Below, one piece after another: positions 1 through 64,000 of a stretch of 64,000 bases of DNA. The notes below the pieces were generated by a model. The model was given only the letters and a program-made list of their open reading frames with translations, made no database searches and was not told the DNA's origin. Location of the stretch: NCBI RefSeq assembly GCF_011492945.1, contig NZ_CP045119.1, positions 1,860,001 through 1,924,000 of the forward strand, given 5' to 3'. A program made the translations under genes and the position numbers. Positions within the stretch are counted from its first letter, which is position 1. Each line of letters opens with the position of its first letter. The stretch comes from Rubrobacter tropicus (GTDB lineage Bacteria > Actinomycetota > Rubrobacteria > Rubrobacterales > Rubrobacteraceae).

Positions 1-1
1 A

Positions 2-1546
2 GGCCTTGCCCGCTACAATCCAGACGGCTCCCTCGACGGCTCGTTCGGGACCGGGGGTAGGACGACCGCAGACCTCACAGGCGTCAGCGAACAGGTGAGC
101 GCCCTTATCCTCCAGCCCGACGGAAAGATTATCGTTGTCGGTTACGCTTCGGGCGGTAACAGTCAAGATTTCTTGCTGTCTCGCTTCGGGGCCGACGGCT
201 CTCTCGATGCCTCCTTCGGCACCGACGGCACGGTGAGGACCGACCTCTTCTCAAACAACGACTACGCTTACGATGTCGCCCTTCAGACCGACGGAAAGAT
301 CGTGGTCTCGGGACAGAGCAGCGGAGACTTTGCTCTGTCCCGTTACAATAACGATGGGTCTCTCGATGTCTCTTTTGACGGCGACGGCACGCTAGTCACC
401 GACTTCGGTGACTACTCCGAGGGGGCTGCGGGTGTCGCGCTTCAGACGGACGGTAAGATTGTGGCGGTGGGCACGACGGGCTACAACGCCTTCGCCTTGG
501 CCCGCTACAACCCCGACGGGTCTTCGGACGGTTCCTTCGACGGTGACGGCAAGCTCATCAGCAAGATTAGTTCCTCGACCGACGAAGCATACGACGTCGC
601 CGTAGACGCCTCCGACAGGATAGTCGTGGCGGGGAGCGTCAACTACAACGCCGCCCTTGTCCGCTACGATCCCGACGGCACCTTCGACGATACTTTCGGT
701 CAGACCGGCAAGGCCATAAACACGGATGAGGATCGGTACGAGGAATTGGCGATCCAGCCAGACGGCAAGATCGTCGCGCGGAGATATTCGTATCGCTGGG
801 GCGTTGTAAGGCATGAGTCCGACGGGAGCCGCGATGCCTCGCTCGACATAGACTACGGTTGGGGAGGTAGGGTCTATCCTGACGCCTACGGTATGGCCCT
901 GCAGCCCGACGGCAAGATTTTGCTCGCCGGCGGGGTGGAGGACGCCAATGGCTTCAGTGACTTCGCGGTTTCGCGCCACCTGGGAGGTTCCGACGACGCG
1001 GCCCCGCAGACGACCATAACGCGCAAGACGGCGGCGGCGACCACCGATACCTATGCGGATTTCCGATCTGCTTCCAGCGAAACGCGCTCCACGTTCGAGT
1101 GCCGACTTGACAGTGCTGCCACGTTCACGCGCTGTTACGGAGGGCGTGAATACTATTCGCGCCTTGCCGAAGGCACCCACACCTTTGAGGTGAGGGCCAC
1201 CGACGCGGCGGGCAACACCGATCCTACCCCCGCGAAGTGGACCTGGAAGGTCGACCGCACCAAGCCAACCGGACGCGTCGTGATAAACGGCGGGAAGGCC
1301 TCGACCGCGAGCCAGAGGGTCTTCCTGAAGCTCACCGCTTCTGACCCCTCTCCGGCCTCCGGTGCCTACCAGGTGCGCGTGAAGAACGAGAACTCGTACT
1401 ACTACGGTGCCTGGCAATCCCTTACCCCGAGCAAGGCGTGGACCCTTAGTCCGCGTGCGGGCACCAAGACGGTCTCCGTGCAGTTCAGGGACCGCGCCGG
1501 GAACGTCTCGACGACCGCGCTCGACAGGATCGCTTACAGACCATAA
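2..1546 (+). CDS. Delta-60 repeat beta-propeller-like protein, 5' end outside window
   Basis: The frame is open from base 2, so the gene enters from the left edge; a GTG at 95 is internal. The visible part has about six repeats of roughly 55-60 residues, each with a 'LARYNPDGSLD.SF..DG' block followed by 'DVALQTDGKIVV.G'. This is the delta-60 repeat pattern (TIGR02608 type) found in secreted beta-propeller-like proteins. The last ~170 residues switch to Ig-like modules ('FECRLD', 'LAEGTHTFEVRATDAAGNTD', 'KVDRTKPTG') typical of actinobacterial surface proteins. Cell-surface or secreted location is inferred; the signal peptide would lie outside the window. Function is unknown, probably adhesion or glycan binding. 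The next gene follows 55 bases later on the same strand. Confidence 0.85.
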   Translation, partial: GLARYNPDGSLDGSFGTGGRTTADLTGVSEQVSALILQPDGKIIVVGYASGGNSQDFLLSRFGADGSLDASFGTDGTVRTDLFSNNDYAYDVALQTDGKIVVSGQSSGDFALSRYNNDGSLDVSFDGDGTLVTDFGDYSEGAAGVALQTDGKIVAVGTTGYNAFALARYNPDGSSDGSFDGDGKLISKISSSTDEAYDVAVDASDRIVVAGSVNYNAALVRYDPDGTFDDTFGQTGKAINTDEDRYEELAIQPDGKIVARRYSYRWGVVRHESDGSRDASLDIDYGWGGRVYPDAYGMALQPDGKILLAGGVEDANGFSDFAVSRHLGGSDDAAPQTTITRKTAAATTDTYADFRSASSETRSTFECRLDSAATFTRCYGGREYYSRLAEGTHTFEVRATDAAGNTDPTPAKWTWKVDRTKPTGRVVINGGKASTASQRVFLKLTASDPSPASGAYQVRVKNENSYYYGAWQSLTPSKAWTLSPRAGTKTVSVQFRDRAGNVSTTALDRIAYRP

Positions 1547-1601
1547 GACGATTCGGCAACAACTCCCGTCTCAACAACGAACCAGAAGGGAAGGTAGCGA
1601 A

Positions 1602-2036
1602 GTGGACAAGCTCACGATGTCGGAGGGATTCCCTATCCGTCCGGTTTCCGTTCTCCTGGCGGTCCTGGCGGCAGCCCTGATGCTTGCCCTGGCGGGTCCC
1701 GGTGATGGGTCTGCGGTTTCCCCGCGTCCTGCTGAGGCGGCTCCTTCGGTCAAGGTGGCGGTGAACTGTACCGGAAACCCGGAGATTACCCGCGTCACGA
1801 ACAACACGCGCCGAGCCATCACGGTCAAGGCCGTAGGATCGGTCCACCAGCCTCGCTCGAACGAGCCCTTCCGGGTCAACCGCACGCTCAAGAGGGGAAA
1901 GACCGTAGCCTTCGAGAGCGGCTACGCGGCCAACAGTAACACCCTGACTAGGCAGTACATCTACGACAACGAGGTGGGCCGAAACGAAGGCGCGAGGGTC
2001 TACACGTCCGTGGGCGGCTTCGTCGACCGCTGCTAG
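1602..2036 (+). CDS. Small secreted protein, unknown function
   Basis: GTG at 1602 is chosen because GAAGGGAAGG lies 8-15 bases upstream; longer in-frame readings overlap the preceding gene. The 144-residue product starts VDKLTMSEG and has a hydrophobic segment (about residues 17-32, VLLAVLAAALMLALAG) followed by an Ala-rich AEAAP site, a good signal peptide. The mature ~105 residues are basic and contain two cysteines (near 'VNCTGNP' and the C-terminal 'DRC') that could form a disulfide. I recognise no family. It could be co-transcribed with the repeat protein upstream. A perfect palindrome follows the stop codon. Confidence 0.65.
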   Translation: MDKLTMSEGFPIRPVSVLLAVLAAALMLALAGPGDGSAVSPRPAEAAPSVKVAVNCTGNPEITRVTNNTRRAITVKAVGSVHQPRSNEPFRVNRTLKRGKTVAFESGYAANSNTLTRQYIYDNEVGRNEGARVYTSVGGFVDRC

Positions 2037-2059
2037 GGTGCTCCTGATCGCCTTACGGG

Positions 2060-2089
2060 GAGACCGGGTGGATCGATCCACCCGGTCTC
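2060..2089. terminator. Perfect 30-bp palindrome between convergent genes
   Basis: Bases 2060-2089 are an exact inverted repeat with 15-bp arms (GAGACCGGGTGGATC and its complement) and no loop bases. It lies between the stop of the secreted-protein gene and the stop of the nuclease gene on the other strand and is followed by a T/C-rich run. A bidirectional intrinsic terminator is the simplest reading. A protein-binding palindrome is possible. Confidence 0.7.
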
Positions 2090-2136
2090 TCTCGTATTGG
2101 CAGTCGTGTAAGGAGATTGTCGGCCGAGATCAAAAC

Positions 2137-3510
2137 CTATTCGCACGCCAAACCGTCGCCGTCGCCGTCCAGGCCGTCGGGATCTCCCGGCGGGGTCGGG
2201 ATCGGCCCGTCCACCTCGTCGCAGTCTATGTCTCCTCCCCCAGAGGGTGCCCCTCCGCCGCCGCTGGGTGCCGGCGACGAGGCGCTCGGTGAGGCGGAAG
2301 ACGTCGGGCTCGCTGAGGACGTGGGCGAGGCTTCCGACCCGCCCGGCGGCAGGTCCTCGCAGGCCACGCCCGGATCTCCCGTGTAGCTTTCTCCCTGTGG
2401 ACCGTCCAGTCCATTCGGGTCGGAGGTGTCCTGATCGTAGACGGCCTGCGCCTCCTCCTGGGTGTCGAAGTCCGAGCAGTCGAGGTCACCAGAGGAGGGA
2501 GCCGGTGCGGGCGCAGGATCGGGACTTGCCGAGGCTGACGCGTCCGGGGAGGAAGGTTCGGGTTTCGGTTCGGGTTGTGGAACAGGCTCGGGTTCCGGCT
2601 GCGGCTCTGGTTCTGGGGCGGGACGAGGCGCGGGTTCCCGTCGTTCCTCACAACCTGGAGTACCGTCGCCTATGCCGTTGCCCCGGTCGGCCAGCTCGCA
2701 CTGGTCGTCCTCGGAGAGGCCCCAGATGCCGAGGTTCGCGTCCCTGGCCTCCTCCTGGAACGCCCGGAAGCGCTCCTCGTACCTCGCGTTCGGATCGACG
2801 GTGTAGACCTGGGCGTAGCCGCCCTCCACGAGCTCCCCGTTGAACATCTCGTCGCCCGCCAGGTAAACGTAGGCTAAGAGCCGCCCGTACTGGTCGGTCC
2901 TCTCCTCGTCGAACTCCAGCTCTACCTTCTCGCCTTCGAGCACGGAGGTCGCGTAGTTTGAGGACTCGGGTCCGTAGGGCTCTACGTCTTCGCTCGGGTC
3001 CACGGTCTCCGGGGTGTCCACCCCGATCAGGCGCACGTCCTCCACTCCGTCCACGGCCGGCTCTATCTCTACGGTGTCGCCGTCAACGACCCTCGTTACC
3101 GTGGCCGTGGCGTCGTAGCGGCCTTCGTCTTCGTCCTCTTCCGGCTTCGGCGCTGGCTTGGCCTTCTTCTCCTCGGTGGGCTTGGGCTTCGGCGCGACGG
3201 CTGCTTGCTCGTCCTGCCCCGTCGAGCCAGCCTGTTCTTGACCACCGCCGTAAAGGGCTCCCGATATGCCACTGAACGCGAGGACTAGTACGAGCGAGGA
3301 CCCGGCAATAATGCCCCACGTCCTAAGCGGCCTCCGCCGAAGGATACGAATAATCAGGGCGAAGATGGCGACGACGAGCGCCAGGAACGCCAGGACCACC
3401 ATCAGGGGACTCGCCACGATGCAGAGGACGAGCAAGAGAAGGGCCGCGAAAGCGAGCAACACCTTCGCGGCGGTCGAGAGGGCACCAATCCTCGCAAGCA
3501 AGTTGCCCAA
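2137..3510 (-). CDS. Membrane-anchored or secreted thermonuclease with two excalibur domains
   Basis: 457 residues. The N-terminus has hydrophobic segments at about 14-57 and 65-88, then a charged Lys/Pro/Glu linker. A staphylococcal-nuclease (SNase) domain spans about 131-265. The expected active-site blocks are visible: 'VVDGDTVEI', 'VRLIGVDTPE' (R, D, T, E) and 'RTDQYGRLLAYV' (second Arg). Next comes a long Pro/Glu linker, then an excalibur calcium-binding domain ([18 protein letters not shown]... through CEDLP), a Ser/Ala/Pro linker and a second short excalibur motif ending DGDGDGLACE. The family makes calcium-dependent extracellular nucleases that cut DNA and RNA, for nutrient scavenging or eDNA turnover. 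It is transcribed toward the palindrome at 2060, and a good sigma70-type promoter lies about 77 bases upstream. Confidence 0.85.
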   Translation of the reverse strand: MGNLLARIGALSTAAKVLLAFAALLLLVLCIVASPLMVVLAFLALVVAIFALIIRILRRRPLRTWGIIAGSSLVLVLAFSGISGALYGGGQEQAGSTGQDEQAAVAPKPKPTEEKKAKPAPKPEEDEDEGRYDATATVTRVVDGDTVEIEPAVDGVEDVRLIGVDTPETVDPSEDVEPYGPESSNYATSVLEGEKVELEFDEERTDQYGRLLAYVYLAGDEMFNGELVEGGYAQVYTVDPNARYEERFRAFQEEARDANLGIWGLSEDDQCELADRGNGIGDGTPGCEERREPAPRPAPEPEPQPEPEPVPQPEPKPEPSSPDASASASPDPAPAPAPSSGDLDCSDFDTQEEAQAVYDQDTSDPNGLDGPQGESYTGDPGVACEDLPPGGSEASPTSSASPTSSASPSASSPAPSGGGGAPSGGGDIDCDEVDGPIPTPPGDPDGLDGDGDGLACE

Positions 3511-3859
3511 CGCGCGACGCCCCCTTTACGTCAAACCCAAACAGCGCGGGGAGGAACGAGCATCTTCCCCTTCCCGGACACGGGGCATGTTAAATGTCTG
3601 ACAAGCCCGCGTCAACGCTTTTTGTCCGGTCCAAGGTGACGAACGTTGACGTCTCGGGTGGCTATGGGAAGTGGAACGTCATGAGTTGGCCTCCAGGTTA
3701 GCGACCGTCCGGCCCAGACCGTCAGGACCGAAGTCGTTGGGGAGACGTGAAGGCGGGACTGGTCTAGGTTACGAGGTAAACGTAGCTAATCGCCGACCAA
3801 GATGCGGCGGATGTGCTGAACTTTGAGCATACGGTGGACCTGTAAGAACAGCTTCTCTG
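3511..3859. other. Non-coding stretch upstream of the nuclease gene
   Basis: 349 bases between two minus-strand genes. Apart from the promoter at 3587-3615 I see no gene, strong hairpin or repeat. Base composition is slightly richer in A/T than the flanks. Confidence 0.5.
3587..3615 (-). promoter_or_regulatory. Putative promoter for the excalibur nuclease
   Basis: Read on the minus strand: TTGACG (3615-3610), 17 bases, TAACAT (3592-3587). This is close to the sigma70/SigA consensus and about 77 bases before the nuclease start at 3510. Confidence 0.55.
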
Positions 3860-5497
3860 CTAGAGTTCGCCCCCCTCTCGCTCATAAGCTGATGCCGCCC
3901 GGTCCAAGAACTCACTAAACTTCTCGTTAAGCCGTTTCTTGCGCTCGTAGATCGGCCTTAGCTGCTCCACCTCTCGCTCAAGCTCGTACATCCTCCGAGG
4001 CCGCGTATTAGGGTTCCTCATGGCCTCGTTGAGAGCGCGTCTGGCAGGCGCGTATTGTTTAGCCGTCTCCGTCAGCTCCACGGTTAGGTCTTTGCTGGCG
4101 TGAAACCCCTGCGTGAGAAGCCGCTGTAAGGTCGCGTAGCCGCCCTCATCTAGCAGGTCCTCGTTCTCGTTCATGAACTTTTGCGCTTCACGCTCGGCCT
4201 CGCTAGGGGTTTGGTCCACTAGTGCCGCTCCTTCCGCTTCCACCTCAGCTTCTAGGGCTTCTGGCTTCGCTCGCCAAGAACGCACCGTGGTCGCAGCCGC
4301 AGCCGAGTCCAATGCAGCGAGGCGTTCCCGCGTCTCGTAGTAGAAGAACATGTGGTTGCTCTCGATTCTCTTGCGGTCCTCAAGCCATTCCTTGTACGCC
4401 CCTCGGGCCGTCATGCCCGTAGTGGTTCCGCTTCCCAACAGGACCGAGGCGGCGTCGGGCAGGCCCGCCAAGGTGCTTATCATTACGCCGAGCCCGGTCG
4501 CCCAGTCCCCCGGTCTAATGCCCTTGAACAGAAGTGACCTTAACGATCCATTGTCCTGGACGGCTTCCTCTATTTCGAGCACGGCAGGTTTCACGACCTT
4601 GCGGAACTCCTTGTCGGCATCGCTGGGGAAGTCCTCGTCCCACGCCGCCGAGCGGATGTCTTCCGACATCCCTATGACCGCTCCCCGAAAACGGATCAGC
4701 GGGCTTTCGAGTTCACGGCGGATGTCGAGTATCTCCTTGACGGTCGCCTTCTCGAACAGCGGCAGTTGGCGCAGGAGGTCGGAGGCAAGGCCGCTGTGCC
4801 TCCCGCGTGCTTCCCCGCTCTCGGTGGGCGACACCACCCCGGCCTCCATCCCCGTTCTGACGAGATTGCCGGACATCTGATCGAACAGGGGGTTGGTATC
4901 GCCGTCGGCCACCGCATCGCCGATCAGGTTCAAGAACTCCCAGAAGAGGTCCTCGACGAACTCCTCTTGTCTCCGGTCTTGGTCCTCCGGCCCTAGTCCG
5001 CCCATCCTCTCCACCCCGCCGGCCTCGAACCGGTGCAGGTCGAGGAGTCCGGTGTCCACGGCCTCCATGATCCCGTCTGCTCCTGCTACGCGGAGGAACT
5101 CACCGATGCCTTCCTCGAACTTGGCCCATATTCGTCTCATGCCCGCCTGCACCTCGAACATGGTTTGTATCTGAGCCTTGCTACGTGTCCCTCCTCTGCG
5201 TCTCTGCAAATCCCGGTACGTTGTCACGAATTCGCGCATGTTGACCGCTGCTTCGGGGTTGGTCGAGGCCAAGTCCTCAAAATACTGCCTCAAGAACTCC
5301 ATACGCTGGCGGTTCGAGGCATCCTTGAGCTTGGCAAACTCCAGGGCCAGGGAGGACCCGATGCTGCACAACCGGACCCGATCCGCGTAGAGAAGTCCGG
5401 CCTTGACCAGCAGAAGATCGTTCTCCAGGCTGAGCTGTCCGACGGTGGGGTGGAGGCCCAGTCCTGTGCCGATGGTGAAGTGTAAGGGCCTCGACAT
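3860..5497 (-). CDS. Unknown protein, about 545 residues, mostly alpha-helical
   Basis: The open frame begins at 5539, but ATG at 5497 (MSRPLHFTIGTGLGL) is preferred because the preceding residues look non-coding; its Shine-Dalgarno (GAGAT) is weak. The protein opens with a segment of the form 'SLENDLLLVKAGLLYADRVRLCSIGSSLALEFA', followed by long helical stretches rich in Glu/Arg/Leu. One moderately hydrophobic patch lies at 'GDWATGLGVMISTLAGLPDAASVLLGS'. The C-terminal ~150 residues are strongly charged and likely coiled coil ('RRMYELEREVEQLRPIYERKKRLNEKF'). I recognise no family or catalytic motif. It is isolated from its neighbours by about 120-350 bases on each side. Confidence 0.7.
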   Translation of the reverse strand: MSRPLHFTIGTGLGLHPTVGQLSLENDLLLVKAGLLYADRVRLCSIGSSLALEFAKLKDASNRQRMEFLRQYFEDLASTNPEAAVNMREFVTTYRDLQRRRGGTRSKAQIQTMFEVQAGMRRIWAKFEEGIGEFLRVAGADGIMEAVDTGLLDLHRFEAGGVERMGGLGPEDQDRRQEEFVEDLFWEFLNLIGDAVADGDTNPLFDQMSGNLVRTGMEAGVVSPTESGEARGRHSGLASDLLRQLPLFEKATVKEILDIRRELESPLIRFRGAVIGMSEDIRSAAWDEDFPSDADKEFRKVVKPAVLEIEEAVQDNGSLRSLLFKGIRPGDWATGLGVMISTLAGLPDAASVLLGSGTTTGMTARGAYKEWLEDRKRIESNHMFFYYETRERLAALDSAAAATTVRSWRAKPEALEAEVEAEGAALVDQTPSEAEREAQKFMNENEDLLDEGGYATLQRLLTQGFHASKDLTVELTETAKQYAPARRALNEAMRNPNTRPRRMYELEREVEQLRPIYERKKRLNEKFSEFLDRAASAYEREGGEL

Positions 5498-5663
5498 ATC
5501 TCTAATAAGGAAGTGTAGCCGAACTGTCCCGGACCTCAAGAGGCACCTTGGTCCTCACGAGGCGAGCGAGTCGAGTCGGCTTGCCACCGACTTCATAAGG
5601 CCGTAGCGCGGTTCGTAGTGACCATGAGAGAATGTCTTCGTTTGCAACCGAGGGAGGCGGTTC

Positions 5664-6143
5664 GTGTTCACAAGATGGTACGCGCGTGCGGCTTTGGTCG
5701 TGCTGGTGTTTGCCTTGGGGTTCTCCGGTCGTATCGCGTTCGAGAACGTCAAGAACCCGGAACCCGTCATCGCTGCGGCCCAGGCGCAGGAGTCGGATGA
5801 CCTCTACGACTGCGCGAACTTCGCCACGCAGGAAGAGGCACAGGCCGTCTACGATCAGGACACGACCGACCCCTACGGCCTCGACGGGCAGCCGGGCACG
5901 GCGTTCACGGGCGAGCAGGGCGTCGCGTGCGAAGAGCTGCCCAGTTCCGGTACGGACGACGACAACACGAGCGCCACGGGCGACCAGTACGACAACGACG
6001 ATGGCAGCACGCGCAACCCTCGACGGGATAACGACCTCATGAAGTCCGGTGGCCCCGCGCACGGTCCCGCGCCGTTCATGCCGGATGGTAGCTGCCCGAA
6101 GGAGTATCCGGTCGTGAAGGCGGACGGCTGCTACACGCGCTAG
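5664..6143 (+). CDS. Small secreted or anchored excalibur-domain protein
   Basis: GTG at 5664 with GGGAGGCGG just upstream. 159 residues: an N-terminal signal or anchor helix ([16 protein letters not shown], about 7-22), then one excalibur calcium-binding domain ('[21 protein letters not shown]' through 'GVACEELP', about 46-93), then a low-complexity Asp/Asn/Thr/Gly stretch and a Cys-containing tail ('[19 protein letters not shown]'). Its excalibur domain is nearly the same as the one in the nuclease at 2137-3510, so the two look like recent relatives. The likely location is extracytoplasmic; function beyond calcium binding is unknown. Confidence 0.75.
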
Positions 6144-6339
6144 ATTTGACGTCGAACGGATGCAGAGCACAACTGGCACGGGCATTGAGGACGGCGAGGT
6201 GCTCGTGGTCGAGGAGATAGTGGTGCCAGCCGAGGAGGTCGGCGTCCAGGGAGAGGCGATCTTTGCCTTACACTCTCCCCAAAGACAAAGTAGGCGGCAT
6301 CCTTACGAGGGTTCGCGAAGAAGAGATGAGACATAGGGT

Positions 6340-7587
6340 TTGATACGGGCCCTGACAAGCTCGCTCCTCCTGGTCTTGGCGAGCTTCGCCCTCGTCGTGA
6401 TGGTGCAGAATCTCCTTGGGTGGACCTTCCTCTCCGGCGACCCCGAGACCGTTTCGACCTTCCTGTCTTCCCTGGCGCAGTTCGCGGCCATACCCGTGAC
6501 CATAGCCTTCGGCGTCGTGGTCGTGGTCATCCAGCAGCAGGCCGCCACGTACACCGGCAGGGCGGGGGCCCTGGTCGTGACCAGTCCGGGCTTCATGTTC
6601 GTCGTCGCCTTGCTCTTCGAGGTGCCCGCTTTCTGCATCCTCCTTTTAGGAGCCCTTGATCTGAGCGGTCAGAGCGTTGGCGAGTCCACCAAAGAATGGG
6701 CGGTGGGGGCGGTGGGACCCGTACTCTTGACCTTCGTGGCCTTGGGGGTGTTTTCTTCCGCGTGGTTCAGGAGGCTGAGCCCGGCGGAGTTCTGCGGGTT
6801 CATGGCGACCAGGGCCGTGGAAGGGCTGAAATCCGGGAACCGCGACGCTGTCTCCCTGGCGGTCCGGGGGCTCGGGGAGTCTTTGAATAACCTGGCCCTT
6901 TCCACGGACTATACGAGTCTCCACCTTTGCATGAACTTCGTCACCCGGTTCCTGAAAGACTACATCTTGGAGCAGAAACCGCGCCTGCTACGCGAAAATC
7001 CCGGCTTCTTCGAGTACCGGTTTCCCGAGAAGCGCACGGATAGCGCGTGGGTCGAGCGGGAGGCTTGCACCTTCGTGAAGGACGCCACGGACGCCCTGCT
7101 GGGAAAGCTGGGCCCCGCAGAGAGCATCTACTATCTGGTGGACGGCCTCCTGCCCTTCGGCGGTGCCGCCATGAACGCCGGAGACGGGGAGGCGTTGGAG
7201 GTCCTGGCAGAAGCCTTCGTCGAGATGGGGACGACCGAAAGGACGTTCGGGATGAGCGTCAATTTCAACACGAGGCCGCTGGAACGTTCCGCCGAAGGGG
7301 TTATATGGGCCCGACAGAACGGTCACCATGAGGCCGGTGATCTACTTTCGGCGGTGTTCTTCGTCCTGTTTGCGTACCTCGACTACCACGTCCGCAGCAT
7401 GGGACCCGAAAGGAAGTTTTCGTCGAATCTCCACGAGGCGAAGGCCAAGGAACTGAAGGATGCCGGCGTAGATTTTGCAAGGGCGGCAAAGGAATCGCGT
7501 GAGAAGTTCCAGGGATTCTGGATTATCCGCTTTCCAGATGCCGACGCCGAACGAGAAGAGGCGTTGAAAAGGCTGAACCGACTATAG
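6340..7587 (+). CDS. DUF2254-like membrane protein
   Basis: TTG at 6340 gives 415 residues. Four hydrophobic helices lie in the first ~145 residues (about 3-22, 45-66, 80-108, 125-145). The central block 'AQFAAIPVTIAFGVVVVVIQQQAATYTGRAGALVVTSPGFMF' resembles the DUF2254 layout. The remaining ~270 residues are soluble and helical. The DUF2254 match is by architecture and partial sequence feel, not a search. No substrate is known for the family. The Shine-Dalgarno is weak, and 6144-6339 upstream shows no gene. Confidence 0.65.
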   Translation: MIRALTSSLLLVLASFALVVMVQNLLGWTFLSGDPETVSTFLSSLAQFAAIPVTIAFGVVVVVIQQQAATYTGRAGALVVTSPGFMFVVALLFEVPAFCILLLGALDLSGQSVGESTKEWAVGAVGPVLLTFVALGVFSSAWFRRLSPAEFCGFMATRAVEGLKSGNRDAVSLAVRGLGESLNNLALSTDYTSLHLCMNFVTRFLKDYILEQKPRLLRENPGFFEYRFPEKRTDSAWVEREACTFVKDATDALLGKLGPAESIYYLVDGLLPFGGAAMNAGDGEALEVLAEAFVEMGTTERTFGMSVNFNTRPLERSAEGVIWARQNGHHEAGDLLSAVFFVLFAYLDYHVRSMGPERKFSSNLHEAKAKELKDAGVDFARAAKESREKFQGFWIIRFPDADAEREEALKRLNRL

Positions 7588-7791
7588 TCGGTTAGAATTG
7601 TTTCTTAGGCCACCACGATGAAGGGTGCCCCCGGTTCGTCGCCCGCGAGCTGGTGCCCCCGTTGGCTAAGGCGACCACGCGGGAAAGCTACGATCTTTTC
7701 GCTTGATATGCTCTCGGAGGGGGAGTCAGGTCTGCGATAACGGTGAGAATCGAAGCCGCCACCGAGGAAGCGTGTCGCGCTCAAGCCAAGA

Positions 7792-8109
7792 TCAGTCTTG
7801 GGCCATCTCGTCCAGGTTGTTGCCGGACCTGCCGTCAGGGTTGGTGCGAAGGTACTCGCCGCCGTCCTTCTTCTTGACCGCGTGGGCGTTCTCCAGCCCG
7901 CCTCGCTTCGCGATCTCTATGGCCTTGTTTACGTCGGTGAAGTTCCGATTGCCTTCGAGCCTCACATGGCTGATGTTGCCCTCGTGATCTTGCCTCGCGT
8001 CAACGACCTTCCTCTTCCCAGCCACAAGCATTCCTTTCACGAACTCTATTGCCTCGAATATTACTATGATGACTAGGGTTTGCGCAAAAACAGAGGTAAG
8101 TAAGGACAT
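7792..8109 (-). CDS. DUF3892 family small protein with N-terminal membrane helix
   Basis: 105 residues. The first ~30 are hydrophobic (TLVIIVIFEAIEFVKGMLVAG). The rest matches the DUF3892 pattern: 'DARQDHEGNISHVRLEG', 'DVNKAIEIAKRGGLENAHAV', then 'GGEYLRTNPDGRSGNNLDEM'. DUF3892 domains are short and of unknown function; fusion to a membrane helix is less usual. It lies in the accessory region with no close operon partner. Confidence 0.65.
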   Translation of the reverse strand: MSLLTSVFAQTLVIIVIFEAIEFVKGMLVAGKRKVVDARQDHEGNISHVRLEGNRNFTDVNKAIEIAKRGGLENAHAVKKKDGGEYLRTNPDGRSGNNLDEMAQD

Positions 8110-8274
8110 GAGTTTGACGATCCAGAAGCTGAAGGCGCTCCCGCAAGTTTGCTTGCTGCGTGAAATCTATTTGGAGGGTGAATGTCCCAAGGAGATCGTC
8201 GCGAGAAGACGGTAATCTTGGAGCGTGAGAGCCCCGGCCGCCACTGTTGTGCCCGTCCGAAGGCGTCAACAATG

Positions 8275-8333
8275 GCGGCGAAGTTGGCTTCTAAGAAAAA
8301 GATACCCAGGACCTTAGACGCCAACTTCGCCGC
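8275..8333. repeat. 14-bp inverted repeat with 31-base spacer
   Basis: GCGGCGAAGTTGGC at 8275-8288 is exactly complementary to 8320-8333. It lies downstream of the stop of the gene at 8393-8662. It could be a large-loop terminator, a protein-binding site or a recombination site. Confidence 0.5.
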
Positions 8334-8392
8334 TCAGAGGCGAATACAGAGTGGCTAGGAGCCCTCGAAGGCGCCCTTCGTTGCCCGAAGGG

Positions 8393-8662
8393 TCAAGCCA
8401 GACCCAACGTCTCTTCCCAGCGTCTCTTAAAAGACTCCCAAGAGGCCAGCGCGTCTTCCCAGCCGTCGTGGAGGTCGCTGAAATGGAAGAGCTTGCCGTC
8501 AGTCAGGCGGCGGGCGGAGACCGTGTAAACGTCCCCGTCGATCTGCCTGATCTCTCCCGCGAGATGGAGATCCAGGCCGGTAGGGTCATCGAAGACGCAG
8601 AAGCGGACCAGTCGGGAGCATGAGCCCGTATCGTCGGGGAAGAGGGTGGTCTCGTCGGTCAC
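8393..8662 (-). CDS. Small acidic unknown protein
   Basis: The open frame reaches 8794, but GTG at 8662 is preceded by GAGGAAAGGAC at good spacing, and the region above it is the A/T-rich divergent control region. The product has 89 residues (VTDETTLFPDDTGSCSRLVRF...). It contains a beta-rich segment ('LDLHLAGEIRQIDGDVYTVSARRLTDGKLFHF') and a Trp-rich helical end ('HDGWEDALASWESFKRRWEETLGLA'). I recognise no family. It is divergent from the excisionase-like gene at 8828. Confidence 0.55.
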   Translation of the reverse strand: MTDETTLFPDDTGSCSRLVRFCVFDDPTGLDLHLAGEIRQIDGDVYTVSARRLTDGKLFHFSDLHDGWEDALASWESFKRRWEETLGLA

Positions 8663-8735
8663 GCGGTTCGTCCTTTCCTCGGCCTGGCTCCGAAGCGTTG
8701 GGTCGCACCGCCAGGGCCATTTTCTGTACCTACAC

Positions 8736-8761
8736 ATTGTCTCAATATTGTTTACGTTTGT
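8736..8761 (+). promoter_or_regulatory. Three WTTGT repeats in a divergent control region
   Basis: ATTGT (8736), ATTGT (8747) and TTTGT (8757) sit 11 and 10 bases apart, on one DNA face, in the A/T-rich gap between 8662(-) and 8828(+). This is a plausible operator for the small HTH protein encoded at 8828. Confidence 0.35.
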
Positions 8762-8827
8762 CAAATAGAGTGTTAGGATTACAAGTAAGAACAAGAGGCT
8801 TCAAAAGATCAAGAAAAGGGGCCAGAA

Positions 8828-9067
8828 TTGCCGAGTATAGAAGAACTAGAGTCGTGGATAATTACTGGACAAGCGTCAAAATTGCTCGGCTATTCGCGAC
8901 AAGGGACCATCAACCTCGCGAGAGAGAGGCGCGTGAGGGGGGTCTACGTTGGGAAGAACGGTCCGGGGCGCGGGGCTTGGATTTTCGACCCGGCGAGTGT
9001 TGAAGACTTTGTTCGACGGAACGTTGAGCGCGAGGGGAGAGAGATTTCGGAGGACGCAAACCCTTAA
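8828..9067 (+). CDS. Excisionase-like helix-turn-helix protein
   Basis: TTG at 8828 with AAGAAAAGGGG 7-17 bases upstream. 79 residues with a single MerR/excisionase-type winged helix: 'ASKLLGYSRQGTINLARERRVRGVYVGKNGPGRGAWIFDPASVEDFVRR'. Such proteins either direct excision together with an integrase or repress mobile-element promoters. Its divergent neighbour and the repeats at 8736-8761 suggest local autoregulation. Which of the two HTH proteins in this element (this one or 15791-16015) works with the recombinase cannot be told from sequence. Confidence 0.65.
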   Translation: MPSIEELESWIITGQASKLLGYSRQGTINLARERRVRGVYVGKNGPGRGAWIFDPASVEDFVRRNVEREGREISEDANP

Positions 9068-9166
9068 GAGGCCGGCAGGTCGCTGTGTCTCTGGGAGTCC
9101 GGGTAACGAAGCATACCTATGTCGAGCTGAACTTGAGCGGAGTCACAGAAATGAGAGGCGGCGGGG

Positions 9167-9847
9167 CTACTCGACCGTTAACTGCCATTCGTCGCCGGTG
9201 ATATCAGAGGTTCCTACCAGAACTGCTATCTCCTTGGAGAAGCGACTGCCGTTCGGAAAGGAGGCATTGAGGGTTACCCGAGAGCTTCTCATCACCTCCA
9301 ACCCAGCGGCCCCGTCGATCTCCCCCGAGAGCGTCAAGCGGACAGTTCTGCGCGATGGCAGGTCCACGGTGGTAGTAGGGGCCTCCAAAAACTCTTCTGC
9401 GCGGCGAGGTCGGGAATAGTCTTCGTGAGAACGTACCTCACGCCTCATTCGATCCCCCAACGACAACCCTCGGCGCGGTGCGTCTTTGTCTAGCAAATCG
9501 CCCTCTGCGGCAACCTCATTGCCTTTGTAGAAGGTTACGCCGATGCCTTGCAGCGCCGTGTCCAAATCCTTTTCGTTGAACAACTCAAGGCTGATCGAGT
9601 AAGAGGCCGTGACGGATTGGTAGTGCTCCGGATTCTTATCGTAAGGCGAGTAACCGGGAACGGCCGTGTTCACCGTTCGTGTACCGCCGCTATTTACGCC
9701 CTCCGGATACGTCACCTCCCAAGCATGAACCTTTATTCGGACGTCTCCCCACTCTCGAAGGACGCGCAATGCGGCCTGCCCAGCAATGGTCAACAGGCTA
9801 CCGACGACTGCGCCCAACAGGGAGCTAACTATTGTGATCGTCCCCAA
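9167..9847 (-). CDS. Unknown protein with one N-terminal membrane helix
   Basis: 226 residues. The N-terminus (MGTITIVSSLLGAVVGSLLTIAGQAAL, about 1-27) is a signal anchor. The remaining ~200 residues look beta-rich, ending with 'TLNASFPNGSRFSKEIAVLVGTSDITGDEWQLTVE', consistent with an immunoglobulin- or jelly-roll-like soluble domain. No family recognised. It follows the long 953-aa gene on the same strand after about 130 bases and may be the last gene of that transcript. Confidence 0.6.
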   Translation of the reverse strand: MGTITIVSSLLGAVVGSLLTIAGQAALRVLREWGDVRIKVHAWEVTYPEGVNSGGTRTVNTAVPGYSPYDKNPEHYQSVTASYSISLELFNEKDLDTALQGIGVTFYKGNEVAAEGDLLDKDAPRRGLSLGDRMRREVRSHEDYSRPRRAEEFLEAPTTTVDLPSRRTVRLTLSGEIDGAAGLEVMRSSRVTLNASFPNGSRFSKEIAVLVGTSDITGDEWQLTVE

Positions 9848-9976
9848 TAGCTTCTTGCCATGAGGACGAGAACACCTTCTCTCATGGGCAAAGCGTACCC
9901 CAACGCGATGTCTGACGCTTGATGGCGAGCAAGCGGTGAAGGCAATAGAAGGGGAAACGGTAGAGGAGATCGGCGG

Positions 9977-12838
9977 TCAGCCCCCACCATAAATCGGTTT
10001 GTCGTTCAAGTTCTTTTTTCCCGTGTTCGTGGCGTGGGCGTGCTGGGATTCCGTGGTCGAACCCGCCGCGCCCTGGGGGTTTCTCACGTCTTTGACCTCA
10101 AAATACTTGGAAGCCCTTTCGGAGAGGTCTATCTCCGCCTTGTAGCCGGCCTTCTCGCCCTTGCCGGGCTCTCCCAAGTTTAAGCCTCCCTTCTCCCCGA
10201 GGTAAGCCTGGCCGCGAATGTCCTGCAAGTTGTAATCCGCAACCGTCAGGTTCTTTCCGCCGACCCGGATCTTCTGTTTGCCCTGGTTCAGCCTCTTCAG
10301 CAAATCGGGGTCGCCGAGAGCGTCGGCGAGAGTCTTGTCGCCCTTCCCGGCGAGCCTTACGTTTTCGAGATCTATGTCTTTGTTCTGGCCGACCAGCCGG
10401 CCGACGGCCCCGTCGCCCTTCGCCTGGTCCCTAGAGGCGCGGTAGAGCTTGTTGGCGTCCCACTGGTCGTAGGTGAGGCCGTCGCCGCTCCACTTCCCGC
10501 TCCCTATGCCTTTGGCGGCGAGGGATTGCTGCTTCTCCTTCTTTTTTCTTTCTTTCTGTTGGGTCTCGAATTCCTTTCTGGCGTTGTCGGGGGTGATGTT
10601 CGGGTTGGTTATCATCTCGGCGACCTCATCGACGCTCATGCCCTTGAACGCGCTCGCCCACGGTTCCATCTGCATCGCCATTTGCAGTTGGTAACGTCCG
10701 TTCGTGCTCAGGTTGCCGTCGGGGGCCATCTCGACCATCCCGCCGAGCTGCTTGGCAAGTTCGATCCTGCCGGCCGCCATGGCCCCCGGATCTTGCTGTT
10801 CGGGGCTTAAAGACGGGTCCATGCCCATCATCATCATCGCCATCGGGTCGTTCATCATCGCGGCGTCGGACTCGATCATCTTGCCCACGGTGCCGGCGTT
10901 CTGGAAGAGCAAGTCGGCTTCTTCTCCGCCGCGAGACATCAAGCCGCTGTAGGCGAGGGCACTCTCTGGAGCCTCGGCGTAGCCACTAACGGGACCGAGG
11001 GTTTCTATTGCCTGCCCAACGTACCCCGAAATATCCTGCTGCGTCAGTCCCCGTCCCGCTTGGCTCTGAATCATTGAGGCGACGTATCGGGCGGTTTCCA
11101 CGCCACCTAGAGATCCCGTGGAGCCCGCCCGTTCCAACTGCGCCACCAAGGCAGGGGCCAAATTGAAGTCGGCGACCACGCGAGATAGGGGCTCGACCTT
11201 CTCGGCCGCCGATTCGACCGAATCTCCGAGCCTAAGCAGTTCGTCCGTGAGGGCCGAGATTTGTGCCGGGTCGAGAAACGGGTTCTTAAGGCGGGCCCGG
11301 TTCTGGGACTCCCTTAAACCGCCGGCTCCTCCAGACGCCCAGAAGGGCGTCGCGACCTGCAAAGCCTGGAGCAAATTGTTCTGTGCTCCCTCACCTTGAA
11401 GGTTCTCGCCCGAGATTGCTTCCGCCTGCTTCGCGAACGCGACCTGGTCGGCGTAGGGGTCCATAACTCCTCCCACGACCTTACTCGCACCGTAACCCAA
11501 ACCGAGACCGACGGCCGTTCCCACGGGGCCGCCGAGGGACCCCGCGAGCCCACCAATGCCTGGCAACGTAGACGTGACGGCGTTCGTTACTGAACCCGCG
11601 CCAGTCCTCCCGCTCATGGCGGTCAGGTCGGCTGTTGCCGATAGTCCGGCAAATCCGAGAGCGGCGGGCCCCAATGCCCTCAACGCTCCGCTGTTAATTA
11701 CTTTGCCGGCCATCTGTCCTGCCCTCGAATCTCCGAGGAGGCTCCCGGCCTTGCCCGCCGCTCCTGCTGCCGCACCTAACCCCATAGGCACCGCACCGCC
11801 CTGCTGTTCCTGCTGGGGATTTACTGGATACCCGAAAGCGGTCTCGGTACCCTGATCGGCGCTGCGTGCGGTAATCACGTCTGCGGCAAGGGCCTGTCCC
11901 CGAACGGGGTCGTTGACTATTTCTTCCCGATTGTTGACGTACTCTGCTGCTTCTTCGGGTTTTAGGAAACCTTTCTCACGGAGGGCTCTGAGGTCCTCCA
12001 AGTAAGGCTGCTCTCCTTCGTCTTTCCAACGCGACAGTAATTCGCCCTGCTCTTCCGCCTTTAACTTGTATTGCTGCTCTATTTCTTGGGCGCGGGTTCT
12101 GGCTTTCTCTAGGGCCACCTCCTCCAGCTTCCGGCGGAACAGGTCTTGCTCCTCGCCGACTACCTTCTCTGCCGCCTCCTGGTACAGTTCTCCCTCGTCG
12201 CCGCCGGACTTGTTCCTGACGAAGCGTGCGAAGCCGCTTGGCGCTTTCTGTCCCGACTCTTTCAAGACCCTGTTCAGGTCTTCCTGGTTGCCGCTGCCGA
12301 CGAGTCCTCGGATCAACTGTTCCGTTGGGGCAGTCTTCATGGTTTGCTGGCGTTCTTGCTCACCCAGATTCCGGTAGTCGTAAGACAGCCGGGCGGCCAT
12401 TTGCGGGCTGACGGTTTCGTCTATCTCCGAGGCCACGGTGGCGTGTTGACGATACACTTGATTAACAGCCTGATCGAGGCCCGACGTGTCCACCGAACGC
12501 ACCCTCTCGCCCTCGACGCGGCTCTTGACACCGAAGGACCGTCCCAGCTTCTTCGAGAGGCCGTCCACCTGCATGTCGATCTTGGTCAGATCATCGAGGG
12601 TTAGGTTCTCCGGGCCGGCCTCAAGTTTGCGGTTGACCTCGGCACGGAGTTTAGAGAGTTGTTCGTGCTCTACCTCCGTTTTCAAACGGCGGACGAACAG
12701 ATCGTGGGCCTTTATATAGTCTTCGCCTTCACTGAGGCCACGGGCACGATTGTAAGAACTCTCGGCCTGCTTGCTCCTCTCGGAATTTGGACCCGAGAAG
12801 AGGGACTGTATAAGATCCAACACGTCGGAATTTATCAT
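9977..12838 (-). CDS. 953-aa tape-measure-like or internal virion-like protein
   Basis: Residues 1-320 are highly charged and helical, with coiled-coil stretches such as 'QDLFRRKLEEVALEKARTRAQEIEQQYKLKAEEQGELL'. Residues about 350-470 form a Gly/Ala-rich hydrophobic block ('GLGAAAGAAGKAGSLLG', 'GFAGLSATADLTAMSG', 'GIGGLAGSLGGPVGTAVG') that could span a membrane. The rest is helical, with a Met-rich patch ('MMNDPMAMMMMGMDPSL') and a polar C-terminus. Long helical regions around a hydrophobic core are typical of phage tail tape-measure proteins, but I see no lysozyme or peptidase motif and no tail genes nearby. It is the largest gene of the minus-strand series and begins 65 bases after the beta-rich gene. 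Role uncertain. Confidence 0.6.
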   Translation of the reverse strand: MINSDVLDLIQSLFSGPNSERSKQAESSYNRARGLSEGEDYIKAHDLFVRRLKTEVEHEQLSKLRAEVNRKLEAGPENLTLDDLTKIDMQVDGLSKKLGRSFGVKSRVEGERVRSVDTSGLDQAVNQVYRQHATVASEIDETVSPQMAARLSYDYRNLGEQERQQTMKTAPTEQLIRGLVGSGNQEDLNRVLKESGQKAPSGFARFVRNKSGGDEGELYQEAAEKVVGEEQDLFRRKLEEVALEKARTRAQEIEQQYKLKAEEQGELLSRWKDEGEQPYLEDLRALREKGFLKPEEAAEYVNNREEIVNDPVRGQALAADVITARSADQGTETAFGYPVNPQQEQQGGAVPMGLGAAAGAAGKAGSLLGDSRAGQMAGKVINSGALRALGPAALGFAGLSATADLTAMSGRTGAGSVTNAVTSTLPGIGGLAGSLGGPVGTAVGLGLGYGASKVVGGVMDPYADQVAFAKQAEAISGENLQGEGAQNNLLQALQVATPFWASGGAGGLRESQNRARLKNPFLDPAQISALTDELLRLGDSVESAAEKVEPLSRVVADFNLAPALVAQLERAGSTGSLGGVETARYVASMIQSQAGRGLTQQDISGYVGQAIETLGPVSGYAEAPESALAYSGLMSRGGEEADLLFQNAGTVGKMIESDAAMMNDPMAMMMMGMDPSLSPEQQDPGAMAAGRIELAKQLGGMVEMAPDGNLSTNGRYQLQMAMQMEPWASAFKGMSVDEVAEMITNPNITPDNARKEFETQQKERKKKEKQQSLAAKGIGSGKWSGDGLTYDQWDANKLYRASRDQAKGDGAVGRLVGQNKDIDLENVRLAGKGDKTLADALGDPDLLKRLNQGKQKIRVGGKNLTVADYNLQDIRGQAYLGEKGGLNLGEPGKGEKAGYKAEIDLSERASKYFEVKDVRNPQGAAGSTTESQHAHATNTGKKNLNDKPIYGGG

Positions 12839-12903
12839 TTGTATGCTTTCTTTCTGGGTTTATCGAGACGAGCTGGGCATAGGGATCTCATAGCCATAAA
12901 CGT

Positions 12904-13302
12904 TCATGGAGTCTCCCGGACGTCCCCGACAACCCACAACGACACGGAGCGGTCGTCGACGGGGACCTCCTCGTAGACCGTCCTCGTCCTTGTCCAGAAG
13001 CGGGTGGACTGGCCGTCGATTACGGAAAGGGCGACCGAGGGGGACCAGGTGACGGGTCCTGCGGCGGGGTCCTCTGCGGAGAGTTCCCAGTAGGAGGCGG
13101 TCGTGCCACGGAAAGAGAGCGCGGCCTCCTCGCAGTAGTTGCCGGCCGGAAGCGACAGGTTCAGGGCGACGGGTTCTGAAGGGGCGGGAGAGGGGTTTGT
13201 GGAGTCCAGAAACAGGTAGACGGGGTTGTAGCCGGGATCGGAAGAATCGTTGGAGGAGGAGACGTTAGAGCCATTGTCGGCGAACGTGACTATGAACTCC
13301 AC
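12904..13302 (-). CDS. Beta-rich small protein, possible structural component
   Basis: GTG at 13302, one base after the previous stop, with ACGGAGGTCG at ideal spacing. 132 residues, Ser/Pro/Thr-rich, with alternating hydrophobic beta strands ('NYCEEAALSFRG', 'SVALSVIDGQSTRFWTRTR', 'SVSLWVVGDV'). The composition resembles small phage head or tail decoration proteins, but no family is recognised. Translational coupling to 13304-13903 argues that they act together. Confidence 0.6.
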   Translation of the reverse strand: MEFIVTFADNGSNVSSSNDSSDPGYNPVYLFLDSTNPSPAPSEPVALNLSLPAGNYCEEAALSFRGTTASYWELSAEDPAAGPVTWSPSVALSVIDGQSTRFWTRTRTVYEEVPVDDRSVSLWVVGDVRETP

Positions 13303-13303
13303 G

Positions 13304-13903
13304 CTAAATCGACCTCCGTTCGGCTTGAGTCAACCGTCTGTTGAGCAGGCCGCCGACCTCACGGAATAGCCGCTTGTCCTCCTCGATCTGACGTTGTACG
13401 GCCTCGGAGTCGAACGGGTCGTGGTGCAAAATTTTCTCTTGAAGCAGTAACTCCTCCAGTTCGGGATCTCCGGGAGAGGCGCGGTAGATTTCAAGTACCG
13501 AAGGGCTTCCGAGGAAATCGCCTATCCTGATCTCACACCGTTTCCCGACAAGTTTGCCGAGGTCAAGGTCAATCCGTTCGTTCTCTTCTAGCGGACGGCC
13601 CAAGAGACTTTCGACCCAGCTCCTGCCTTCAGTCTCGCTCGACAAGTCGTTCTCGACGTCGCCGGATACCTCCGTCCCCGCCCACTCGCCGCAGAGTATC
13701 TCGAAGTAGAAGGCGATAAGGTCATCTGTATCCTCCAGACCGGTTAGTCTTGCCGCGTACCTCCCGCTGAGGATCTTGGGTTCGTCAGGGTCGCGGCGGC
13801 AGAGATACTCGAACTCGGCGGGATCGTCGAAGGAGGCACCGTCAGCCAAGAGGGCGAGCCCTCTTTCGATTCCAGAGAGTCGTTCGTTGAGATCCACGTT
13901 CAC
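13304..13903 (-). CDS. DUF669-like phage replication-associated protein
   Basis: 199 residues. The central part 'ILSGRYAARLTGLEDTDDLIAFYFEILCGEWAGTEVSGDVENDLS' followed by 'LLGRPLEENERIDLDLGKLVGKRCEIRIGD' resembles the DUF669-type proteins of phage recombination or replication modules, which are thought to adopt an OB-like fold and bind single-stranded DNA. This is recognition by pattern, not by search. The start codon overlaps the nuclease-like stop (ATGA), so the two are translationally coupled. Confidence 0.55.
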   Translation of the reverse strand: MNVDLNERLSGIERGLALLADGASFDDPAEFEYLCRRDPDEPKILSGRYAARLTGLEDTDDLIAFYFEILCGEWAGTEVSGDVENDLSSETEGRSWVESLLGRPLEENERIDLDLGKLVGKRCEIRIGDFLGSPSVLEIYRASPGDPELEELLLQEKILHHDPFDSEAVQRQIEEDKRLFREVGGLLNRRLTQAERRSI

Positions 13904-14502
13904 TGATCCTTTCGGGAGTTTGTCGCGGCGGGTATTTCTTCGTCAGGGGCGATAGCTTCGTTCGGGCGGGAAGGCTCGGCGAAAGGGTCTCCCTCCCAGG
14001 TGATAACCATGGCCTCTTTGAGAGCCCGCCAGACCTCCTTCCTAGGGACAGCCACCGAGACAGTCGTGTATCCGTCGTTCTTGGCCTCAATCCTGGGGTA
14101 CTGCGCGATCCATGCCTTGTGATTCGCTTCCCAAGTGTGTCGCAGCAGTTGGAAATGAAGCAGGTAGCACTTCTTGGCGGGAACGACAACATACGACACA
14201 AAGTCACAGTTGAGATCCTTGGAGATCCAGCCCGGAGTTTTCCTCTCGTATGAGGAATGGTATTCGAGGAGGAAGTCGCCATAGTCTTTCTGACGAACCT
14301 TCTCGTCGACCTTGACGATCGAGCCGTCGGAAAGAATCAGGAGGCGATCGATGCCAGCCCTTTGCGCCCAACCATCTTCTGTTATCGGTTCTGCGGAGAC
14401 AAGACCGGGAAAGCGTTTCTTATAAAGATCAAACCAGAACGGAGAGTCTTCGAGATCCTTACTCTTTTTGAGGCTCTGCTGGAAATTGTGGATCTTTCTC
14501 AC
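13900..14502 (-). CDS. PD-(D/E)XK-like nuclease domain protein
   Basis: 200 residues. The segment 'GIDRLLILSDGSIVKVDEKVRQKDYGDFLLEY' fits the PD-(D/E)XK core: an Asp after a hydrophobic strand, a beta hairpin, and a (V)DEK motif on the next strand with a conserved Tyr/Gln helix following. Downstream strands ('CDFVSYVVVPAKKCYLLHF') fit the fold. Catalytic residues would be the Asp of GIDR and Glu/Lys of VDEK. In phage-type modules such proteins act as resolvases or recombination exonucleases. Its start overlaps the stop of the ParB-MT-A70 gene by four bases (ATGA), and its stop overlaps the next start. Confidence 0.6.
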   Translation of the reverse strand: MRKIHNFQQSLKKSKDLEDSPFWFDLYKKRFPGLVSAEPITEDGWAQRAGIDRLLILSDGSIVKVDEKVRQKDYGDFLLEYHSSYERKTPGWISKDLNCDFVSYVVVPAKKCYLLHFQLLRHTWEANHKAWIAQYPRIEAKNDGYTTVSVAVPRKEVWRALKEAMVITWEGDPFAEPSRPNEAIAPDEEIPAATNSRKDQ

Positions 14503-15794
14503 GAGGCGGCCCCCAGGACCTCGTTTCCCCAGGCGTCGAAGCCAGGGCGAGCACCCCTCGCGAAGAGCTCGACCTTACTTTCATCCTGGTACATCCGCTC
14601 TATTACCTTGTAGAAATTCTCCGTTTTCGCGGAGTGATTCTTGCGATCACCGTAGAAGACTGAGGACGGCCGGTCGGAGGGTTCGGGTACTGGAGGGTTG
14701 CCCCTCTTGCCAATCAGAACAAGTTCGTGCTGCTGGCGAGCGTAGTAACCCATTCCGATTCTGTTCTTGACCCATACCATGCAGGTTCTGTAGTCGAACC
14801 CCCACGCCTCCATGACCTCCAGCGCCTCTGTTAGCTTTGGGGAAGTGGCCCACAAGAAGAGGACTGCGTCCGCCTCCGCAGGGACTTCTAACGCTTTGAT
14901 CTCTTCGAGGCGCATGGTCGGATACTGATTTTCCACGCGGCGTGAGTCGGAGGTCGAGAACGAGTATTTCCAGGGTGGGTCCGCTACGAGGACCTCGTAG
15001 CGGCGATCGAGGGGCGGGGCTTCGCGCAAGGTAGCCCTGTGGGACTCGCGCCTCGCTTCCCTCTCGACCCTGTCCTGTTCCCTCTTCATTTCTTCGTAGA
15101 CCTTGAAAGTGTTGCCGCCCTCTTCGGTCAGGGCCGCGAGAGCCACCTCGGCCGCCACCTCGTCGCCGCGCTTTTTGGTGATGTTAGCGAGATGGTCTAA
15201 CTGCGTGGTGCTGTTGAGTAGGTTGCGGGTCTTATCGTCGGTGGCGTCTGCGTGATCGAGGATCGCCGAAGTTTCCGGCCCCAGCCTGCCGATCTTGTGG
15301 CGGCGTTGGTAGGTGCGTTCGCTCATGCCGGCTTCGCCCGCCAGACGCTCGTTGGTAAGGGGTGACACCGTGTCGCCCCTAGAATTAGAATGTCGATTGT
15401 CTCCAGATTGCGCCCTCTCGTTCCGAGCGTCGAGTATTCTTTCCCGCTCGGCGACGTGGCGGGACTGCTCCCAGACGGTGAGGTCGTTGCGGCAGAGGTT
15501 CTCGTCTATCTCGGCGAGGCGTGCCTCGATCTCGTCGTAGTCTCTTATCTCGGCCCTTATCGTCTCCCAGCCCAAAATCCCCGCCGCCTCGTACCTGTGA
15601 AGACCGGCGACGAGGGTGAGATCGGGCGTGAGGATGATGGGGGAGAGCTGGCCTCGCTCACGCATGCTCTCGGCCAGAGGAGAGGGATCGTGGCGTTGCT
15701 CCCGCACGCGCCCATCCGGGACGAGGATGTCGTCAAGAGAGATGTCGCGAGTGATCGGGTGGCCCGAGGTCTCCACCGGGGCCAGCCCCATCAC
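14499..15794 (-). CDS. ParB N-terminal domain fused to MT-A70 adenine methyltransferase
   Basis: 431 residues. Residues about 15-115 form a ParB/Srx-like domain ('ISLDDILVPDGRVREQRHD', 'LAESMRERGQLSPIILTPDLTLVAGLHRYEAAGILGWETI'). A helical ParB-type HTH region follows ('LAGEAGMSERTYQRRHKIGRL'). Residues about 262-431 are an MT-A70 methyltransferase with the catalytic DPPW ('VLVADPPWKYSF'), 'VLFLWATSPKLTEALEVMEAWGFDYRTCMVWVKNR' and 'QQHELVLIGKRG'. It is expected to make N6-methyladenine in DNA using SAM. Such fusions occur on phages and integrative elements and may guide methylation to ParB-like sites or protect the element from restriction. Start GTG 15794 or ATG 15791; both overlap the upstream stop. 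Confidence 0.85.
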   Translation of the reverse strand: MMGLAPVETSGHPITRDISLDDILVPDGRVREQRHDPSPLAESMRERGQLSPIILTPDLTLVAGLHRYEAAGILGWETIRAEIRDYDEIEARLAEIDENLCRNDLTVWEQSRHVAERERILDARNERAQSGDNRHSNSRGDTVSPLTNERLAGEAGMSERTYQRRHKIGRLGPETSAILDHADATDDKTRNLLNSTTQLDHLANITKKRGDEVAAEVALAALTEEGGNTFKVYEEMKREQDRVEREARRESHRATLREAPPLDRRYEVLVADPPWKYSFSTSDSRRVENQYPTMRLEEIKALEVPAEADAVLFLWATSPKLTEALEVMEAWGFDYRTCMVWVKNRIGMGYYARQQHELVLIGKRGNPPVPEPSDRPSSVFYGDRKNHSAKTENFYKVIERMYQDESKVELFARGARPGFDAWGNEVLGAAS

Positions 15795-16015
15795 GCTTCC
15801 ACCTTAGCGTAGGGGTGGTTCTGGACGTATTCGAGCAGGCTCGCCTTGTTGACTCTCACGGTCCTCCCGAGACGGACGGCCCTGATCTCCCCTCCGGAGG
15901 AAGAGAGAAGTTCGTAACTCTTGTTCTTTGACAACGAGAACATCCGGCCAATTTCGTCGACAGAGATCCACTCGTCCCTCGCCAAGATCAACTCGTCTCG
16001 CGTGTTCGTCTGCAA
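15791..16015 (-). CDS. Excisionase-family helix-turn-helix protein
   Basis: 74 residues with a single winged-helix domain: 'ISVDEIGRMFSLSKNKSYELLSSSGGEIRAVRLGRTVRVNKASLLEYVQNHP', the standard excisionase/HTH_17 pattern. It is the first gene of the tightly coupled series running to about 9977 and overlaps the next start by four bases. It may regulate this operon or serve as the directionality factor for the recombinase at 23426. Confidence 0.75.
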   Translation of the reverse strand: MQTNTRDELILARDEWISVDEIGRMFSLSKNKSYELLSSSGGEIRAVRLGRTVRVNKASLLEYVQNHPYAKVEA

Positions 16016-16198
16016 CTGAGACCTCCTAGAAGGATTGGGTGTCAGTTACTAGTTGTGAAAACGGGGGTCGTGGTATCCCTTCTCGTCACTTTGTGTCCGG
16101 AGGGCTAAAGAGGTGTTCGTCGAGGCAGATGTTTTGTGCCCCTTGTTTCCCTACAATGAACGCGTAGGCTTCCGGTTGAAGGCGGGGAGGAGGCGCTG

Positions 16199-16948
16199 GT
16201 GTCCAGCACGAAAACGGCGATAGAGTGGACCGACAAAACCTGGAACCCGACCACCGGCTGCAACAAAGTGAGCCCGGGGTGTAAACACTGCTACGCCGAA
16301 ACCATCACCAAACGCTTCACGCAGCACTTCCCCAACGGCTTCGACTTCACCCTCCACCCGGAGCGGCTGGACGATCCGAGGCGTTGGCGCAAGCCGAGCC
16401 GGGTATTCGTCAACTCCATGAGTGACCTGTTCCACGAGCGGATGCCCTTCCCACTGCTGGAGAGCATTTTCCGTGTGATGGAGGAGTGTCCGCGCCATGT
16501 CTTCCAGATCCTCACTAAACGCCACGAGCGGCTCGCGGAGCTTGCGCCCGAGCTGGATTGGCCCCGTAACGTATGGATGGGCGTCTCCGTGGAGAACCAG
16601 GACTACGCCCACCGGGCGGACTACCTGAGGCGGGTCCCGGCGGCCGTCAGGTTTCTCTCCTGCGAGCCGCTCTTGGGACCTTTAGACCTCGACCTCGAAG
16701 GCATCCACTGGGCGATAGTCGGCGGGGAGTCCGGGCGCGGCCACCGCCCGATCGAGGCCGGGTGGGTGCGGGACATCCGCACCCAGGCGCGTAACGCCGG
16801 CGCCGCCTTCTTCTTCAAGCAGTGGGGCGGACTCCACCCGAAGGCGGGGGGACGGGAGCTGGACGGGCGCGTCTACGACGAGATGCCGTCCGCCTGGTCG
16901 GCACACCTCCGCGCCCTAGACGAGGCGGGGCTGGCCGCCGCCACGTAG
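16199..16948 (+). CDS. Three-Cys-motif (phage Gp37/Gp68, DUF5131) family protein
   Basis: GTG at 16199 with GGCGGGGAGGAGG upstream. 249 residues. 'TAIEWTDKTWNPTTGCNKVS' is followed by PGCKHCYAE, giving Cys21-x6-Cys28-x2-Cys31, plus 'VFVNSMSDLFHE', 'RVFLSCEPLLGPL'-type and 'WAIVGGESGRGHRPI' blocks. These are hallmarks of the Gp37/Gp68 (DUF5131) family, whose cysteine cluster resembles a radical-SAM iron-sulfur site. The partner gene tcmP is next to it, as is usual for the family, but here on the opposite strand with 33 bases of shared 3' end. The reaction is unknown. Both may act in anti-phage defence or in modification of a nucleic acid or protein; that is inference. Confidence 0.85.
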   Translation: MSSTKTAIEWTDKTWNPTTGCNKVSPGCKHCYAETITKRFTQHFPNGFDFTLHPERLDDPRRWRKPSRVFVNSMSDLFHERMPFPLLESIFRVMEECPRHVFQILTKRHERLAELAPELDWPRNVWMGVSVENQDYAHRADYLRRVPAAVRFLSCEPLLGPLDLDLEGIHWAIVGGESGRGHRPIEAGWVRDIRTQARNAGAAFFFKQWGGLHPKAGGRELDGRVYDEMPSAWSAHLRALDEAGLAAAT

Positions 16949-18031
16949 CTCGACCCAGTCCTTCTCCTTCGCCAGGCTGCCGACCTTGCGCTTCTTGCTC
17001 GGGTCGTTGGGTGTCACGATCACCTCGCCCCGCTGCTCCAGGGCCTTTACAGCCCCCCGCACATCGTCGCGCCAAGTCGCCGTGAAGTGCCGGAGCCACA
17101 CCTTCTTCGCTAGGGGTAGCGCCTGCAGCGTCCTTCCTCCACCCAGCTCTTCAAGTATGAGGTCCTCGACAGCGGCGTCGGGCAGCGGCAGCGAGAGCTG
17201 CGCGTCTTTCAGAACATTGGCGCTCCAGACGGCCTCCTCCATCGCCTTGCGGGCCGCCTCGTGCTGGGAGACGTGGACGAGGTGGTAGATGTCGGCATCC
17301 CTGCCCTCGAAGTCCACGTCGATCGGGTAAACGAGGACCTCATCTACGCCCAGCTTCTCCCGCGCCATGATCTGGATCTGCTCGCAGTACAGACGAACAA
17401 GCCGCTCCTGGCGGTTCGGGACGCCCCGAAGCTCCCTCCACCGGGGCGTCCCAAAGATCCGATCCATGACGGCGGCCTTGGACGGGTCCGTTAGGAAGCG
17501 GTTTACGAAGGAGCTCATGAATGTGATGAAGACCTCGTTGCGTCGCCGGTCCAGCATCTTGAGCGGCATGTCTATGCTCTGGTAGCCGAACGGGTCGAGG
17601 AAAACCAGCGCCGGCTCACCGGCACCGATGTTTGAGAAGATCTCGCCCGCCCGATCCTCGAAGGAGCCCTGGTAGTTGCGCACCCCGACCGAGGGAAAAT
17701 CCTGCTTGGCGACCTCGACCTCCCATCTTAGGGAAGCAAAGTTGAAGGCGTCGCGCTCGACATTGTGGCACTCTAGGAAGAAGGCACCGTTGAAGTGGCG
17801 GTGGAGTTCCTCACCCACCTCCATCGACAGGATGGGCGACCCTAACTCTCCGCTCTTGTACCTCGCACGCCCGGCATAGGAGTCCACGAAATGCATCGTC
17901 TTCGGCTTACCCGCCCTTGGCCTGCCCAAGATCGATATCCACCTCTTGAGGTAGTTGGAGAGGATGGCGTGCTTTAGGCCGGTGTGTTCTTTGTATTCCC
18001 ACAAATCGGGTTGCTTGTCAGGACCGATCAC
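16916..18031 (-). CDS. tcmP: Three-Cys-motif partner protein TcmP
   Basis: GTG at 18031 with GGGAGGCG upstream; 371 residues. Features typical of the TcmP family (TIGR04474 type): an N-terminal helical lead ('EYKEHTGLKHAILSNYLKRW'), a Rossmann-like strand 'MHFVDSYAGRARYKSGELGSP', and 'ALVFLDPFGYQSIDMPLKML' followed by 'EVFITFMSSFVNRF'. The LDPFG motif recalls a methyltransferase site, so SAM binding is plausible. The last ~80 residues look like a winged-helix C-terminal domain ('LAKKVWLRHFTATWRDDVRGAVKALEQRGEVIVTP'). It is convergent with the DUF5131 gene and the 3' ends overlap by 33 bases, which would allow antisense interference between the two transcripts. Confidence 0.8.
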   Translation of the reverse strand: MIGPDKQPDLWEYKEHTGLKHAILSNYLKRWISILGRPRAGKPKTMHFVDSYAGRARYKSGELGSPILSMEVGEELHRHFNGAFFLECHNVERDAFNFASLRWEVEVAKQDFPSVGVRNYQGSFEDRAGEIFSNIGAGEPALVFLDPFGYQSIDMPLKMLDRRRNEVFITFMSSFVNRFLTDPSKAAVMDRIFGTPRWRELRGVPNRQERLVRLYCEQIQIMAREKLGVDEVLVYPIDVDFEGRDADIYHLVHVSQHEAARKAMEEAVWSANVLKDAQLSLPLPDAAVEDLILEELGGGRTLQALPLAKKVWLRHFTATWRDDVRGAVKALEQRGEVIVTPNDPSKKRKVGSLAKEKDWVELRGGGQPRLV

Positions 18032-18232
18032 GTCGCTACGCCTCCCATAATCTGCTCCACGAATGCTTGTGATACCTAGTACACCTCAACGATATACGAG
18101 GACCGCTACCCTCACCACCGATTTTCTGAGGCTCAAGCCGAAGGAGTGGCGTCGAAGAGCGGTCAGGGGAGAGACGTCAACGACGGCGAAAGAGTTTACC
18201 GGACTCGACGGGGTAGGCTGTCAAGGAACAGG

Positions 18233-18568
18233 CTATCCTCCTGCGCCCTGACGCAACTCTGCGTTCTGCCTCTCTAAAACACCTATGAGGTGAGTGGACT
18301 GGTTGGCGTCGAGGCCTCCCGCCTCCCTGCACAGGTCGACGAACTGTACGCTCTCAACCCGGTCTAACCCCACCAACGAACAGATCCTCTCAAATCGATC
18401 CAGGCTGACGCCTAACCCGTCCTCCTCGGCCCCGGAGGGAAAGCAGTCGCCCAACTCCAGGACCGTCTCCCGGACCTTCTCGCCGAGGTATGGATTCCTA
18501 GCAAGGTCCAAAAGCCTGAATAGCCTCTCCAAAGATCCTCCCTCAATCCGCATTCTCGTTTCTCTCAA
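18233..18568 (-). CDS. Small helical protein, paralog of the next upstream gene
   Basis: The open frame runs to 18607. TTG at 18568 has GAGGAG five bases upstream and ATG at 18553 is a second possibility. About 111 residues. The core is shared with the protein at 18757-19086: 'LFRLLDLA...' ; 'ETVLELGDCFPSG' ; 'AGGLDANQSTHLIGVLERQ'. Shared anchors are F-R-x-x-D-L, D-C-F-P-(S/A)-G, A-G-G-L-x-x-x-Q and H-L-I. The family is unknown to me. It lies at the end of the primase operon, separated from its paralog by an A/T-rich 150-base gap that may hold its own promoter. Confidence 0.65.
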   Translation of the reverse strand: MRETRMRIEGGSLERLFRLLDLARNPYLGEKVRETVLELGDCFPSGAEEDGLGVSLDRFERICSLVGLDRVESVQFVDLCREAGGLDANQSTHLIGVLERQNAELRQGAGG

Positions 18569-18607
18569 CAGAACTCCTCTCTTCTCCCTTTTGGACACAC
18601 ACCCCAC

Positions 18608-18756
18608 ACCCTGTGTTTCTTTGTATATCTTTACTGTCCTGTTTTTGAGGGGGGTGTGTAAACGAACATATTGATATATTTGTTCTGTATATTTAGATAC
18701 GAGTATTCAGATATGTTCTACCTTCGATCTCCCTGCTGTTGGCCCCTGCCTTATTT
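18608..18756. other. A/T-rich intergenic tract, possible promoter or replication site
   Basis: This is the most A/T-rich stretch of the mobile region (especially 18610-18720), with several ATAT steps. GAACATA (18664-18670) and TATGTTC (18712-18718) form a 7-bp inverted repeat 41 bases apart. It sits between the two paralogous genes, close to the primase-polymerase. It may hold a promoter for 18233-18568, an origin, or both. Confidence 0.4.
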
Positions 18757-19086
18757 CTACGGGGCTTTTCTCTTCAGCCTGTTAATCAGGTGATGGGCCT
18801 GTTGGGAGGATAGGCCTCCTGCGCAGGTGATAACGTCGAAGAAGTCTTGGGTCTCCTCCTCGCTGAGTTTCGCCAGGGTGAGGACGAAGGCCATCTGGTC
18901 GGGAGTCGCTCCTGCCGCGTCTCTGGCATTTCCTGCTGGGAAGCAGTCGTTCAAGAGGTCGCAGACCTCTTTGGCCTTTCCTTCCACGTCCTTTGAGAGA
19001 TCGACTATCCTGAAGGTTCGCCTGAGGTGGTCTCCCCACAGTGCCATTCTGTCGGAACCGCTTTCGGAACTCCTACCTCGGGTCAT
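18757..19086 (-). CDS. Small helical protein, paralog of 18233-18568
   Basis: 109 residues. Its ATG overlaps the stop of the primase gene (ATGA), so it is translationally coupled to it. The core 'LRRTFRIVDLSKDVEGKAKEVCDLLNDCFPAG' ... 'AGGLSSQQAHHLINRLKRKAP' aligns along its length with the protein encoded 150 bases further on. Coupling to the primase suggests a role in replication of the element, such as an accessory or copy-control factor, but no family is recognised. Confidence 0.7.
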   Translation of the reverse strand: MTRGRSSESGSDRMALWGDHLRRTFRIVDLSKDVEGKAKEVCDLLNDCFPAGNARDAAGATPDQMAFVLTLAKLSEEETQDFFDVITCAGGLSSQQAHHLINRLKRKAP

Positions 19087-21806
19087 CCGCGCACCACCCG
19101 ACCCTTAGAGGTGTTGCTCTTCCCCTTGTTCGTGTACAGTTCGAGTAATTCCTTGCCCCTCTGCAGTTTCTCTTCGGCTTTTCTCCTGTTCTTCTCCCAC
19201 TCCTCCAGGTTGACCCGGTCCGCCTTTCTCTCTCGTCCAGCGCGTCCTCTGATTTCCTCGTACTTCTCCGCGCTTCCCGACCGAGTGAACACCTCCTCTA
19301 GCGCCTGCTCGAAGTTCTCCGCCTTCTCGTAGCTTTTCCCGTAGCGTTCATCTTGGAAAGAAACGATCAGGCTCTCTTTCTCTAGCGGGCGTAGGTACCT
19401 ACGCCTGAAATTGCTCTTCTCCTTGTCGGTGACGACGTCAAAGAACTTCTCCAGCTCAAGGAGCGATCTGCGGCCGTAGTCTATCTGCTCCAAGACAAAC
19501 TTCTGCTTCGGGCTCAGGCCCTGCGTGCGGACGAGATTCAGCCTCGTCGCTGCGTCCATTGGACGGTCGGGCGACGGTTGTTGGAAGCGGTAGACGGGGG
19601 CGTTGTAGGGAGCCGAGAGGGCCAGAGGGGGGTGGAGTAGAAATTCCCCCTCGAAGCCCCTGTGCTCGTCCTTGTCGGGGTGGTCCTCCTCCACGCGGGT
19701 GCGCAGGAGGAGGTCCTTAATGTTCTTGTCGTGGCAAGCCATGGAGTTCAGGGGTGAGCGGAAGGGCGTCTTGGGTACACTCTTCATCGTCCTCCTGAAA
19801 CTCAGCGTTTGGAGAGGGTGACGCCAGAAGTCTATGCCGAAAATGTCGAGATCGTCCAGGCCTCGTTGGAAGGCTTGACAGCCGCTGAGTGTCCCTACGA
19901 ATCCCGTCGGATACGGGATGATCTTTCTGGGAATGTGCTTGGGGCTTCTTAGAAGGTAGACAGACGGCTCTCTTTTGCGACCCTCCTTGAGCGTCTTGAT
20001 CAATCCCGCCTCCTCCAAGATCTTCCGCCTTTTGTTTGTCCCGCCTTTCGAGTACACGCCGCTGCCTTGCATGAGGCCACGGACCGCTGCCTCCACGACG
20101 ACCTCGGGTTCGCCGTCATGCTGGTCGATCTCGCGGAGAACCTTCTTGTCGATGCCGTACTCGGGACCTATATCCTTCTTTAGCCTCCCGTCGATACGCC
20201 CCTTGCCAATGAGGGCGAGGTAGTCGTAGCAGGCGTTAATGCCCCCCGACACGTCCCAGACCAGGCCTAGTCTGATCTCCTCAAGGACGTCTAAGGCCGA
20301 ATCCCTCTCTCCGTTGTCGGGCCTCCAGTCGGGATCGAAAATGGTCTCGGAGAGCGCCATTTTCAGGGTGCGGGTCCTGTAGGTCTCGTCCTTCCAGTTG
20401 TCCTTATATAGGCCGGACCTCCTGAAGAGCCTGTCGACCCTGGCCTCGTCGTTGCCGGTGACGAACGACAGCATGGAGCAGAGACCGAGTTGGGCCGCTT
20501 CCAAGCCCTTTTCTGAATCCTTCTCAGGTTTTTCGTAGGGGCCGGAGTCCGTCCACAAGCCCTCATCACCTTCCCAGAGCTTCTCGAACCTTTCGCCCTT
20601 GGTCTCCGCCAGTTTGCGCAAGAGGTCATTGTCGGAGAGGTAAACCTTCGCCCTGGGTACTTCCCTGTCGTCCTCCTGAGTGGAGGAGTAGGCCGGGTCG
20701 TAGAAGTTCCCTTTGCAGGAGGAAATGGCCTTCTCTATGTTGTTGTTCAGGTAATCCGGGCTCCACCTCTTCTCCCTGCGCATGCCGGAAGAAAGTGCGA
20801 TTCTGAGTACACGCCCCTTGTCTCCCCTAGCGTAGAACGCAAGTTTCCTAAAGAACGCCAGGTCGGCATAGGACCGCCTCTTGTAGATGGCGTTCTCGCC
20901 TTTCCACAGGCCCTTATCGCCGACCATGAATTGCTGGATCAGCTCGCCGTCTTTCTTGGAAGAGCGCATGATCTCCAAGATCTGTTCCTCGGAGACGCCG
21001 AGAGGCTCGGGAATCGCGGCCTCTTTGTCGTCGCGCGGGGGTTTCTTCGGAATTCTCTCGTCCATAAAGCCCTTTACCTCCCGCAGAGGCTTGTCCTCCA
21101 GAACGGCCCCGGTGAAGGTGATGAGGTGACGCCCGCCTCTGTTGCCGCCGTAAACCTCCAGCCTGCGGTACCCGTCTTCCTTCTTCGTGACGAAGTGTTG
21201 TCCGTCAGGTGTGTAAAAGAAGCAGCCTCTTTCCTCGGGCTCTCTTACAAGCCCTATGGCCCTGATCCCTTCACCCGAAGGGGACACCTCGGCGTAGGTG
21301 TCGAGGCTCCACAAGATCTCCTCGGCCCAGGGCTCTATCTGCCCAGTTTCTGGGTCGCGGCAGTTGTCGAGGTCGAAGAATACGGGGTAGACTTTCTCCC
21401 CCCCGATCATGATGGCGCGTCCCGGTTCGATTAGGAGGCCTATGCCCTGGAGATCTCTGTTCTCGCAAAAGGCCGCGTGAGCCTCTTCAAATTTCCCCCA
21501 CAGGCCGAGGTTCCTTTCCCAGTTCTCTTCCGACCAGTAGATAATGCCGAGCGTTCTCGGGCTCCTGGCGAGTCGGCTCCCTTTCTTCCAGATCCCATTC
21601 TGATGATCCCACTTCGGACGCTCGTACTTCCAGACGTACCACCTTAGTTGGGGAATAACGCCTTCGAGGGGCCGGGGGACACGGCCGGAGGGTTTTATCC
21701 TCGACCTCTTTGCGGCGGGTTGATAGGCCTTCGACCCCCGCTTTGAATTCACGAGGTCCCTTCCTGCCCGTCGACTCGATCGGTCAAGGAGCACGGTTCC
21801 TTCCAT
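19083..21806 (-). CDS. Primase-polymerase of NrS-1 / phage-plasmid type
   Basis: 907 residues. Residues about 120-235 carry the primpol core: 'YPVFFDLDNCRDPETGQIEPWAEEILWSLDTYAEVSPSGEGIRAIGLV' with the metal-binding DLD, then 'GNRGGRHLITFTG'. Two following blocks resemble the helix-bundle domain of NrS-1-like polymerases: 'LIQQFMVGDKGLWKGENAIYKRRSYADLAFFRKLAFYARGD' (about 290-335) and 'FEKLWEGDEGLWTDSGPYEKP...LGLCSMLSFVTGNDEARVDRLFRRSGLY' (about 400-470). No clear Walker A helicase motif was found, so it may rely on a host helicase. The C-terminal third is charged with coiled-coil stretches. The start (ATG 21806) has a weak ribosome site. It is the first gene of a three-gene unit with the two paralogs. 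Confidence 0.8.
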   Translation of the reverse strand: MEGTVLLDRSSRRAGRDLVNSKRGSKAYQPAAKRSRIKPSGRVPRPLEGVIPQLRWYVWKYERPKWDHQNGIWKKGSRLARSPRTLGIIYWSEENWERNLGLWGKFEEAHAAFCENRDLQGIGLLIEPGRAIMIGGEKVYPVFFDLDNCRDPETGQIEPWAEEILWSLDTYAEVSPSGEGIRAIGLVREPEERGCFFYTPDGQHFVTKKEDGYRRLEVYGGNRGGRHLITFTGAVLEDKPLREVKGFMDERIPKKPPRDDKEAAIPEPLGVSEEQILEIMRSSKKDGELIQQFMVGDKGLWKGENAIYKRRSYADLAFFRKLAFYARGDKGRVLRIALSSGMRREKRWSPDYLNNNIEKAISSCKGNFYDPAYSSTQEDDREVPRAKVYLSDNDLLRKLAETKGERFEKLWEGDEGLWTDSGPYEKPEKDSEKGLEAAQLGLCSMLSFVTGNDEARVDRLFRRSGLYKDNWKDETYRTRTLKMALSETIFDPDWRPDNGERDSALDVLEEIRLGLVWDVSGGINACYDYLALIGKGRIDGRLKKDIGPEYGIDKKVLREIDQHDGEPEVVVEAAVRGLMQGSGVYSKGGTNKRRKILEEAGLIKTLKEGRKREPSVYLLRSPKHIPRKIIPYPTGFVGTLSGCQAFQRGLDDLDIFGIDFWRHPLQTLSFRRTMKSVPKTPFRSPLNSMACHDKNIKDLLLRTRVEEDHPDKDEHRGFEGEFLLHPPLALSAPYNAPVYRFQQPSPDRPMDAATRLNLVRTQGLSPKQKFVLEQIDYGRRSLLELEKFFDVVTDKEKSNFRRRYLRPLEKESLIVSFQDERYGKSYEKAENFEQALEEVFTRSGSAEKYEEIRGRAGRERKADRVNLEEWEKNRRKAEEKLQRGKELLELYTNKGKSNTSKGRVVRG

Positions 21807-21845
21807 GGATATTTTTCAGAAGTTCTTTTCATTTTGTAACTTATC

Positions 21846-22151
21846 GTGATGAACTTCGAGAGCGTAGCATCGACCGGAAAGTGTTCAAGGTCTACCGCGC
21901 GGTCTATGATCGGCGTCAACTACAAGATCGTCGTATGGTGTCTCTGCCCGGGGACTGGTGCCGCTCTTTACGAGGTGGACGCGCACCTCTTGAAAGGCAT
22001 CGTGAAATTCCACGAGAACTTCGTCGGCAGCGAGATGAAGGGCAAGAACGGGGACTACGGCAAGATCGTGGGCCTGCTGAACCCCAAAGGTGCCCTCGGA
22101 CACCTGCGAAAGAATACAGCTTCGTTAAGCAAATCGGCAGTGGCCTTTTGA
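21846..22151 (+). CDS. Small orphan ORF with strong coding bias
   Basis: 101 codons, or 81 if ATG at 21906 is used. From 21906 to about 22110 nearly every third base is G or C, as expected for a real gene here ('MIGVNYKIVVWCLCPGTGAAL' with 'HLLKGIVKFHENFVG' downstream). No family recognised and no good Shine-Dalgarno. It is divergent from the primase gene. It could be a genuine small protein or the remnant of a longer gene. Confidence 0.4.
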   Translation: MMNFESVASTGKCSRSTARSMIGVNYKIVVWCLCPGTGAALYEVDAHLLKGIVKFHENFVGSEMKGKNGDYGKIVGLLNPKGALGHLRKNTASLSKSAVAF

Positions 22152-22222
22152 GGGCTTGCCAGTTTCCCGATACTCTCAAGGATTCAAAGGCGAGATCACC
22201 AAGCCTTCCCCTCGGTGAACCC

Positions 22223-22942
22223 CTAGCGTCTGTGCCCAAGGGTGCCCAACGTTGCCGCAAGGTGCTCTATAGCCATTGGTGAGCGCGGGTAGGCGTTCGC
22301 GCTGATCTCAAAACTCTCCAGCTTCTCTGGGGGGTAGAGACCTTGTTCTTCTAGCTCTTCTAACAGGGCGGCGACTTTATACAACAGGCGGTCGCGGTAC
22401 AGTTCCATTACCTCGCTCTCTGAGCGTCCGCTATTGTCTTTCAGGAACCGTCTCAGGTCATCGGCCATTTGCCGACTGTCCCGTTTTAGCTCTTCTCTGC
22501 CCGGCTGCTCCTGCTGGGATACCGGCGAATTCGTATCGTCCTTGCGTGCTTCTTTCTCGGCCTCAAGGCGTTCGCGTTCTTGCTCGCTTTGCCGCAGATC
22601 GGCCTTCATCTCCTGGACCTCTTGCCGGAGTTCGTCGAACTTTTCCGAAGTCGGCATGCGAAGGATTCCCCTGCCGCCCGTGAGCGCTGCCATCTGCCGA
22701 TTATGCCGCCGCCTTCCGAGGGACACAAAGGCATTGAGGGCCACGACCCAGACGACTAGACCAATCAGCAAGCCCACGAACCAAGGCAAGTCAAATGCCC
22801 ACCCGACTATCCAGGTCCCGCCGGTCACCGCAAAGCCCGCCATCGCCGCCGAGTTGACCCAGCGAGCCATCCTCTGGTCCAAGTTGAGCGCCGGGTCTTG
22901 AGCGGAGAGCCAAAACCAAAAGCGTCGAAGCTGCTCAAGCAC
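22223..22942 (-). CDS. Membrane protein with coiled-coil cytoplasmic domain
   Basis: 239 residues. Two membrane helices (about 31-49, AAMAGFAVTGGTWIVGWAF; 52-72, PWFVGLLIGLVVWVVALNAFV), then a Lys/Arg loop, then a coiled coil ('DELRQEVQEMKADLRQSEQERERLEAEKEARKD'), a Ser/Gln linker and a second helical segment. No enzyme motif. The layout resembles small membrane-anchored scaffolds on mobile elements. Function unknown. Confidence 0.6.
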   Translation of the reverse strand: MLEQLRRFWFWLSAQDPALNLDQRMARWVNSAAMAGFAVTGGTWIVGWAFDLPWFVGLLIGLVVWVVALNAFVSLGRRRHNRQMAALTGGRGILRMPTSEKFDELRQEVQEMKADLRQSEQERERLEAEKEARKDDTNSPVSQQEQPGREELKRDSRQMADDLRRFLKDNSGRSESEVMELYRDRLLYKVAALLEELEEQGLYPPEKLESFEISANAYPRSPMAIEHLAATLGTLGHRR

Positions 22943-23013
22943 CTCGGCATTCTACCAACTTGCGCCAAAGGGACAGTCCCGCCTCAAACGAGTGCTTCAC
23001 GTAAGGATTTCCA

Positions 23014-23184
23014 GAAAGATCTTCTCAAGATCCGCAAATTACTTTGTGCTTGACCATTCTTAATGCGCTGGGTAGAATACGGTTGCGTTTTTGGGAGCTT
23101 TCTGCGAGGCGGATTTGTTGAAGGACACGAGACCGAGGGAGTGTTGTTCGCTGAAGTCGGGTTTCGCATGAAAGATCTTCTCAA
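23014..23184 (+). repeat. 15-bp direct repeat upstream of the recombinase
   Basis: GAAAGATCTTCTCAA occurs exactly at 23014-23028 and 23170-23184 (156 bases apart). Each copy has a near-palindromic GAAGATCTTC-like core. The gap 22943-23228 otherwise holds no gene. The position just before the serine recombinase gene makes recombinase or regulator binding plausible. Confidence 0.5.
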
Positions 23185-23228
23185 ATTTCTTGGATTGGGC
23201 ATGGGTATGGGGCTGTCGGAAGATACGA

Positions 23229-23408
23229 ATGGCTGAGGGTTTACAGAAACCCTCGGCGGATTCTGGTCTTGGGAGCCAAAGGGACTTCGACCGCCAGGTC
23301 GCCTTGACCCTGGCCGAGATCTACCGCTTCGTGCTCGATACTCCAGAGGAATCTGATGGGGGCACCGACAGCGAAAGAAAAGTAGAATACGATCGTGGAG
23401 TGTCGTAA
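23229..23408 (+). CDS. Small protein preceding the serine recombinase
   Basis: ATG at 23229 with GGAAG six bases upstream; 59 residues (MAEGLQKPSADSGLGSQRDF then DRQVALTLAEIYRFVLDTPE). It ends 17 bases before the recombinase start and is probably co-transcribed. Short acidic/helical proteins upstream of large serine recombinases are common in actinobacterial elements, but the family has no known role. A longer reading from 23190 is possible. Confidence 0.45.
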   Translation: MAEGLQKPSADSGLGSQRDFDRQVALTLAEIYRFVLDTPEESDGGTDSERKVEYDRGVS

Positions 23409-23425
23409 GGGAGAGAGGCGCGGCG

Positions 23426-25297
23426 ATGGCAGAAAAGCATCTAACGGCGGTCCCATCGCGGGCCGCTTTGTACGTTAGGGTTTCGACCACCAGGCAGGAC
23501 GACGGCTTCTCGCCGGAGGCGCAGGTTCGCACCGCCACCGAATACTGCGACGCCAACGGTTTCCGGGTGGTCGAGACGGTAAAGGACGTGGATTGGTCGG
23601 GGGGATGGTCGGTACGTCCCGGCCTCGACGAGTTGCGGGATCTCGCGGAAGCCAGAAAGATAGACGTGGTGGTCGTCGCCGTCCGCGACCGCTGGGCCAG
23701 GGGGCTCCTGGCGCAGGTCCTCAAGGAGGAGTTCGAGGAACTCGGGGTCAGGGTGGTCGCCCTGGATTCGAGGGGGGACGATTCCCCTGAAGGGCAACTG
23801 GCCGACGGAGTGATGGACCTCTTCAGCGGCTACGAAAAGAAACGCGTCGTCAGGCGCATGTTCGGCGGCAAGCTGGAGAGGGCGAGGAAGGGGCAGGTCG
23901 TTGCCACCCGCGTCCCTAAATACGGCTACCGTAACTCCGAGGACCGCAAGACCTACGTCGTAGACGAGGAGAAGATGGCCGTGGTCCGGCGGATCTTTCG
24001 CATGATCGGAGTGGAGGGCATGACACTCAGGTCCACGAGAAAGGCCCTCGAAACGGAGGGCACACCCTCTCCCTCGGGCCGCCCGCGATGGGTGGAGAGA
24101 ACCATCAAGGAGATCGTTCAGAACGATGTCTACAGGCCTCATTACTCGAAAGATATCGCGGAGTTGGTCACAGCTCGCCAGATGTCCCCAGAGGTCTTCG
24201 CGGACCTGGACCCAGAGCAGCCATATGGCGTTTGGTGGTTCAACACGCGCAAGAACGTCACGCGCCCGGATGTGGAGGTGGGTCCCGGCGGCAGAAGGGA
24301 GTACCGCAAGCGCCGCGTCACCACGAAAAAGCCCGAGAAGGACCACATAGCCGTTCTGGTCCCCGACGCCGGGGTACCCTTGGAGTGGGTCGAGGCCGCC
24401 CGTGTATACCTGGGCTCGAACAGGTTCCCGAATAGCAACAGCCCGAAGGTCTTCGAGCTGTCGGGAGGGATGTTGCGTTGCGAGAGGTGCGGGATGGTCC
24501 TGCAGGTCTATCACCGCAAGGAGCGTCGGAGAAAGACCCAACCCGACTATTTCTACTATCGTTGCTCGACGAAGGTGCGGGAAGGGAAGGACGCCTGCGG
24601 TGTCCCGCCTTCCTACAGGCGCGAAGACCTCGACGGGATGGCGTGGACCTTCGTCAAGACCCTCTTGAGCAACCCGGAACTGCTGAAAAAGGGGCTCGAC
24701 GAGATGGTGAGGCAGGAAGAAAAACTGCTCAGGGGCGACCCTGCGGGCGAGGCGAGGCGATGGCTCAAGAAGGCCGAAGCGTGCGAGAAGGAATCGGGAC
24801 TGTTGCTAGACCTCTACCTGAAGGGCAAGATCGACGAGGCCGCCTTCGACGCCAAAAGGATCGAAATAGAGGAAAGGAAGGACCACGCCATGGTGGAGGC
24901 GGCGAAGTCCAAATCCCGCACCTCGCGGCTGGCCTCACTAATGGAGGCGCGAGAAACGCTCGTCGAGAAGTACGCCGCAACGACATCGGAGCGGTTGAAG
25001 AACCTATCCCCCGAAGGTCGCCAAAGGATCTACCGTATGATGGGGTTACGGGCGACCGTGGATGAGGGCCCGACCCTGCTCCTGGGCGGCCGGCTGATAG
25101 AGGCGATAGGAGAGGAAGGGCGCACTACACTTGAGAACGCTACCGAGATCGCGCTAGAGTCCGGCTACCTGAAGAGCGCCGGCCGCACCCCCCAGAACAC
25201 CATGCGCGCCCGCCTCTCCGTGGACGTGCGGGACAACCCCGAGACGCCGTTCGCCCAGACGGCCCCGGGCGTCTACCGGCTGCGGGAACCCAATTGA
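23426..25297 (+). CDS. Large serine recombinase (integrase) with HARE-HTH-like C-terminal tail
   Basis: ATG at 23426 preceded by GGGAGAGAGG. 623 residues. The resolvase catalytic domain is about 12-150 ('AALYVRVSTTRQDDGFSPEAQ', nucleophile Ser in YVRVS; 'VVVVAVRDRWARG'). The recombinase domain is about 170-300 ('KYGYRN', 'RRIFRMIGVEGMTLRSTRKAL', 'WVERTIKEIVQNDVYRPH'). A zinc ribbon is about 345-400 (CERCGM... and the later C...C pair in 'YRCSTK...DACGV'), followed by coiled coil. The final ~55 residues ('NATEIALESGYLKSAGRTPQNT' then 'MRARLSVDVR' and 'GVYRLRE') look like the second half of a HARE-HTH winged helix, which is not a normal part of this family. It integrates and excises the element at att sites. 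The downstream chromosomal-type gene starts 58 bases later, so this is probably the element's right end. Confidence 0.92.
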   Translation: MAEKHLTAVPSRAALYVRVSTTRQDDGFSPEAQVRTATEYCDANGFRVVETVKDVDWSGGWSVRPGLDELRDLAEARKIDVVVVAVRDRWARGLLAQVLKEEFEELGVRVVALDSRGDDSPEGQLADGVMDLFSGYEKKRVVRRMFGGKLERARKGQVVATRVPKYGYRNSEDRKTYVVDEEKMAVVRRIFRMIGVEGMTLRSTRKALETEGTPSPSGRPRWVERTIKEIVQNDVYRPHYSKDIAELVTARQMSPEVFADLDPEQPYGVWWFNTRKNVTRPDVEVGPGGRREYRKRRVTTKKPEKDHIAVLVPDAGVPLEWVEAARVYLGSNRFPNSNSPKVFELSGGMLRCERCGMVLQVYHRKERRRKTQPDYFYYRCSTKVREGKDACGVPPSYRREDLDGMAWTFVKTLLSNPELLKKGLDEMVRQEEKLLRGDPAGEARRWLKKAEACEKESGLLLDLYLKGKIDEAAFDAKRIEIEERKDHAMVEAAKSKSRTSRLASLMEARETLVEKYAATTSERLKNLSPEGRQRIYRMMGLRATVDEGPTLLLGGRLIEAIGEEGRTTLENATEIALESGYLKSAGRTPQNTMRARLSVDVRDNPETPFAQTAPGVYRLREPN

Positions 25298-25354
25298 GGC
25301 CCGGCGAGATGCTATATTGGCCCAAAGGCTCTTTTTGAAGGTCGAGGAGATACC

Positions 25355-26365
25355 ATGGTCGAGGTTGCGGATAGGGCGGTAGAGGCCGCCTGGAAGGTAA
25401 GAAACCTTGAGGACTTTGATCGGCGGCTGGCCCGCGCGGCCCGGAGGCTGGACGAAGTCACGGGCGGGCTCGCCGCGATGGTCGTCTACGAGACGGCCCT
25501 CATGAAGAGCGGGCGCCCGCCCGAAGAGGTGAGGAAGATGGTCCGCTCGTTCCGGGATGCTTTCGAGGACGAGGAGGAGCCGCTCACCATCGCCCACACC
25601 AGCGGCATAATGAACGTGGAGGGGAACGACTGGTTTTTCGGGGACGGCGCGCTGCGCGTCCTCACCGGCAAGCTCCTCGGGCAGTTCCAGCACCGGGTCG
25701 CCCAGTACAACTACGTGGACGAGAGGGAAGTGCTCAGGCGCTGGGCCGACGGCTACGACACCCGCCTCTTCGTGCGGCGCAGGATCTTCGAGACCGAACC
25801 CGTTATAGGCGTGGTCGGCGGCCTCGACCTCTACCTGCTGCAGCACCTCCGCGTCGCCGCCGGCGGCAACACCCTCGTCCCAGGCCCTGACGTTGCCGGG
25901 GCGCTGGAAGCCCTCGGTTACCGCGCGGGCGCCGACCCCTACGAGACGCTGGCCGCCGCCGAAGACCTGGCGCTGCGCCTGGACCTACCGGCCCCCGTGG
26001 TCGGCGAGATGCTCGCCGAACTCGGCCGCGAGGGCTTCAGAGACTACCCGGAGCCGCCGCGCGGCGAGACTCAGGAGACACCTTCCGAGTCATCCCGGGG
26101 AGAGGAGATCGCTTCGGAGGGCGGGGCCGTCTCGGGCGGCGCGGCCGACGAGCCGGGAGAGCAGAAGCCTGTCCCGCCGGAGAGGGCGGAGCGGGCGGAG
26201 GTACGGGGAGATCCCGCCTCGGGAGAAGAGCCGTCGAGGGTTCAGGACCCGCAGGCGAAGGACGCGCCCGGGGTCGCGGAGGAGGAAGGGCCGGCCAGGA
26301 AGGCCTCGCCGCCGGGGTCCGGCCGGCAAGACGAGCCCGGAACCTCGGGGCGGGAGGATGCATAG
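25355..26365 (+). CDS. Unknown protein with acidic disordered tail
   Basis: 336 residues, ATG at 25355 with GGTCGAGGAGAT upstream. The first ~230 residues are folded, with helical motifs ('RAVEAAWKVRNLEDFDRRLARAARRLDEV', 'GALRVLTGKLLGQFQHRVAQYNYVDER'). The last ~100 residues are Glu/Pro/Gly/Ser-rich and probably disordered. No family recognised. It is the first gene to the right of the recombinase and marks the return to chromosomal-type sequence. Confidence 0.65.
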   Translation: MVEVADRAVEAAWKVRNLEDFDRRLARAARRLDEVTGGLAAMVVYETALMKSGRPPEEVRKMVRSFRDAFEDEEEPLTIAHTSGIMNVEGNDWFFGDGALRVLTGKLLGQFQHRVAQYNYVDEREVLRRWADGYDTRLFVRRRIFETEPVIGVVGGLDLYLLQHLRVAAGGNTLVPGPDVAGALEALGYRAGADPYETLAAAEDLALRLDLPAPVVGEMLAELGREGFRDYPEPPRGETQETPSESSRGEEIASEGGAVSGGAADEPGEQKPVPPERAERAEVRGDPASGEEPSRVQDPQAKDAPGVAEEEGPARKASPPGSGRQDEPGTSGREDA

Positions 26366-26477
26366 TAGAGGGATGAGGTGGTAAAATGCCGGTCGGCGTC
26401 ACCAAGGGACATCGTCAATCATCGTTCAAAAACATCTCTCGTAACCCACGGTAGGGCAAGAAGGAGCAGGCGGTAGC

Positions 26478-27131
26478 ATGGCAGACTCCAGGAAGCGCAT
26501 AGCGTTGAAACCGCATATGGACCGTATCCGGGAGTGGGTGGAGGCGGGCAAGACGGACGACTGGATCGCCGACGCCCTCGGGACCAGCGCCTCTTCGGTG
26601 CAGTCCTTTCGCTCCCGCAACGACATCTACCGCCGCGAGCGCGGACCCAGGGAGCCCGAGGTCCTCTTCGAGGGCGTGCTCGACCACGGCGAGAACGACG
26701 GCTGGGGCCTCTGGCTAGATCCGGCAGTCGCGGAGGACCCGATCTGGAAGGAGCACTGGGCCGACGTCGAGGCGGTCGTGGTGAAGGTGGCCGAGGATTC
26801 CATAGTTCTCGAACCGGACGCCGCGGAGACGCCCGACGGGGACTCCGACGGGCAGGCCTGGACGCTCGTTGCGACCAACGGCCAGGCCGAGCCTGAGCCT
26901 GAGGAGGCCGTAGAAACCGCCGCCCCGAAGCGTGAGCAGGGGCGCGTCAAGTGGTTCGACCCGGAGAAAGGCTACGGCTTCCTCGTTCGTCCCACGGGTG
27001 ACGACCTTTTCGTGCATCACTCCGAGGTCGAGGGCGACCCGTCCGCGCTATCTCCGAACGGCGAGGTCGAGTACGAGGTCGGCCGCAACGACCGCGGCCC
27101 AAACGCCCGCAGCGTCCGCACCCTCGGCTAG
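26478..27131 (+). CDS. Cold-shock domain protein with N-terminal HTH
   Basis: 217 residues, ATG at 26478 with AAGGAGCAGG upstream. Residues about 10-50 ('HMDRIREWVEAGKTDDWIADALGTSASSVQSFRSRN') form a helix-turn-helix. The middle is acidic. Residues about 153-217 are a cold-shock domain ('GRVKWFDPEKGYGFLVRPTG' then 'DDLFVHHSEVEG') with RNP1 (KGYGFL) and RNP2 (LFVHHS). It should bind single-stranded nucleic acid through the CSD and perhaps DNA through the HTH. It is much longer than the usual 65-70-residue cold-shock proteins. Confidence 0.85.
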   Translation: MADSRKRIALKPHMDRIREWVEAGKTDDWIADALGTSASSVQSFRSRNDIYRRERGPREPEVLFEGVLDHGENDGWGLWLDPAVAEDPIWKEHWADVEAVVVKVAEDSIVLEPDAAETPDGDSDGQAWTLVATNGQAEPEPEEAVETAAPKREQGRVKWFDPEKGYGFLVRPTGDDLFVHHSEVEGDPSALSPNGEVEYEVGRNDRGPNARSVRTLG

Positions 27132-27149
27132 ATCGCAGCGCCAGAGCGG

Positions 27150-27261
27150 CTTGCAGAGGGCTTCCAGCGATCAGCCTTCAGCGATCAGCTTTCAGCAAGT
27201 GCAAAATAGCTGACCGCTGAGAGCGGAGGCCGAAGGCCGCAGCGGGCTGATAGCTGAAAGC
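27150..27261. repeat. Dispersed intergenic repeat, copy 1
   Basis: A run of CAGC/CTGA units around the core GCTGAGAGCGGAGGCCGAAG, which recurs with small changes at 33332-33452 and 37429-37500. It sits downstream of the cold-shock gene, between convergent genes. Confidence 0.6.
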
Positions 27262-27296
27262 GCGGGTTGCGGAGGCGTTTCGCCTCCGCAACCCGC
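27262..27296. terminator. Strong hairpin between convergent genes
   Basis: A perfect 16-bp stem (GCGGGTTGCGGAGGCG) with a TTT loop, lying directly next to the stop codon of the histidine-phosphatase gene and 130 bases after the cold-shock stop. Probably a terminator, mainly for the phosphatase gene. Confidence 0.75.
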
Positions 27297-27968
27297 TTAC
27301 TCTGTTCTGGTCTTGTCCGGGCCTTCCTCGCCGGGGAGGTGTAGTGTCGAGGCCAGGTCTAGTAATTCCGGGCCGGTTCCGTTTCGGCCCCAGCCGATGC
27401 GCGTGATCGAGGCGTTCGCCGCCCTGTGGGTCCCCGGCAGGACGTCCGGGCCGAACCTGTCGCGCAGAAAAGCCCGCATAGCACCCCCGTGGGAGACGAC
27501 GACGATGCGAGTACCTTCCGGGTGACGCTCTCTTATCTCCGAGATCGCGGCCTCGAAGCGTTCCATTACCTCCTCGTCCGTCTCCGCGCCGGCGAAGGCC
27601 CAGCGGTCTTCTTCCGGCAGGGAGAGGAACTTTTTGGCGAACGCGGGGTCCAGTCTCTCCTGCTCGGCCCAGGTGTGGCCTTCGAGGACGCCGCCGTGGC
27701 GTTCGCTGAGGCCGTCCAGCGGGACGATCTCCTCTCGAAATCCCGACTCTCTGGCTATGATCGTCGCCGTCTCGAAGGCCCGGGCGAGCGGGCTGGAGTA
27801 GAGGGCTTCGAAGGGTTCCCTGGCGAGGGCCTTTCCGGCGAGGGCCGCCTGAAGGCGTCCGTCTTCGGAGAGCGGGAACTCCATCTGGCCCTGCCAGACG
27901 CCCTTCGCGTTTGCGGTCGATTGTCCGTGGCGCACCATTAGCAGCTCTTGTCGTTCAGGCATTGGCAT
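27297..27968 (-). CDS. Histidine phosphatase family protein
   Basis: 223 residues. 'LLMVRHGQSTANAKGVWQGQ' has the phospho-acceptor RHG motif near the N-terminus. 'ALYSSPLARAFETATIIA', 'ERHGGVLEGHTWAE' and 'GTRIVVVSHGGAMRAFL' (second catalytic His) complete the active site. The family includes phosphoglycerate mutase-like enzymes and alpha-ribazole phosphatases (CobC). Cobalamin genes lie about 6 kb away, but nothing here specifically marks it as CobC. The start may be the first or the third codon (27968 or 27962). Confidence 0.85.
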   Translation of the reverse strand: MPMPERQELLMVRHGQSTANAKGVWQGQMEFPLSEDGRLQAALAGKALAREPFEALYSSPLARAFETATIIARESGFREEIVPLDGLSERHGGVLEGHTWAEQERLDPAFAKKFLSLPEEDRWAFAGAETDEEVMERFEAAISEIRERHPEGTRIVVVSHGGAMRAFLRDRFGPDVLPGTHRAANASITRIGWGRNGTGPELLDLASTLHLPGEEGPDKTRTE

Positions 27969-28055
27969 AAGATAGTCTATCGGGGTCGTGCCGGCAAATA
28001 CGCGCCGATGCTAAACTTTGCAGGTTCTTTGAGCCAGATCGGAGGTTGCGGCGCA

Positions 28056-28901
28056 GTGTTCTGGAGGGGCGAAGACGGGTCGCAGGAAGCGCCCGAAGAA
28101 GGCGCCGGAGAAGGGCGCTCTGGGCCGATACGGGTGACGCCCGACGCGCCGCGCCCGGCGACGATCTTGCGGGTGGCTGGCGAGCTGGAGGAGCGCGGGG
28201 GACGCATCCTGGAGCTTTTCAAGGAGATCCGGTCCCCCCTCGGACAGGTGGTGCTGCCGATCCACCTCCTCAAGGACGAGGAGACGTTTTTCGTGGAGGT
28301 CGCGACGGGGCCGTGGGACGAGCGCAGCGAGCGCGAGGTGGCCGAACGGGCGGCCGTGCTGCGCAACTCCGAGCACGCCGACGCCGAGCTCGAGCTGCTT
28401 AGCGCCTACCCGGTCCCGGAGCAACTGCGCTTTTTCTGCGGGCGTTCTCCGGCCGCGCTGCTTCAACTAGACCTCCTGAGGCTTCGCGTCGACCGCCCGG
28501 AAGAGGCCGCGACGGTCTTCCGCGAGGTCGCGAGCCGCCACTGGGGCGTTGACCTGGACTTCGAGCCCGGCTACCTCACCCTCGTCGAGGACCTCCTCAT
28601 GGCCGCCCTGGCCGCCGACGAGACGGAAGGAGACACCCCTCCGGTCACTGAGGGGCTCGTCGCGGGCGTGGGCGGCTTTCTCGGCGAGACGGTGCGCAGG
28701 AACGCGGGCCACGGGGCGGCCTGGCGCGAGGGCGAAGAGTGGGGCGAAGGCCCGGTCGTCGAAGTCGAAGGTTTCGCCCTCGACCCTATCGGGAAGGCGA
28801 ACGCGTTTCTAAGGAGCGGACCCGAAGAGTCGATGGCCTTCTACGCCGATTACGTTTTGAAGGTCCTGAAGGAGGGCGAGCCCCCCAACGCCCGGGAGTA
28901 G
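28056..28901 (+). CDS. Unknown protein
   Basis: The frame is open from 27948, but GTG at 28056 has GGAGG ten bases upstream and avoids overlap with the divergent phosphatase gene. About 281 residues. An acidic N-terminal stretch is followed by a helical domain ('ELEERGGRILELFKEI', 'EQLRFFCGRSPAALLQLDLLRL') and a C-terminal part 'EGLVAGVGGFLGETVRRNAG' ending 'DPIGKANAFLRSGPEESMAFY'. That last part resembles bacterial proteins that carry a 'GGFLGE ... DPxGK' signature, but I cannot name the family. Confidence 0.65.
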   Translation: MFWRGEDGSQEAPEEGAGEGRSGPIRVTPDAPRPATILRVAGELEERGGRILELFKEIRSPLGQVVLPIHLLKDEETFFVEVATGPWDERSEREVAERAAVLRNSEHADAELELLSAYPVPEQLRFFCGRSPAALLQLDLLRLRVDRPEEAATVFREVASRHWGVDLDFEPGYLTLVEDLLMAALAADETEGDTPPVTEGLVAGVGGFLGETVRRNAGHGAAWREGEEWGEGPVVEVEGFALDPIGKANAFLRSGPEESMAFYADYVLKVLKEGEPPNARE

Positions 28902-28947
28902 CGCCCCCGACAACTGGAGCCGTGGACGCCTTACCAAGAGCCTGCTC

Positions 28948-29196
28948 TTACGAGTAACGCTTGCGGAGCTCCCTGATGATGTTGCTCGAGTCGACGAGGA
29001 CCTCGTCGCCGATGGTCAGGATCGGGATCGCCCGCTGGCCCGAGAGCCGGATGACTTCCTGCCGCCCGTCCTCGTCCGCGTTGACCGATTCATAATCGAG
29101 CTCCAGCCTGTCCAACTCCTTTTTTACCCTGCGGCAGTAAGGGCAGTAGCTGCCGGTGTACAGCCTGACGTCTGTCTTCTCCCTCATGGCTTCCAA
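28948..29196 (-). CDS. Glutaredoxin
   Basis: 82 residues, TTG start at 29196 with GAGGAG eight bases upstream. 'VRLYTGSYCPYCRRVKKELD' carries the dithiol CPYC active site and 'GQRAIPILTIGDEVLVDSSNI' has the cis-Pro (AIP) glutathione-binding loop. It reduces disulfides using glutathione or another low-molecular-weight thiol in the cytosol. In actinobacteria, mycothiol may be the partner (mycoredoxin-type); the sequence alone cannot decide. Confidence 0.9.
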   Translation of the reverse strand: MEAMREKTDVRLYTGSYCPYCRRVKKELDRLELDYESVNADEDGRQEVIRLSGQRAIPILTIGDEVLVDSSNIIRELRKRYS

Positions 29197-29264
29197 GATG
29201 AGACTCCTCTGTAAACGTATACGAACATTCGGATTATACCCACCTATGAAATTGGTTAAAGCGG

Positions 29265-29732
29265 TCAGGCGGGTGGGTCGAGGCCGAATATGACCTCAAC
29301 CTCGACGGGCGCGTCGAGGGGAAGCTCGGCGACGCCAACGGCCGAACGGGCGTGCAGGCCGGCTTCACCGAAGAGTTGCCCGAGAAGCTCGGATGCCCCG
29401 TTCAGGACGTCGGGCTGGCCGTTGAAGCCCGGCGCCGAGGCGACGAAGCCCGTGACTTTTACGACGCTGCCAAGGCTGTCCGGGCCGCCGGCTTTCTCCG
29501 CGGCGGCGGCGGTGGCGTTGAGGGCGCAGAGCCTGGCCGCCTCTTGGGCCTCCTCCAGCGTGACGGCCGCGCCCACTTTTCCGGCGCGGTGGAGTACCCC
29601 GTCGCTGAACGGGAGTTGGCCGGCCGTGAAGATCAGGTCCCCCGTCCGCGTTGCCGGGACGTAGGAGCCTGCCGGGGTTGGTACGGGTGGGAGCTCGAAG
29701 CCGAGGTCTTGGAGACGGCTCTTGAGGCCCAT
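29265..29732 (-). CDS. RidA family protein (reactive imine/enamine deaminase-like)
   Basis: 155 residues. 'TRTGDLIFTAGQLPFSDGVL', 'NATAAAAEKAGG', 'VVKVTGFVAS' and 'ARSAVGVAELPLDAPVEVEV' are typical YjgF/RidA signatures. The canonical Arg that binds the substrate carboxylate appears replaced: the family usually has an R in the 'xRx(A/T)VGV' strand, and here 'ARSAVGVAELP' keeps an Arg just before it. It starts immediately after the flavin reductase stop (no gap), so the two form an operon. Confidence 0.8.
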   Translation of the reverse strand: MGLKSRLQDLGFELPPVPTPAGSYVPATRTGDLIFTAGQLPFSDGVLHRAGKVGAAVTLEEAQEAARLCALNATAAAAEKAGGPDSLGSVVKVTGFVASAPGFNGQPDVLNGASELLGQLFGEAGLHARSAVGVAELPLDAPVEVEVIFGLDPPA

Positions 29733-30227
29733 CTAGCGCAGGGCCTCTTCGTACTCGCCGGGGTCGTAGATGAGCGGGTAGTTGGTGTCGAGGGTCTCCC
29801 CGGCAGTAACCTCGCCGACAACGACCGTGTGGTCGCCGGCTCGGGCGCGGTCCATCACGCGGCAGTCGAGGTAGGCCAGGCAGTCGAGGAGGTAGGGCGA
29901 GCCGTTCGGGGTGAGGCCGTAGGGGACGCCGCGCAGCTTGTCTTCGTACTCGCCGCTCGTCTCGCCGAAGTGGGTCGCCACGTTCACCTGGTCGTCGCGC
30001 AGGACGCTGAGGGCGAAAGTCTCGCTCTCCAGGATGATGTCGTGGGAGTAGCGGTCGTTTCTGACGGCCACGGCCACGCAGGGGGGGCGTTCCGAGGTCT
30101 GCATCACCCAGGAGGCCGACATCGCGTTCGATTGGCGGCCGCGGCGGGTGCCGAGCACGTAGACCCCGTGGGTAAGGTGGCGAAGGGCGCCGAGGACGGC
30201 GCCGCGCTCGTGGGGATCCCTGTCCAA
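29733..30227 (-). CDS. Flavin reductase domain protein
   Basis: 164 residues, TTG start at 30227 with GGAGAGAT upstream. 'LRHLTHGVYVLGTRRG', 'NAMSASWVMQTSERPPCVAVAV', 'FALSVLRDDQVNVATHFGE' and 'DHTVVVGEVTAG' match the FMN-binding split-barrel flavin reductase family. It supplies reduced FMN or FAD to an oxygenase partner that is not in the immediate neighbourhood, or acts as a nitro or quinone reductase. First gene of a two-gene operon with ridA. Confidence 0.85.
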   Translation of the reverse strand: MDRDPHERGAVLGALRHLTHGVYVLGTRRGRQSNAMSASWVMQTSERPPCVAVAVRNDRYSHDIILESETFALSVLRDDQVNVATHFGETSGEYEDKLRGVPYGLTPNGSPYLLDCLAYLDCRVMDRARAGDHTVVVGEVTAGETLDTNYPLIYDPGEYEEALR

Positions 30228-30310
30228 ATCTCTCCTCTCGGTTCCGACACCGGTATTCTACCAAGAGTGGGTATACTTGCGGCCCATGAGATCTGTCGGA
30301 GGGATATAGA

Positions 30311-31300
30311 TTGGCCTTGAGCGCCTCGCTGGTTGGGATCGGTGTACTACAGGCCGTGCTCTACCTGTTCTTTATAAGGGCTATCGACCTGTACGAGCGC
30401 GAGTCGTTGCGGTACGTGATACCCGTGTTCGTCTGGGGGTTCGCGGTCGCCACGACGGTCTCGCTCATCTTCAACACCATAGCGTCCGTCACCATAAGCA
30501 GCCTCGCCGGAAATCAGGCCGCCACCTTCTTTACGGCCGTCTTCGTGGCGCCGCCGGTCGAGGAGACCGCGAAGGGCCTCGCGCTGCTCATAGCGTTCCT
30601 GGTGGCATACGCGGCGGCCCGCAGGCGCGGGCTCGTCGAGTTCGCGGGGGTCATGGACGGCATCGTCTACGGGTCGGCGGTCGGTTTCGGGTTCGCCATC
30701 GCCGAGGACATCCTTTACGGGTTGCAGTTCGGGTCCGAGACCTTCGTGATGCGCAGGATCTTCGGCGGCTTCGCCCACGCCGCGTTCACCTCGCTCACGG
30801 GCATCGGGATCGGCCTCATCCCCTGGGTCCGCGGCGGTTTCTTGAAGGTTCTGCTGCCCCTGCTCGGCCTGCTCGCGGCCATCCTGCTGCACGCGACCTT
30901 CAACTTTGTCGCCACCGTGTTCGGGCCGGTCGCCTACGTGGGGTTGTTCGTCGTCTTGCTGATCTACGCCGCGATCATAATCGTGTGGCTTACCATGGAG
31001 CGGCGCATGATCCGGACCGAGCTCCGCGACGAGGTCGGCGCCGGCACCATAACGCCGCAGGAGTACTCCATACTCCCTAGTTACTTCCGAAAGACTATCT
31101 ACTACTTGGGCCTGATCTTCTCGGGCCAGTTCACGACCTGGCGCCGCGCCCGCGCGTTGCACGGGACCGCCGTCGAGCTGGCCGTCTCCAAGCGCCTCGC
31201 CCGCCGGGCGGACACCGCGATCCGCCGCGACCGGGTGCTGGCCCTGCGAAACAAGGTGGTGGCGCTGAGGGGGGGGATGGCCCCGCGGACGGGCACCTGA
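30311..31300 (+). CDS. PrsW-family intramembrane protease
   Basis: 329 residues, TTG at 30311 with CGGAGGG upstream. At least seven membrane segments. The signature metal-site motifs are present: EETAK (about residues 84-88), 'AIAEDILYG' (about 135), 'FAHAAFTS' and 'HATFNF'. PrsW-family proteins cleave membrane anti-sigma factors (site-1 protease in Bacillus) or are related CAAX-type proteases. No sigma or anti-sigma pair is adjacent, so the substrate is unknown. Its stop overlaps the likely start of mobA. Confidence 0.85.
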   Translation: MALSASLVGIGVLQAVLYLFFIRAIDLYERESLRYVIPVFVWGFAVATTVSLIFNTIASVTISSLAGNQAATFFTAVFVAPPVEETAKGLALLIAFLVAYAAARRRGLVEFAGVMDGIVYGSAVGFGFAIAEDILYGLQFGSETFVMRRIFGGFAHAAFTSLTGIGIGLIPWVRGGFLKVLLPLLGLLAAILLHATFNFVATVFGPVAYVGLFVVLLIYAAIIIVWLTMERRMIRTELRDEVGAGTITPQEYSILPSYFRKTIYYLGLIFSGQFTTWRRARALHGTAVELAVSKRLARRADTAIRRDRVLALRNKVVALRGGMAPRTGT

Positions 31301-31899
31301 ACCGGACGCGGCCCGCGTCGGGCCTGATCCTCGCCGGCGGACGGAGCCGCAGGATGGGCCGGGACAAGCTGGCCCTCGAAGTGGGTGGCGAAACCCTGAT
31401 CCAACACGTCGCGAACGCCCTCTCGCGCCGCTGCGACGAGGTGATCCTGGCAGGCCGTGTCAACGAGGTTCTCCGAAACGTCCGCGGGGTCGAAGACGCC
31501 AGGCCCGGTGAAGGACCGCTCGCCGGCCTGGAAGCGGGGCTTCGAGAGGCCCGCTTCCCGCTGGTCTTCGCCGCGGCCGGCGACCTGCCTTTCTTGAGTC
31601 CCGAACTGATCTCGTACCTCCTCGACGAGCTCGTCGGGCGCGGGGTCCAGGCGGTGGTTCCGCGTCGCGGGGGAAGGCTTCACCCGCTCTGCGCCGCGTA
31701 CCAGAGATCCATCCTGCCGCACGTGGTATCGGCCCTCGACGAAGGGGTACGGTCCGTGGGCGAGTTCGTCGGACGGTTGGGGCGGGTCGCCTACGTGGAG
31801 GAGGCGGAGATCCTGCCGTTCGGCGACCCCGACATGCTCCTGATGAACGTCAACACGCCCGGGGATCTGCGCCGGGCGAGGGAATTGGCCGGCGGTTGA
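31297..31899 (+). CDS. mobA: Molybdenum cofactor guanylyltransferase (MobA-like)
   Basis: The N-terminal nucleotide motif 'GLILAGGRSRRMGRDKLAL' is essential for the family but lies partly upstream of the first ATG (31354). No ATG, GTG or TTG occurs in frame for over 150 bases before it. CTG at 31297 (overlapping the PrsW TGA) or CTG at 31324 must serve as start; I use 31297. The rest fits MobA: 'GEGPLAGLEAGL', 'FAAAGDLPFLSPELI', 'LHPLCAAYQRS', 'NVNTPGDL'. It links GMP to molybdopterin. A MobA-like cobalamin or other nucleotidyltransferase is possible, since no other moco gene is nearby. Confidence 0.85.
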   Translation: MNRTRPASGLILAGGRSRRMGRDKLALEVGGETLIQHVANALSRRCDEVILAGRVNEVLRNVRGVEDARPGEGPLAGLEAGLREARFPLVFAAAGDLPFLSPELISYLLDELVGRGVQAVVPRRGGRLHPLCAAYQRSILPHVVSALDEGVRSVGEFVGRLGRVAYVEEAEILPFGDPDMLLMNVNTPGDLRRARELAGG

Positions 31900-32495
31900 G
31901 CGGTATTCCTTTTAAAGGACTGCTCTTCGGGCTCCTCGAGCTGCTGTCTGTCTACCGGGGCAGGGGATTTCGTGGGCACGATTCCTCGGGGGCGGGGCCT
32001 TCCGTGGCGGTCGTGCTCGGGACGCAGGTGCTGGCCGGTGGGAGGCCGAGCCGGACGCTCGAGGCGAGGGTGCTCCACGCCGCCCGGATGTACGCCGCGG
32101 GCGGGATCGACCGCCTCGTCGTTACCGGTGGCCTCGGCAAGCACCCGCCGACCGAGGCCGAGGTCATGGCGCGAATACTCGGGCAGGATGGCGTACCCGA
32201 CGAAGCCGTGGAGATCGAAGACAAGGCCGAGAGCACGTGGGACTCCGCGCGGTTGCTGGCCGACGTTCTGGCAGGGCACGGTGTACGGGAGGTACTGGTC
32301 GTGACCGATCCGCTCCACTGCGTCAGGACGGCCGCGGCTTTCGAGAGGGTGGGTATCTGCGCCCGGCCGGAGCCCGTGTATAGTAGCCCGATGTGGCGTG
32401 ACCCGTGGTTGCGTCGGGGGCAGTTCTTCAGGGAAAGCGGGGCTCTGGTCTGGTACGCGATGAGGTACGGGGTGGGGGGGCGCTCGGGGCGGTAG
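31896..32495 (+). CDS. YdcF/SanA-like DUF218 protein
   Basis: 199 residues, TTG at 31896 overlapping the mobA stop. 'AVVLGTQVLAGGRPSRTLEARVLHAARMYAAGG', 'LVVTGGLGK', 'EDKAESTWDSARLLADVL' and 'EVLVVTDPLHCVRTAAAFER' are the DUF218 signature. The family (YdcF, SanA, ElyC) is implicated in envelope biogenesis and may bind SAM-like or lipid-linked ligands. An N-terminal hydrophobic stretch ('FKGLLFGLLELLSVY') may anchor it. Part of the mobA unit. Confidence 0.8.
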   Translation: MSGIPFKGLLFGLLELLSVYRGRGFRGHDSSGAGPSVAVVLGTQVLAGGRPSRTLEARVLHAARMYAAGGIDRLVVTGGLGKHPPTEAEVMARILGQDGVPDEAVEIEDKAESTWDSARLLADVLAGHGVREVLVVTDPLHCVRTAAAFERVGICARPEPVYSSPMWRDPWLRRGQFFRESGALVWYAMRYGVGGRSGR

Positions 32496-33346
32496 CCGTC
32501 GGGGTCGTGGCCGTCTCGTCGGCCGCGGTGATGATCCGGCTCGCAGGCGCCCCCGCGCTCGCCGTCGCGTTCTGGCGCTGCGCCCTGGGCGTCCTCATCC
32601 TGCTGCCGCCGGCTCTGGTCCGAAAGGACGAATTTCCGAAAGGCAGATCCCTGTACGTCGGGATCGCCTCGGGCGTGGCCCTCGGGGCGCACTTTGGGTT
32701 CTGGATCTCCTCCCTCGACTACACGAGCGTCGCGGCGAGCGTGGTGCTCGTGAGCAATACGCCGGTCTTCGTGGCGATCCTGGCCTACCTCCTCTTCGGA
32801 GAGAGGACCACGCCCGTCTCGTTCGCCGGCATCCTGGTAGCCCTCGGCGGAACCATCGTCATCGCACAGGACGGCTCCGCGGGCTCCGCCGCCCTCTTCG
32901 GCAACGCGCTGGCTCTCCTTGGGGCACTCACCTTCACGGTCTACGTCCTGATCGGGCGCTCCCAGCGCTCCGCCGCCGAACCCGTCGGCGTCCTTCCGTA
33001 CTCGATAGTGCTCTACTCGGCCGCGGCGGGAGCCCTGCTGCCAGCCGCCTTGTTGTCGGGTGACAGGATGTGGGGATATCCCGGGGAGACGTGGTTCTGG
33101 CTGATCGCGATAGCCGTCGGCCCCCAGATCCTGGGCCACACCGTCTTCAACTGGGCCCTGCGCTACGTCGAAGCCTCGGTCATCTCGGGCACCGTCCTCG
33201 CCGAACCGGTGGTGGCAGCCCTCCTCGCCTGGCTCGTGCTCGCCGAGAAGCCGGGACCGGTCACGGTCATCGGCGGGGCCATCGTGCTGGTCGGGATCTT
33301 CCTGCTCCTCCGGGGACGCCGGAAAGCCGATCAGCCGGTCAGCTAG
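32405..33346 (+). CDS. EamA/DMT-family transporter
   Basis: 313 residues from GTG 32405, with a 91-base overlap of the preceding gene. Shorter starts would cut the first helix, so this or CTG 32450 is preferred. About ten hydrophobic helices in two EamA repeats: 'VVAVSSAAVMIRLAGAPALAVAFWRC', 'NTPVFVAILAYLLFGERTTPVSFAGILVALGG', 'SVISGTVLAEPVVAALLAWLVLAEKPGPVTVIGG'. Drug/metabolite exporters of this type move amino acids or metabolites, but the substrate cannot be read from sequence. Confidence 0.85.
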   Translation: MVASGAVLQGKRGSGLVRDEVRGGGALGAVAVGVVAVSSAAVMIRLAGAPALAVAFWRCALGVLILLPPALVRKDEFPKGRSLYVGIASGVALGAHFGFWISSLDYTSVAASVVLVSNTPVFVAILAYLLFGERTTPVSFAGILVALGGTIVIAQDGSAGSAALFGNALALLGALTFTVYVLIGRSQRSAAEPVGVLPYSIVLYSAAAGALLPAALLSGDRMWGYPGETWFWLIAIAVGPQILGHTVFNWALRYVEASVISGTVLAEPVVAALLAWLVLAEKPGPVTVIGGAIVLVGIFLLLRGRRKADQPVS

Positions 33347-33452
33347 TCAGCATTTCAGCCTGTCAGCGTTTCAGCTTGTCAGCACTTCAGCTTTTTGCTG
33401 ACGGGCTGAGAGCGGAGCCCGATAGGGCGCAGCGTGCTGACAAGCTGATCGG
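33332..33452. repeat. Dispersed intergenic repeat, copy 2
   Basis: Short alternating GTCAGC / TTTCAGC units, then the core GCTGAGAGCGGAGCCCGATA and CAAGCTGATCGG. The core is shared with 27150-27261 and 37429-37500. The left end overlaps the last codons of the transporter gene. Confidence 0.6.
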
Positions 33453-33522
33453 CTCGTTCACACCGAGGGTGGGGCGGGATGTTGTATTCTGGACCCCGAG
33501 ACTTGTCTGACAGAGGAGCATT

Positions 33523-34161
33523 TTGGGACCTTTGAGAACCGGGTTGTTCTATGGTGCGCTTGCGGCGGCCCTGGCGGTCGTGGCGGAGTTGTACTTCCTG
33601 TTTTTGGACCCGTCGGAGACGGCGGGTTGGGTGCTCGCCGCTATCGGTTCGTACCGCACGCGCCTCTCGCTGGCGGCATTCCTGTTCCTCGCCATTATCG
33701 CGGCGATCCGGATGCGTCCCGTGAGGCTCGACCCCGGCGTCTCCTACCGTTCCCTCCTGCTGCGCGACGGCGCCCTCGCGGCGACCGTGGTCGCCATCCT
33801 CGTCGGGTTCGCCCTCTCGCTCACGACCCTTTTGCAGGCGACGGTGCTCGCCGACGAGATGCGCGCCTACGCGAGGGAGGCCGCCCCCGAGGTCGTCGCT
33901 TACGTCAACGGGGTGCGCGACGAGATCCAGGACCGCCGCAGGGAGGAAGGCCAGTCGCCGCAGGAGGTAAACGACGTCCCGCCGCCCGCCGACGTCTCAG
34001 AGGTCGAGGAATCTCTCGGCCCGCCGGCCCCCAGGGACCTCGGCCGCTCCCTCACCAACTTCGTGCTCCGCGCCGTTCTCCTCGGTACTGTTGGCGGGCT
34101 CGTCGGGCTCCTGCGAGGCCGGTCCAAGACGGGCCCCGACGAGGCGCCCGGACCGGGATGA
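33523..34161 (+). CDS. Unknown membrane protein, four helices
   Basis: 212 residues, TTG at 33523 with AGAGGAGC upstream. Hydrophobic segments at about 7-27, 40-60, 73-102 and 180-200. Between helices 3 and 4 is a long charged loop ('ADEMRAYAREAAPEVVAYVNGVRDEIQDRRREEGQ'). Its stop overlaps the cbiB start (ATGA). The coupling to cobalamin genes is suggestive, but I do not recognise a transport family. Confidence 0.7.
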   Translation: MGPLRTGLFYGALAAALAVVAELYFLFLDPSETAGWVLAAIGSYRTRLSLAAFLFLAIIAAIRMRPVRLDPGVSYRSLLLRDGALAATVVAILVGFALSLTTLLQATVLADEMRAYAREAAPEVVAYVNGVRDEIQDRRREEGQSPQEVNDVPPPADVSEVEESLGPPAPRDLGRSLTNFVLRAVLLGTVGGLVGLLRGRSKTGPDEAPGPG

Positions 34162-35093
34162 GGCAAACGTACGGGCCGGCGGTCGCGGCGGCCCTCCTGC
34201 TAGACGCGCTCCTCGGCGAGCCGCCCGAGGCGCTTCACCCGACCGTCTGGATGGGACGCGCGATCTCGGCCTACGAAAACCGCGCCTTACGTTTGAAGAA
34301 CCCGCGGGACCGTCGAATCGCCGGTGTGTTGCTCGCCGGCTCTCTGCCGGCCCTGGTCTTCCTCTGCGCCCGCTCGGTACTTCGCTTTACACCTCGTGGT
34401 CTACGCCCGGTCGTAGAGGTCGCCCTCGGTTCGACGACGATCTCCATGCGTGGCCTCGCCTCGGCCGCCGAGTCTGTTCAGCGGGAACTGGATGGGGGAG
34501 ATGTCGACGCGGCCCGCTCCCGAGTAGGTGAGTTCGTGGGGCGGGACACGGCCGACCTGACGCCGCGCGGCGTCTCCCGCGCGGCCGTCGAGTCGGTTGC
34601 GGAAAACGCGAGCGATGGCGTAATCGGCCCGATGCTCTACGGGTTCCTGTTCGGCGCCCCGGGAGCCCTCGCTTACAAGGCGGTGAACACGATCGACTCG
34701 ATGGTCGGGTATCGTCGCGGGCCGTACCTGGAGCTTGGCTGGGCCGGCGCCCGCCTGGACGACCTCGCCAACCTGGCCCCCGCCCGACTGACGGTTCTCG
34801 CGGTCGCTGCTGCGTCGGGAGCTCCCGCGAGGACGATCACGACCGCCCTTCGTTATGGGCCGCTCTCATCCAGCCCGAACGCCGGATACGTGGAGGCTGC
34901 CTTCGCCGGCGCGCTCGGCCTGCGTCTGGGAGGCACGAACGTCTACGGCGGGGTCGGGCGGCCGGGGGCTCTCCTCGGGGAGGGACGCCCGCCGCAGGCG
35001 GGCGACATCGGGCGTGCCGTGCGCCTGATGCGCCGGCTCTGCGCGTTTCTCGCGCTCACGATGCTGCTGGTCGAGGGGGCCCGGCGTGGTTGA
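34158..35093 (+). CDS. cbiB: Adenosylcobinamide-phosphate synthase (CbiB/CobD type)
   Basis: ATG at 34158 overlaps the previous stop; the longer open frame upstream is an artefact. 311 residues, several membrane helices. Diagnostic blocks: 'LLDALLGEPPEALHPTVWMGRAI', 'AVESVAENASDGVIGPMLYGFLFG', 'YKAVNTIDSMVGYRRGPYLELGWAGARLDDLANLAPARL' and 'SPNAGYVEAAFAGAL'. It condenses adenosylcobyric acid with (R)-1-amino-2-propanol phosphate in the membrane. It is the first enzyme of a coupled cluster with the aminotransferase-like gene, cobU and cobS. Confidence 0.93.
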   Translation: MRQTYGPAVAAALLLDALLGEPPEALHPTVWMGRAISAYENRALRLKNPRDRRIAGVLLAGSLPALVFLCARSVLRFTPRGLRPVVEVALGSTTISMRGLASAAESVQRELDGGDVDAARSRVGEFVGRDTADLTPRGVSRAAVESVAENASDGVIGPMLYGFLFGAPGALAYKAVNTIDSMVGYRRGPYLELGWAGARLDDLANLAPARLTVLAVAAASGAPARTITTALRYGPLSSSPNAGYVEAAFAGALGLRLGGTNVYGGVGRPGALLGEGRPPQAGDIGRAVRLMRRLCAFLALTMLLVEGARRG

Positions 35094-36156
35094 GGGCTGG
35101 GCGAGCCACCCGGGCTCGCGCCACCACGGGGCGCACGGCGAGGCCGCCTCCAGGGCGATGGGGGGGGCGGACAAAGGATTTCTCGACTTCAGCCAGAACA
35201 TCAACCCACTAGGTGCCCCCCCGGCCACGCTGGAGGCGGCCCGGAGGGCGTTGGTCGAGGACACCGGGCGCTACCCGGACCTCTCCTACACGCGCCTGCG
35301 GGAGGCGCTCGGCGGATACCTCGGGGTGGATCCGGGGAGCGTCGTGCCGACCAACGGGGGGGCCGAGGCCCTCTTTCTCGCGGCCAGGGCCGCCGGCAAG
35401 AGCGGGAAAGCGCTCGTGCTGGAGCCCACCTTCAGCGAGTACGCGGCTGCGGCCGAGGCGGCCGGGATGGAGATCGTTCGACGCGTCTGCCGCCGCCCGG
35501 GCAACGGCTTCCGTATCGCGCCAGAGGTATTTGAGGACTTGCGGGGGGTCGCCGCCGTCTTCCTGTGCAACCCGAACAACCCGACCGGCGAGGTGTTGGG
35601 ACGAGAGGAAGTGCTGGAGATCGCCACGCGCGTCGGGGACGCCGGGGCGGTCCTGATCCTGGACGAAGCCTTCGTGGATTTCGTCCCCGAAGCGAGCGTC
35701 GCGAGCGAGATGCAAGACGGCCTCTTCGTCGCCAGGTCCTTCACCAAGTTCTTCGCCATACCGGGCCTCAGGCTCGGCTGCCTGGTCTGCCACGACGTGC
35801 CGCGGGCGCAGGCCCTGCAACCCTCCTGGCCCGTCAACGCCGTCGCCGCCGCGGCCGGCATCGCCGCCGCGGGCGATTCGGACTTCGCGGAGAGGTCCGT
35901 AAGGGGAGTAGCACGCCTGCGCGACGGCCTCTCGGCGGCGCTCGGTTCCCTGCCGGAGCTGGAAGTCTTCCCCAGCGCGGCGAACTTTCTCCTCGTCCGG
36001 GGGCCGGCGGCGATGCCGGAACGGCTGGCGCGGCTGGGCATCCTGGTGAGGGGATGCGAGCCCTTCGCGGGTCTTGGCCCGGGGTTCTTCCGGGTGGCCG
36101 TGCGTGGCGAAGAGGAAAACGATACGCTTGTGGACGGTATTCGGAGGGCGTTGTAG
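35086..36156 (+). CDS. cobD: Threonine-phosphate decarboxylase-like PLP enzyme (CobD/CobC)
   Basis: 356 residues, GTG at 35086 overlapping the cbiB end. 'LDFSQNINPLGAPPATLEAA', 'PTNGGAEALFLAARAA', 'VFLCNPNNPTGEVLG', 'LILDEAFVDF' and the PLP-lysine region 'RSFTKFFAIPGLRLGCLV' place it in the HisC-like class I/II fold. With cbiB and cobU adjacent, L-threonine-O-3-phosphate decarboxylase (supplying aminopropanol phosphate) is the best call. A histidinol-phosphate aminotransferase is the alternative by fold. Confidence 0.88.
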   Translation: MVEGWASHPGSRHHGAHGEAASRAMGGADKGFLDFSQNINPLGAPPATLEAARRALVEDTGRYPDLSYTRLREALGGYLGVDPGSVVPTNGGAEALFLAARAAGKSGKALVLEPTFSEYAAAAEAAGMEIVRRVCRRPGNGFRIAPEVFEDLRGVAAVFLCNPNNPTGEVLGREEVLEIATRVGDAGAVLILDEAFVDFVPEASVASEMQDGLFVARSFTKFFAIPGLRLGCLVCHDVPRAQALQPSWPVNAVAAAAGIAAAGDSDFAERSVRGVARLRDGLSAALGSLPELEVFPSAANFLLVRGPAAMPERLARLGILVRGCEPFAGLGPGFFRVAVRGEEENDTLVDGIRRAL

Positions 36157-36158
36157 GC

Positions 36159-36668
36159 GTCCGGGCTCTCATCATCGGCGGCGCCAGGAGCGGCAAGAGT
36201 TCGCTTGCCGAGCGGATCGTCGCGGAACTTGGCGGGGACCGGGTCCTGTACGTGGCGACGGCCATTCTCGGGGACGACCCCGACCTCAGGCGGCGGGTCG
36301 CGCTTCACCGAATGCGCCGGCCCGCCGGCTGGGGCACGGTCGAAGCGGGAGATCTCGGAAAGGTCCCGGAGGAGGCGGGCTCCTGGGACGCGGTGCTGCT
36401 CGACTCCCTGACGTTGTGGGCCTCGGCGCACCTCTTCTCGGTGGGCGAGAAAGAGACACTGCGGGCTTTCGACGGCTTTCTTGAGAAGATCTCGGCGCTA
36501 CCGACGCCCTTCGTGCTGGTGAGCGACGAGGTGGGTCTCGGGGTGGTGCCAGAGAACGAGGCGGCCCGGACCTTCAGAGATGCCCTGGGCCTCATCAACC
36601 AACGGGCTGCGGCCGTCGCCGAGGAGGTCCACCTCTGCGTGGCCGGGGTCGGGGTCAGGATCAAGTAG
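36159..36668 (+). CDS. cobU: Adenosylcobinamide kinase / guanylyltransferase (CobU)
   Basis: About 169 residues beginning 'VRALIIGGARSGKSSLAERI' (P-loop GGARSGKS), then 'VLYVATAILGDDPDLRRRVALHRMRRPAGWGTVE' (with the guanylylated-His region), 'DAVLLDSLTLWAS', 'PFVLVSDEVGLGVVPENEAARTFRDALGLINQ' and 'EVHLCVAGVGVRIK'. It phosphorylates and guanylylates adenosylcobinamide. No ATG, GTG or TTG lies in frame near the expected start, which must fall close to the cobD stop, so the initiator is uncertain (GTC 36159 is only a marker). A non-standard start or a read error is possible. Confidence 0.85.
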   Translation, partial: VRALIIGGARSGKSSLAERIVAELGGDRVLYVATAILGDDPDLRRRVALHRMRRPAGWGTVEAGDLGKVPEEAGSWDAVLLDSLTLWASAHLFSVGEKETLRAFDGFLEKISALPTPFVLVSDEVGLGVVPENEAARTFRDALGLINQRAAAVAEEVHLCVAGVGVRIK

Positions 36669-37398
36669 TGCGCGCCCTCCTCGCCTTTTTCACCGTCTAT
36701 CCGGTAACAGGACCTTCCCTGAAAGACGCCGCCCGCGCCTCCCACCTCTTACCCCTGGTCGGCCTCTTCACGGCGGCCCCTAGCGTACTGCTGTTGCTCC
36801 TGGCCTACGTCCTGCCTCCATCCGTGGCGGCGGTTCTGGCGCTCGGGGCGTGCTGCTGGCCGCCGGCTTTCACCACTCCGACGGCGTCCTCGACGCCGGT
36901 GACGCGCTCATGGTTCACGGCGATTCCGCGAGGCGTAGGGCCGTCCTGAAAGACGGGAGAGTCGGGGTCGGGGGCCTCGGCGCCCTCTTCCTGGTCTACG
37001 CTCCGGCGGCGGCCGCCCTCGCCGCGCTGGCTGAGGTCTCGCCCATCCGCGCCGCGCTCTTCCTGGTCGCCGGGGAGATCTCCTCCCGCTCCGCGATGCT
37101 CCTGATGATGGCCTTTGGCAGCCCCGCCGAGACGACCTCCTCTTCAGTCCCCTTCGTCGAGCACCTCGCCGGGCCGCGCAGACCGCTGGCCCTGGCCCTC
37201 GCCCTCTTGGCGCCGCTCCCCTTCATCTTGCCCGCGGGTGCGACGGGCGTTCTCGCTATCCTGAGCGTCCTTCTCACCGCTGTCTTCGGCCTCCACGTCT
37301 CCGGCCGGGCCTTCGGCGGCATCAGCGGCGATTCAATTGGTGCCACGGGCGAGCTCACCCGGACGGTTCTCCTGATCGTTCTAAGCGCAACGGCGTAG
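36668..37398 (+). pseudogene. cobS: Adenosylcobinamide-GDP ribazoletransferase, frameshifted
   Basis: GTG at 36668 overlaps the cobU stop. The first frame gives 'MRALLAFFTVYPVTGPSLKD...VAAVLALGAC' and then stops at 36949. The true continuation 'VLLAAGFHHSDGVLDAGDAL' onward ('RAVLKDGRVGVGGLGALFLVY', 'GEISSRSAMLLMM') lies one base back from about 36850. Together they make a standard ~240-residue CobS, a membrane enzyme joining adenosylcobinamide-GDP with alpha-ribazole. One base is missing near 36845-36851 in GGGGCG. This is either a real inactivating mutation or a homopolymer read error. Confidence 0.88.
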
Positions 37399-37428
37399 CC
37401 CCGACTCCGAAGAGCCGGGGCCAACAAG

Positions 37429-37500
37429 AGCTGACAGGCTGAAGTGCTGAGAGCGGAGCCCGAAGGGCGCCGCGTGCTGAAAGCCGCCGCAGGCGGCGTG
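37429..37500. repeat. Dispersed intergenic repeat, copy 3
   Basis: AGCTGACAGGCTGAAGTGCT, then GAGAGCGGAGCCCGAAGGGC and a GC-rich hairpin (GCCGCC...GGCGGC). Same core as at 27150-27261 and 33332-33452. It lies between the convergent cobS and UPF0173 genes. Confidence 0.6.
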
Positions 37501-38230
37501 CTAACTCGACAGGTCGTCGCCTGGCTGCATGACGTGAACCGTCACGTCGGGGCGATCTCGTCGAGGTGCTCCCGGAGCTTCTCCGGGTGCCGGTGAAGAA
37601 GGGGAGTACGTCCGTGCTGTAGTGGATCGGCACCACGTGCTTGACGCCCAGGAGGCGCGCCGCGTGGGCCGCCTCGAAGGGCCCCATCACGAGCCGGTCG
37701 CCGATGGGGAGCAGCGCGAGGTCCGGGTGGTAGAGCTGCCCGATAAGCTGCATGTCCCCGAAGACGGAGGTGTCGCCCGCGTGGTAGAGGCGGAAGCCGC
37801 TCTCGAACTCGACCACGTACCCCATAGGCTCGCCGCCGTAGATCAGGGACCCGTCCTCGGTCTGGATGCTCGAGGAGTGAAAGGCGTTCGTGGCCGTCAC
37901 CCTGATACCGCCTATCTCCGCGGTCCCGCCCTTCTGGATGGGCTGGCCGTTCTCCACGCCCTGCCCCTGCAGGTAGGAGAAGATCTCGAAGTTCGAGACC
38001 ACGTTGGCGCCCGTCTCTTTAGCTATCGGCACGGTGTCGCCCATGTGGTCGAAGTGGCCGTGGGTGAGCAGGATGGTGTGGACGTCTCCGGCCTCCTTCA
38101 GGTCCTCGGGCGTCGTCGGGTTGTCCGTCAGGAACGGGTCTATAAGGATCTGCTCTCCACCGGCCGTTACGAACCTGAAGGCCGCGTGGCCGAGGTAGTT
38201 GATCCTGGTTCCGCCGAGCATCTCTTCCAC
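37501..38230 (-). pseudogene. UPF0173 metallo-beta-lactamase-fold hydrolase, 3' end frameshifted
   Basis: GTG at 38230 with GGAGGAAAATC upstream. 'INYLGHAAFRFV', 'ILIDPFLTDNP', 'ILLTHGHFDHMGD' (HxHxDH metal site), 'LYHAGDTSVFGDM' and 'LLGVKHVVPIHYSTDVLPFFTG' match the UPF0173 family of metal-dependent hydrolases. After 'FFTGT' two single-base losses (about 37584-37588 and 37547-37553) shift the frame. Restoring them gives 'PEKLREHLDEIAP' and 'DVTVHVMQPGDDLSS' with a stop at 37501, the normal family end. The long tail read in the unshifted frame is an artefact. Probably read errors, or a damaged C-terminus. Confidence 0.8.
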
Positions 38231-38381
38231 GATTTTCCTCCGTATCTACGCTTCACATCCCACAAAAGGACACCGTGCCGTGTACCCGATCGGGTTGTCC
38301 CGGAAACGGTGCCCGGAACGGAAGATATAATCCCGCGGGCTCCGGAATGGCCGGACGCTCATCGAGAGATCTCGGAGGTGT

Positions 38382-38804
38382 ATGAAGGTAGTGGTTCTGC
38401 TCGCGGTGCTCGCGGGCCTGTGCGTCGCGGTCCAGACCAACCTGACGGCGGTGGCCCAGCGCTCTCTGGGCGCCCCCGTGCTGGTCGCCATCTCCGGCCT
38501 GTGCACGAGCCTCGCGGCGCTCGTAATCGCCCTGGTGCTCGCCAAACCCGACTTCACCGGCCGGGCCGTCGGTTACGCGGTCGCCTCCGGCCTACTCGGG
38601 GCCGTGATAGTGGGCGCCATAGCCATAGCGGCCTCCCAGGGAGGAGTGGCCAGGGCCCTCTCCCTCGTCATCGCCTCCCAACTCGTCTTCGGCCTGGCCC
38701 TCGACGCCCTCGGCGTCTTCGGCGGCGGCCCGGACGTGGGTATCCTCAAGGTCGTCGGTGTGGCCCTGATCATCGCCGGAGGGGTGCTCGTAGTCAGGTT
38801 CTAA
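38382..38804 (+). CDS. YdcZ/DUF606-type DMT transporter
   Basis: 140 residues, ATG at 38382 with GGAGGTGT upstream. Five hydrophobic helices. 'MKVVVLLAVLAGLCVAVQTN', 'GAPVLVAISGLCTSLAALVIAL', 'GLLGAVIVGAIAIAASQGGVARALSLVIASQLVFGLALD' and 'KVVGVALIIAGGVLVVRF' match the small DUF606 (YdcZ) branch of the DMT superfamily. Such proteins are half-length and probably dimerise. Substrate unknown. Confidence 0.8.
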   Translation: MKVVVLLAVLAGLCVAVQTNLTAVAQRSLGAPVLVAISGLCTSLAALVIALVLAKPDFTGRAVGYAVASGLLGAVIVGAIAIAASQGGVARALSLVIASQLVFGLALDALGVFGGGPDVGILKVVGVALIIAGGVLVVRF

Positions 38805-39008
38805 GGAGGTTTCGAGCCTCAGGCATCAGGCAAAGCATCCATGCGAGGGAGCGATTTTGCTCAGGCGTACACCCTGACAGACCCCGCCATTAATTCCCCG
38901 GCGTACGCGTGCCGCCGGCCTGGCAGTAAAGACGGGTGTCTTCGCCTGACGCCGTAGAACTGGCAGCAAACCACGGCCCGTGGCACTCTTCCGCTCTCGT
39001 GGCACTAC

Positions 39009-39837
39009 ATATGGGAGGACCGGATGAGCGGAGCGAGCGGAGAAGGGTAGACCCGACCGACGAATGGGAGCAGCTCGCGCTCCTGTGCAGATGGCCCGAG
39101 CAGTTGGCTTACGAGGAGGTCCGCCCGCTGACGCTGTTCGGCGCATCCGTCGCGCAGAGGGCGAGCGAAACCGGCTCGGCCGAGCGAACCCTGTACCGCA
39201 AGGTGGCCCGCTTCGAAGAGGAAGGCATGGAGAGCCTCTTCGACGCGGCAGGCGCCAAGCGCCGCCCGCTCCCGCCGATCATAAGGCGGATGATCGTGGA
39301 GCTCAAGGCGGAGCACCCACGCTTCAGCCTGGGCGAGATCGGGACGATCTGCTACGTCAGGACGGGCAGGCGGCCCGGAAAGCACACCATCGAGCGCGTC
39401 CTCGCAGAGGAACCCGTGCCCTTGCGGATACTCAGGCGCTTCGAGCCCTACCACGAGATCTCGGAGGCGCGGGAGCGCAGGAGGGCGGTGGTCGCGCTGC
39501 ACGCCGAAGGGTGGACGGTCAAGGCGATCGCGGGCTACATGGGGATCAACCGCGACACCGTTTACACCATACTGAAGCGATGGATCGAGGAAGGAGAGGC
39601 CGGGCTGTAAGACAAGAAGCGGGGACAAAAAGGCGGTGTGCGAAAAACGGACCTGAGAGCGTACGCCGCCGTCCGTCGCTTGCGGGAGAACCCCAACCTC
39701 GGTGAGTTCAGGATGCGCGCGGCCCTGGCGCAGATCGGCATCCACCTCGGCGCTCGCACCGTGGGCCGCATTCTAGCCGTCAACCGCAAGCTCTACGGTC
39801 TCTCGATGCCCAAAGGCCCGACCAAGGAGAGCCACAA
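39009..39837 (+). pseudogene. Transposase (IS481-like HTH half), nonsense-mutated and truncated
   Basis: From ATG 39009 the frame encodes tandem HTH domains ('RTLYRKVARFEEEGMESLFD', 'HTIERVLAEEPVPLRILRRF', 'GWTVKAIAGYMGINRDTVYTILKRWIEEGEAGL'). A TAA at 39608-39610 interrupts; the same frame continues 'DKKRGQKGGVRKTDLRAYAAVRRLRENPN' and 'MRAALAQIGIHLGARTVGRI' up to about 39830, where homology ends. The usual E/G-L-E-D-x-K context suggests that a GAA/GAG codon became TAA. The whole DDE catalytic half is missing and is replaced by the dehydrogenase tail at 39879. It cannot transpose by itself. Confidence 0.75.
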
Positions 39838-39878
39838 TTTTGCAGATTTTGCTCCTGGGAGCATGGATTAGAGGAACC

Positions 39879-40067
39879 ACGGGCAAGAAAATACGCATCC
39901 TGGCGGTTCAACCAAGCAACGAAGATGTAGTTTTTATGAAAGAACTCATTGAGGCCGGCAAGGTCACGACGGTAATCGATAAGACATACCCGCTGAGCGA
40001 GGTCCCTGAGGCTTTTGGTTATGTCGGAGAAGGAGACGCTCGAGGAAAGGTCGTCATCACCGTGTGA
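39879..40067 (+). pseudogene. C-terminal fragment of a zinc-type alcohol dehydrogenase
   Basis: 'KKIRILAVQPSNEDVVFMKE' followed by 'LIEAGKVTTVIDKTYPLSEVPEAF' and 'DARGKVVITV' matches the last ~60 residues of the dehydrogenase at 45749-46666, and the two are also similar at DNA level (TACCCGCTGAGCGAG and CGCTCGAGGAAAGGTCGTCA are shared). The catalytic and cofactor domains are missing. It is joined directly to the truncated transposase. Confidence 0.75.
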
Positions 40068-40174
40068 GGCGCGACATCTCTTGGGGCGGGCCGCAGAAGG
40101 TGCCGAAGATGATTCACTAGCCGAGCTGATCACGCTACCATGGAGCAAGTGCCGGAGGACTCGGAAGTTGGCCT

Positions 40175-42907
40175 ATGTCTACGCAAATATTAGCCACCAA
40201 GCTCTATATCCCCCCACCTCAGCCCAGAGCCGTCCTCCGCCCCCGCCTCATCGAGCGTCTGAACGAGGGCCTTGACCGCAAACTGATCCTCGTCTGTGCC
40301 CCCGCCGGCTTCGGCAAGACCACGCTCATCAGCGAATGGCTCGCCGCTTGCGAGCGGCCGGCCGCCTGGCTGTCGCTGGACGAAGGAGATAGCGACCCCA
40401 CGCGCTTTCTGTCTTACCTCGTAGCCGCTTTGCAGACGATTGCGGCGGATATCGGGGAAGGGGTGCTGGGTGCGCTCCGATCCCCCCAGCCGCCGCCAAC
40501 CGAATCGATTCTGACGGCCCTGCTCAATGAGATCACCACCGTCGAGGGCGATCTCGTCCTAGGCCTCGACGACTACCATGCTATCGAAGCCAGAGCGGTC
40601 GACGACGCCATCGCCTTCCTGCTCGATCACCTGCCGCCACGGATGCACCTGGTAATCGCCACTCGGGAGGACCCACGTCTACCCCTGGCCCGCTTACGCG
40701 CCCGGGGCCAACTGGTTGAGGTGCGCGCCGCGGACCTGCGTTTTAACCCCTCCGAGGCCGCCGAGTTTCTCAAAGGGGTGATGGACCTGAACCTCTCAGA
40801 GGAAGATATCGCCGCGCTGGAAGACCGCACCGAAGGCTGGATCGCGGGCCTGCAATTAGCCGCGCTTTCGATGCGGGGGCGAGAGGATGTGCCCGGGTTC
40901 ATCAGGGCTTTCGCCGGAGATAACCGGTACATAGTGGACTACTTGGTAGAAGAGGTTCTGCAACGTCAGCCCGAACGTGTCCGGAGCTTCTTGCTCCAGA
41001 CCTCCATCCTCGAGAGGTTGAGTGGCCCGCTGTGCGATGCCGTCACCGACCAGGAGGAGGAAGGCAAGGCGATTTTGGAGGCCCTGGAACGAGGCAACCT
41101 GTTTGCCGTTCCGCTGGATGACAAGCGCCACTGGTTTCGCTACCACCACCTCTTTGCGGACGTTCTCCGCGCCCGCTTGATGGAGGAGCAGCCCGATAGG
41201 GCACCTACCCTGCACCAGCGCGCGAGCGAGTGGTACGAGCAGAACGGTCTGCGCGCCGATGCTATCCGCCACGCGCTGGCCGCCGAGGATTTCGAGCGGG
41301 CGGCGGGCCTCGTTGAGCTGGCAGCGCTTGAAATGCTCGGCAGTAGTCAGGAAACGTTGTATCGCTGGTTGATGGCGCTACCGGACGAGGTGGTCCGCGC
41401 CCGGCCCGTGCTCAGCGTCTACTACGCTTTTGCGCTCCTCGGTCGCGGCGGCTTCGAAGCCTTTGCCGCCCGCCTCCGGGATGCCGAAAGGTGGCTCGAC
41501 ACGTCAGCGGAGACGAGCGAGCGACGTGAAGCGCCTTCGGTCGGCATGGTCGTCGTGGACGAAGTGGCATTCAGGTCTCTGCCGGGAACGATCGCCGTCG
41601 CCCGTGCCTACCATGCCGGGGCGCTCGGCGACGTGTTCTGCGCCGCGGATCACGCTCGGCGGGCACTCGACCTCTTGCCCGATGATGATCATTTGTGGCG
41701 CGGAGCTGCCGCCTCGCTCCTGGGAATCGCGTACTGGACCAGCGGGGACCTGGAGGCAGCCCACCGGAGCTTTGCCGATGGCGTGTCTCATCAGCAGATG
41801 ACCGGCCACGTCCGTTTCCAGATTGCTGGCACATATATCCTTGCAGACATCAGGATAGCGCAAGGGCGTCTCCACGAGGCAATAAGAACGTATGAGCAGT
41901 CATTGCAGGTCGCGACGGAGCAGGGCGAGCCTGTATGGGGAACAGCAAACCTGTACGTGGGGTTGAGTGAGCTGCACCGTGAGCGTGGCGATCTGGAAGC
42001 CGCCAAACAACATCTCCTGAGAAGCAAGGAGCTGGACGAGCACGGCGGGTTACCGGAGACGCGCTATCGCTGGTACGTTGCTATGGCGCGAATCAAGGAG
42101 GCCCAAGGTGACCTTGACGCCGCGCTCGATCTGCTCGACGAGGCGGAGCGCCAGTATGTCGAAAGTCCCGACCCCGACGTGCGTCCCGTAGCGGCGCTGA
42201 AGACGCGGGTGTGGGTTGCGCAGGGTAGGCTGGCTGAAGCCCTGGGCTGGACGCGTGAGCAGGGCTTGTCCGCCCATGACGACCTCAGCTACCTGCGCGA
42301 GTTCGAGCACATCACCCTGGCAAGGGTGCTCTTGGCCCGATACGAGAGCGATCGGGAAGAACGCTACATTCACGAGGCAATGGGGCTCCTGGAGCGCCTC
42401 CTGAAAGCGGCGGAAGAAGGGGGGAGGATGGGTAGCGTGATCGAGATCCTGATGCTACAGGCACTCGCTCACGAGGCGCAGGGCAACATCCCCCCTGCCC
42501 TCGCGCCGCTGGAGCGCGCCCTGACGCTGGCCGAACCGGAGGGCTACGTCCGTATCTTTGTGGACGAAGGTAGACCGATGGCTCGTCTACTCTACAAAGC
42601 CCTTTCTCAAGGAGTTGAATCAGATTATATTCGTCGGTTGCTAGCAGCATTCCCTGTTGCGGAATCTGAGCAAACTACATCATCGCAGTTGAGAGGCCCC
42701 GAATCCGAATTAATTGAGCCGCTCAGCGCACGCGAACTTGAAGTACTACAACTCATCGCCCAGGGGCTCTCGAATCGCCAGATCAGCGAGAGGCTTTTCC
42801 TCACCTTGAGTACCATCAAAGGACACAATCGGATTATCTTCAGCAAACTTATGGTCCAAAGGCGCACCGAAGCTGTAGCCCGAGCCCGCGAGCTGGGCCT
42901 GTTGTAG
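40175..42907 (+). CDS. MalT-type LuxR-family ATP-binding transcriptional regulator
   Basis: 910 residues. 'ATKLYIPPPQPRAVLRPRLI' and Walker A 'CAPAGFGKTT' (about 41-50) with 'LVLGLDDYH' (Walker B, ~125) mark a STAND-type ATPase. A long TPR-like helical region follows (about 330-820: 'HQRASEWYEQNGLRADAIRHALAAEDFERAAGLVE', 'AQGRLHEAIRTYEQSLQVA'). The C-terminal LuxR HTH is at about 845-905 ('LSARELEVLQLIAQGLSNRQISERLFLTLSTIKGH'). Family members bind an inducer through the repeats, hydrolyse ATP and activate neighbouring genes. The effector is unknown. The gene leads a block of small membrane proteins and dehydrogenase pieces. Confidence 0.9.
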   Translation: MSTQILATKLYIPPPQPRAVLRPRLIERLNEGLDRKLILVCAPAGFGKTTLISEWLAACERPAAWLSLDEGDSDPTRFLSYLVAALQTIAADIGEGVLGALRSPQPPPTESILTALLNEITTVEGDLVLGLDDYHAIEARAVDDAIAFLLDHLPPRMHLVIATREDPRLPLARLRARGQLVEVRAADLRFNPSEAAEFLKGVMDLNLSEEDIAALEDRTEGWIAGLQLAALSMRGREDVPGFIRAFAGDNRYIVDYLVEEVLQRQPERVRSFLLQTSILERLSGPLCDAVTDQEEEGKAILEALERGNLFAVPLDDKRHWFRYHHLFADVLRARLMEEQPDRAPTLHQRASEWYEQNGLRADAIRHALAAEDFERAAGLVELAALEMLGSSQETLYRWLMALPDEVVRARPVLSVYYAFALLGRGGFEAFAARLRDAERWLDTSAETSERREAPSVGMVVVDEVAFRSLPGTIAVARAYHAGALGDVFCAADHARRALDLLPDDDHLWRGAAASLLGIAYWTSGDLEAAHRSFADGVSHQQMTGHVRFQIAGTYILADIRIAQGRLHEAIRTYEQSLQVATEQGEPVWGTANLYVGLSELHRERGDLEAAKQHLLRSKELDEHGGLPETRYRWYVAMARIKEAQGDLDAALDLLDEAERQYVESPDPDVRPVAALKTRVWVAQGRLAEALGWTREQGLSAHDDLSYLREFEHITLARVLLARYESDREERYIHEAMGLLERLLKAAEEGGRMGSVIEILMLQALAHEAQGNIPPALAPLERALTLAEPEGYVRIFVDEGRPMARLLYKALSQGVESDYIRRLLAAFPVAESEQTTSSQLRGPESELIEPLSARELEVLQLIAQGLSNRQISERLFLTLSTIKGHNRIIFSKLMVQRRTEAVARARELGLL

Positions 42908-43122
42908 CCTGAACGCCAGCTTGCCCGCAAGTTTGGCATTAAGAACGGCACCCGAGCGCACCGTAAAGTCAGAGCTTTAGCATTTCCTCAACTCAGTAGA
43001 TCAAAAACAATACCCCCAAACCGTACTTTAGTAGCTGTTCGTCAATACCGCGCTGCAGCTAGGCTCTTGTACATGAACGAGTGGCACAGACCTTTGTGAG
43101 AGTTCAGAAGAGGTACAGGAGC

Positions 43123-43458
43123 ATGTCGAACAAACTCGATCCGAATACGGACCCGGACCAACCGTTGGTTTACCGGATCCGGCTCCAGGGCCATCTGGGT
43201 CGTAATTGGACGCACTGGTTCGGGGACGTGACCATCACACTGGAAGAGGGCGGCGAGACGCTTTTGACCGGCCAGGTGGTAGATCAGGCTGCGTTACATG
43301 GGCTGCTAAGGAAGGTGCGCGACTTAGGCCTACCACTCATCTCAGTCACGCGCGCCCAAACCGACCAGATAGACGGACCAGATTTCAAACAGGCAATCGA
43401 GGCCACCACCTTAGAAGGGAAACAAGATGGGAGCAATCAAAAAGCTGAACTCGATTAG
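43123..43458 (+). CDS. Small protein found beside MalT-type regulators
   Basis: ATG at 43123 with GAAGAGG upstream; 111 residues. 'VYRIRLQGHLGRNWTHWFGDVTITLEEGGETLLTGQVVDQAALHGLLRKVRDLGLPLISVTR' is a compact alpha/beta unit that I associate with short conserved proteins next to LuxR-type ATPase regulators; function unknown. A second copy of its strand-turn-helix part survives as a fragment at 44914-44985. It overlaps the next gene's start by 32 bases. Confidence 0.7.
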   Translation: MSNKLDPNTDPDQPLVYRIRLQGHLGRNWTHWFGDVTITLEEGGETLLTGQVVDQAALHGLLRKVRDLGLPLISVTRAQTDQIDGPDFKQAIEATTLEGKQDGSNQKAELD

Positions 43459-43792
43459 GACGATCAGGTATACAGGGTGGGTCGCAGGGTTGCTGTACAT
43501 ATTCCTCGATCTGTACATTGTGTTCACTGTTGATCTGAACATTGTATTCACCGGTTTATTCGCTCCCTTGAGCATGTTGTATGTTCCTGAGGCATTGGTC
43601 GGCAGGGTTGAGGTTGTAGGCGGCATATGGATTCTGCTGGTAACTTGGGCAACTTTGCGGGCAGGAAGGCATCCCAGAGCACTGAACTACCTTGGCGTGG
43701 TGGTCGGCGTGGCGGGCGTCCTCACGGTTGTCCCGGCTCTCGAGGTTTTGGGGATTGGTTTTAGGCTGGGTGAGATCGTGTGGGTTGTATAG
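43427..43792 (+). CDS. Unknown four-helix membrane protein
   Basis: ATG at 43427 with AGAAGGGAAACAAG upstream; 121 residues. Hydrophobic segments around 15-32, 36-55, 64-80 and 88-110 ('YTGWVAGLLYIFLDLYIVFTV', 'VVGGIWILLVTWATLRAG', 'YLGVVVGVAGVLTVVPALEVLG'). No family recognised. It overlaps the preceding gene and is lower in GC than its neighbours, in keeping with transfer. Confidence 0.65.
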   Translation: MGAIKKLNSIRTIRYTGWVAGLLYIFLDLYIVFTVDLNIVFTGLFAPLSMLYVPEALVGRVEVVGGIWILLVTWATLRAGRHPRALNYLGVVVGVAGVLTVVPALEVLGIGFRLGEIVWVV

Positions 43793-43998
43793 CTGGGGAT
43801 CGTCTGGGTCCGCGGTAGCTGAAGCGCGGCGGCGCGAAAATTGCGCGCGTTCTTCGCAGGTAGGTTCGGAAAGTGAGTAGCAACCACGCAGGATCTTGCG
43901 CCAACGCGGGGTGAGTCATAGCGACAAGGAGGTGTCCATAGTTTTATCCAAGTTCGATTCAATGAACCTGATCAATACCGTTCGAGTAAAGGAGATAA

Positions 43999-44766
43999 AT
44001 GATGAACGATTTACGGAAAGTGGCGCAGGTGAGCACAGACACCAAGTCAGCGATTGGAGGAACTCGAATGAGCGAGGCAGCGACACCAGCAGTGGCCGCG
44101 GGGAACCGGGTGTCCACGACGCGAATCGTCGGCGGCGCCGGGGTCGCCTTAGCCGCGTCGGTGGTCGTTCAGAACGCGGTGTTTGTGGGCTCTGGAGCGC
44201 CTGCCTACGGCGATCCTCTTGGTGTGGTCCTTGCCTACCACGCCGAGAACTGGGGCGCCATGGCCGTCGCCGTGGGTCTGGAGGCCGTGAACCTGCCGCT
44301 GCTCCTGTTGTTCGTCACGGCGCTGTACGGGCTCGTGCAGCGCCGTGGCGGCGCAGGGGCGGACTGGTCGCGGCTCGCGGTGGCAGCCGGAGCGACGCTC
44401 TCGGCATTATTCGCCCTCGTCATTGCCACGCACATCGCGGTCGTGCTCGCCGCGGATGGCCTGGCCGAGCCGACCCCCGCCTTCAAGCTGATCTGGCAGC
44501 TCCATGCCGCGGCCTTCGCGCTCGCGCTGCCCGCGCTCGGGGCGACCTTCATCGGCGCGGCGTTGGCCACCCACGCCAGCGGTTTAACACGGCCGTGGCA
44601 GCGGCTGCTAGGCGTGGCGGGCGGCAGCTTGCTCATCTTGGCCGGGGCCGGAAACCTCGCCATCGCGGATGGCTCGCCACTGGTGTTCGTCGGGGTTCTG
44701 GGCTTCGCTACGTGGCTCGTCTGGCTCGTTGTCACCGGCCTACGGCTCATCCGTGGACAGGGCTGA
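43999..44766 (+). CDS. Unknown membrane protein, about seven helices
   Basis: ATG at 43999 follows AAAGGAGATAA; a second ATG at 44068 follows GGAGGAACTCGA and may be the main start (232 residues). Hydrophobic segments: 'VGGAGVALAASVVVQNAVF', 'AMAVAVGLEAVNLPLLLLFVTALYG', 'AVAAGATLSALFALVIATHIAVVL', 'AAAFALALPALGATFIGAAL', 'LLGVAGGSLLILAGAGNLAI', 'PLVFVGVLGFATWLVWLVVTGL'. Similar to DUF4386-like small membrane proteins in layout. Role unknown; it lies in the LuxR-linked block. Confidence 0.65.
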   Translation: MMNDLRKVAQVSTDTKSAIGGTRMSEAATPAVAAGNRVSTTRIVGGAGVALAASVVVQNAVFVGSGAPAYGDPLGVVLAYHAENWGAMAVAVGLEAVNLPLLLLFVTALYGLVQRRGGAGADWSRLAVAAGATLSALFALVIATHIAVVLAADGLAEPTPAFKLIWQLHAAAFALALPALGATFIGAALATHASGLTRPWQRLLGVAGGSLLILAGAGNLAIADGSPLVFVGVLGFATWLVWLVVTGLRLIRGQG

Positions 44767-44913
44767 AGTCGCTCTATGGTGGCGCTCGTTGAAGCGAAAG
44801 AAAGGAGGTTGCAATGGGAGCTGGAGTAAAGGCAGCCGAGCATGCCCCGTAGCCCGTAGAACTTGAGACGGTGGTCCTCCCGCCTCATCCGCTCTCGCTG
44901 AGAGCGAGCGGGG

Positions 44914-44985
44914 TTTACCGTCACGCTGGATGATCATGGCGACACGCTTCTATCCGGCCCAGTCGTCGATCAGGCCGCGCTGCAT
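44914..44985 (+). pseudogene. Fragment of a second copy of the LuxR-associated small protein
   Basis: The frame reads 'FTVTLDDHGDTLLSGPVVDQAALH', almost the same as 'VTITLEEGGETLLTGQVVDQAALHG' in the gene at 43123-43458. Just upstream (about 44814) a strong AAAGGAGG ribosome site precedes a 12-codon open frame that stops at once, another sign of rearrangement. Confidence 0.65.
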
Positions 44986-45034
44986 GCAGGACCCTTCACG
45001 ACACTTTCCTACATTATTCAAGACAAGGACTAAA

Positions 45035-45535
45035 ATGAGAACCCAGACAGCAGAACTCACCGCGCTAGATGACCGGCAGGTCCCGGTCCAGGCGAAGCTC
45101 GCAGCGGCATGGACCAGCTTCATGTTCCTCTACCTCTACGTCGACTACCTCGGCCTGTACAAGCCCGGCGTCGTCGACGACATCCTGGCCGGCGTCGTCC
45201 ATGAGTTCGAAATCGGCCCAACCTTTGTCTCCATTGCGCTCACGGCCTTAGCCATCCCGAGCCTCATGATCCTGCTCTCCACGACACTGCCCGCCCGTGT
45301 CAACCGCACCATCAACCTCGTCGTAGCAACGCTCTACATCCCCTTCTCGATGTACAACGTGGCAGGGGAGTCCTGGACCTACTTCTACTTCTACGGCCTC
45401 TCCATCGGACTCGAGGTGCTGCTCCTGGCCTTCATCCTGCGCTCCGCCTGGACCTGGCCACGCCGCACCGCATCGCCGACGACCATGGCGACCAGCCCGG
45501 ACCGCGAAGCCGTTCGCGCCCAGCAGCAAGCGTGA
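45035..45535 (+). CDS. DUF6326-like membrane protein
   Basis: ATG at 45035 with AAGGACT upstream; 166 residues. The longer open frame starts inside the preceding fragment and is not used. 'VQAKLAAAWTSFMFLYLYVDYLGLYKPGVVDDILAG' and 'SIALTALAIPSLMILLSTTLPARVNRTINLVVATLYIPFSMY' match the DUF6326 family pattern. Four membrane helices; function unknown. A 34-codon ORF overlaps its stop. Confidence 0.75.
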   Translation: MRTQTAELTALDDRQVPVQAKLAAAWTSFMFLYLYVDYLGLYKPGVVDDILAGVVHEFEIGPTFVSIALTALAIPSLMILLSTTLPARVNRTINLVVATLYIPFSMYNVAGESWTYFYFYGLSIGLEVLLLAFILRSAWTWPRRTASPTTMATSPDREAVRAQQQA

Positions 45536-45636
45536 ACCCAAGAGCAGTCCCCGTCCTGTTCGGAGCCATCTGCCTCGGTGCCGCGATGTGGGCCTCCTGG
45601 CGGTGGGACACCAACTACCACTGGGACGTCGCGTAG
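45532..45636 (+). CDS. Possible 34-residue membrane peptide
   Basis: GTG at 45532 overlaps the preceding TGA (GTGA). 'MNPRAVPVLFGAICLGAAMW' then 'ASWRWDTNYHWDVA': one membrane helix with an aromatic tail. The stop codon lies inside the hairpin at 45633-45656, as expected for the last gene of a transcript. Short, so moderate doubt. Confidence 0.35.
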   Translation: MNPRAVPVLFGAICLGAAMWASWRWDTNYHWDVA

Positions 45637-45656
45637 GGGCCTTCCAAGGCCCCTAC
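45633..45656 (+). terminator. 24-bp palindromic hairpin
   Basis: GTAGGGGCCTT and AAGGCCCCTAC flank a 2-base centre, at the end of the DUF6326 unit. Likely terminator, though no T-run follows. Confidence 0.5.
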
Positions 45657-45748
45657 CGGCAGGTCAGGTCATCGGATGCGCACACAGGCCCACCGCATCG
45701 TCGACACCGACCCCAAGCGCGGCAACGTCGTCGTCCGCCTCACCGACC

Positions 45749-46666
45749 CGCCACGACGGGCACGCCGAGCCGCTGGTGCGTGTGCATGCGGCCGGTGTGG
45801 ACCGGGGCGTGTGGCACCTGATGACCGGTCTGCCCTACCTCACTCGACTGGCGTTCGGGTTCCGTGCGCCCAAGACCCCCGTCCCCGGCATGGACCTCGC
45901 CGGGGTCGTGGAGGCGGTCGGCAAGGATGTGAGCAGGTTCCGGCCCGGCGACGAGGTTTTCGGCGTCGGAAAGGGCACCTTCGGCGAGTACGCGCTCGCT
46001 CGGGAGGACAAGCTGGCGCCAAAGCCGGCGAACCTCACCTTCGAGCAGGCGGCAGTGGTCGCCATCTTCGGCTTGACCGCCTTGCAAGGGCTGCGCGACC
46101 ACGGACGAATCGAGCCGGGGCAGGAGGTACTCATCGTCGGCGCGTCGGGCGGTGTGGGTACCTTCGCCGTGCAGATCGCCAAAGCGTTCGGGGGGCGCGT
46201 AACCGGCGTGTGCGGCGCAGCGAAGGTGGAGATGGTCCGATCCATCGGCGCGTATCACGTAATTGACTACACGCGCGAGGACTTCGCCGAGGGCGATCCA
46301 CGCTACGATCTTATCCTCGACATCGGTGGGAGCTCGTCGCTCTCTCGCCTCCGGCGCGCCCTCGCCCCGAAGGGAACCCTTGTAATCGTCGGAGGCGAAG
46401 GGGGAGGACGGTGGCTCGGGGGCTCCGACCGCCAGCTTCGGGCGATGATGCTGTCCCCGTTCGTGGGCCAGAAGCTCCTCGCGTTCGTCTCGCCGGAGAA
46501 CCACGAGGATATGATGGCCCTCAAGGAACTCATTGAATCCGGCAAGCTCGCACCGGTCATCGACAGGACGTACCCGCTGAGCGAGACCCCTGAGACGATT
46601 CGATACCTCGAAAGCGGACACGCTCGAGGAAAGGTCGTCATCACCGTGCCCGGGCAGGGAGCGTGA
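45749..46666 (+). pseudogene. Zinc-type alcohol dehydrogenase / quinone oxidoreductase lacking its N-terminus
   Basis: Clear homology begins at 45749 ('HAEPLVRVHAAGVDRGVWHL') and continues through 'PVPGMDLAGVVEAVGKDVSRFRPGDEVFGVG', 'EVLIVGASGGVGTFAVQIAKAFGG' (NAD(P) loop) to 'GHARGKVVITV'. The usual first ~30 residues, with the start and first GroES-fold strands, are missing. The frame instead runs upstream into unrelated low-quality sequence (to 45578), and an overlapping frame from 45676 gives an unrelated 'MRTQAHRIVDTDPKRGNVVV'. GTG 45776 is the only plausible start, so the product is probably inactive. A second, shorter remnant of the same family lies at 39879. Confidence 0.7.
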
Positions 46667-47062
46667 TGAGCGCGTACGCGACCCTGCCGATCGAGAGACG
46701 GTTCGGCGATGTCCGGAGAACCGGTCGCGGTGTTCCAGCGGCGGAGGGGAGGTGGTCGATTGGCTGGAGCGTGACGCTGCACGAGCGTGGGCGAAGCCAC
46801 CGCGTCGGTTGGTAGTCGCCCGTCGTTGCTCCCGTCAAGGAAAGGAAGTCAGATGAATCCTCTTATCTTTATTTACCCGATTGCGTGGAAGGGGCCTTCC
46901 CCGAAGTTCGGATTCAGTGCCTTGCACAGGTAAGAACGAAATCGGGCCGGAAAGCCGGTCGCGTGAGCCCAAGTGGGAGATGGGCAACCACAAGATGTTG
47001 CGGCGGTGGATAGACATGCACTGAACCGGATGGCGGTGGGGCAGACCGACTCACAAATCCTG
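46667..47062. other. Non-coding stretch between dehydrogenase remnant and MITE
   Basis: 396 bases. Only short, poorly coded frames; no ribosome site, repeat or recognisable fragment that I can support. Confidence 0.4.
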
Positions 47063-47224
47063 GGCTCTGTCGCTCTTTTGGTGATCCACGAAAATCGGGC
47101 CCCGAGCCTGCCCCTTGAAAGCGTTCAGAAGACCGTCAAGCGGTAGCAACAGGTTTCTAGCGTGTTGCGAAGGGGCTCCCGCCCGGCCGTGTCGGGCAGC
47201 TTTCACCAAGAGCGCGACAGAGCC
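47063..47224. mobile_element. 162-bp MITE or internally deleted IS with exact 8-bp target duplication
   Basis: The ends are 22-bp terminal inverted repeats starting GGCTCTGTCGC, with two mismatches (left 47063-47084, right 47203-47224). AAATCCTG lies directly outside both ends (47055-47062 and 47225-47232). An 8-bp duplication with GG-initial ends fits ISL3-like or related transposases acting in trans. No transposase ORF fits inside; the short minus-strand frame across it may be the deleted element's remains. Confidence 0.85.
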
Positions 47225-47337
47225 AAATCCTGCGGCGTATCGCTGTCGCAAGGATGACGGGAAACGTGCCGGCGAGCGGCTGCTAGGTGGCGTCCGTGTG
47301 GGCGAAGAGGACCTGCCAAGTGTAGGCTGTCGCGGGT

Positions 47338-48609
47338 ATGGGTGAACTGCTCGCCACGTTCCGCAACCGGGACTTCGCCTTGCTGTGGTCCGGGGGCCTG
47401 ATCTCCATGACGGGCGACTGGATGCTCCTGGTGGCCCTGCCCATCTACGTCTACCGGGCCACGGGCTCGGCGCTCGCGACCGGCGCCATGTTCGCCGCCG
47501 GGCTCCTGCCGAACGTGCTCCTCGGGTCTGTGGCTGGGGTGTTCGTGGATCGCTGGGACCGCAAAAAGACGATGGTCGCCGCCAACGCGCTCATGGCCCT
47601 TTCGATTCTGCCCCTCCTCCTCGTGCCCTCCACGGGGTGGCTGTGGCTTGTCTACGCGGTCGCCTTCGCCCAGTCCTGCTTCGGCGCCTTCAACGAGCCC
47701 GCCGAGAACTCGCTGCTGCCCCTCCTCGTGGAGGAGGGGCGCCTGGTGACCGCGAATTCCCTGAACGTCACGAACAACAACCTCGCCCGCCTCGTGGGCC
47801 CCGCCCTGGCGGGCCTGGTGGTTGGCCGGTTCGGACTCGCGGGCGTGGTGGTCGCCGACGTCGCCTCCTACCTCGCCGCCGCCGCGCTCGTCTCCCTGAT
47901 CTCCGCCCCGGCCTCGCCGGACCGGGTCGGAGAAGCCACGCCGCCGAAACCTTCCGGCGGCGTGGCGGCGCCCTTTCTGGCCGTCTGGCGCGAGTGGGCG
48001 GAGGGGCTGCGCCTGATGGCCACCGGGCGGGTGGTCCTGACCGTATTGTTGGTGGGGGCGGTCACCGGCCTCGGGGAGGGGGTCTTCGCCGCGCTGTTCC
48101 CGCCGTTCGTGGGGGTGGCGCTGGGCGGCGGCGCGCTGGAGCTGGGGTGGCTGATGAGCGCCCAGGCGGTGGGCGGGCTGCTCGGCGGCGTCGCGGTCGG
48201 CTCCCTGGCCGGGAGGCTCCCGCCGCGGCTGCTGCTGGGGCTGGGCGCCCTGCTGCTCGGCCTGGGCGACCTAGCCATCTTCCTCTACCCGTCGTTCGTC
48301 GGGGGCATCGCCCCCGGGCTGGCTCTGTTCGTGCTGGTGGGCGTCCCGGCTACGGCCGCGTTCGCGGGGCTGCAAACCCTCCTGCAGACCTCCACCGAGG
48401 ACCGCTACCGGGGCCGCGCCTTCGGCGCGCTCGCGACCACCCAGGCGCTCCTCATGCTGGCGGGGACGCTGCTCGGCGGCGCGCTTGGGGACGCGGTGGG
48501 CATCGTCCCGGTGCTCGTGGTGCAGGGGGTCGCCTATGTCGCCACCGGGACCCTCGTGCTCGTCTTGCTCCCGCGCGACGGAAAGCGTCCGGCCCGAGGA
48601 GGCGTCTGA
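47338..48609 (+). CDS. MFS transporter (MFS_3 / Enterobactin exporter-like)
   Basis: 423 residues, ATG at 47338. About twelve helices. 'FRNRDFALLWSGGLISMTGDWMLLVALPIYVY' is the typical MFS_3 start. The cytoplasmic loop motif 'GVFVDRWDRKKTMV', 'FNEPAENSLLPLLV' and 'TANSLNVTNNNLARLVGPALAGLVV' follow. Members export siderophores, macrolides or other small molecules by proton antiport; the substrate is unknown. A GC-rich hairpin lies about 65 bases after the stop. Confidence 0.9.
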   Translation: MGELLATFRNRDFALLWSGGLISMTGDWMLLVALPIYVYRATGSALATGAMFAAGLLPNVLLGSVAGVFVDRWDRKKTMVAANALMALSILPLLLVPSTGWLWLVYAVAFAQSCFGAFNEPAENSLLPLLVEEGRLVTANSLNVTNNNLARLVGPALAGLVVGRFGLAGVVVADVASYLAAAALVSLISAPASPDRVGEATPPKPSGGVAAPFLAVWREWAEGLRLMATGRVVLTVLLVGAVTGLGEGVFAALFPPFVGVALGGGALELGWLMSAQAVGGLLGGVAVGSLAGRLPPRLLLGLGALLLGLGDLAIFLYPSFVGGIAPGLALFVLVGVPATAAFAGLQTLLQTSTEDRYRGRAFGALATTQALLMLAGTLLGGALGDAVGIVPVLVVQGVAYVATGTLVLVLLPRDGKRPARGGV

Positions 48610-48673
48610 TCCCGCCGCCTCCGTGCCCCTAGTCCCTCTCGGGCTCGTACCGTCCTCCGCGAAACCGCAAAGC

Positions 48674-48699
48674 CCCCTCGCCGCCGCGGCGGCAAGGGG
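48674..48699 (+). terminator. Hairpin after the MFS gene
   Basis: CCCCTCGCCGCC and GGCGGCAAGGGG pair with one mismatch around a 2-base centre. Probable terminator of the transporter gene. Confidence 0.55.
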
Positions 48700-49434
48700 C
48701 CGCGGGGTTGATGGGTCGGTCCGTGCCCCTGTCAGAAAACGGGCACGAATTCGGCGCCGCGGAATCCGGCCGCGCGGGCGGCATCCGCTTCCCGAAAAGC
48801 GGTGTCAGAAAACGGTCGTCTATTGACATGGGCTTCGGTAGCCTCTAATGATGCCCGTGACAATCGGTAAGGGGCGGTCCAGACTAGACCATAAGCCCCG
48901 TTACGCCCGCTTGCCGTGAGGGTGGCAGAAGGTCGACGTGTGGCAGGGGCAAAAGTCGGTTGAGGGACGGTACTCGGGTCCGTGTCGTGTGCCGCAAACC
49001 GGCGAGTCCGAGCAGCCGTCAACTTCGCGCCGAGGGTTTTCGGGAAAAGGGCCCAACCTGGCGAAGGCCGAAAGTTTGGCCAGGTCGTGTGAGTGCTTTT
49101 TGTGTTCCGAGGTCGGCCGTCACGGGGCAAGCGCCCCCCAGCACCACCGAGACCATGTGCCGTTCTCGGCCGAAAGTTCGCGAAGGGCCGGCCTCGGGGT
49201 AGGAAACACGAAACCCTTCCGGTTCGAGCGCACGCGCCGGCAGAGCCCGGCGCTGGGCCACAAAACACCCGCACGGGTCGCCGCCGGCCCGCGCGGCGTC
49301 ATCACCCGACCCGGAGCATTCGCCGACGCGCCGCGGCGGGATGGGCGTCGGTGGATCCCCGACGGTGCACGGGGCGCGGTTCCGGATGTGCACATAGAAC
49401 GCCCCGACCGGTGTTCCGCTTGGGTCGGCGACGA
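48700..49434. other. Long non-coding stretch
   Basis: About 735 bases between the MFS hairpin and the tetR stop. TGTCAGAAAACGG occurs twice (48730 and 48803). Otherwise I see only long low-quality frames on both strands, with no ribosome site or domain. Confidence 0.4.
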
Positions 49435-50022
49435 TTACGGTCGGCGCAGTCCCGCGACGAGCAGCTCGACCATGCGGCGGGCGTCGTAGCGGGGGTCGTT
49501 GTCGGCGCCGACGCAGAGGTTGCCGACGCCGCGCATCAGCCCGTAGGCGTCCGTGTCGGGGCGGATCTCGCCGGCCTCGGCGGCGGCGTCGAGCAGCCGG
49601 GCGCAGACGGGCACGAGGCGGTCGAGGAAGTAGGCGTGCAGGGCGTCGAAGCCGGCGTTGTCGGGTTGCAGCGCGGCGGCCAGCCCATGCTTCGTGACCA
49701 GGAAATCGACGAAGAGGTCGACCCACCGACGGAGCGCGGCGTGCGGCGAGCCGCTAGTAGCCAGCAGCTCGGGACCGGCCTCGGCGCAGGCCTCGACCTG
49801 GTGGCGGTAGACGGCGACTATGAGGTCCGCCCGCGTCGGGAAGTGGCGGTAGATCGTCCCCACCCCGACGCCGGCCTCGGCCGCGATCTCACGCACCGGC
49901 GCCTCGACGCCGGACCTGACGAATACCTCGGCGGCGGCGTCGAGCAACGCCCGCTCGTTGCGCCGCGCGTCGGCCCGCTTGGGCCGGACCGCTTCCCCCG
50001 CTCGCCCGTCGATGTCCGTCAC
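49435..50022 (-). CDS. TetR-family transcriptional repressor
   Basis: GTG at 50022 with GGAGGGAA eight bases upstream; 195 residues. The longer open frame through the divergent gene is an artefact. 'RRNERALLDAAAEVFVRSGVEAPVREIAAEAGVGVGTIYRHFPTRADLIVAVYRHQ' is a classic TetR HTH; the rest is the ligand-binding helical domain. It is divergent from an SDR gene, and a palindrome between that gene's -35 and -10 boxes is the probable operator. Confidence 0.9.
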   Translation of the reverse strand: MTDIDGRAGEAVRPKRADARRNERALLDAAAEVFVRSGVEAPVREIAAEAGVGVGTIYRHFPTRADLIVAVYRHQVEACAEAGPELLATSGSPHAALRRWVDLFVDFLVTKHGLAAALQPDNAGFDALHAYFLDRLVPVCARLLDAAAEAGEIRPDTDAYGLMRGVGNLCVGADNDPRYDARRMVELLVAGLRRP

Positions 50023-50047
50023 CGCACCGTTCCCTCCACCGCCAAGC

Positions 50048-50076
50048 TTGACAAACGGAACGTGGTTCCGTATATT
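50048..50076 (+). promoter_or_regulatory. SDR promoter with embedded TetR operator
   Basis: TTGACA (50048-50053), 17 bases, TATATT (50071-50076): a near-consensus promoter for the SDR gene. The spacer contains the exact palindrome CGGAAC-GTG-GTTCCG (50056-50070). Repressor bound there would block RNA polymerase. It also lies just upstream of tetR, allowing autoregulation. Confidence 0.8.
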
Positions 50077-50170
50077 ACCGGAGCTGCGTTCCGCTTGCCC
50101 ACTGTACCAGAGAGGGGGTCCGGCGACCAGACGCTGCGGTCGGGCACCCATCTCACAACGGAGGATCACT

Positions 50171-50923
50171 ATGCAGGACAAACCCGTCGCCCTGGTCACC
50201 GGGGCCAACAAAGGGATCGGTCTTCGGATCGCGAAGGACCTCGCGGCGCACGGCCTCACCGTGCTCGTCGGGTCGCGCGAGCTCGAAAATGGTGAGGCGG
50301 CCGCGAAGAGCGTTGCGGAGGATGCCCGCGCCGTCCGGCTCGACGTAACGGATCGGGCCTCGATCGCCGCCGCGGCAGAGCGCATCCGGAGCGAGTTCGG
50401 CCGCCTCGACGTGCTCGTGAACAACGCGGGCATCTCGCATGCGGGAAAGCCGGGCAGGCCGCTCGAGGAGCTCGCGGCGTCGAACATCCCGAGTGTCGCG
50501 TCGCTCGACGAGGTCCGCGCGGTCTTCGAGACGAACGTGTTCGGCGTCATCGCCGTCACCCAAGCGATGCTGCCGCTCCTCCGCGAAGCGCCGGCGGGGC
50601 GCATCGTCAACCTGGGGAGTGATTCCGGCTCGCTGACGCTGAACTCGGACCCGAGCTTTCCGCATCGCGCGGTGTTCGGCGTCGCCTACAGCCCGTCGAA
50701 GACGGCCTTGCACGCGATCACGCTGGCCTTCGCCATCGAACTCGAGCCGACGGGCATCAAGGTGAACGCCGCGTCCCCGGGCTTCACCTCGACGGACCTC
50801 AACAACTTCGCGGGCACGCGCACGGTCGAACAGGGCGCGCGCGAAGCCGTCCGCCTCGCGCTCATCGGCGCGGAAGGACCAACCGGCACGTTATCGGACG
50901 AGGACGGCCCGCTCCCGTGGTGA
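50171..50923 (+). CDS. Short-chain dehydrogenase/reductase (SDR)
   Basis: ATG at 50171 with GGAGG upstream; 250 residues. 'KPVALVTGANKGIGLRIAKDLAAHG' (TGxxxGxG cofactor loop), 'DVLVNNAGISHAG', 'GRIVNLGSDSGSL' (Ser) and the 'YSPSK' catalytic Tyr/Lys complete a classical SDR. It resembles carbonyl reductase or quinone reductase-type SDRs regulated by TetR. Substrate unknown. The alpha/beta hydrolase follows 176 bases later. Confidence 0.92.
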   Translation: MQDKPVALVTGANKGIGLRIAKDLAAHGLTVLVGSRELENGEAAAKSVAEDARAVRLDVTDRASIAAAAERIRSEFGRLDVLVNNAGISHAGKPGRPLEELAASNIPSVASLDEVRAVFETNVFGVIAVTQAMLPLLREAPAGRIVNLGSDSGSLTLNSDPSFPHRAVFGVAYSPSKTALHAITLAFAIELEPTGIKVNAASPGFTSTDLNNFAGTRTVEQGAREAVRLALIGAEGPTGTLSDEDGPLPW

Positions 50924-51099
50924 TGTAGTCTCGAGCGAGTCAACGAAGGATCCGTGCCGCGACCCTCCAAGCCGAAGGTGGCGTCCGGAAGTTCTGCGAG
51001 CCCGTAGCGACGTCGATAAGCGCACGCCGCGTGCGCCCGCGTCGATCGCCGATGGTCGGCCAAGACCGGAGGCGGACCTCAAGAAAGGGAGATCGTTCC

Positions 51100-52083
51100 A
51101 TGAGCGACACAACCGTATCGGCTATAGATATACCCGTCAGCGCGCCCACCCCCGTCGTCTCCGTCAGCCCGGTGGTGCTGCCGGCTCCGGGTCGGCCCGT
51201 GGACCTGCAGGTGCGGGTTTCCGCGCCCGCGACCGGGAGCGGGCTGCCGATCATCCTCCTCTCGCACGGCCACGGGTTCTCGAACCACCTTTCCTCGTTG
51301 AACGGCTACGGCCCGCTCGCTAACTTCTGGGCCGCTCACGGCTTCGTCGTGATCCAGCCCACCCACCTGGACTCGAAGACGCTCGGCGACGATCCGAGCC
51401 TCGATCCGAACGGCCCCGAGGGGCCCCTGTTCTGGAGGTCGCGGGCCGAGGACATGAAGCGCGTCCTCGACCGGCTCGACGCCATCGAGGCCGCCGTTCC
51501 TGAGCTCGGCGGGCGCCTCGACCGGGCCCGGGTCGCCGTGGCCGGGCATTCGATGGGCGGGCACACGGCGAGCATGCTCTTGGGCATGCGGGTCACCGAT
51601 CCCAACGACGGAACGGAAGTGGATATGGCCGAGCCCCGGATCAAGGCGGGCGTGCTGCTCGCGGCGGTCGGCAACGGCAACGGCGGTGCCGACCTCAGCG
51701 CGTTCGCCGCCGAGCATTACCCGTTCCTGGCGAACAACAGCTTCGCCGAGATGACGACGCCGGCCCTCGTGGTCGCGGGCGACAAGGACGCCTCCGCCCA
51801 CCTGACGGTTCGGGGCGCGGAGTGGCACGCCGACCCGTACTCCCTGAGTCCGGGCCCCAAGTGCCTGCTTACTTTGTATGGGGCAGAGCACGGGCTCGGC
51901 GGGGTTTCCGGGTACGACGCGGCCGAGACGACGGACGAGAACCCCGGGCGGGTCGCCGCGGTCCAACGGCTCACCTGGGCCTACCTTCGCACCGAGCTCT
52001 ACCCCGAAGACCGCGCCTGGGACGCGGCGCGCGCCGCGTTGACGGACGCGCCCAAGCCGCTGGGTCGGGTCAAATGCAAATGA
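51100..52083 (+). CDS. Alpha/beta hydrolase (chlorophyllase / dienelactone hydrolase-like)
   Basis: ATG at 51100 with AAGGGAG upstream; 327 residues. 'PIILLSHGHGFSNHLSSLNG' (oxyanion-hole region), 'FVVIQPTHLDS', nucleophile elbow 'VAVAGHSMGGHTASML' (GHSMG), 'TPALVVAGDKDASAHL' (acid) and 'LYGAEHGLGG' (His) form a complete triad. The layout matches the chlorophyllase-like/PET-hydrolase-like branch. Probably an esterase; it may belong to the TetR/SDR response. Confidence 0.85.
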   Translation: MSDTTVSAIDIPVSAPTPVVSVSPVVLPAPGRPVDLQVRVSAPATGSGLPIILLSHGHGFSNHLSSLNGYGPLANFWAAHGFVVIQPTHLDSKTLGDDPSLDPNGPEGPLFWRSRAEDMKRVLDRLDAIEAAVPELGGRLDRARVAVAGHSMGGHTASMLLGMRVTDPNDGTEVDMAEPRIKAGVLLAAVGNGNGGADLSAFAAEHYPFLANNSFAEMTTPALVVAGDKDASAHLTVRGAEWHADPYSLSPGPKCLLTLYGAEHGLGGVSGYDAAETTDENPGRVAAVQRLTWAYLRTELYPEDRAWDAARAALTDAPKPLGRVKCK

Positions 52084-53011
52084 AGCCCTGAGGGACGCAG
52101 GGTCGGGGGGCTCCGTCAATTTGGGCCCCCGTGCGGCTTCGGCCGTTTCGCCCATCTCCGCCACCCTCGCGGCACGCGGGTGCAACGGGGTTTGGCTCGT
52201 TGCTCACTTGTACTATGTCCCCGGTCTTGTTGTTCCTGACCACGTAGCTGCCGTCGGAGCGGTAATAAGCCGTTGCAGGATCGTCCATACGACCGCCCCC
52301 AGGGAGATGCCTGGTGTCCCTCGTAGAGATTGTACGAGCGGGGTTAGTGATAGTGTCCTCGACCTCCGTATCGGTCCACCCTCGTTTGCCCATTTGTCGC
52401 TGGATCTTGGACCCTATCCATATGTCGTCCGCGACGCGTCCCGCGTCCCTGGCTTCGTCGGCGAACTTCATAATCCTGCCGGCCTTGCCGGCGCCGCCGA
52501 GGGGGTTGATCGAGCCGGTGACGGCGTCGTAGCCCACGGTCCTGGTAAAGTCGACCCAGTCTATGCCGCCCTTGTCGGCGCGGTGGGTGAGGTAGTACTC
52601 GCCAGCCGAGAACGTCGCGCTCTGGGCCGCGTTCTTGAGCAGGTAGACGGCTCCGGCCAGGCAGATCGGGCAGTCGCCGTTGGGGTCGGGGTATGCGAGA
52701 GGGTTGTCGTAGCCGTAGACGTAGGGGTTGAGGGTCTCGGGCATGGTGGCGAAGCCCTTCACCGGATCCTCGCTCGCGAAGCGGCCGGTGCCCGCATCGT
52801 ACATCCTGGCTTTCAGGTCGTAGAGTCCGCTCGTCGAGTCCAGCGGGGTGCCGCTGGGGTAGGCGACCTTGGTCGGCTTCCCGAGGGCATCGTAGGTGTA
52901 GTCGGTCTGCGCGCCGGCCCGGTCGGTCACCGAGACGAGGCGGTTCGCCGCGTCGTAGCCGTAGAGAACCTTGGTGCCGTCGGGGTAGGGGAAAGACGTG
53001 CGGTTGGAAGA
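52070..53011 (-). pseudogene. Orphan RHS C-terminal tip with colicin-E5-like RNase domain
   Basis: Without a start, the frame from about 53011 reads RHS repeat 'YPDGTKVLYGYDAANRLVSV', 'TDRAGAQTDYTYDALG', then jumps to the RHS core end 'SGLYDLKARMYDAGTGRFASEDPVKG...NPYVYGYDNPLAYPDPNGD'. The jump shows that an internal piece is missing. The variable tip 'SKIQRQMGKRGWTDTEVEDTITNPART' ... 'DPATAYYRSDGSYVVRNNKTGDIVQVSNE' looks like a colicin-E5-type tRNA-cleaving domain. The last ~30 residues look scrambled. No immunity gene follows before the hydrolase. Overlap with the hydrolase end is 14 bases. GTG 52930 is the first possible start. Confidence 0.75.
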
Positions 53012-53308
53012 CTACGCCCCGAGGAGACTCCGGCCCGAATCGTCGCAGCAGGCACTTTTTCCCTATCACGAGGCTTGGGGATGAACTTCTCGTAGAGACC
53101 ATTGCGAATTTCGCCTTGTAGCCCTTCTCGGCAAGTGGCGGCGGGGAACATGGCGGCCGACCGTCCAGACTAGCCTCAACTCAACATACGGAAGAACGAA
53201 CTTGACCGGCGTTTTGTAATCTGCCTAACATGCCCCCCGCGCCTAACCTAGCCCATTTGGGCTAGAGCTCAGAAGTCACAGCCGAGGGACGAAGCTGGAG
53301 GAGGGAAC

Positions 53309-53893
53309 GTGGTGATGGAGCGAACAAGTGTAAGTTGGGCCCCCAAGAGTCCGCTGCGGGCCGGACTCTTCCTCCTACTGGGATTAGGGCTGAGCGTGCT
53401 GGCGCTGTATGTGGGGCATGCGGCGGCCCTGACCTCTGGTCCGGCCTCGTTTCTGGGTCCATCAGAGGCGCAAGCCTCTCCTTCACGCTACGACATCAAG
53501 TACCGGCACTACACCACCAGGGGCACGGTCTATACCCGCTGGGGTTACCACAGGGCGAGTTCGGGCAAAGGTTTCGGTTACAGGCACATCGTGGGAGGCA
53601 ACCACGGTTGGTACCCCGGTCTCATAACCACGACCATAAACCGGGGTAAAAGGGCCCCGGAGTACGAGTACTTCTCGTCCCACAGAGCGCGCGTTTACTG
53701 GTACAGGTCCGGCAATGTTAGGTACCGCTTCAGGGTCATCTATAGTCTCTCGCGCGAGGACACACCGAGCGGCGGACGCAAGGGCGTGATCACCGCTTTC
53801 CATGACAGGGCGGTTCAAGACCCGCTCCCGTGTTCGGCGCCCTCAGGGCGGCCGACGGGGGAATCGGGAAAGACCGTCGAAGCCCGCTGTTGA
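53309..53893 (+). CDS. Secreted protein, unknown
   Basis: GTG at 53309 with GGAGGAGGGA upstream; 194 residues. Signal peptide: 'LRAGLFLLLGLGLSVLALYVGHAAA'. The mature part is Tyr/Arg/His/Gly-rich and basic ('SRYDIKYRHYTTRGTVYTRWGYHRASSGKGFGYRHIVG'), beta-rich, with two Cys near the C-terminus. No family recognised. A hairpin follows the stop. Confidence 0.65.
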   Translation: MVMERTSVSWAPKSPLRAGLFLLLGLGLSVLALYVGHAAALTSGPASFLGPSEAQASPSRYDIKYRHYTTRGTVYTRWGYHRASSGKGFGYRHIVGGNHGWYPGLITTTINRGKRAPEYEYFSSHRARVYWYRSGNVRYRFRVIYSLSREDTPSGGRKGVITAFHDRAVQDPLPCSAPSGRPTGESGKTVEARC

Positions 53894-53918
53894 TCTCGGA
53901 AACACTCTGGCGGCGTAA

Positions 53919-53952
53919 GGGCTTGGGCGCCGGACCTCCGGCACCCAAGCCC
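53919..53952 (+). terminator. Hairpin after secreted-protein gene
   Basis: GGGCTTGGGCGCCGG pairs with CCGGCACCCAAGCCC (one mismatch) around ACCT. Probable terminator. Confidence 0.65.
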
Positions 53953-53981
53953 TACCCGTGGCATGATAGGCTATCAGTCTT

Positions 53982-54371
53982 ATGGTGACGCGCGAGGACG
54001 AGCATTACTTGGAGAGTGCGCGAGAGACGTTGGACTTCTTGCGCCATCGGCTCTCTGACAAGGAACGTCAGCGGGGGCTCTCGGACGGTCGGTACCGCAT
54101 AGAAGTAGACAGCGTAAAACTCGAGGATCGCGACGACGGGAAAGCCATCGTCGTCATGTTCAGAGCCGAAGAACGCCCCGGTTGCCTGTTCGGTTTCGAG
54201 ATGGACGCCGTCGAGCCGCTGGAAGAGGACAACCCCGACGATGACCGCCGCGTGTTCTCGGACCCTCGAGAGTGGGGTGCCGTGGTGCTGACCAACTTGG
54301 ACGAGACGCTCTCCGCTATCAACCTCGGGCTACCCGAGGACTGTGCCCGGCAAGCCGTAAACTGGGTCTAA
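53982..54371 (+). CDS. Small acidic unknown protein
   Basis: 129 residues, ATG at 53982. Charged helix at the start ('EDEHYLESARETLDFLRHRLSDKERQRG'), then beta-rich ('YRIEVDSVKLEDRDDGKAIVVMFRAEERPGCLFGFEMDAVE') and an acidic loop ('EDNPDDDRRVFSDP'). No family recognised. Confidence 0.6.
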   Translation: MVTREDEHYLESARETLDFLRHRLSDKERQRGLSDGRYRIEVDSVKLEDRDDGKAIVVMFRAEERPGCLFGFEMDAVEPLEEDNPDDDRRVFSDPREWGAVVLTNLDETLSAINLGLPEDCARQAVNWV

Positions 54372-54754
54372 CGTAGCAGCGTCGACTTCACGGGACCGCA
54401 AGAGTCCAGGCTCGGCTTGAACTACGGCTAAGGCTCGTCCTCGGAAGTTCCGCTAATAAAGATGCGCGGCATTGAATAGGTATGCGCATTTTGGGGCCTC
54501 CAAAGATGCTGGCAGGCTAGGTTCAGGGCCTGAGATCGGGACAGTGTTACGAGATCGCATAAAGATTCAGAGGCGCCGTGGACCCGGCCAGCGCTTTCAC
54601 CCGACCGGTCATCGATGCTTGTAGGGCTCGTGAGCCTCTGAAGCACAGCATATTTCTGCCAGGCTAGCGGCACGCATACGCCGGGGAAATAATGGCGAGG
54701 TCTGCACCCTGAAGCCTAGAACCTGAAGCCTGAAGCCTGTAACCTGATGCCTTC
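54372..54754. other. Non-coding stretch with CCTGAAGCC repeats
   Basis: 383 bases. The last ~40 (54710-54752) repeat CCTGAAGCC / CCTGTAACC units, of the same CTGAA type as the other intergenic repeats. The rest shows no supported gene. Confidence 0.45.
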
Positions 54755-56563
54755 ATGGGCTATCTTCCTATAGGCGACCACGGCATCATCGGCAACCTGC
54801 ACACGGCGGCGCTCGTCGGGACGGACGGGACCATCGACTGGTTGTGCCTGCCTGCCTTCGACTCGCCCAGCGTGTTCTGCTCCATCCTCGACGACGAGAA
54901 GGGCGGGCATTTCAGGCTGCGGCCCGTCGAGCACGAGAAGAGCCAGCAACTGTATCTGCCCGACTCCAACGTGCTGCTCACCCGGTTCCTCTCGCGGGAG
55001 GGGATGGCCGAGGTGATCGACTTCATGCCCATCATCTCCAAACCGGGGGACCGCTCGCGGCTGGTGCGCCACGTAAGGGCCGTGCGCGGCTCGGCGACTT
55101 TCGAGGTGGAGTGCCGCCCGGCCTTCGACTACGCCCGCGGCGGGCACCACCTCTCGACGGGCAAGACGGGGGCCGTCTTCGCCTCTGCCAGCGCGGCGCA
55201 CACCTCCCTCGGCCTCTCGACCGAGGTGCCGCTTGAAAAGGGGCCGAAGGGTGCGGCGGGGGCCACGTTCAAGCTGGGCGAGGGGGAGCGGGCGACGTTC
55301 GTGCTCTCCGAGGTAGAGGAGGGGGAGGGGCCGGGGTACGTGTTCCGGCGGGACGATTTCGAGGAGAGCTTGCACGACACGCTCGCGTACTGGCGGCGTT
55401 GGATCTCCGGTAGCACCTACTCGGGCCGCTGGCGGGAGTTCGTCAACCGCTCCGCCCTCGTCCTGAAGCTGATGGTCTACGACCCGACCGGGGCCCTGGT
55501 GGCGGCCCCGACGATGGGACTGCCCGAGAGGATCGGCGGCGAGCGCAACTGGGATTACCGGTACGCGTGGCTCAGGGACGCGGCTTTCACGCTCTACGCC
55601 CTGATCTCCATAGGCTTCGAGGACGAGGCGAACCGCTTCATGGGCTGGCTCCGCGACCGCTGCTCCGCGGACGAGGACGGGCTCCTCCAGCCCCTCTACG
55701 GCATCGACGGCCGCGCGAAGATACAGGAAGAGGAGCTTAACCACCTCTCCGGCTACATGGGCTCGGGACCGGTGCGCCTCGGAAACGCGGCCTACGGCCA
55801 GATCCAGCTCGACTTGTACGGGGCGATCCTGGACGCCGCCTACCTCTACAACAAGCACGGCGCCCCGCTCGACTACGACCTCTGGCAGAATCTCCGCCGC
55901 ATCCTCGACTGGCTCGCCGACAACTGGCGCCTCGAAGACGAGGGCATCTGGGAGGTCCGCGGCGGCCGGCGGCACTTCGTCTCCTCCAAGGTGATGAGCT
56001 GGGTCGCCCTGGAGCGGGCCGTCAGGATCTCGCGCCAGCGCGGCCTCCCTGCGGGGAACGGGGGAGAGGGGCGCTGGATCTCCGAGCGCGACAAGATCTA
56101 CGAGGAAGTCATGGAGAGAGGCTGGAACCCCGATAAGGGCAGCTTCGTCCAGCACTACGGGAGCGACGCCCTGGACGCCTCGCTCCTCCTCATGCCGCTC
56201 GTAAAGTTCGTGGGACCCACGGACCCGCGCTGGCTCGCCACCCTCGACCACATCCAGAACGAGCTCACCTACGACACCCTCGTCGACCGCTACCGGACCG
56301 ACGAGGCGGCGCCCGACGGCCTCGTCGGCGACGAGGGCAGCTTCAGCCTCTGCTCCTTCTGGTTCGTCGAATGCCTGACCCAGGCAGGACGCCTCGACGA
56401 GGCCCGCCTCGCCCTGGAGAAGATGTTCTCCTACGCAAACCACCTCGGCCTCTACGCCGAGGAGGTCGGCTCCTCGGGCGAGGCCCTCGGCAACTTCCCC
56501 CAGGCCCTGACCCACCTCTCCCTCATAAGCGCGGCCGTCCACCTCGACCGCGCCCTCGGCTAG
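54755..56563 (+). CDS. Glycoside hydrolase family 15 protein
   Basis: 602 residues, ATG at 54755. 'YLPIGDHGIIGNLHTAALVGTDGTIDWLCLPAFDSPSVFCSILD' is the N-terminal beta-sandwich signature. 'ERIGGERNWDYRYAWLRDAAFTLYALISIGFEDEANRFMGWL' and 'DEGSFSLCSFWFVECLTQAGRLDEARLALEKMF' belong to the (alpha/alpha)6 catalytic barrel, the latter with a catalytic Glu region. In actinobacteria these proteins include trehalases and glucoamylase-like enzymes; no signal peptide suggests a cytosolic trehalase-type role. The deoxyribosyltransferase gene starts four bases after its stop. Confidence 0.92.
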   Translation: MGYLPIGDHGIIGNLHTAALVGTDGTIDWLCLPAFDSPSVFCSILDDEKGGHFRLRPVEHEKSQQLYLPDSNVLLTRFLSREGMAEVIDFMPIISKPGDRSRLVRHVRAVRGSATFEVECRPAFDYARGGHHLSTGKTGAVFASASAAHTSLGLSTEVPLEKGPKGAAGATFKLGEGERATFVLSEVEEGEGPGYVFRRDDFEESLHDTLAYWRRWISGSTYSGRWREFVNRSALVLKLMVYDPTGALVAAPTMGLPERIGGERNWDYRYAWLRDAAFTLYALISIGFEDEANRFMGWLRDRCSADEDGLLQPLYGIDGRAKIQEEELNHLSGYMGSGPVRLGNAAYGQIQLDLYGAILDAAYLYNKHGAPLDYDLWQNLRRILDWLADNWRLEDEGIWEVRGGRRHFVSSKVMSWVALERAVRISRQRGLPAGNGGEGRWISERDKIYEEVMERGWNPDKGSFVQHYGSDALDASLLLMPLVKFVGPTDPRWLATLDHIQNELTYDTLVDRYRTDEAAPDGLVGDEGSFSLCSFWFVECLTQAGRLDEARLALEKMFSYANHLGLYAEEVGSSGEALGNFPQALTHLSLISAAVHLDRALG

Positions 56564-56567
56564 CACC

Positions 56568-57029
56568 GTGCTGGTCTACCTGGCCGGCCCGCTCTTCTCC
56601 GAAGCCGAGAGGTCTTTCAATGAAGCGCTGGCCGGTAAACTGGAAGACCGGGGTTTCCGTGTCTTCCTCCCCCAACGCGACGGCGTCGAACGGGACAAGG
56701 CGCCGTACGACGCGATGCGCCCCGAGGAGCGTCGCCTGGCCATGTTCGAACTAGACGAAACCAAAATAATGGAATCCGACATCTTTCTTTTCGTGCTCGA
56801 AGGCCGGGTCCCGGACGAAGGGGCCTGCGTAGAGCTCGGCATCGCCCACGCCCACCGCCGTCTCGAAGGCGCCAGGCGGCTGATCGCCGGTCTCCACACC
56901 GACACCCGCGCGACGTTCCTCGGCTCGAAACTAAACCCCATGGTCCGCGTTCCGCTGGACCGGATAGCCGAAGACGAGGCTACTTTGCTGAGGATTCTTG
57001 AGGGGCGCCTGGCCGGGCGGGAACCGTAG
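56568..57029 (+). CDS. Nucleoside 2-deoxyribosyltransferase-like protein
   Basis: GTG at 56568; 153 residues. 'LVYLAGPLFSEAERSFNEALAGKLEDRGFRVFLPQRDG', 'MFELDETKIMESDIFLFVLEGRVPDEGACVELGIAHA' (nucleophile Glu in DEGACVELG) and 'FLGSKLNPMVRVPLD' match the NDT family, which moves deoxyribose between bases for nucleotide salvage. Co-transcribed with the GH15 gene. Confidence 0.9.
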   Translation: MLVYLAGPLFSEAERSFNEALAGKLEDRGFRVFLPQRDGVERDKAPYDAMRPEERRLAMFELDETKIMESDIFLFVLEGRVPDEGACVELGIAHAHRRLEGARRLIAGLHTDTRATFLGSKLNPMVRVPLDRIAEDEATLLRILEGRLAGREP

Positions 57030-57428
57030 CCTTGAACGCGAAAAGCTGCCAGGCTTCCGGGTAGAGACCCCGGGCCGTCTGGGTTCTGCCTTCTACGATC
57101 CTGGTGCCGAAGGTTTCCGGGGCGCCGCCCGTTACGTCAGGGATCTTCCCTACGGTAGAGACTCCGAAAGGTCCGACTGGAGCCCGGTGCTCTCGGAGGG
57201 GCGCGGGACCTGCAGCACGAAACACGCCCCCGCTGGCCGCCCGCGGGCACGACGCCGAGGCAGAACTGCGGATCGGCGTCTACCTCGTGGATGGGACCAA
57301 CATGCCGGCCGTGGCCGGGATCATCGTGGCATCGTGCAGCAGGGTGAAGACCCGCGGCGGGCATCTACCAGGCCGCCAACGGCGTCTGGCCGTCCACGCG
57401 CCGCCCGGCTACCTGCCGGGCTGTCCCG
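57030..57428. other. Gap with a short degraded coding trace
   Basis: 399 bases. About 57240-57420 shows strong G/C third positions in one plus-strand frame ('AELRIGVYLVDGTNMPAVAG' then 'IIVASCSRVKTRG'), but it has no start and runs into the 3' end of rph antisense. Probably a gene remnant; no family recognised. Confidence 0.35.
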
Positions 57429-60023
57429 CTAGGGCAGGATCTCGACGTACCCGTCCGTTCCATGCACGCGGATCCGCTGCCCATCCCGGATCAGCCGGGT
57501 GGCATGCTCCACCCCCACGACGGCCGGCAAGCCGTACTCCCGTGCGATCACCGCGCCATGGGTCATCAGGCCCCCCACCTCCGTCACCAGGCCCTTGATC
57601 GCGACGAACAGGGGCGTCCAGCTGGGGTCCGTGTAGGCGGTGACCAGGATGTCGCCCGCTTCGAGATCGGCCCCCGCCACGTCCAGGATGACGCGGGCCC
57701 GCCCCTCGATGGTCCCGGCGGAAACCGGCAAGCCGACCAGCGCGCCGGCCGGCAGATCGTCGCGTCGGTACGCCCCGGCGACGGCCTCGCCATCCGACGT
57801 GAGCACCCGGGGCGGCGTGAGCGCCTTATACGAACTGAACGCGTCCTTGCGCTGGCGGATGAGCCGGTCATCCACCTGGTTCGTGCGCACGACGTCCTGG
57901 AGCTCCTGGAAGGTTAGGTGGAAGATGTCTTCCTTCTCACGAAGCACGTGGGCCCGCACGAGGCGCCCGGCTTCTTCCAACAAGGCCTGCTTGTAAACAA
58001 AGTATCGGCTGACCATGCCGTACTTCGGATACTCCCGGTACCCGCTGAAGGTCCGGACCCGGTCGATCATTTGCTTGGCCTCTTCGGCCTTCCGCTTCCC
58101 GTCCGGCAAGGCCCGCAAGCGCTCCAGCAGCTCCCGTTCCTTCTTCCAGGCCTCCTGCCGTCCTTGCTCGAAGCGCCGCGCGCCGGCGCCCGGCTCGAAG
58201 TTCTTGACGTTGCTGAGGATGATGGGCACGAGCGTGGTGGGGCGTTCGCTCCAACGCGGCCTCGTGATGTCGATCTCGCCGACGCAGCGCATGCCGTACT
58301 TGTCGAGCCAGGCCTGAATGGCGTCTCGCGCTTCCCGCCCGCCTGCGAGCCCGGGCAGCTCGTCCAGGAAGCCCTCGTCCTCGACGTGCCGCAGGAAGGC
58401 CACCACGTCCGGACGCGGGCGGATCACGTCCGCGACGTCCAGGAGCGCTAGCCCCATCTCCGACGTGACGTTGTGGGGGACGGACTGCGTAAGCGTGTCG
58501 GCCGCGTTCTTCTCGCCCAGCCACGCCTGCAGCTGCTCATTGAGCCACCAGGTTGCCTCCATTCCCGCCATGATCACCCGATGGCTCTGCGGATCGAACA
58601 GGAGCCGCCTCAGCTCCTGGATGTCCGCCAGGATGAAGTCGAGGAGCGCCGATCCGGACTTCGTCCGGATGTCGCGCTTCAAGTCGGCGAGGGAGGCCTG
58701 GCTGCGCCTGATCAGCTCGGCGACGATGGCCGGATCGGTCTCGATCGGGGCTGGCGCGCCGCCCGCCGGCGCCCCGTCGGGACCCTCGTCCGGGAGCGTC
58801 GGGATGAAGTCGCCGCGGTCGAGGATGGTCTGCAGCGCGTCCCCGATCAGCGGATCGGATTTCCCCAGCATCTCCAGGAAGCCTGCGCGGCTCGCAGGCG
58901 TTGCGAGGCCCCGGGTGACGTCGACGAACAGCCTCCCGCCGGCCTCGTACATGGGCCGGCCTGCCGTCAGCTGCCACAAGGAGATCCCCAGCGGCTTCAT
59001 GGGGTCGGTCATCATCTGCTGATGACCGACGGAGACGTAGACGTGGTTCTCCCGGTCGCCGGCCTCAGGGATAGGGAACAGCGTGGTGATCGGCCGGCTC
59101 TGGACGATCTGGAACCCATCGTCGACCAGGCACCATTCGATGTCCTGGGGGCGGCCGAAGTGGGCTTCGATCCGCCGGCCCAGCTGCGCCAGCCGCACGA
59201 CCTGCGCATCCGTCAGCGCTGCCTGCTCCTGCCGCTCCGGCTCGATCGCATGTTCTTGCGTCCCGCCTGCCGGCGAGGCGTGGATGGCAAGCCGCTTGGT
59301 GGCGACCGCCCTGGCGACGACCTCGCCGTCCCGCACCTTGTAGACGTCCGCGTTTACCAGGCCGGAGACCAGGGCCTCGCCGAGGCCGAAGCTGCCCTCC
59401 ACGGAGGCGACCTTCCGGCTGCCCGTGACGGGGTCGGCCGTGAAGAGGATGCCGGCCGCCTGCGGGAAGACCATCTGCTGCACGACCACGGCCATGTGGA
59501 CCTTCCGGTGGTCCAATCCGTTCCGCAGGCGGTAGGTCACGGCCCGCTCGGTGAAGAGCGAGGCCCAGCACCGGCTGACGTGCTGGAGGATCGCCGCCGG
59601 CCCCACGACGTTCAGGTACGTGTCCTGCTGGCCCGCGAAGGATGCCGTCGGCAAGTCCTCTGCCGTCGCACTGGATCGGACGGCGTAGGCGGCTCTCTCG
59701 CCGAGCCGGGCGAGCGGGCGGGTAATCGCCGCCGCCAGATCGTCGGGGATGGCGGTCCCTTCGAGGGTCCGGCGGATCTCCGCGCTGAGCGCGCGGATCG
59801 CCTCCCGGTCGTCCGGCTTCAGGCGCGACAGCCGATCGAGTCGATCGTCGATCGACGGCGCTTCCGCCATGATCCGCTGGAAGGCGTCCGTCGTCACGCA
59901 GAAGCCAGCCGGCACGCGGAGGCCTTTGATCCGCGAAAGCTCCCCCAGATGCGCGCCCTTGCCGCCAACGACCGCGACCTGCGTCCGGTCGACCTCCTGG
60001 AAACCCAACACGTAGCAGCTCAT
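57429..60023 (-). CDS. rph: Rifampin phosphotransferase (rifamycin-inactivating)
   Basis: ATG at 60023 with GGGAGGGAAGGG directly upstream; 864 residues, normal for the family. 'MSCYVLGFQEVDRTQVAVVG' and 'GKGAHLGELS' start the ATP-grasp-like domain (about 1-310; 'AAYAVRSSATAEDLPTASFAGQQDTYLNV', 'IQVVQSRPITTL'-type end). A long central rifamycin-binding domain follows, then the swivelling phosphohistidine domain (about 775-864) with the catalytic His in 'GGLMTHGAVIAREYGLPAVVGVE'. It phosphorylates the C21 hydroxyl of rifamycins, using ATP and giving AMP and Pi. An RAE-like palindrome lies 520 bases upstream, beyond a chimeric remnant. A PEP synthase is the alternative by fold, but the N-terminus and length are Rph-like. 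Confidence 0.9.
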   Translation of the reverse strand: MSCYVLGFQEVDRTQVAVVGGKGAHLGELSRIKGLRVPAGFCVTTDAFQRIMAEAPSIDDRLDRLSRLKPDDREAIRALSAEIRRTLEGTAIPDDLAAAITRPLARLGERAAYAVRSSATAEDLPTASFAGQQDTYLNVVGPAAILQHVSRCWASLFTERAVTYRLRNGLDHRKVHMAVVVQQMVFPQAAGILFTADPVTGSRKVASVEGSFGLGEALVSGLVNADVYKVRDGEVVARAVATKRLAIHASPAGGTQEHAIEPERQEQAALTDAQVVRLAQLGRRIEAHFGRPQDIEWCLVDDGFQIVQSRPITTLFPIPEAGDRENHVYVSVGHQQMMTDPMKPLGISLWQLTAGRPMYEAGGRLFVDVTRGLATPASRAGFLEMLGKSDPLIGDALQTILDRGDFIPTLPDEGPDGAPAGGAPAPIETDPAIVAELIRRSQASLADLKRDIRTKSGSALLDFILADIQELRRLLFDPQSHRVIMAGMEATWWLNEQLQAWLGEKNAADTLTQSVPHNVTSEMGLALLDVADVIRPRPDVVAFLRHVEDEGFLDELPGLAGGREARDAIQAWLDKYGMRCVGEIDITRPRWSERPTTLVPIILSNVKNFEPGAGARRFEQGRQEAWKKERELLERLRALPDGKRKAEEAKQMIDRVRTFSGYREYPKYGMVSRYFVYKQALLEEAGRLVRAHVLREKEDIFHLTFQELQDVVRTNQVDDRLIRQRKDAFSSYKALTPPRVLTSDGEAVAGAYRRDDLPAGALVGLPVSAGTIEGRARVILDVAGADLEAGDILVTAYTDPSWTPLFVAIKGLVTEVGGLMTHGAVIAREYGLPAVVGVEHATRLIRDGQRIRVHGTDGYVEILP

Positions 60024-60046
60024 CCCTTCCCTCCCTCGTGCGTTCT

Positions 60047-60487
60047 CTAAAGAACGTCGCAACGTCTCACCGGCCCCCACCCGCTCAAGGAATGGATCCC
60101 GAGCGCGTCGCGGCGTAGGTCCCATTCCGGCTCCTCGGCCAGCTCGACCTCGGAGATCAGGTGGCTGGTCGTCGGATCCCACCCGGGGAACTCGATGCCG
60201 GCGGCCTTCCGGATCAGATCGCGTCCGCCGTTGCGCCCGACGAGGTATTCCGCCCGCAGCGACGGGCCGTCGGCCAGCTCCACGTCGACGCCGGCTTCGC
60301 CCCGCGCACCATCGGGCGCACCGGCCGGCCGACCGGTACCAGCGGCGCGCCGACACGGGCCAGCAGCTCCGCGAAGGCCGGAGGCGCGCACACGCGCCTC
60401 CGCGCCGGGTGCCCGCAACCGCACCGCGGGTCCCGCCATCGGTTCGACGTCCCCGCGCGACCCACACGCCGACAACAACACACGCAT
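60047..60487 (-). pseudogene. Chimeric remnant: glycosyltransferase N-terminus fused to Rox-like monooxygenase piece
   Basis: ATG at 60487. 'MRVLLSACGSRGDVEPMAGP' with 'AVRLRAPGAEARVRA' is the start of a GT1/GtfB-like glycosyltransferase. Its continuation 'APPAFAELLARVGAPLVPVGRPVRPMV' is in another frame (one base off). Then, in the first frame, 'VDVELADGPSLRAEYLVGRNGGRDLIRKAAGIEFPGWDPTT' and 'EEPEWDLRRDALGIH' match the middle of a rifampin-monooxygenase (Rox)-type flavoprotein. Neither enzyme is complete. Both parent families include rifamycin-inactivating members. It lies between the RAE-like site and rph. Confidence 0.7.
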
Positions 60488-60543
60488 TTCGTTACTCTAA
60501 TCTCCGTGGGTTCTGGCCTCGGCCGGCATTATGCGCCACGACC

Positions 60544-60562
60544 GGGGCTTGAAGCAAGCCCC
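60544..60562. promoter_or_regulatory. Rifamycin-associated element (RAE)-like palindrome
   Basis: GGGGCTTGAAGCAAGCCCC is a perfect 19-bp inverted repeat (centre A) that matches the RAE pattern known upstream of rph, rox and helR genes in actinobacteria. On the minus strand a TTGCTT (inside the palindrome) and CATAAT (60533-60528) are 18 bases apart, a plausible promoter for the remnant-rph transcript. The start codon of the remnant is about 57 bases away. Confidence 0.75.
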
Positions 60563-61096
60563 GGGGCGCTGTATATTGGAAGTGGAAGGGAGTGGGCAGG
60601 CCTACTCACAGGGTCCGCGACTCCCTCGTGCAGCGCCGCGGACGGTGTCATAGGTTACGCCCTCGACGAGAACCGATGACTGGCGACTGAGCCCGCGCTT
60701 CGCGAATCACGCGGGTCATCCGTCACCATCATGCCGACTCGCCGCGTCCTTCTGGCGATCAGGCTTCGAGTCTCATCGAAAATCGAGCCCGTTGGGGGTA
60801 GGTTTACGGGTTCTTAGGCTTTGAGGTTCCGAGGGGTGGTGGGTCGGGGCCCGCCCGCGGCCTCGTGGCGCACCCCTGAAAACCTGAGTGCCTAAAAACC
60901 TCAAGGCCTCACCAACGATGAGGGTCGGTCCTTCCGCAAACCGCTGTAGCTTGGCCGGGGCAGATCGGCGCGTACAAGGTTTTTACGCACCGACGATTCT
61001 TGCGAGCCTGGGCCGCCGAAATCGGGCTTGAGCCGGATCTCTCGTGGCTCGTGCGGGAGAGGCGCATGGCTGCACAGTCCGAACACGACCTCTAAG
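60563..61096. other. Intergenic stretch with a second repeat type
   Basis: About 530 bases between the RAE-like site and the lctP end. Bases 60818-60910 contain TTCTTAGGCTTTGAGGTTCC and, further on, an imperfect inverted version (CCTGAAAACCTGAGTGCC, AAAAACCTCAAGGCC). No gene supported. Confidence 0.45.
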
Positions 61097-62486
61097 CTAG
61101 GACACCATCCCGATGACCGCCAAGACGACGATGGAAACCACGACGGGGGCCATGGCGAGGCGCGTGATCTCACCCTCCCGCCCCACGAGCCCGGTCGCCG
61201 TCGCCGCCAGCACGATTCGCTGAGGAGCCAACAAACTCGCGTGGCTCCCCGACACGTTCTGCGAGGCCGCCGCGAGTGGCTCCGAGATGCCGAGCCCGCG
61301 CGCGGCCTCGATCTGGAGCGGCATGAAGAGCGCGTTGGAGGCCGCGTTGGATCCCGCGAGCGCCCCCCCGAAAGCACCGAGAACGGGCAGGATGGCGGGG
61401 TAGAGGCTCCCGAAACGCCTGGCTTCGGTCGCCAGCACCCCGGCCGCTCCACCGTCTGCCAAGATCGCCCCGGCGAGCACGAAGGTGAGCACAGCACCCG
61501 CGGTCGGGAGCCACTGGCGGGTCGTGCTGTTCAGCGCGTTGCCGAACGTTCCCGGACCGACCGCGAACAGTGTGGAGGCGAAGATCGAGGAGGCAAGGAG
61601 CGGCAGGCCCGGTCCGTCGATCGCGGGCCCGATCCAGGCCACAGAGCCGGGCCCCCCGCCCGCGTTTATCAGGACGAGTAGGGTAAGGAGAAATGCGTAG
61701 GGCAGCAGCGCGCGCACCGGGGCGCCCCCGGCCCGGCCGATCCGGAGCCCGAGAAAGATTGCCGTCGCCGCGAGCCCACCGACGGCGCCCGAGAGCTCCG
61801 GGACTAGGAAGAGGCTGGTCGCGAGCGTCCCGGCTCCTGCCGCGAGGCCAAGCAGGGCCGCCTCCGCGCCGCGGCGCCTGACACCCGACCATCCGCCGGC
61901 GAGCGCGACCGCGGCGACGCCGTAGACGGGGAAGAGGGGAACGCTCAACAGGGCGCTCCAGTCCGAGAGCTCGACGAAGCCCATCCCGGCGAGATCCGCC
62001 CCGATCACGGTCCCAACCCCCAAAGCCCCCACGGCACCGCGCACTGCCCCAACTCGCCAGCACCGCCGCCTTTAACGGCGAGAAACCGGCGGCGAGCAGT
62101 ATGGGGCGCTTATTACCACCGCCACCCCGAACCCCGTAACCGACTCGAAGAACGGTGCCACCCCGACGACCACCCCCGCGGCGAGCGCGACGGGATCGGG
62201 CTCCAACCGCCCCAGAAATCGCGACACCTCCCCGACCGCCCCGCCAGCCGCGAGCACGTTGTACAGCAACAAACCGCCGAAGAGAACGAACAACACCCGC
62301 CCCGACGTCCCGAGCCCCCCATCAAAGCCCCGAACAGCCCCGACCCCCGAACGCCAACGCCCCGGCCACGGCCGCCCCGAGCGTCGCCACCCCGACCCAT
62401 ACCGCGGGCCGCCCGAGCACCAGAAGCCCGACCCCGGCCACCACGAACGGCGCAAGGGCCGCGAAGAATAGAAAAGCTTCTACCAT
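61097..62486 (-). pseudogene. lctP: L-lactate permease (LctP-family), multiply frameshifted
   Basis: ATG at 62486. Pieces in order: 'MVEAFLFFAALAPFVVAGVG' (first frame); 'GRVLFVLFGGLLLYNVLAAGGAVGEV' and 'VAPFFESVTGFGVAVVISAP' (second); 'ILLAAGFSPLKAAVLASWG' (third); then 'GALGVGTVIGADLAGMGFVELSDWSALL' through 'ALLAPQRIVLAATATGLVGREGEI' to the stop. The combined reading is a normal LctP of about 465 residues. It needs about five single-base additions, mostly in G or C runs (e.g. 62313-62320, 62098-62101, 62027-62040). Lactate/glycolate:proton import is the family role. Decay or assembly error cannot be separated here. Confidence 0.85.
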
Positions 62487-62502
62487 GATAGAATCTCTTC
62501 TA
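62469..62502. promoter_or_regulatory. Tandem palindromic operator TAGAA-N4-TTCTA
   Basis: Two copies of the 14-bp palindrome TAGAA-N4-TTCTA at 62469-62482 and 62489-62502, centres 20 bases apart (two helical turns). The pair covers the lctP start and sits just before the XRE-cupin start, the usual place for an auto-regulated divergent operator. Confidence 0.7.
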
Positions 62503-62506
62503 CCAA

Positions 62507-63112
62507 ATGACGGAGGACAGCGCAACGGTGGACTCTCGGATGGTGGAGGCGGTTTCGTCCGATCGGCTGGGCGGTCGCGTCAGGGAGTTGCGTCGCGGGC
62601 GGGGGTTGACGCTCGAGGAGTTGGCCGGCCGGTCGGGGGTGAGCCGGGCCATGATCTCCAAGCTCGAACGCGGCGAGAAGAACCCGACGCTGGTGGTCGC
62701 CGCGAGGCTTGCCGAGGGGCTGGGTGTTACGCTCTCGCGCCTGGCGGGCACGGAAGAAAAACGCGAAGTCGTCGTGGTGCGGAAAGAGAACCGCCTGGTC
62801 ATGCGCGACCCCGAGACGGGTTTCGAGCGTCAGTTGCTATCCCCGACGTTCGCGGGACGGGGCGTCGAGTTCGTCCGCAACGTGATCCCCACCGGCGGCA
62901 CTTCCGGCGAGTTCCCGCCCCACAGCAGGGGCGTCAGGGAGCACATCGTTGTGGAGAAGGGCGAGCTGTCGGCGACCCTCGGCGGTGAAGAACACCGGCT
63001 GCGGCAAGGCGACGCCCTTTACTTCGAGGCAGACGTCCCGCACCGCTTCGACAACACCGGGCCGGGAGAGTGCAGCTACTACCTCGTCATAGACTACTCG
63101 GGCGCCCCTTGA
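62507..63112 (+). CDS. XRE-family regulator with cupin domain
   Basis: 201 residues from ATG 62507 (no clear ribosome site, possibly near-leaderless; ATG 62540 is an alternative). HTH at about 22-75: 'RVRELRRGRGLTLEELAGRSGVSRAMISKLERGEKNPTLVVAARLAEGLGVTLSRL'. Cupin at about 125-195: 'PTGGTSGEFPPHSRGVREHIVVEKGELSATLGGEEHRLRQGDALYFEADVPHRFDN'. These regulators sense a small metabolite in the cupin and control a nearby transporter or catabolic gene; lactate or a related acid is inferred from the divergent lctP. Confidence 0.88.
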   Translation: MTEDSATVDSRMVEAVSSDRLGGRVRELRRGRGLTLEELAGRSGVSRAMISKLERGEKNPTLVVAARLAEGLGVTLSRLAGTEEKREVVVVRKENRLVMRDPETGFERQLLSPTFAGRGVEFVRNVIPTGGTSGEFPPHSRGVREHIVVEKGELSATLGGEEHRLRQGDALYFEADVPHRFDNTGPGECSYYLVIDYSGAP

Positions 63113-63114
63113 AC

Positions 63115-63152
63115 CAGAAGCTGAAAGCTGAAAGCTAAAGGCTGAAAGCTTC
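63115..63152. repeat. Short CTGAAAGCT repeats
   Basis: CTGAAAGCT repeated three to four times with small changes, immediately after the regulator stop and before the zinc-ribbon gene stop. Same type as the other intergenic CTGA repeats. Confidence 0.55.
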
Positions 63153-63153
63153 C

Positions 63154-63630
63154 CTAAGACGCCTCTATAAGCCCACGCCTCGCGACCCTCGCCTCCCGCC
63201 CGGCGCGGTGGCCGCGGTAGAAGTCGAGGCGGTCCTGTGCCGAGTCCCAGCGGGCGAGGACCCGGTTTGTAGAGAGCCGCTTCTGCTCGCCGTAGCGGCC
63301 GTCGAGCCAGCCCGACCAGTAGGCCTCGGAGTGGTCGGAGCTCTTCCAGGTCGCGGCCCCGGCAGAGACCGGCACGACCTCGGCGCCGCAGGCCGGGCAC
63401 CGGTAGACGTCGTCGGGGAGGAGGCGCATCTCGGGATGTCCGCACTCGCAGGCGTGCCGGCCGAGCGTGTCGGGGAGGGCGACGATGCGCCGCAGCATCT
63501 CCAGCAACTCGCCGCCGAGGACGCCGCCACAGGTCCTGCACCGCGCCGAGTTGCGGCCGAAATCTTCGAGGGGCGCCGACTCGCAGAAAGGACAGGTCAG
63601 AGGGCTGGCGTTCGAGGTCGTGTTCTCCAT
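63154..63630 (-). CDS. Zinc-ribbon protein, unknown function
   Basis: 158 residues. Two CxxC pairs near the N-terminus ('LTCPFCESAPLEDF', 'ARCRTCGGVL') and another two ('HACECGHPEMRLL', 'YRCPACGAEVVPV') make two zinc ribbons (about 13-40 and 60-90). The C-terminal part is helical with a Trp-rich segment ('EAYWSGWLDGRYGEQKRLSTNRVLARWDS'). No enzyme motif; possibly RNA, DNA or protein binding. Confidence 0.7.
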   Translation of the reverse strand: MENTTSNASPLTCPFCESAPLEDFGRNSARCRTCGGVLGGELLEMLRRIVALPDTLGRHACECGHPEMRLLPDDVYRCPACGAEVVPVSAGAATWKSSDHSEAYWSGWLDGRYGEQKRLSTNRVLARWDSAQDRLDFYRGHRAGREARVARRGLIEAS

Positions 63631-63777
63631 CTCGGGTCCTCTCCATCGGCTCTTCCTTACCCCCGTAATTATCCTGCAGGGATGCTGGTATCACATCACA
63701 CAAATAGAGGAAATTTGTCTCGCCAAAAGGGACCATGCCCGCCTAGCCCAAATGAAGTAGAGGGACCGGGAGGCGCC

Positions 63778-64000
63778 TTAGAGAGCGAACTTATCGGTGG
63801 CGAGTTGGGCGAGGACCCGCCCTCGGAGGGCGTGGGCGTCGTCGTCGCCAAAGGCTTCTTCGATGGGGCGAAGGACGTCGCGGGCGCCGTGGGGTTGGGG
63901 GGCGCCTACGGGCAGGACCTGGCGGGACCCGTCCTCCAACTCGAGGAGTTTCTTGCGCCCGCCGCGCTTACCGCGCTTGGAGCGGTCCTCGCCGTCGACC
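63778..64000 (-). CDS. Partial gene, 5' part outside window
   Basis: The minus-strand frame ending with TAA at 63780-63778 is open to the right edge: 'VDGEDRSKRGKRGGRKKLLE', 'LEDGSRQVLPVGAPQPHGAR', 'DVLRPIEEAFGDDDAHALRG', 'RVLAQLATDKFAL'. A basic segment is followed by an amphipathic C-terminus. Strong G/C third positions support coding. No family recognised from 74 codons. Confidence 0.6.
   Translation of the reverse strand, partial: VDGEDRSKRGKRGGRKKLLELEDGSRQVLPVGAPQPHGARDVLRPIEEAFGDDDAHALRGRVLAQLATDKFAL

Follow-up and report, generated by a model that had tools for sequence, protein, structure and literature searches.

Integration into a host HARE-HTH gene appears to exchange the tail of a large serine integrase in Rubrobacter tropicus

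Why should a large serine integrase end in part of a HARE-HTH domain? The question is raised by a gene of Rubrobacter tropicus that lies in a stretch of 64,000 nucleotides (NCBI RefSeq contig NZ_CP045119.1, positions 1,860,001 to 1,924,000), here termed the window; positions are those of the window unless given as genome coordinates with the prefix C1. In the initial annotation of this DNA it was recognised that the end of the protein looks like the second half of a HARE-HTH winged helix. Two explanations were put forward: that integration had taken place inside a host HARE-HTH gene, leaving the integrase to read through attR into the 3' end of that gene, or that the integrase had truly gained a DNA-binding domain. 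The gene and its unusual end are:

23426-25297, + strand: large serine integrase gene, integrated form, 623 aa (open reading frame, Pfam domains, PHROG integrase family, junction)
25145-25297, + strand: 3' part of the interrupted host HARE-HTH gene, now integrase tail and stop codon (PF05066 profile positions 24-70; intact homologues in relatives)

In its domains, the product of 23426-25297 is a large serine integrase, with a resolvase domain, a recombinase domain and a zinc ribbon with coiled coil. Its matches to Resolvase (PF00239), Recombinase (PF07508) and Zn_ribbon_recom (PF13408) are all above the Pfam cut-offs, and residues 439-516 form long helices in an AlphaFold model. The serine S20 of the YVRVS motif and the zinc-ribbon cysteines C352, C355, C380 and C391 are invariant in 20 aligned integrase sequences. 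Residues 1-576 are element-encoded and residues 577-623 are host-encoded (47 residues, LESGYL...REPN). The section that corresponds to the 3' portion of a HARE-HTH gene spans residues 574-623.

The HARE-HTH profile PF05066 is matched from position 24 to position 70 by integrase residues 573-621, with a score of 27.4 bits against a curated cut-off of 25.9 bits. In a search of the whole genome this is the sole HARE-HTH match (E = 4.4e-6). The match goes beyond chance: stand-alone HARE-HTH genes in 29 relatives share 55-90% identity with the tail over 47-65 residues, and 19 related integrases that were tested gave no match to the profile. The resemblance first noticed is genuine. The interval to which it had been assigned, 25110-25297, needs trimming: its first ~35 bases are element-derived, and the host part begins at a core at 25145-25153. 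A complete HARE-HTH domain (profile 1-71) is absent from the integrase, which lacks the first 23 profile positions.

A matching 5' half had been predicted at the left end of the element, beyond the window. It is present there, directly after pheA, and the host neighbourhood is completed by a gene downstream of the integrase:

C1:1850129-1850209, same strand as pheA: 5' half of the HARE-HTH gene (outside the window, 34.9 kb from the 3' half)
25355-26365, + strand: conserved host gene of unknown function, 3' neighbour of the intact HARE-HTH gene in relatives (54-83% identity, 28 relatives' loci)

The 5' half starts seven bases past the stop codon of pheA with ATGGACTTCAAGGAAGCC, continues to GACATCACGGAGATCGCG, and is followed by element DNA. 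In a relative (locus L010), an intact HARE-HTH gene is preceded by pheA, identified by its sequence as encoding chorismate mutase/prephenate dehydratase; the R. tropicus pheA gene (C1:1848988-1850115, same strand as the HARE-HTH halves) is 90% identical to it. When the two halves are rejoined they form a complete 74-aa gene, exactly, in frame and gap-free, which scores 60.7 bits over profile positions 1-70, compared with 22.9 and 27.4 bits for the halves alone. The rejoined gene is 68-88% identical over nearly its full length to intact HARE-HTH genes of ~75 aa in 29 of 30 relatives' loci; identity to the L010 gene is 88% over the whole length, and to the gene at locus L003 it is 38%. Near-full-length HARE-HTH matches are found in 33 of 35 same-family relatives, the other two being incomplete assemblies. 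The uninterrupted copy that was to be looked for in relatives therefore exists, and it stands before the same downstream gene: a homologue of 25355-26365, itself without a Pfam match, lies 3' of the HARE-HTH gene in every sufficiently long locus but L003, which holds a more distant second HARE-HTH copy.

The junctions between element and chromosome can be placed precisely:

25145-25153, + strand: 9-bp shared core GAGATCGCG at attR (encodes E-I-A, in frame in int and in the HARE-HTH gene)
25123-25153, + strand: predicted element-side arm of attP (22 bp) plus core, inside int (imperfect inverted repeat)
1-25144, no strand: portion of the element inside the window (element start C1:1850201, 9.8 kb left of the window)

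The core is identical at attL (C1:1850201) and attR (25145) and, being common to both ends, defines an element of 34,944 bp. The predicted attB is CACTACGGGGACATCACGGAGATCGCGCTAGAGTCCGG, and joining the ends of the element gives a predicted attP of CACTACACTTGAGAACGCTACCGAGATCGCGTACCATAAGGTAGTG. The latter holds a 22-bp imperfect inverted repeat in which 14 of 22 positions are symmetric about GA, the first two bases of the core. Symmetry of this strength is found at only 15 of 34,864 element positions, and other centres tested near the core score 2-8. In its symmetry the predicted attP agrees with what is known of attP sites of serine integrases. The G+C content is 60.4% in the element (1-25144) versus 66.6% in the flanking chromosome (25300-64000). 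Judged from its junctions, the locus appears to be a clean site-specific insertion in the HARE-HTH gene, as the first of the two original explanations proposed, with int reading through attR into the 3' end of a gene whose halves rejoin.

We put the probability at roughly 0.93 that the locus arose by attP x attB integration in the HARE-HTH gene, with attP inside int and the tail as a passive by-product. The sequences show the split gene, the core, the flanks, the reading frames, the predicted product of the circle and the recurrence in relatives. According to this reading, an integrative element of ~35 kb would enter the chromosome by site-specific recombination between attP and attB. The attB site would lie within a small host HARE-HTH gene, between pheA and the conserved gene of unknown function, and attP wholly inside the 3' coding end of the element's own int, in frame with the host gene. 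Integration would split the host gene between codons 27 and 28 and swap the last 26 residues of the integrase for the last 47 of the host protein, both being effects of one event because attP lies inside int and in frame with the host gene; its location within the 3' coding end of int is also why the integrated integrase carries a host tail. In the predicted circle, int encodes 602 aa: the frame crosses the core into YHKVVVSFSATLRMERKPVVSWEMAE, the native tail of 26 aa that is exchanged on integration, and then meets a stop codon. The truncated host gene gains this native tail in return, giving a 53-aa open reading frame. Excision would restore both int and the HARE-HTH gene. We infer that the element was or is mobile and that a circular form has existed; a scan of IMG/VR with the integrase found no close relative of the element in free form.

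About 20 of the larger open reading frames of the element were scanned against PHROGs, giving matches to primase, nuclease, ParB/methyltransferase and ribonucleotide reductase-like families and none to capsid, portal or terminase. A Cro/C1-type HTH protein is also encoded (Pfam). The 907-aa product of 19083-21806 (- strand), with matches to PHROG DNA primase and to the NrS-1 polymerase HBD (PF22763), is a possible replication protein, and in the 431-aa product of 14499-15794 (- strand) a ParB-like nuclease/partition domain is fused with a DNA methyltransferase. A protein of 326 aa inside the element (locus L035, 7527-8507, + strand; PHROG 6397) resembles the large subunit of ribonucleotide reductase and is shorter than usual large subunits. 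Two large proteins of 953 and 559 aa (9977-12838 and 3860-5539, both - strand) have neither Pfam nor PHROG matches.

Integrases at 30-41% identity are present in many Rubrobacterales genomes, and their tails are completely different from each other; a profile scan gave further relatives, of which the tails of the two closest were inspected. The stop codons of these integrases lie in, or at most about two codons from, host-gene sequence at 12 protein-coding targets, HARE-HTH included, and at one tRNA gene, where a single integrase stop falls inside tRNA-Ser. The 12 protein-coding targets divide equally by frame. Four are in frame: HARE-HTH, a small TPR gene, a helix-hairpin-helix gene (L154) and a DUF1348 gene (L161, profile 92-129 of 130). 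Four are on the same strand in another frame: radC, ybaB, manganese catalase and kptA, the ybaB and catalase stops being at the edge of the Pfam match. Four are antisense: an SDR dehydrogenase, a DNA methylase, a gene with a pilin-like N-methylation motif and a zinc-ribbon gene (three elements). The helix-hairpin-helix, TPR, pilin and zinc-ribbon assignments are from matches below Pfam cut-offs, the TPR target being backed by relatives (its C-terminus is conserved in 20 of 41 genomes searched) and the other three partly by recognisable motifs.

Some targets recur. The integrases of L037, L038 and L045, each from a different genome, run antisense into one and the same zinc-ribbon gene, and radC is the target at both L041 and L061. 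In Rubrobacter marinus (G030), examined for a second element closed at both ends, dnaX does not adjoin the ybaB junction and the search for a left end was negative. Selection for in-frame fusions was also considered; four of 12 targets are in frame against two expected (one sixth), which at P = 0.125 is not counted as evidence.

For the related integrases, the presence of attP inside int is deduced solely from the position of the host sequence, and it appears to be a layout common to this Rubrobacterales integrase group. As far as these positions indicate, it is the layout that is common to the group and not the kind of tail. Because the stops of the relatives fall into all three frame classes with respect to host genes, the tail is not a conserved domain. 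The idea that it is conserved for function was likewise rejected, as the tails of the relatives share nothing and keep no constant relation to the host reading frame. The HARE-like tail, whose presence on related integrases at other sites would have told against insertion in a host gene, occurs on none of the 19. What the initial annotation missed is that attP inside int is a recurring layout, beyond the accident of a single insertion.

In the AlphaFold model of the integrase (mean pLDDT 77.6, pTM 0.46), the body is folded to about residue 578, with pLDDT <50 for residues 581-623. The model was built from an alignment of 16 integrases with no HARE homologues covering the tail, so that the low pLDDT supports disorder without proving it. 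The structure prediction that had been suggested as a check thus gives no folded HARE-like tail. Since the folded part of the integrase ends before the exchanged residues, the new tail is most likely a by-product of integration, carried passively, tolerated by the enzyme and presumably without function.

The exchange might instead serve as a switch, the 602-aa circle form and the 623-aa integrated form differing in activity, specificity or stability, such that integration tunes or locks excision. Two different C-termini do follow from the sequence and the layout recurs across related integrases. There is also a precedent in Myxococcus phage Mx8, in which attP lies inside int and the new 3' end acquired on integration altered integrase specificity without inactivating the enzyme (PMC6070905). 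Against this, the integrated-state tails of the relatives share nothing, whether in frame, out of frame or antisense, and the R. tropicus tail is outside the conserved serine-integrase body and unfolded in the model, which together make a switch rather unlikely. Given the variety of tails, any such effect would come from loss of the native tail, not from gain of a particular one. It is similarly doubtful, and slightly more so, that attP inside int has been kept by selection because an arbitrary host tail makes integration self-limiting, with the circle integrating and the integrated form excising or re-integrating less.

Elements such as skin, SP-beta and gin interrupt host genes in a developmental or regulated manner, and excision here could in principle rebuild the HARE-HTH gene under conditions in which the host requires it. 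The precise splitting of a conserved single-copy gene with a 9-bp core is reminiscent of gin, which splits gerE, also with a 9-bp core, and rebuilds it on excision (PMC5595907). Nevertheless, among the same-family relatives the gene is intact in all but the two incomplete assemblies and is never seen interrupted by this element, related integrases use many different targets, and nothing known ties the HARE-HTH gene to development in these bacteria. A regulated interruption is accordingly quite improbable.

Acquisition of a real HARE-HTH DNA-binding domain for target recognition, the second of the original explanations, would account for the significant Pfam match and the open reading frame. 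It is very improbable, however: the domain lacks its first third, and what is present comes from the target gene, whose missing half stands at the opposite end of the element; none of the 19 related integrases tested carries the domain, and the model leaves the tail unfolded. That the locus is an assembly artefact joining unrelated DNA, a concern because the species is represented here by one assembly, can be dismissed almost entirely, as a single 4.38-Mb contig holds both junctions with their shared core, the halves rejoin exactly and in frame, and the same layout is found in other, independent assemblies.

Integration with exchange of the integrase tail, the reading preferred here, has its closest precedent in Mx8. 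In both, attP lies within the int coding sequence and int acquires a new 3' end after integration, here by predicted frames. Mx8 Int matches PF22022, the tyrosine-integrase central domain, whereas the R. tropicus enzyme is a large serine integrase; moreover, the change of specificity is experimental in Mx8, while the R. tropicus integrase is known from sequence alone. In mycobacteriophages BPs and relatives, which show integration-dependent immunity, attP also lies inside a phage gene and the phage and prophage forms of the protein differ at the C-terminus (PMC9262239, PMC8092301). There, however, attP sits in the repressor gene, the phages use a tyrosine-family integrase and the change removes an ssrA-like tag; the tail lost by the R. 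tropicus integrase (..SWEMAE) is unlike such a tag. Serine integrases often disrupt protein-coding genes (LSR survey, Durrant et al., PMC10083194), and in this survey and in the gin study a serine integrase near its own attachment site, a short core and a split target gene are again encountered, but the accessible portions of these two sources note no swap of the integrase's own tail. A literature search in which subscription journals were poorly covered found no serine integrase with attP inside int or a C-terminus exchanged on integration, which is weak evidence of novelty.

Seemingly new C-terminal domains of serine integrases can be pieces of target genes, which gene callers and domain databases will otherwise record as false fusions. 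Cloning an integrase of this Rubrobacterales group from its integrated element would bring a foreign tail along. Attachment sites used by serine integrases are hard to find owing to their short cores; as the tail identifies the gene that holds attB, it aids their mapping. If it is true that the exchange alters the activity of the integrase, it would provide a simple, built-in control of directionality.

Follow-up and report, generated by a model that had tools for sequence, protein, structure and literature searches.

The open reading frame (ORF) directly upstream of rph in Rubrobacter tropicus is very probably the deletion scar of an older operon, an rgt-like glycosyltransferase (GT) gene followed by a rox-like FAD monooxygenase (FMO) gene under the control of a rifamycin-associated element (RAE), whose place behind that drug-responsive promoter has been taken by rph. 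Comparison of RAE loci indicates that GT, FMO and rph probably occupied a shared RAE in succession, leaving in soil bacteria a readable record of resistance genes that succeed each other behind one drug-responsive switch.

The ORF lies on the complementary strand of the 64,000-nt stretch analyzed here (the window), at 60047..60487; it comprises 146 codons and ends 23 nt before the rph start. The initial annotation had described it as the first ~35 residues of a GT joined to an internal segment of a Rox-like FMO, with further GT sequence one frame over. NCBIfam matches and DNA alignment with a related locus (L138) bear out both statements, and the GT part proved somewhat longer than had been stated. 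Specifically, the Rgt model NF000354 is matched twice, by chimera residues 1-48 (E 4e-6) and, at model positions 31-70, by the overlapping +1 frame (60214-60483; E 8e-7). The Rgt-like, GT1-type 5' remnant of ~65 codons (60293..60487, complementary strand) is therefore readable in two frames, ~35 residues in frame 0 and the remainder, to about codon 65, in +1. The FMO remnant that follows (60068..60292, same strand) corresponds to about codons 128-205 of a Rox-like FMO according to NF005303, NF033145 and DNA alignments with L138 and a second relative, L137. Chimera residues 62-135 match positions 128-201 of a PRK06834-type FMO model (E 2.5e-28), and the same piece matches positions 127-185 of the rifampin monooxygenase model NF033145 (E 5e-13), so that both fragments fall to rifamycin-type families. 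Weak Pfam matches were to FAD_binding_3 and Glyco_transf_28. The FMO piece is 72% identical to the intact FMO of a genome of the same genus. From the RAE onward the window is collinear at the DNA level with the RAE, shortened GT and FMO of L138, apart from two deletions: one of 2 nt near 60386, which shifts the GT frame, and one of 480 nt, from GT codon ~65 to FMO codon 128, which forms the GT/FMO joint.

Neither remnant can be assigned to its parent family, as Rgt requires a full-length GT1 fold above 800 bits (NF000354) and ~65 codons are left in two frames, while Rox requires a full-length match above 800 bits (NF033145) and ~75 codons are left. With a disrupted frame, partial domains and no purifying selection, the chimera has the marks of a pseudogene. 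Substitutions private to its FMO piece are distributed 7:4:3 over codon positions 1, 2 and 3, and those private to the FMO piece of L132, another relative, 8:10:9; in the pooled intact FMOs the distribution is 11:5:31, from which the window differs (Fisher p = 0.005). Private changes show no third-position bias, and the window FMO piece is therefore no longer held as protein. Hence a functional fusion protein, be it a novel GT-FMO enzyme or a regulator, is scarcely credible: the frame is open and holds recognizable pieces of both families, but the GT frame is broken after ~35 codons, neither catalytic domain is complete and codon-position bias is absent. Moreover, no intact fused GT-FMO ORF is conserved in the relatives, where frames and breakpoints differ from genome to genome, and on this ground the fusion was rejected. 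An assembly artefact joining unrelated pieces is equally improbable, given that the locus lies inside a 4.38-Mb contig and that the same gene order, with other breakpoints, recurs in independent assemblies.

The switch behind which these remnants lie had escaped the initial annotation, as had the wide spread of GT remnants before rph. The RAE, a 19-bp palindrome GGGGCTTGCTTCAAGCCCC at 60544..60562 on the complementary strand, is the sole exact match in the window and the one site in the genome at the tolerance applied; the palindrome also precedes rph in 140 other retrieved loci. Earlier work placed the RAE ahead of rgt, rox and helR, overlapping the -35 element of a second promoter and required for induction (PMC10719064). 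In the window, a putative promoter P2 (60528..60557, complementary strand) can be read from the sequence as TTGCTT (60552-60557, within the RAE), an 18-nt spacer and CATAAT (60528-60533), with the same hexamer spacing in relatives. This layout agrees with that of helD/helR, in which the RAE overlaps the P2 -35 (PMC10719064), and by analogy with the same work TATACA at 60570..60575 (same strand) is a possible, weak -10 of an upstream promoter P1. In its palindrome overlapping the -35 of a downstream promoter, window rph resembles the actinobacterial rifamycin resistance genes under RAE control (rgt, rox, helR, arr and rph), and among the loci studied here the RAE was found before rph-, rox-, rgt- and helR-like genes. 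It differs in that, at the window RAE, what is left of two former genes stands ahead of the present one, whereas the literature consulted treats RAE genes singly.

The current gene is intact. Window rph (57429..60023, complementary strand) encodes a rifamycin phosphotransferase of 864 aa that scores 1628.6 bits against NF041857 over residues 4-863 (cut-off 999), placing it in the family, with rifampin phosphorylation itself predicted. The protein aligns over its full length with the Rph of Listeria (RPH-Lm, 5fbs; PMC4844700) at 1128 bits, and the catalytic swivel histidine, His825 of RPH-Lm, is conserved as His822 in the motif THGAVIAREYG. The Listeria gene differs in host and promoter and is not known to be RAE-controlled. 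A genome scan for another close intact FMO or GT returned none, the best other FMO being 32% identical, and the earlier statement that only the phosphotransferase remains whole holds. Beside the rph locus, a lactate permease gene of the LctP family (window 61097-62525) is broken over several frames.

Immediately upstream of rph is a 44-nt segment (60024..60067, complementary strand), here called module A, GCGACGTTCTTTAGAGAACGCACGAGGGAGGGAAGGG, which includes the rph Shine-Dalgarno sequence and is shared with relatives. Module A directly precedes rph in the window, L132, L130 and L136, and also in a Ktedonobacterales rph locus that has no RAE (L024). A different segment, module B, precedes rph in L140, L135 and a Myxococcus locus, again without RAE (L008). 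From these two different upstream segments it would seem that rph reached RAE sites in Rubrobacteraceae on two or more occasions. The Myxococcus protein is 91% identical to window Rph, with no RAE within 900 nt upstream of its gene, a likeness that suggests a recent transfer of rph between phyla.

The order of events can be read from RAE neighborhoods, of which every one in the family Rubrobacteraceae and some outside it were compared; the relatives are few (9 genomes of the genus, several of them fragmented drafts, with two loci ended by contig ends). In another family of the phylum, L144 holds an intact arrangement of RAE, GT (402 codons) and FMO (464 codons). L137 has the RAE, a shortened GT and a whole FMO, and L138 the same with an FMO that runs to the contig end, while L141 and L142 have RAE and FMO with the GT absent. 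The rph gene appears in L140 after the RAE and FMO codons 1-48; in L132 and L130, as in the window, after remnants of both GT and FMO; in L136 after a GT remnant; and in L131, L133 and L135 directly after the RAE. The FMO/rph junction is identical in sequence in the window, L132 and L130, but each of the three has its own upstream deletions, and the junction is therefore older than the individual fusions. In genome G036, an intact RAE-FMO (L141) and the RAE-FMO remnant-rph arrangement (L140) occupy separate loci. The rph of L130 is flanked on both sides by partial FMO copies: downstream of it lies another FMO fragment (codons 46-142; 6512-6779 of that locus), which overlaps in sequence with the upstream FMO remnant.

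These comparisons qualify the proposal, made in the initial annotation, that the locus had held up to three inactivation types. Remains of an Rgt-like and a Rox-like gene are present, and both families are RAE-linked in relatives: intact FMOs occur in Rubrobacteraceae and an intact GT-FMO pair in L144, outside the family. Three working enzymes side by side find no such backing, as no RAE-GT-FMO-rph locus with all three intact was seen among the genomes searched, nor did any relative examined show rph first joining an intact GT-FMO operon. In the nearest relatives (L137, L138) the GT was already truncated before rph came, and succession at one promoter therefore fits better than coexistence. 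The intact RAE-linked FMOs score 419-484 bits against NF033145 (cut-off 800) and 700-930 against PRK06834, and the intact RAE-linked GTs 415-581 bits against NF000354 (cut-off 800); being below the equivalog cut-offs, they are called Rox-like and Rgt-like. From family, RAE control and position, we infer that the GT/FMO pair acts on rifamycins. A search for the Rgt family in 39 genomes of the class at E 1e-60 gave 0 matches and no control match either, so that absence is not implied.

Collectively, these data support a model in which the older operon consisted of RAE, GT and FMO, as still seen intact in L144, and in which GT and FMO would have been truncated successively, as in the close relatives. 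The rph gene carries its own upstream segment, joined inside the FMO, and its transcription would start at the RAE promoter that was left in place. What stays alive of the older operon would be the switch and the start region, the chimera yielding no working enzyme.

In Streptomyces, Micromonospora and Plantactinospora, too, the same GT start (VRVLLSTYGGRGDVEP...), worn down to differing lengths, separates rph from the RAE. With the old rgt start defined as the first NTG 70-84 nt after the RAE, frame ignored, 56 non-redundant loci, mostly from one genus, were available for analysis. Forty-six of them have the old GT start in one common frame with respect to rph (p 8e-14), and when distinct leader lengths are counted, as a guard against shared ancestry, 32 of 42 keep that frame (p 1.6e-8). 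The frame hypothesis arose from the first 80 loci; those added afterwards, serving as a replication set, give 33 of 41 in frame (p 8e-10) and 26 of 34 distinct lengths (p 3e-7). Thirty-nine of the 46 kept-frame leaders end exactly in an ATGA that overlaps the rph start. Seven of the 56 leaders are in the frame of rph itself, six of these reading into rph without a stop, and three are in the third frame. Counted with no start chosen, stops number 13 in 3990 codons of the kept frame vs 42 in 4052 and 97 in 4031 of the others, a density 3-7 times lower that extends to the part not derived from GT.

Could this retention be a by-product of shared ancestry or codon-like composition and not of selection for translation? 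One genus supplies most loci, the leaders stem from coding DNA with few stops in its own frame, and loci that have a leader show only a small difference from those that lack one in how accessible the rph start is predicted to be (0.38 vs 0.45 unpaired; p = 0.009, with length as a confounder). We nevertheless regard this as improbable, because the frame persists across the distinct lengths, clean pairwise deletions between leaders measure 54, 135, 153 and 3 nt, stops in the kept frame are rare also outside the GT-derived part, and the distance from RAE to start codon is not limited to multiples of three. A conserved leader peptide was also considered and rejected. Substitutions are even over codon positions (71:54:48 in the larger pair set, 40:51:44 in the smaller) and leader G+C by codon position (0.71/0.66/0.75) is not coding-like; the test is of limited power, its control, the first 60 nt of rph, showing little third-position bias in the small pair set and some in the larger.

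The start of the dead GT thus seems to have been preserved as a leader that is translated ahead of rph, its frame retained and its peptide not, an unusual case of a dead gene kept solely for its reading frame. The frame pattern is most simply read as a need for ribosomes that initiate at the old rgt start to get as far as the rph start. Translational coupling would hand ribosomes loaded there on to rph, which in these loci has its own ribosome site, and the leader may serve reinitiation at the rph start or shield the transcript from early termination. Two direct questions follow: how translation of rph proceeds once the RAE is induced, and for what reason the stub is retained in Streptomyces. 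RAE and rph are known kinds. In the literature searched, neither the series of successions nor the conservation of a leader by frame alone has been described, and no account of a leader ORF before rph was found, but the 2014 RAE/rph paper was not part of that literature and an earlier account is possible.

ATGA overlaps have been shown to couple translation by termination-reinitiation (PMC6728339), and the 39 leader ORFs overlap the rph start in this way. Termination-reinitiation pairs are usually two working genes, however, whereas the ORF before rph is a dead gene fragment with an unconserved peptide. The short ORF that precedes iraD (PMC5574718) is likewise coupled to the functional gene behind it, but the rph leader derives from a resistance gene and no regulator or drug-dependent step is known for it.

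Whether the chimera itself works as a translated leader for rph in R. tropicus, as a coupling or anti-polarity element of the kind that GT-derived leaders seem to be in Streptomyces, is more doubtful. Beginning at the old rgt start, it stays open for 146 codons and closes just 23 nt before rph, frame retention is strong in the Actinomycetes, and the GT remnant ORFs of L137 and L138 overlap the FMO start via ATGA at their ends. Its stop, however, falls short of rph, where the 39 Actinomycete leaders, like those of L137 and L138 for FMO, overlap the next start. In addition, window rph has a strong ribosome site of its own (GGGAGGG), and the frame is not conserved among Rubrobacteraceae leaders before rph: two of the four made of GT or FMO remnants are broken (L130, L132), and that of L136 is out of frame. 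Long open frames come cheaply at the G+C of the window, and the -1 frame is also open across the same stretch. Coupling over the 23-nt gap is conceivable, and a leader role is possible; no function is claimed. The window leader was also folded in search of a structured attenuator, and at z = -0.87 nothing unusual appeared; a search for an intrinsic terminator between the chimera and rph gave none.

A broader reading, to which we give an even chance, is that the RAE promoter and the rgt translation start form a retained launch pad, the stub being kept as a readable leader when rox, rph and, once, helR replaced the gene. Selection would act on the translation of the stub, not on its peptide, and the window chimera would be one stage. 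The helR case is a Streptomyces locus (L120) where a remnant of the GT start, with a stop, lies between the RAE and a helR-like gene; here the stub precedes yet another, third type of resistance gene. A GT remnant as a feature of all RAE genes was rejected: apart from L120, the RAE-rox, RAE-helR and RAE-arr-like loci mostly have none. In three further loci (L159, L162, L163) the leader is fused in frame to rph and would be a possible N-terminal extension of Rph, and in L159 and L163 tandem GLGGLGG/RLGRLG repeats stand just before the rph start.

Follow-up and report, generated by a model that had tools for sequence, protein, structure and literature searches.

The window, by which we mean the whole 64,000-nucleotide stretch of Rubrobacter tropicus DNA that was analysed, carries an intact rph gene whose product matches the NCBIfam model NF041857 at 1628.6 bits (cut-off 999) over positions 2-864 of 864. 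Upstream of rph, at a distance of 520 bp and with an open reading frame (60047-60487) between, lies the sequence GGGGCTTGAAGCAAGCCCC (60544-60562), a palindrome that the initial annotation had named a rifamycin-associated element (RAE) in a Rubrobacter-like host. The host was named correctly, and a contig labelled "uncultured Rubrobacteraceae" (L195) carries the RAE site of a genus-mate. The locus comprises the following features.

57429-60023, minus strand: rph, rifamycin-inactivating phosphotransferase, 864 amino acids, intact (NF041857; Pfam PPDK_N and PEP-utilizers)
60125-60301, minus strand: putative internal relic of rox (rifamycin monooxygenase), positions ~127-185 (NF033145/NF005303; tblastn, 72-76% identity)
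60286-60399, minus strand: putative relic of rgt, codons ~31-70, in another frame (NF000354 positions 31-70; tblastn)
60341-60487, minus strand: putative relic of rgt (rifamycin glycosyltransferase), first ~49 codons (NF000354 positions 1-49; tblastn)
60525-60593, minus strand (gene side): complete RAE promoter module found with the model R1 (cmsearch, 48.6 bits, E 3.2e-14 in the window)
60528-60533, minus strand: predicted sense -10 box CATAAT, 18-nt spacer (most RAE sites have 19), predicted start at ~60521
60544-60562, no strand: RAE palindrome core GGGGCTTG-AAG-CAAGCCCC, arms reaching 60542-60564
60549-60554, plus strand: predicted antisense -35 box TTGAAG, overlapping the sense -35 box by 3 bp
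60552-60557, minus strand: predicted sense -35 box TTGCTT (towards rph), inside the palindrome
60572-60577, plus strand: predicted antisense -10 box TATATT, 17-nt spacer, start expected at ~60584; a mirrored -10 box is present in 81 of 87 RAE sites
60590-60607, plus strand: eroded candidate hairpin of an antisense RNA, GAGTGGG-CAGG-CCTACTC, without a U-run

As a mere palindrome the element is unremarkable; it is the identity of its sequence that matters. The perfect 19-bp palindrome reported earlier is indeed present: its halves pair perfectly over 8 bp on either side of a 3-nt centre (AAG, which is not self-complementary), and the arms extend to 10 bp, but eight perfect palindromes with 8-bp arms and a 3-nt centre occur in the window, against about two in shuffled sequences, and four in the window have 10-bp arms. 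Symmetry alone was therefore rejected as a measure of significance. Matches to the sequence itself within three mismatches, by comparison, are expected 0.05 times in shuffles of the window, and when at most one mismatch is allowed the site is the sole match in the whole 4.58-Mb genome. It is an exact match to GGGGCTTGNNGCAAGSCCC, the 19-bp RAE palindrome. In addition, we built a 78-position sequence model of the RAE module (R1) from 56 RAE sites, mostly from other organisms; across the 4.58-Mb genome R1 finds the window site at E 2.3e-12, and with the next match at E 0.02 this is the only convincing one. That the palindrome might be an inverted repeat arisen by chance, or a hairpin of the terminator type, with no tie to rifamycin resistance, as the roughly two such palindromes expected per 64 kb and the eight present could suggest, is refuted, and keeps practically no probability, by the genome-wide R1 score, by the element's one-to-one association with the rph and rox genes of the class and by the conservation of RAE across phyla.

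That association emerges from a comparison of 39 Rubrobacteraceae-like genomes of the class. The exact sequence GGGGCTTGNNNCAAGCCCC occurs in nine of the 39, whereas the reversed control gave no matches. All seven rph copies that score above the curated cut-off lie behind RAE or its one-mismatch form, as do two partial rph copies and, of the rox genes in the class, the three best. Because R1 matches the site and the same element stands before each full rph, and before the best copies of rox, in the class, the window palindrome appears to be a true RAE. The initial annotation's identification is thus borne out, including by the comparison with an RAE model that it had called for, and it was correct in substance, while its interpretation is partly supported. 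No report of RAE in Rubrobacteraceae was found in a limited literature search.

What separates the element from rph in the window? The intervening open reading frame resembles the beginning of the glycosyltransferase Rgt over its residues 1-48 and positions ~127-201 of the monooxygenase Rox over its residues 62-135, and it joins the two relics in one frame. Neither gene is intact: only Rgt 1-49 (with 31-70 in another frame) and Rox 127-201 are left. The remnant is, by its similarities, a chimera of the frameshifted 5' end of rgt and an internal piece of rox, apparently joined by deletion. Its ATG lies 56 bp from RAE, and in intact RAE-rgt loci this spacing is mostly 58-60 bp, so that rph probably sits behind a former rgt promoter. 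The spacing, together with the rgt-rox relic downstream, argues for a promoter left over from lost enzymes; the initial annotation had proposed such a promoter, placed here as before an intact rgt, although it spoke of one lost enzyme and there would have been two, rgt and rox. In Streptomyces-type and Rubrobacteraceae loci, moreover, it is normal for RAE to serve rph; for example, the RAE-rph distance is 54-60 bp in L088, L108, L121, G005 and G004. For this reason the window locus looks like the decay of a RAE-rgt-rox-rph unit rather than the capture of a foreign promoter.

The relatives display several forms of the same arrangement. RAE lies ~58 bp from rph with nothing between in G005 and in two copies in G004; short rgt or rox stubs stand between them in G006 and G010; rgt-rox chimeras do so in G003, G004 and the window; and in G013 and G002 an rgt stub is followed by a retained rox. 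A complete RAE-rgt-rox-rph unit was not seen among the 39 class genomes. We infer, as the simplest history, that such a unit existed and that rgt and rox were lost through deletions that took place separately in different species. A conserved, functional leader peptide encoded by the relic was considered and rejected in favour of neutral decay, since the leaders of the relatives differ in content, length and frame. Two further observations were made at these loci. The genome G004 holds four rph copies or fragments (L027, L028, L029 and L030), each with its own RAE. An inverted repeat, GTTCT-TTAG-AGAAC, is found just 5' of the rph ribosome site (window 60024-60060, minus strand); it is near-identical in G003 and G004a and absent where RAE abuts rph directly.

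To describe the element beyond the class, we scanned named genomes with the palindrome only, which gave at least 119 stretches, and aligned 87 nonredundant sites without gaps. Among the matches listed, most lie before rox, helR or rph, and of the others whose flanks match, nearly all precede rgt, helR, rox or arr. Three matches without module flanks (L006, L008 and L009) were judged by eye to be chance. Orienting the sites by gene or by flank score gives the same answer in 78 of 79. Over the 87 sites, conservation around the palindrome spans positions -33 to about +50 and amounts to 33 bits on the left and 21 on the right, compared with ~2-3 in far flanks of equal length; the conservation of the flanks is not an effect of selection by the scan, because they lay outside its pattern, whereas that of the palindrome arms is overstated, because the arms were part of it. 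The palindrome would accordingly be only the core of a module of ~75 bp, as judged from this alignment. The module precedes arr in Stenotrophomonas (S. maltophilia L119, L122 and L184) and rph or rox in Chloroflexota bins, and because it is also found in these groups a phylum-specific regulator is not obviously needed. The common RAE centre is CCG/CGG, and that of the window is AAG/CTT. The CTT/AAG centre was also seen, with different flanks, in two Bradyrhizobium sites before rox (L154 and L187) and in L172, a locus that looks like rox.

The conserved flanks resemble promoters on both sides of the palindrome. On the gene side (right), CANAAT beginning 11 nt past the palindrome is conserved in the 87 sites; on the other side (left), on the opposite strand, TANN(T)T likewise begins 11 nt past the palindrome. 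The pattern [TC]ANNNT occurs at offset 11 in 76 of 87 sites in the sense direction and in 81 of 87 in the antisense direction, and at no other offset from 0 to 44 does it occur more than 15 times. In a second set of sites, obtained by scanning 396 genomes of the phylum with R1 and partly biased, since R1 includes the flanks, the offset-11 -10 box is present in 34 of 38 sense and 35 of 38 antisense flanks. With a -10 box at 11 nt on both sides, TTGCNGCAA would thus comprise two overlapping -35 boxes, TTGCNG on each strand with a 3-bp overlap and 19-nt spacers, belonging to back-to-back promoters. The antisense spacer is 19 bp in 81 of the 87 sites and 17 bp in the window. Compared with the sense -10 box, the antisense box is closer to TATAAT in 26 sites, equally close in 54 and further from it in seven. 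From these patterns we consider it very probable that the antisense promoter at RAE sites is real.

The predicted sense promoter is compatible with what has been mapped. In mycobacterial arr loci the predicted start falls at position ~41-42, 5-6 nt past CANAAT, which fits the reported transcription of M. smegmatis arr from 31 nt before its GTG (PMC7882622), the mycobacterial loci compared being possibly not those of M. smegmatis. According to a review (PMC10719064), the mapped M. smegmatis helD start lies ~20 bp upstream of RAE, in the sense direction. Among 56 nonredundant sites we found no conserved motif that would correspond to that upstream start; nor did a conserved TTG-TANNNT pair, such as a second sense promoter 5' of the module would have, appear beyond the hairpin described below. 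An antisense AAGGAG was inspected by eye as the ribosome site of a small open reading frame and set aside, as no conserved start codon was seen.

Often, the predicted antisense transcript would end almost where it begins. Its predicted start, 7 nt past the antisense -10 box, is at -23, where 97% of the sites have G, and stems with a score of at least 7 begin at exactly this position in 41 of 86 sites, the number declining on both sides. A start-proximal hairpin is found in 43 of 87 real sequences and in none of 87 shuffled ones. The hairpins are followed by T-rich sequence (on average 5.8 of 12 nt are T, where 1.9 would be expected), and T-richness on the antisense side is 5.3 against 2.6 in 10 nt. 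Within a set of sites picked for possessing a stem, the paired positions covary: C-G, A-T and G-C at +3; A-T and G-C at +4, +5 and +8; and G-C, A-T, C-G and T-A at +9. Hairpin and U-run are intact in about half of the RAE sites. For example, in two S. maltophilia arr loci (L122 and L184) the hairpin is strong, formed by GGAGGCGC..GCGCCTCC, and TTTTTT comes directly after it. In Rubrobacteraceae, the window included, both parts are mostly eroded. The window site itself is an ordinary member of the RAE kind; what may be new about this kind here is the two-promoter architecture. We found no description of the mirrored antisense promoter and terminator of RAE in the papers that we read.

At the window locus, the sense promoter boxes are as the initial annotation gave them, on the minus strand (TTGCTT at 60557-60552, 18 nt, CATAAT at 60533-60528), with RAE upstream of rph and overlapping the sense -35 box. 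The antisense promoter, which it had missed, looks equal to the sense one or better: TTGAAG-17-TATATT (60549-60577, plus strand) is the only consensus promoter within 60000-60750. The two spacers, 18 and 17 nt, are 1-2 nt shorter than the 19 nt of the relatives because bases of the G/C run beside the palindrome are missing on each flank, a loss that is either genuine or due to a sequencing error. That the palindrome and both -10 boxes have stayed intact next to a decayed leader speaks for continued selection on the promoter, presumably for the sake of rph. The survival of rph behind the promoter of what is apparently a decayed rgt-rox-rph unit supports the evolutionary reading of the initial annotation. 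Might the site instead be a fossil RAE that is no longer rifampicin-inducible, with rph transcribed from elsewhere or silent? The dead rgt-rox chimera in the leader, the eroded antisense terminator and the loss of at least one base of the G/C run from each flank, with spacers of 18 and 17 instead of 19, would all be expected of a fossil. Nevertheless, rph is intact (1628 bits), palindrome and -10 boxes have outlasted the leader, and RAE and rph have no further consensus promoter between them, so that we regard a fossil as improbable. On the antisense side of RAE we also observed a dispersed repeat with an internal inverted repeat (window 60780-60930; 24 matches in its own genome at 66-100% identity). 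The window further contains an L-lactate permease-like gene (61097-62525, minus strand; PF02652) split by an apparent frameshift, either a pseudogene or a sequencing error.

How might such an element sense rifampicin? We propose, with moderate confidence and from sequence patterns, that RAE is a pair of sigma-A-type promoters that compete for polymerase, and that rifampicin shifts the balance to the sense side and hence to rph. That both promoters are active and compete, and that the drug shifts the balance, we infer. As the -35 boxes overlap in the palindrome, only one polymerase at a time would occupy a module. The sense promoter would lead to rph through a leader of ~500 nt containing the dead rgt-rox remnant, and the antisense promoter, which at most RAE sites is no further from consensus than the sense one, would yield an RNA of ~30 nt that ends at once where the terminator is intact. 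Without rifampicin, polymerase would mostly be engaged in this unproductive antisense cycle and rph would be nearly silent. Drugged polymerase, possibly aided by a factor specific for the G/C arms, would upset the balance so that the sense promoter fires, Rph is made and the drug is inactivated. A difficulty of this proposal is its sign, in that an antisense polymerase arrested by rifampicin should block the sense promoter rather than free it; either arrested complexes may quit the antisense promoter quickly, or a factor recognising the G/C arms may be involved. In the window, the eroded antisense terminator and the spacers that are 1-2 nt short also speak against it, and so do the M. smegmatis helD start mapped upstream of RAE and the loss of induction seen in B. 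subtilis when two such promoters are brought too near each other (PMC12802891).

The main alternative is that the palindrome is an operator for a dimeric transcription factor which, responding to rifampicin or to blocked polymerase, represses or activates at the sense -35 box, the antisense -10 box being secondary. A factor bound to the palindrome is the view taken in PMC12802891 and PMC10719064; the former paper, of January 2026, calls the RAE mechanism and the presumed regulator unknown. The symmetry of the palindrome is perfect, and its outer arms, GGGGC/GCCCC, are conserved beyond the -35 letters; a -35 box has no need of these arms, and their conservation points to a bound factor. Deletion of a half-RAE abolishes helD induction, as PMC10719064 relates, but this deletion removes the sense -35 box as well. 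An operator leaves unexplained both the mirrored -10 box at the equal 11-nt offset and the terminator hairpin at the predicted antisense +1, and, as the unit of RAE and genes also occurs in Pseudomonadota and Chloroflexota, a conserved cognate factor would be needed there too. We therefore hold an operator to be rather unlikely, and favour the promoter pair.

Three known systems come closest. Like actinobacterial RAE before rgt, rox, rph, helR and arr (PMC10719064, PMC12802891), the window site has a 19-bp palindrome, overlap with the sense -35 box and a rifamycin-inactivating gene downstream; in contrast to the usual case, rph is 520 bp away, beyond a dead rgt-rox chimera, and the centre of the palindrome is AAG/CTT. 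In B. subtilis, a sense/antisense promoter pair at helD/pps senses rifampicin; these promoters are convergent, with starts 39 bp apart, and moving them too close together abolishes induction (PMC12802891). In both RAE and helD/pps, a gene for rifampicin resistance (among them pps, a homologue of rph) is preceded by a sense and an antisense promoter, and the 19-bp antisense spacer of B. subtilis recurs at most RAE sites, though not in the window with its 17 bp. However, the RAE promoters are divergent rather than convergent and share part of their -35 boxes, so that polymerases would be mutually exclusive and the B. subtilis collision model is not transferable unchanged; its simple carry-over was rejected on the grounds of this divergent geometry and of the sign problem. 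Similarly, the M. smegmatis rpoBC promoters show an interference between two promoters that is relieved by rifampicin, as is proposed for RAE, but they are tandem, fire in the same direction without a palindrome and give an effect of about two-fold (Zhu et al. 2018, as cited in PMC10719064).

Finally, these observations bear on how rifamycin resistance is controlled more broadly. The R1 model detects RAE-controlled genes without the exact palindrome, and it shows the RAE switch outside Actinobacteria, including before Stenotrophomonas arr. A mirrored antisense promoter with an immediate terminator, common to rgt, rox, rph, helR and arr, makes RAE sensing testable by point mutations in one -10 box. 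Tentatively, and at somewhat below even odds in our estimation, RAE could be a regulator-free or regulator-light rifampicin sensor, made of two exclusive promoters and an antisense terminator, that travels with resistance genes across Actinomycetota, Chloroflexota and Pseudomonadota. If this is true, RNA polymerase, the target of the drug, would report its own inhibition.
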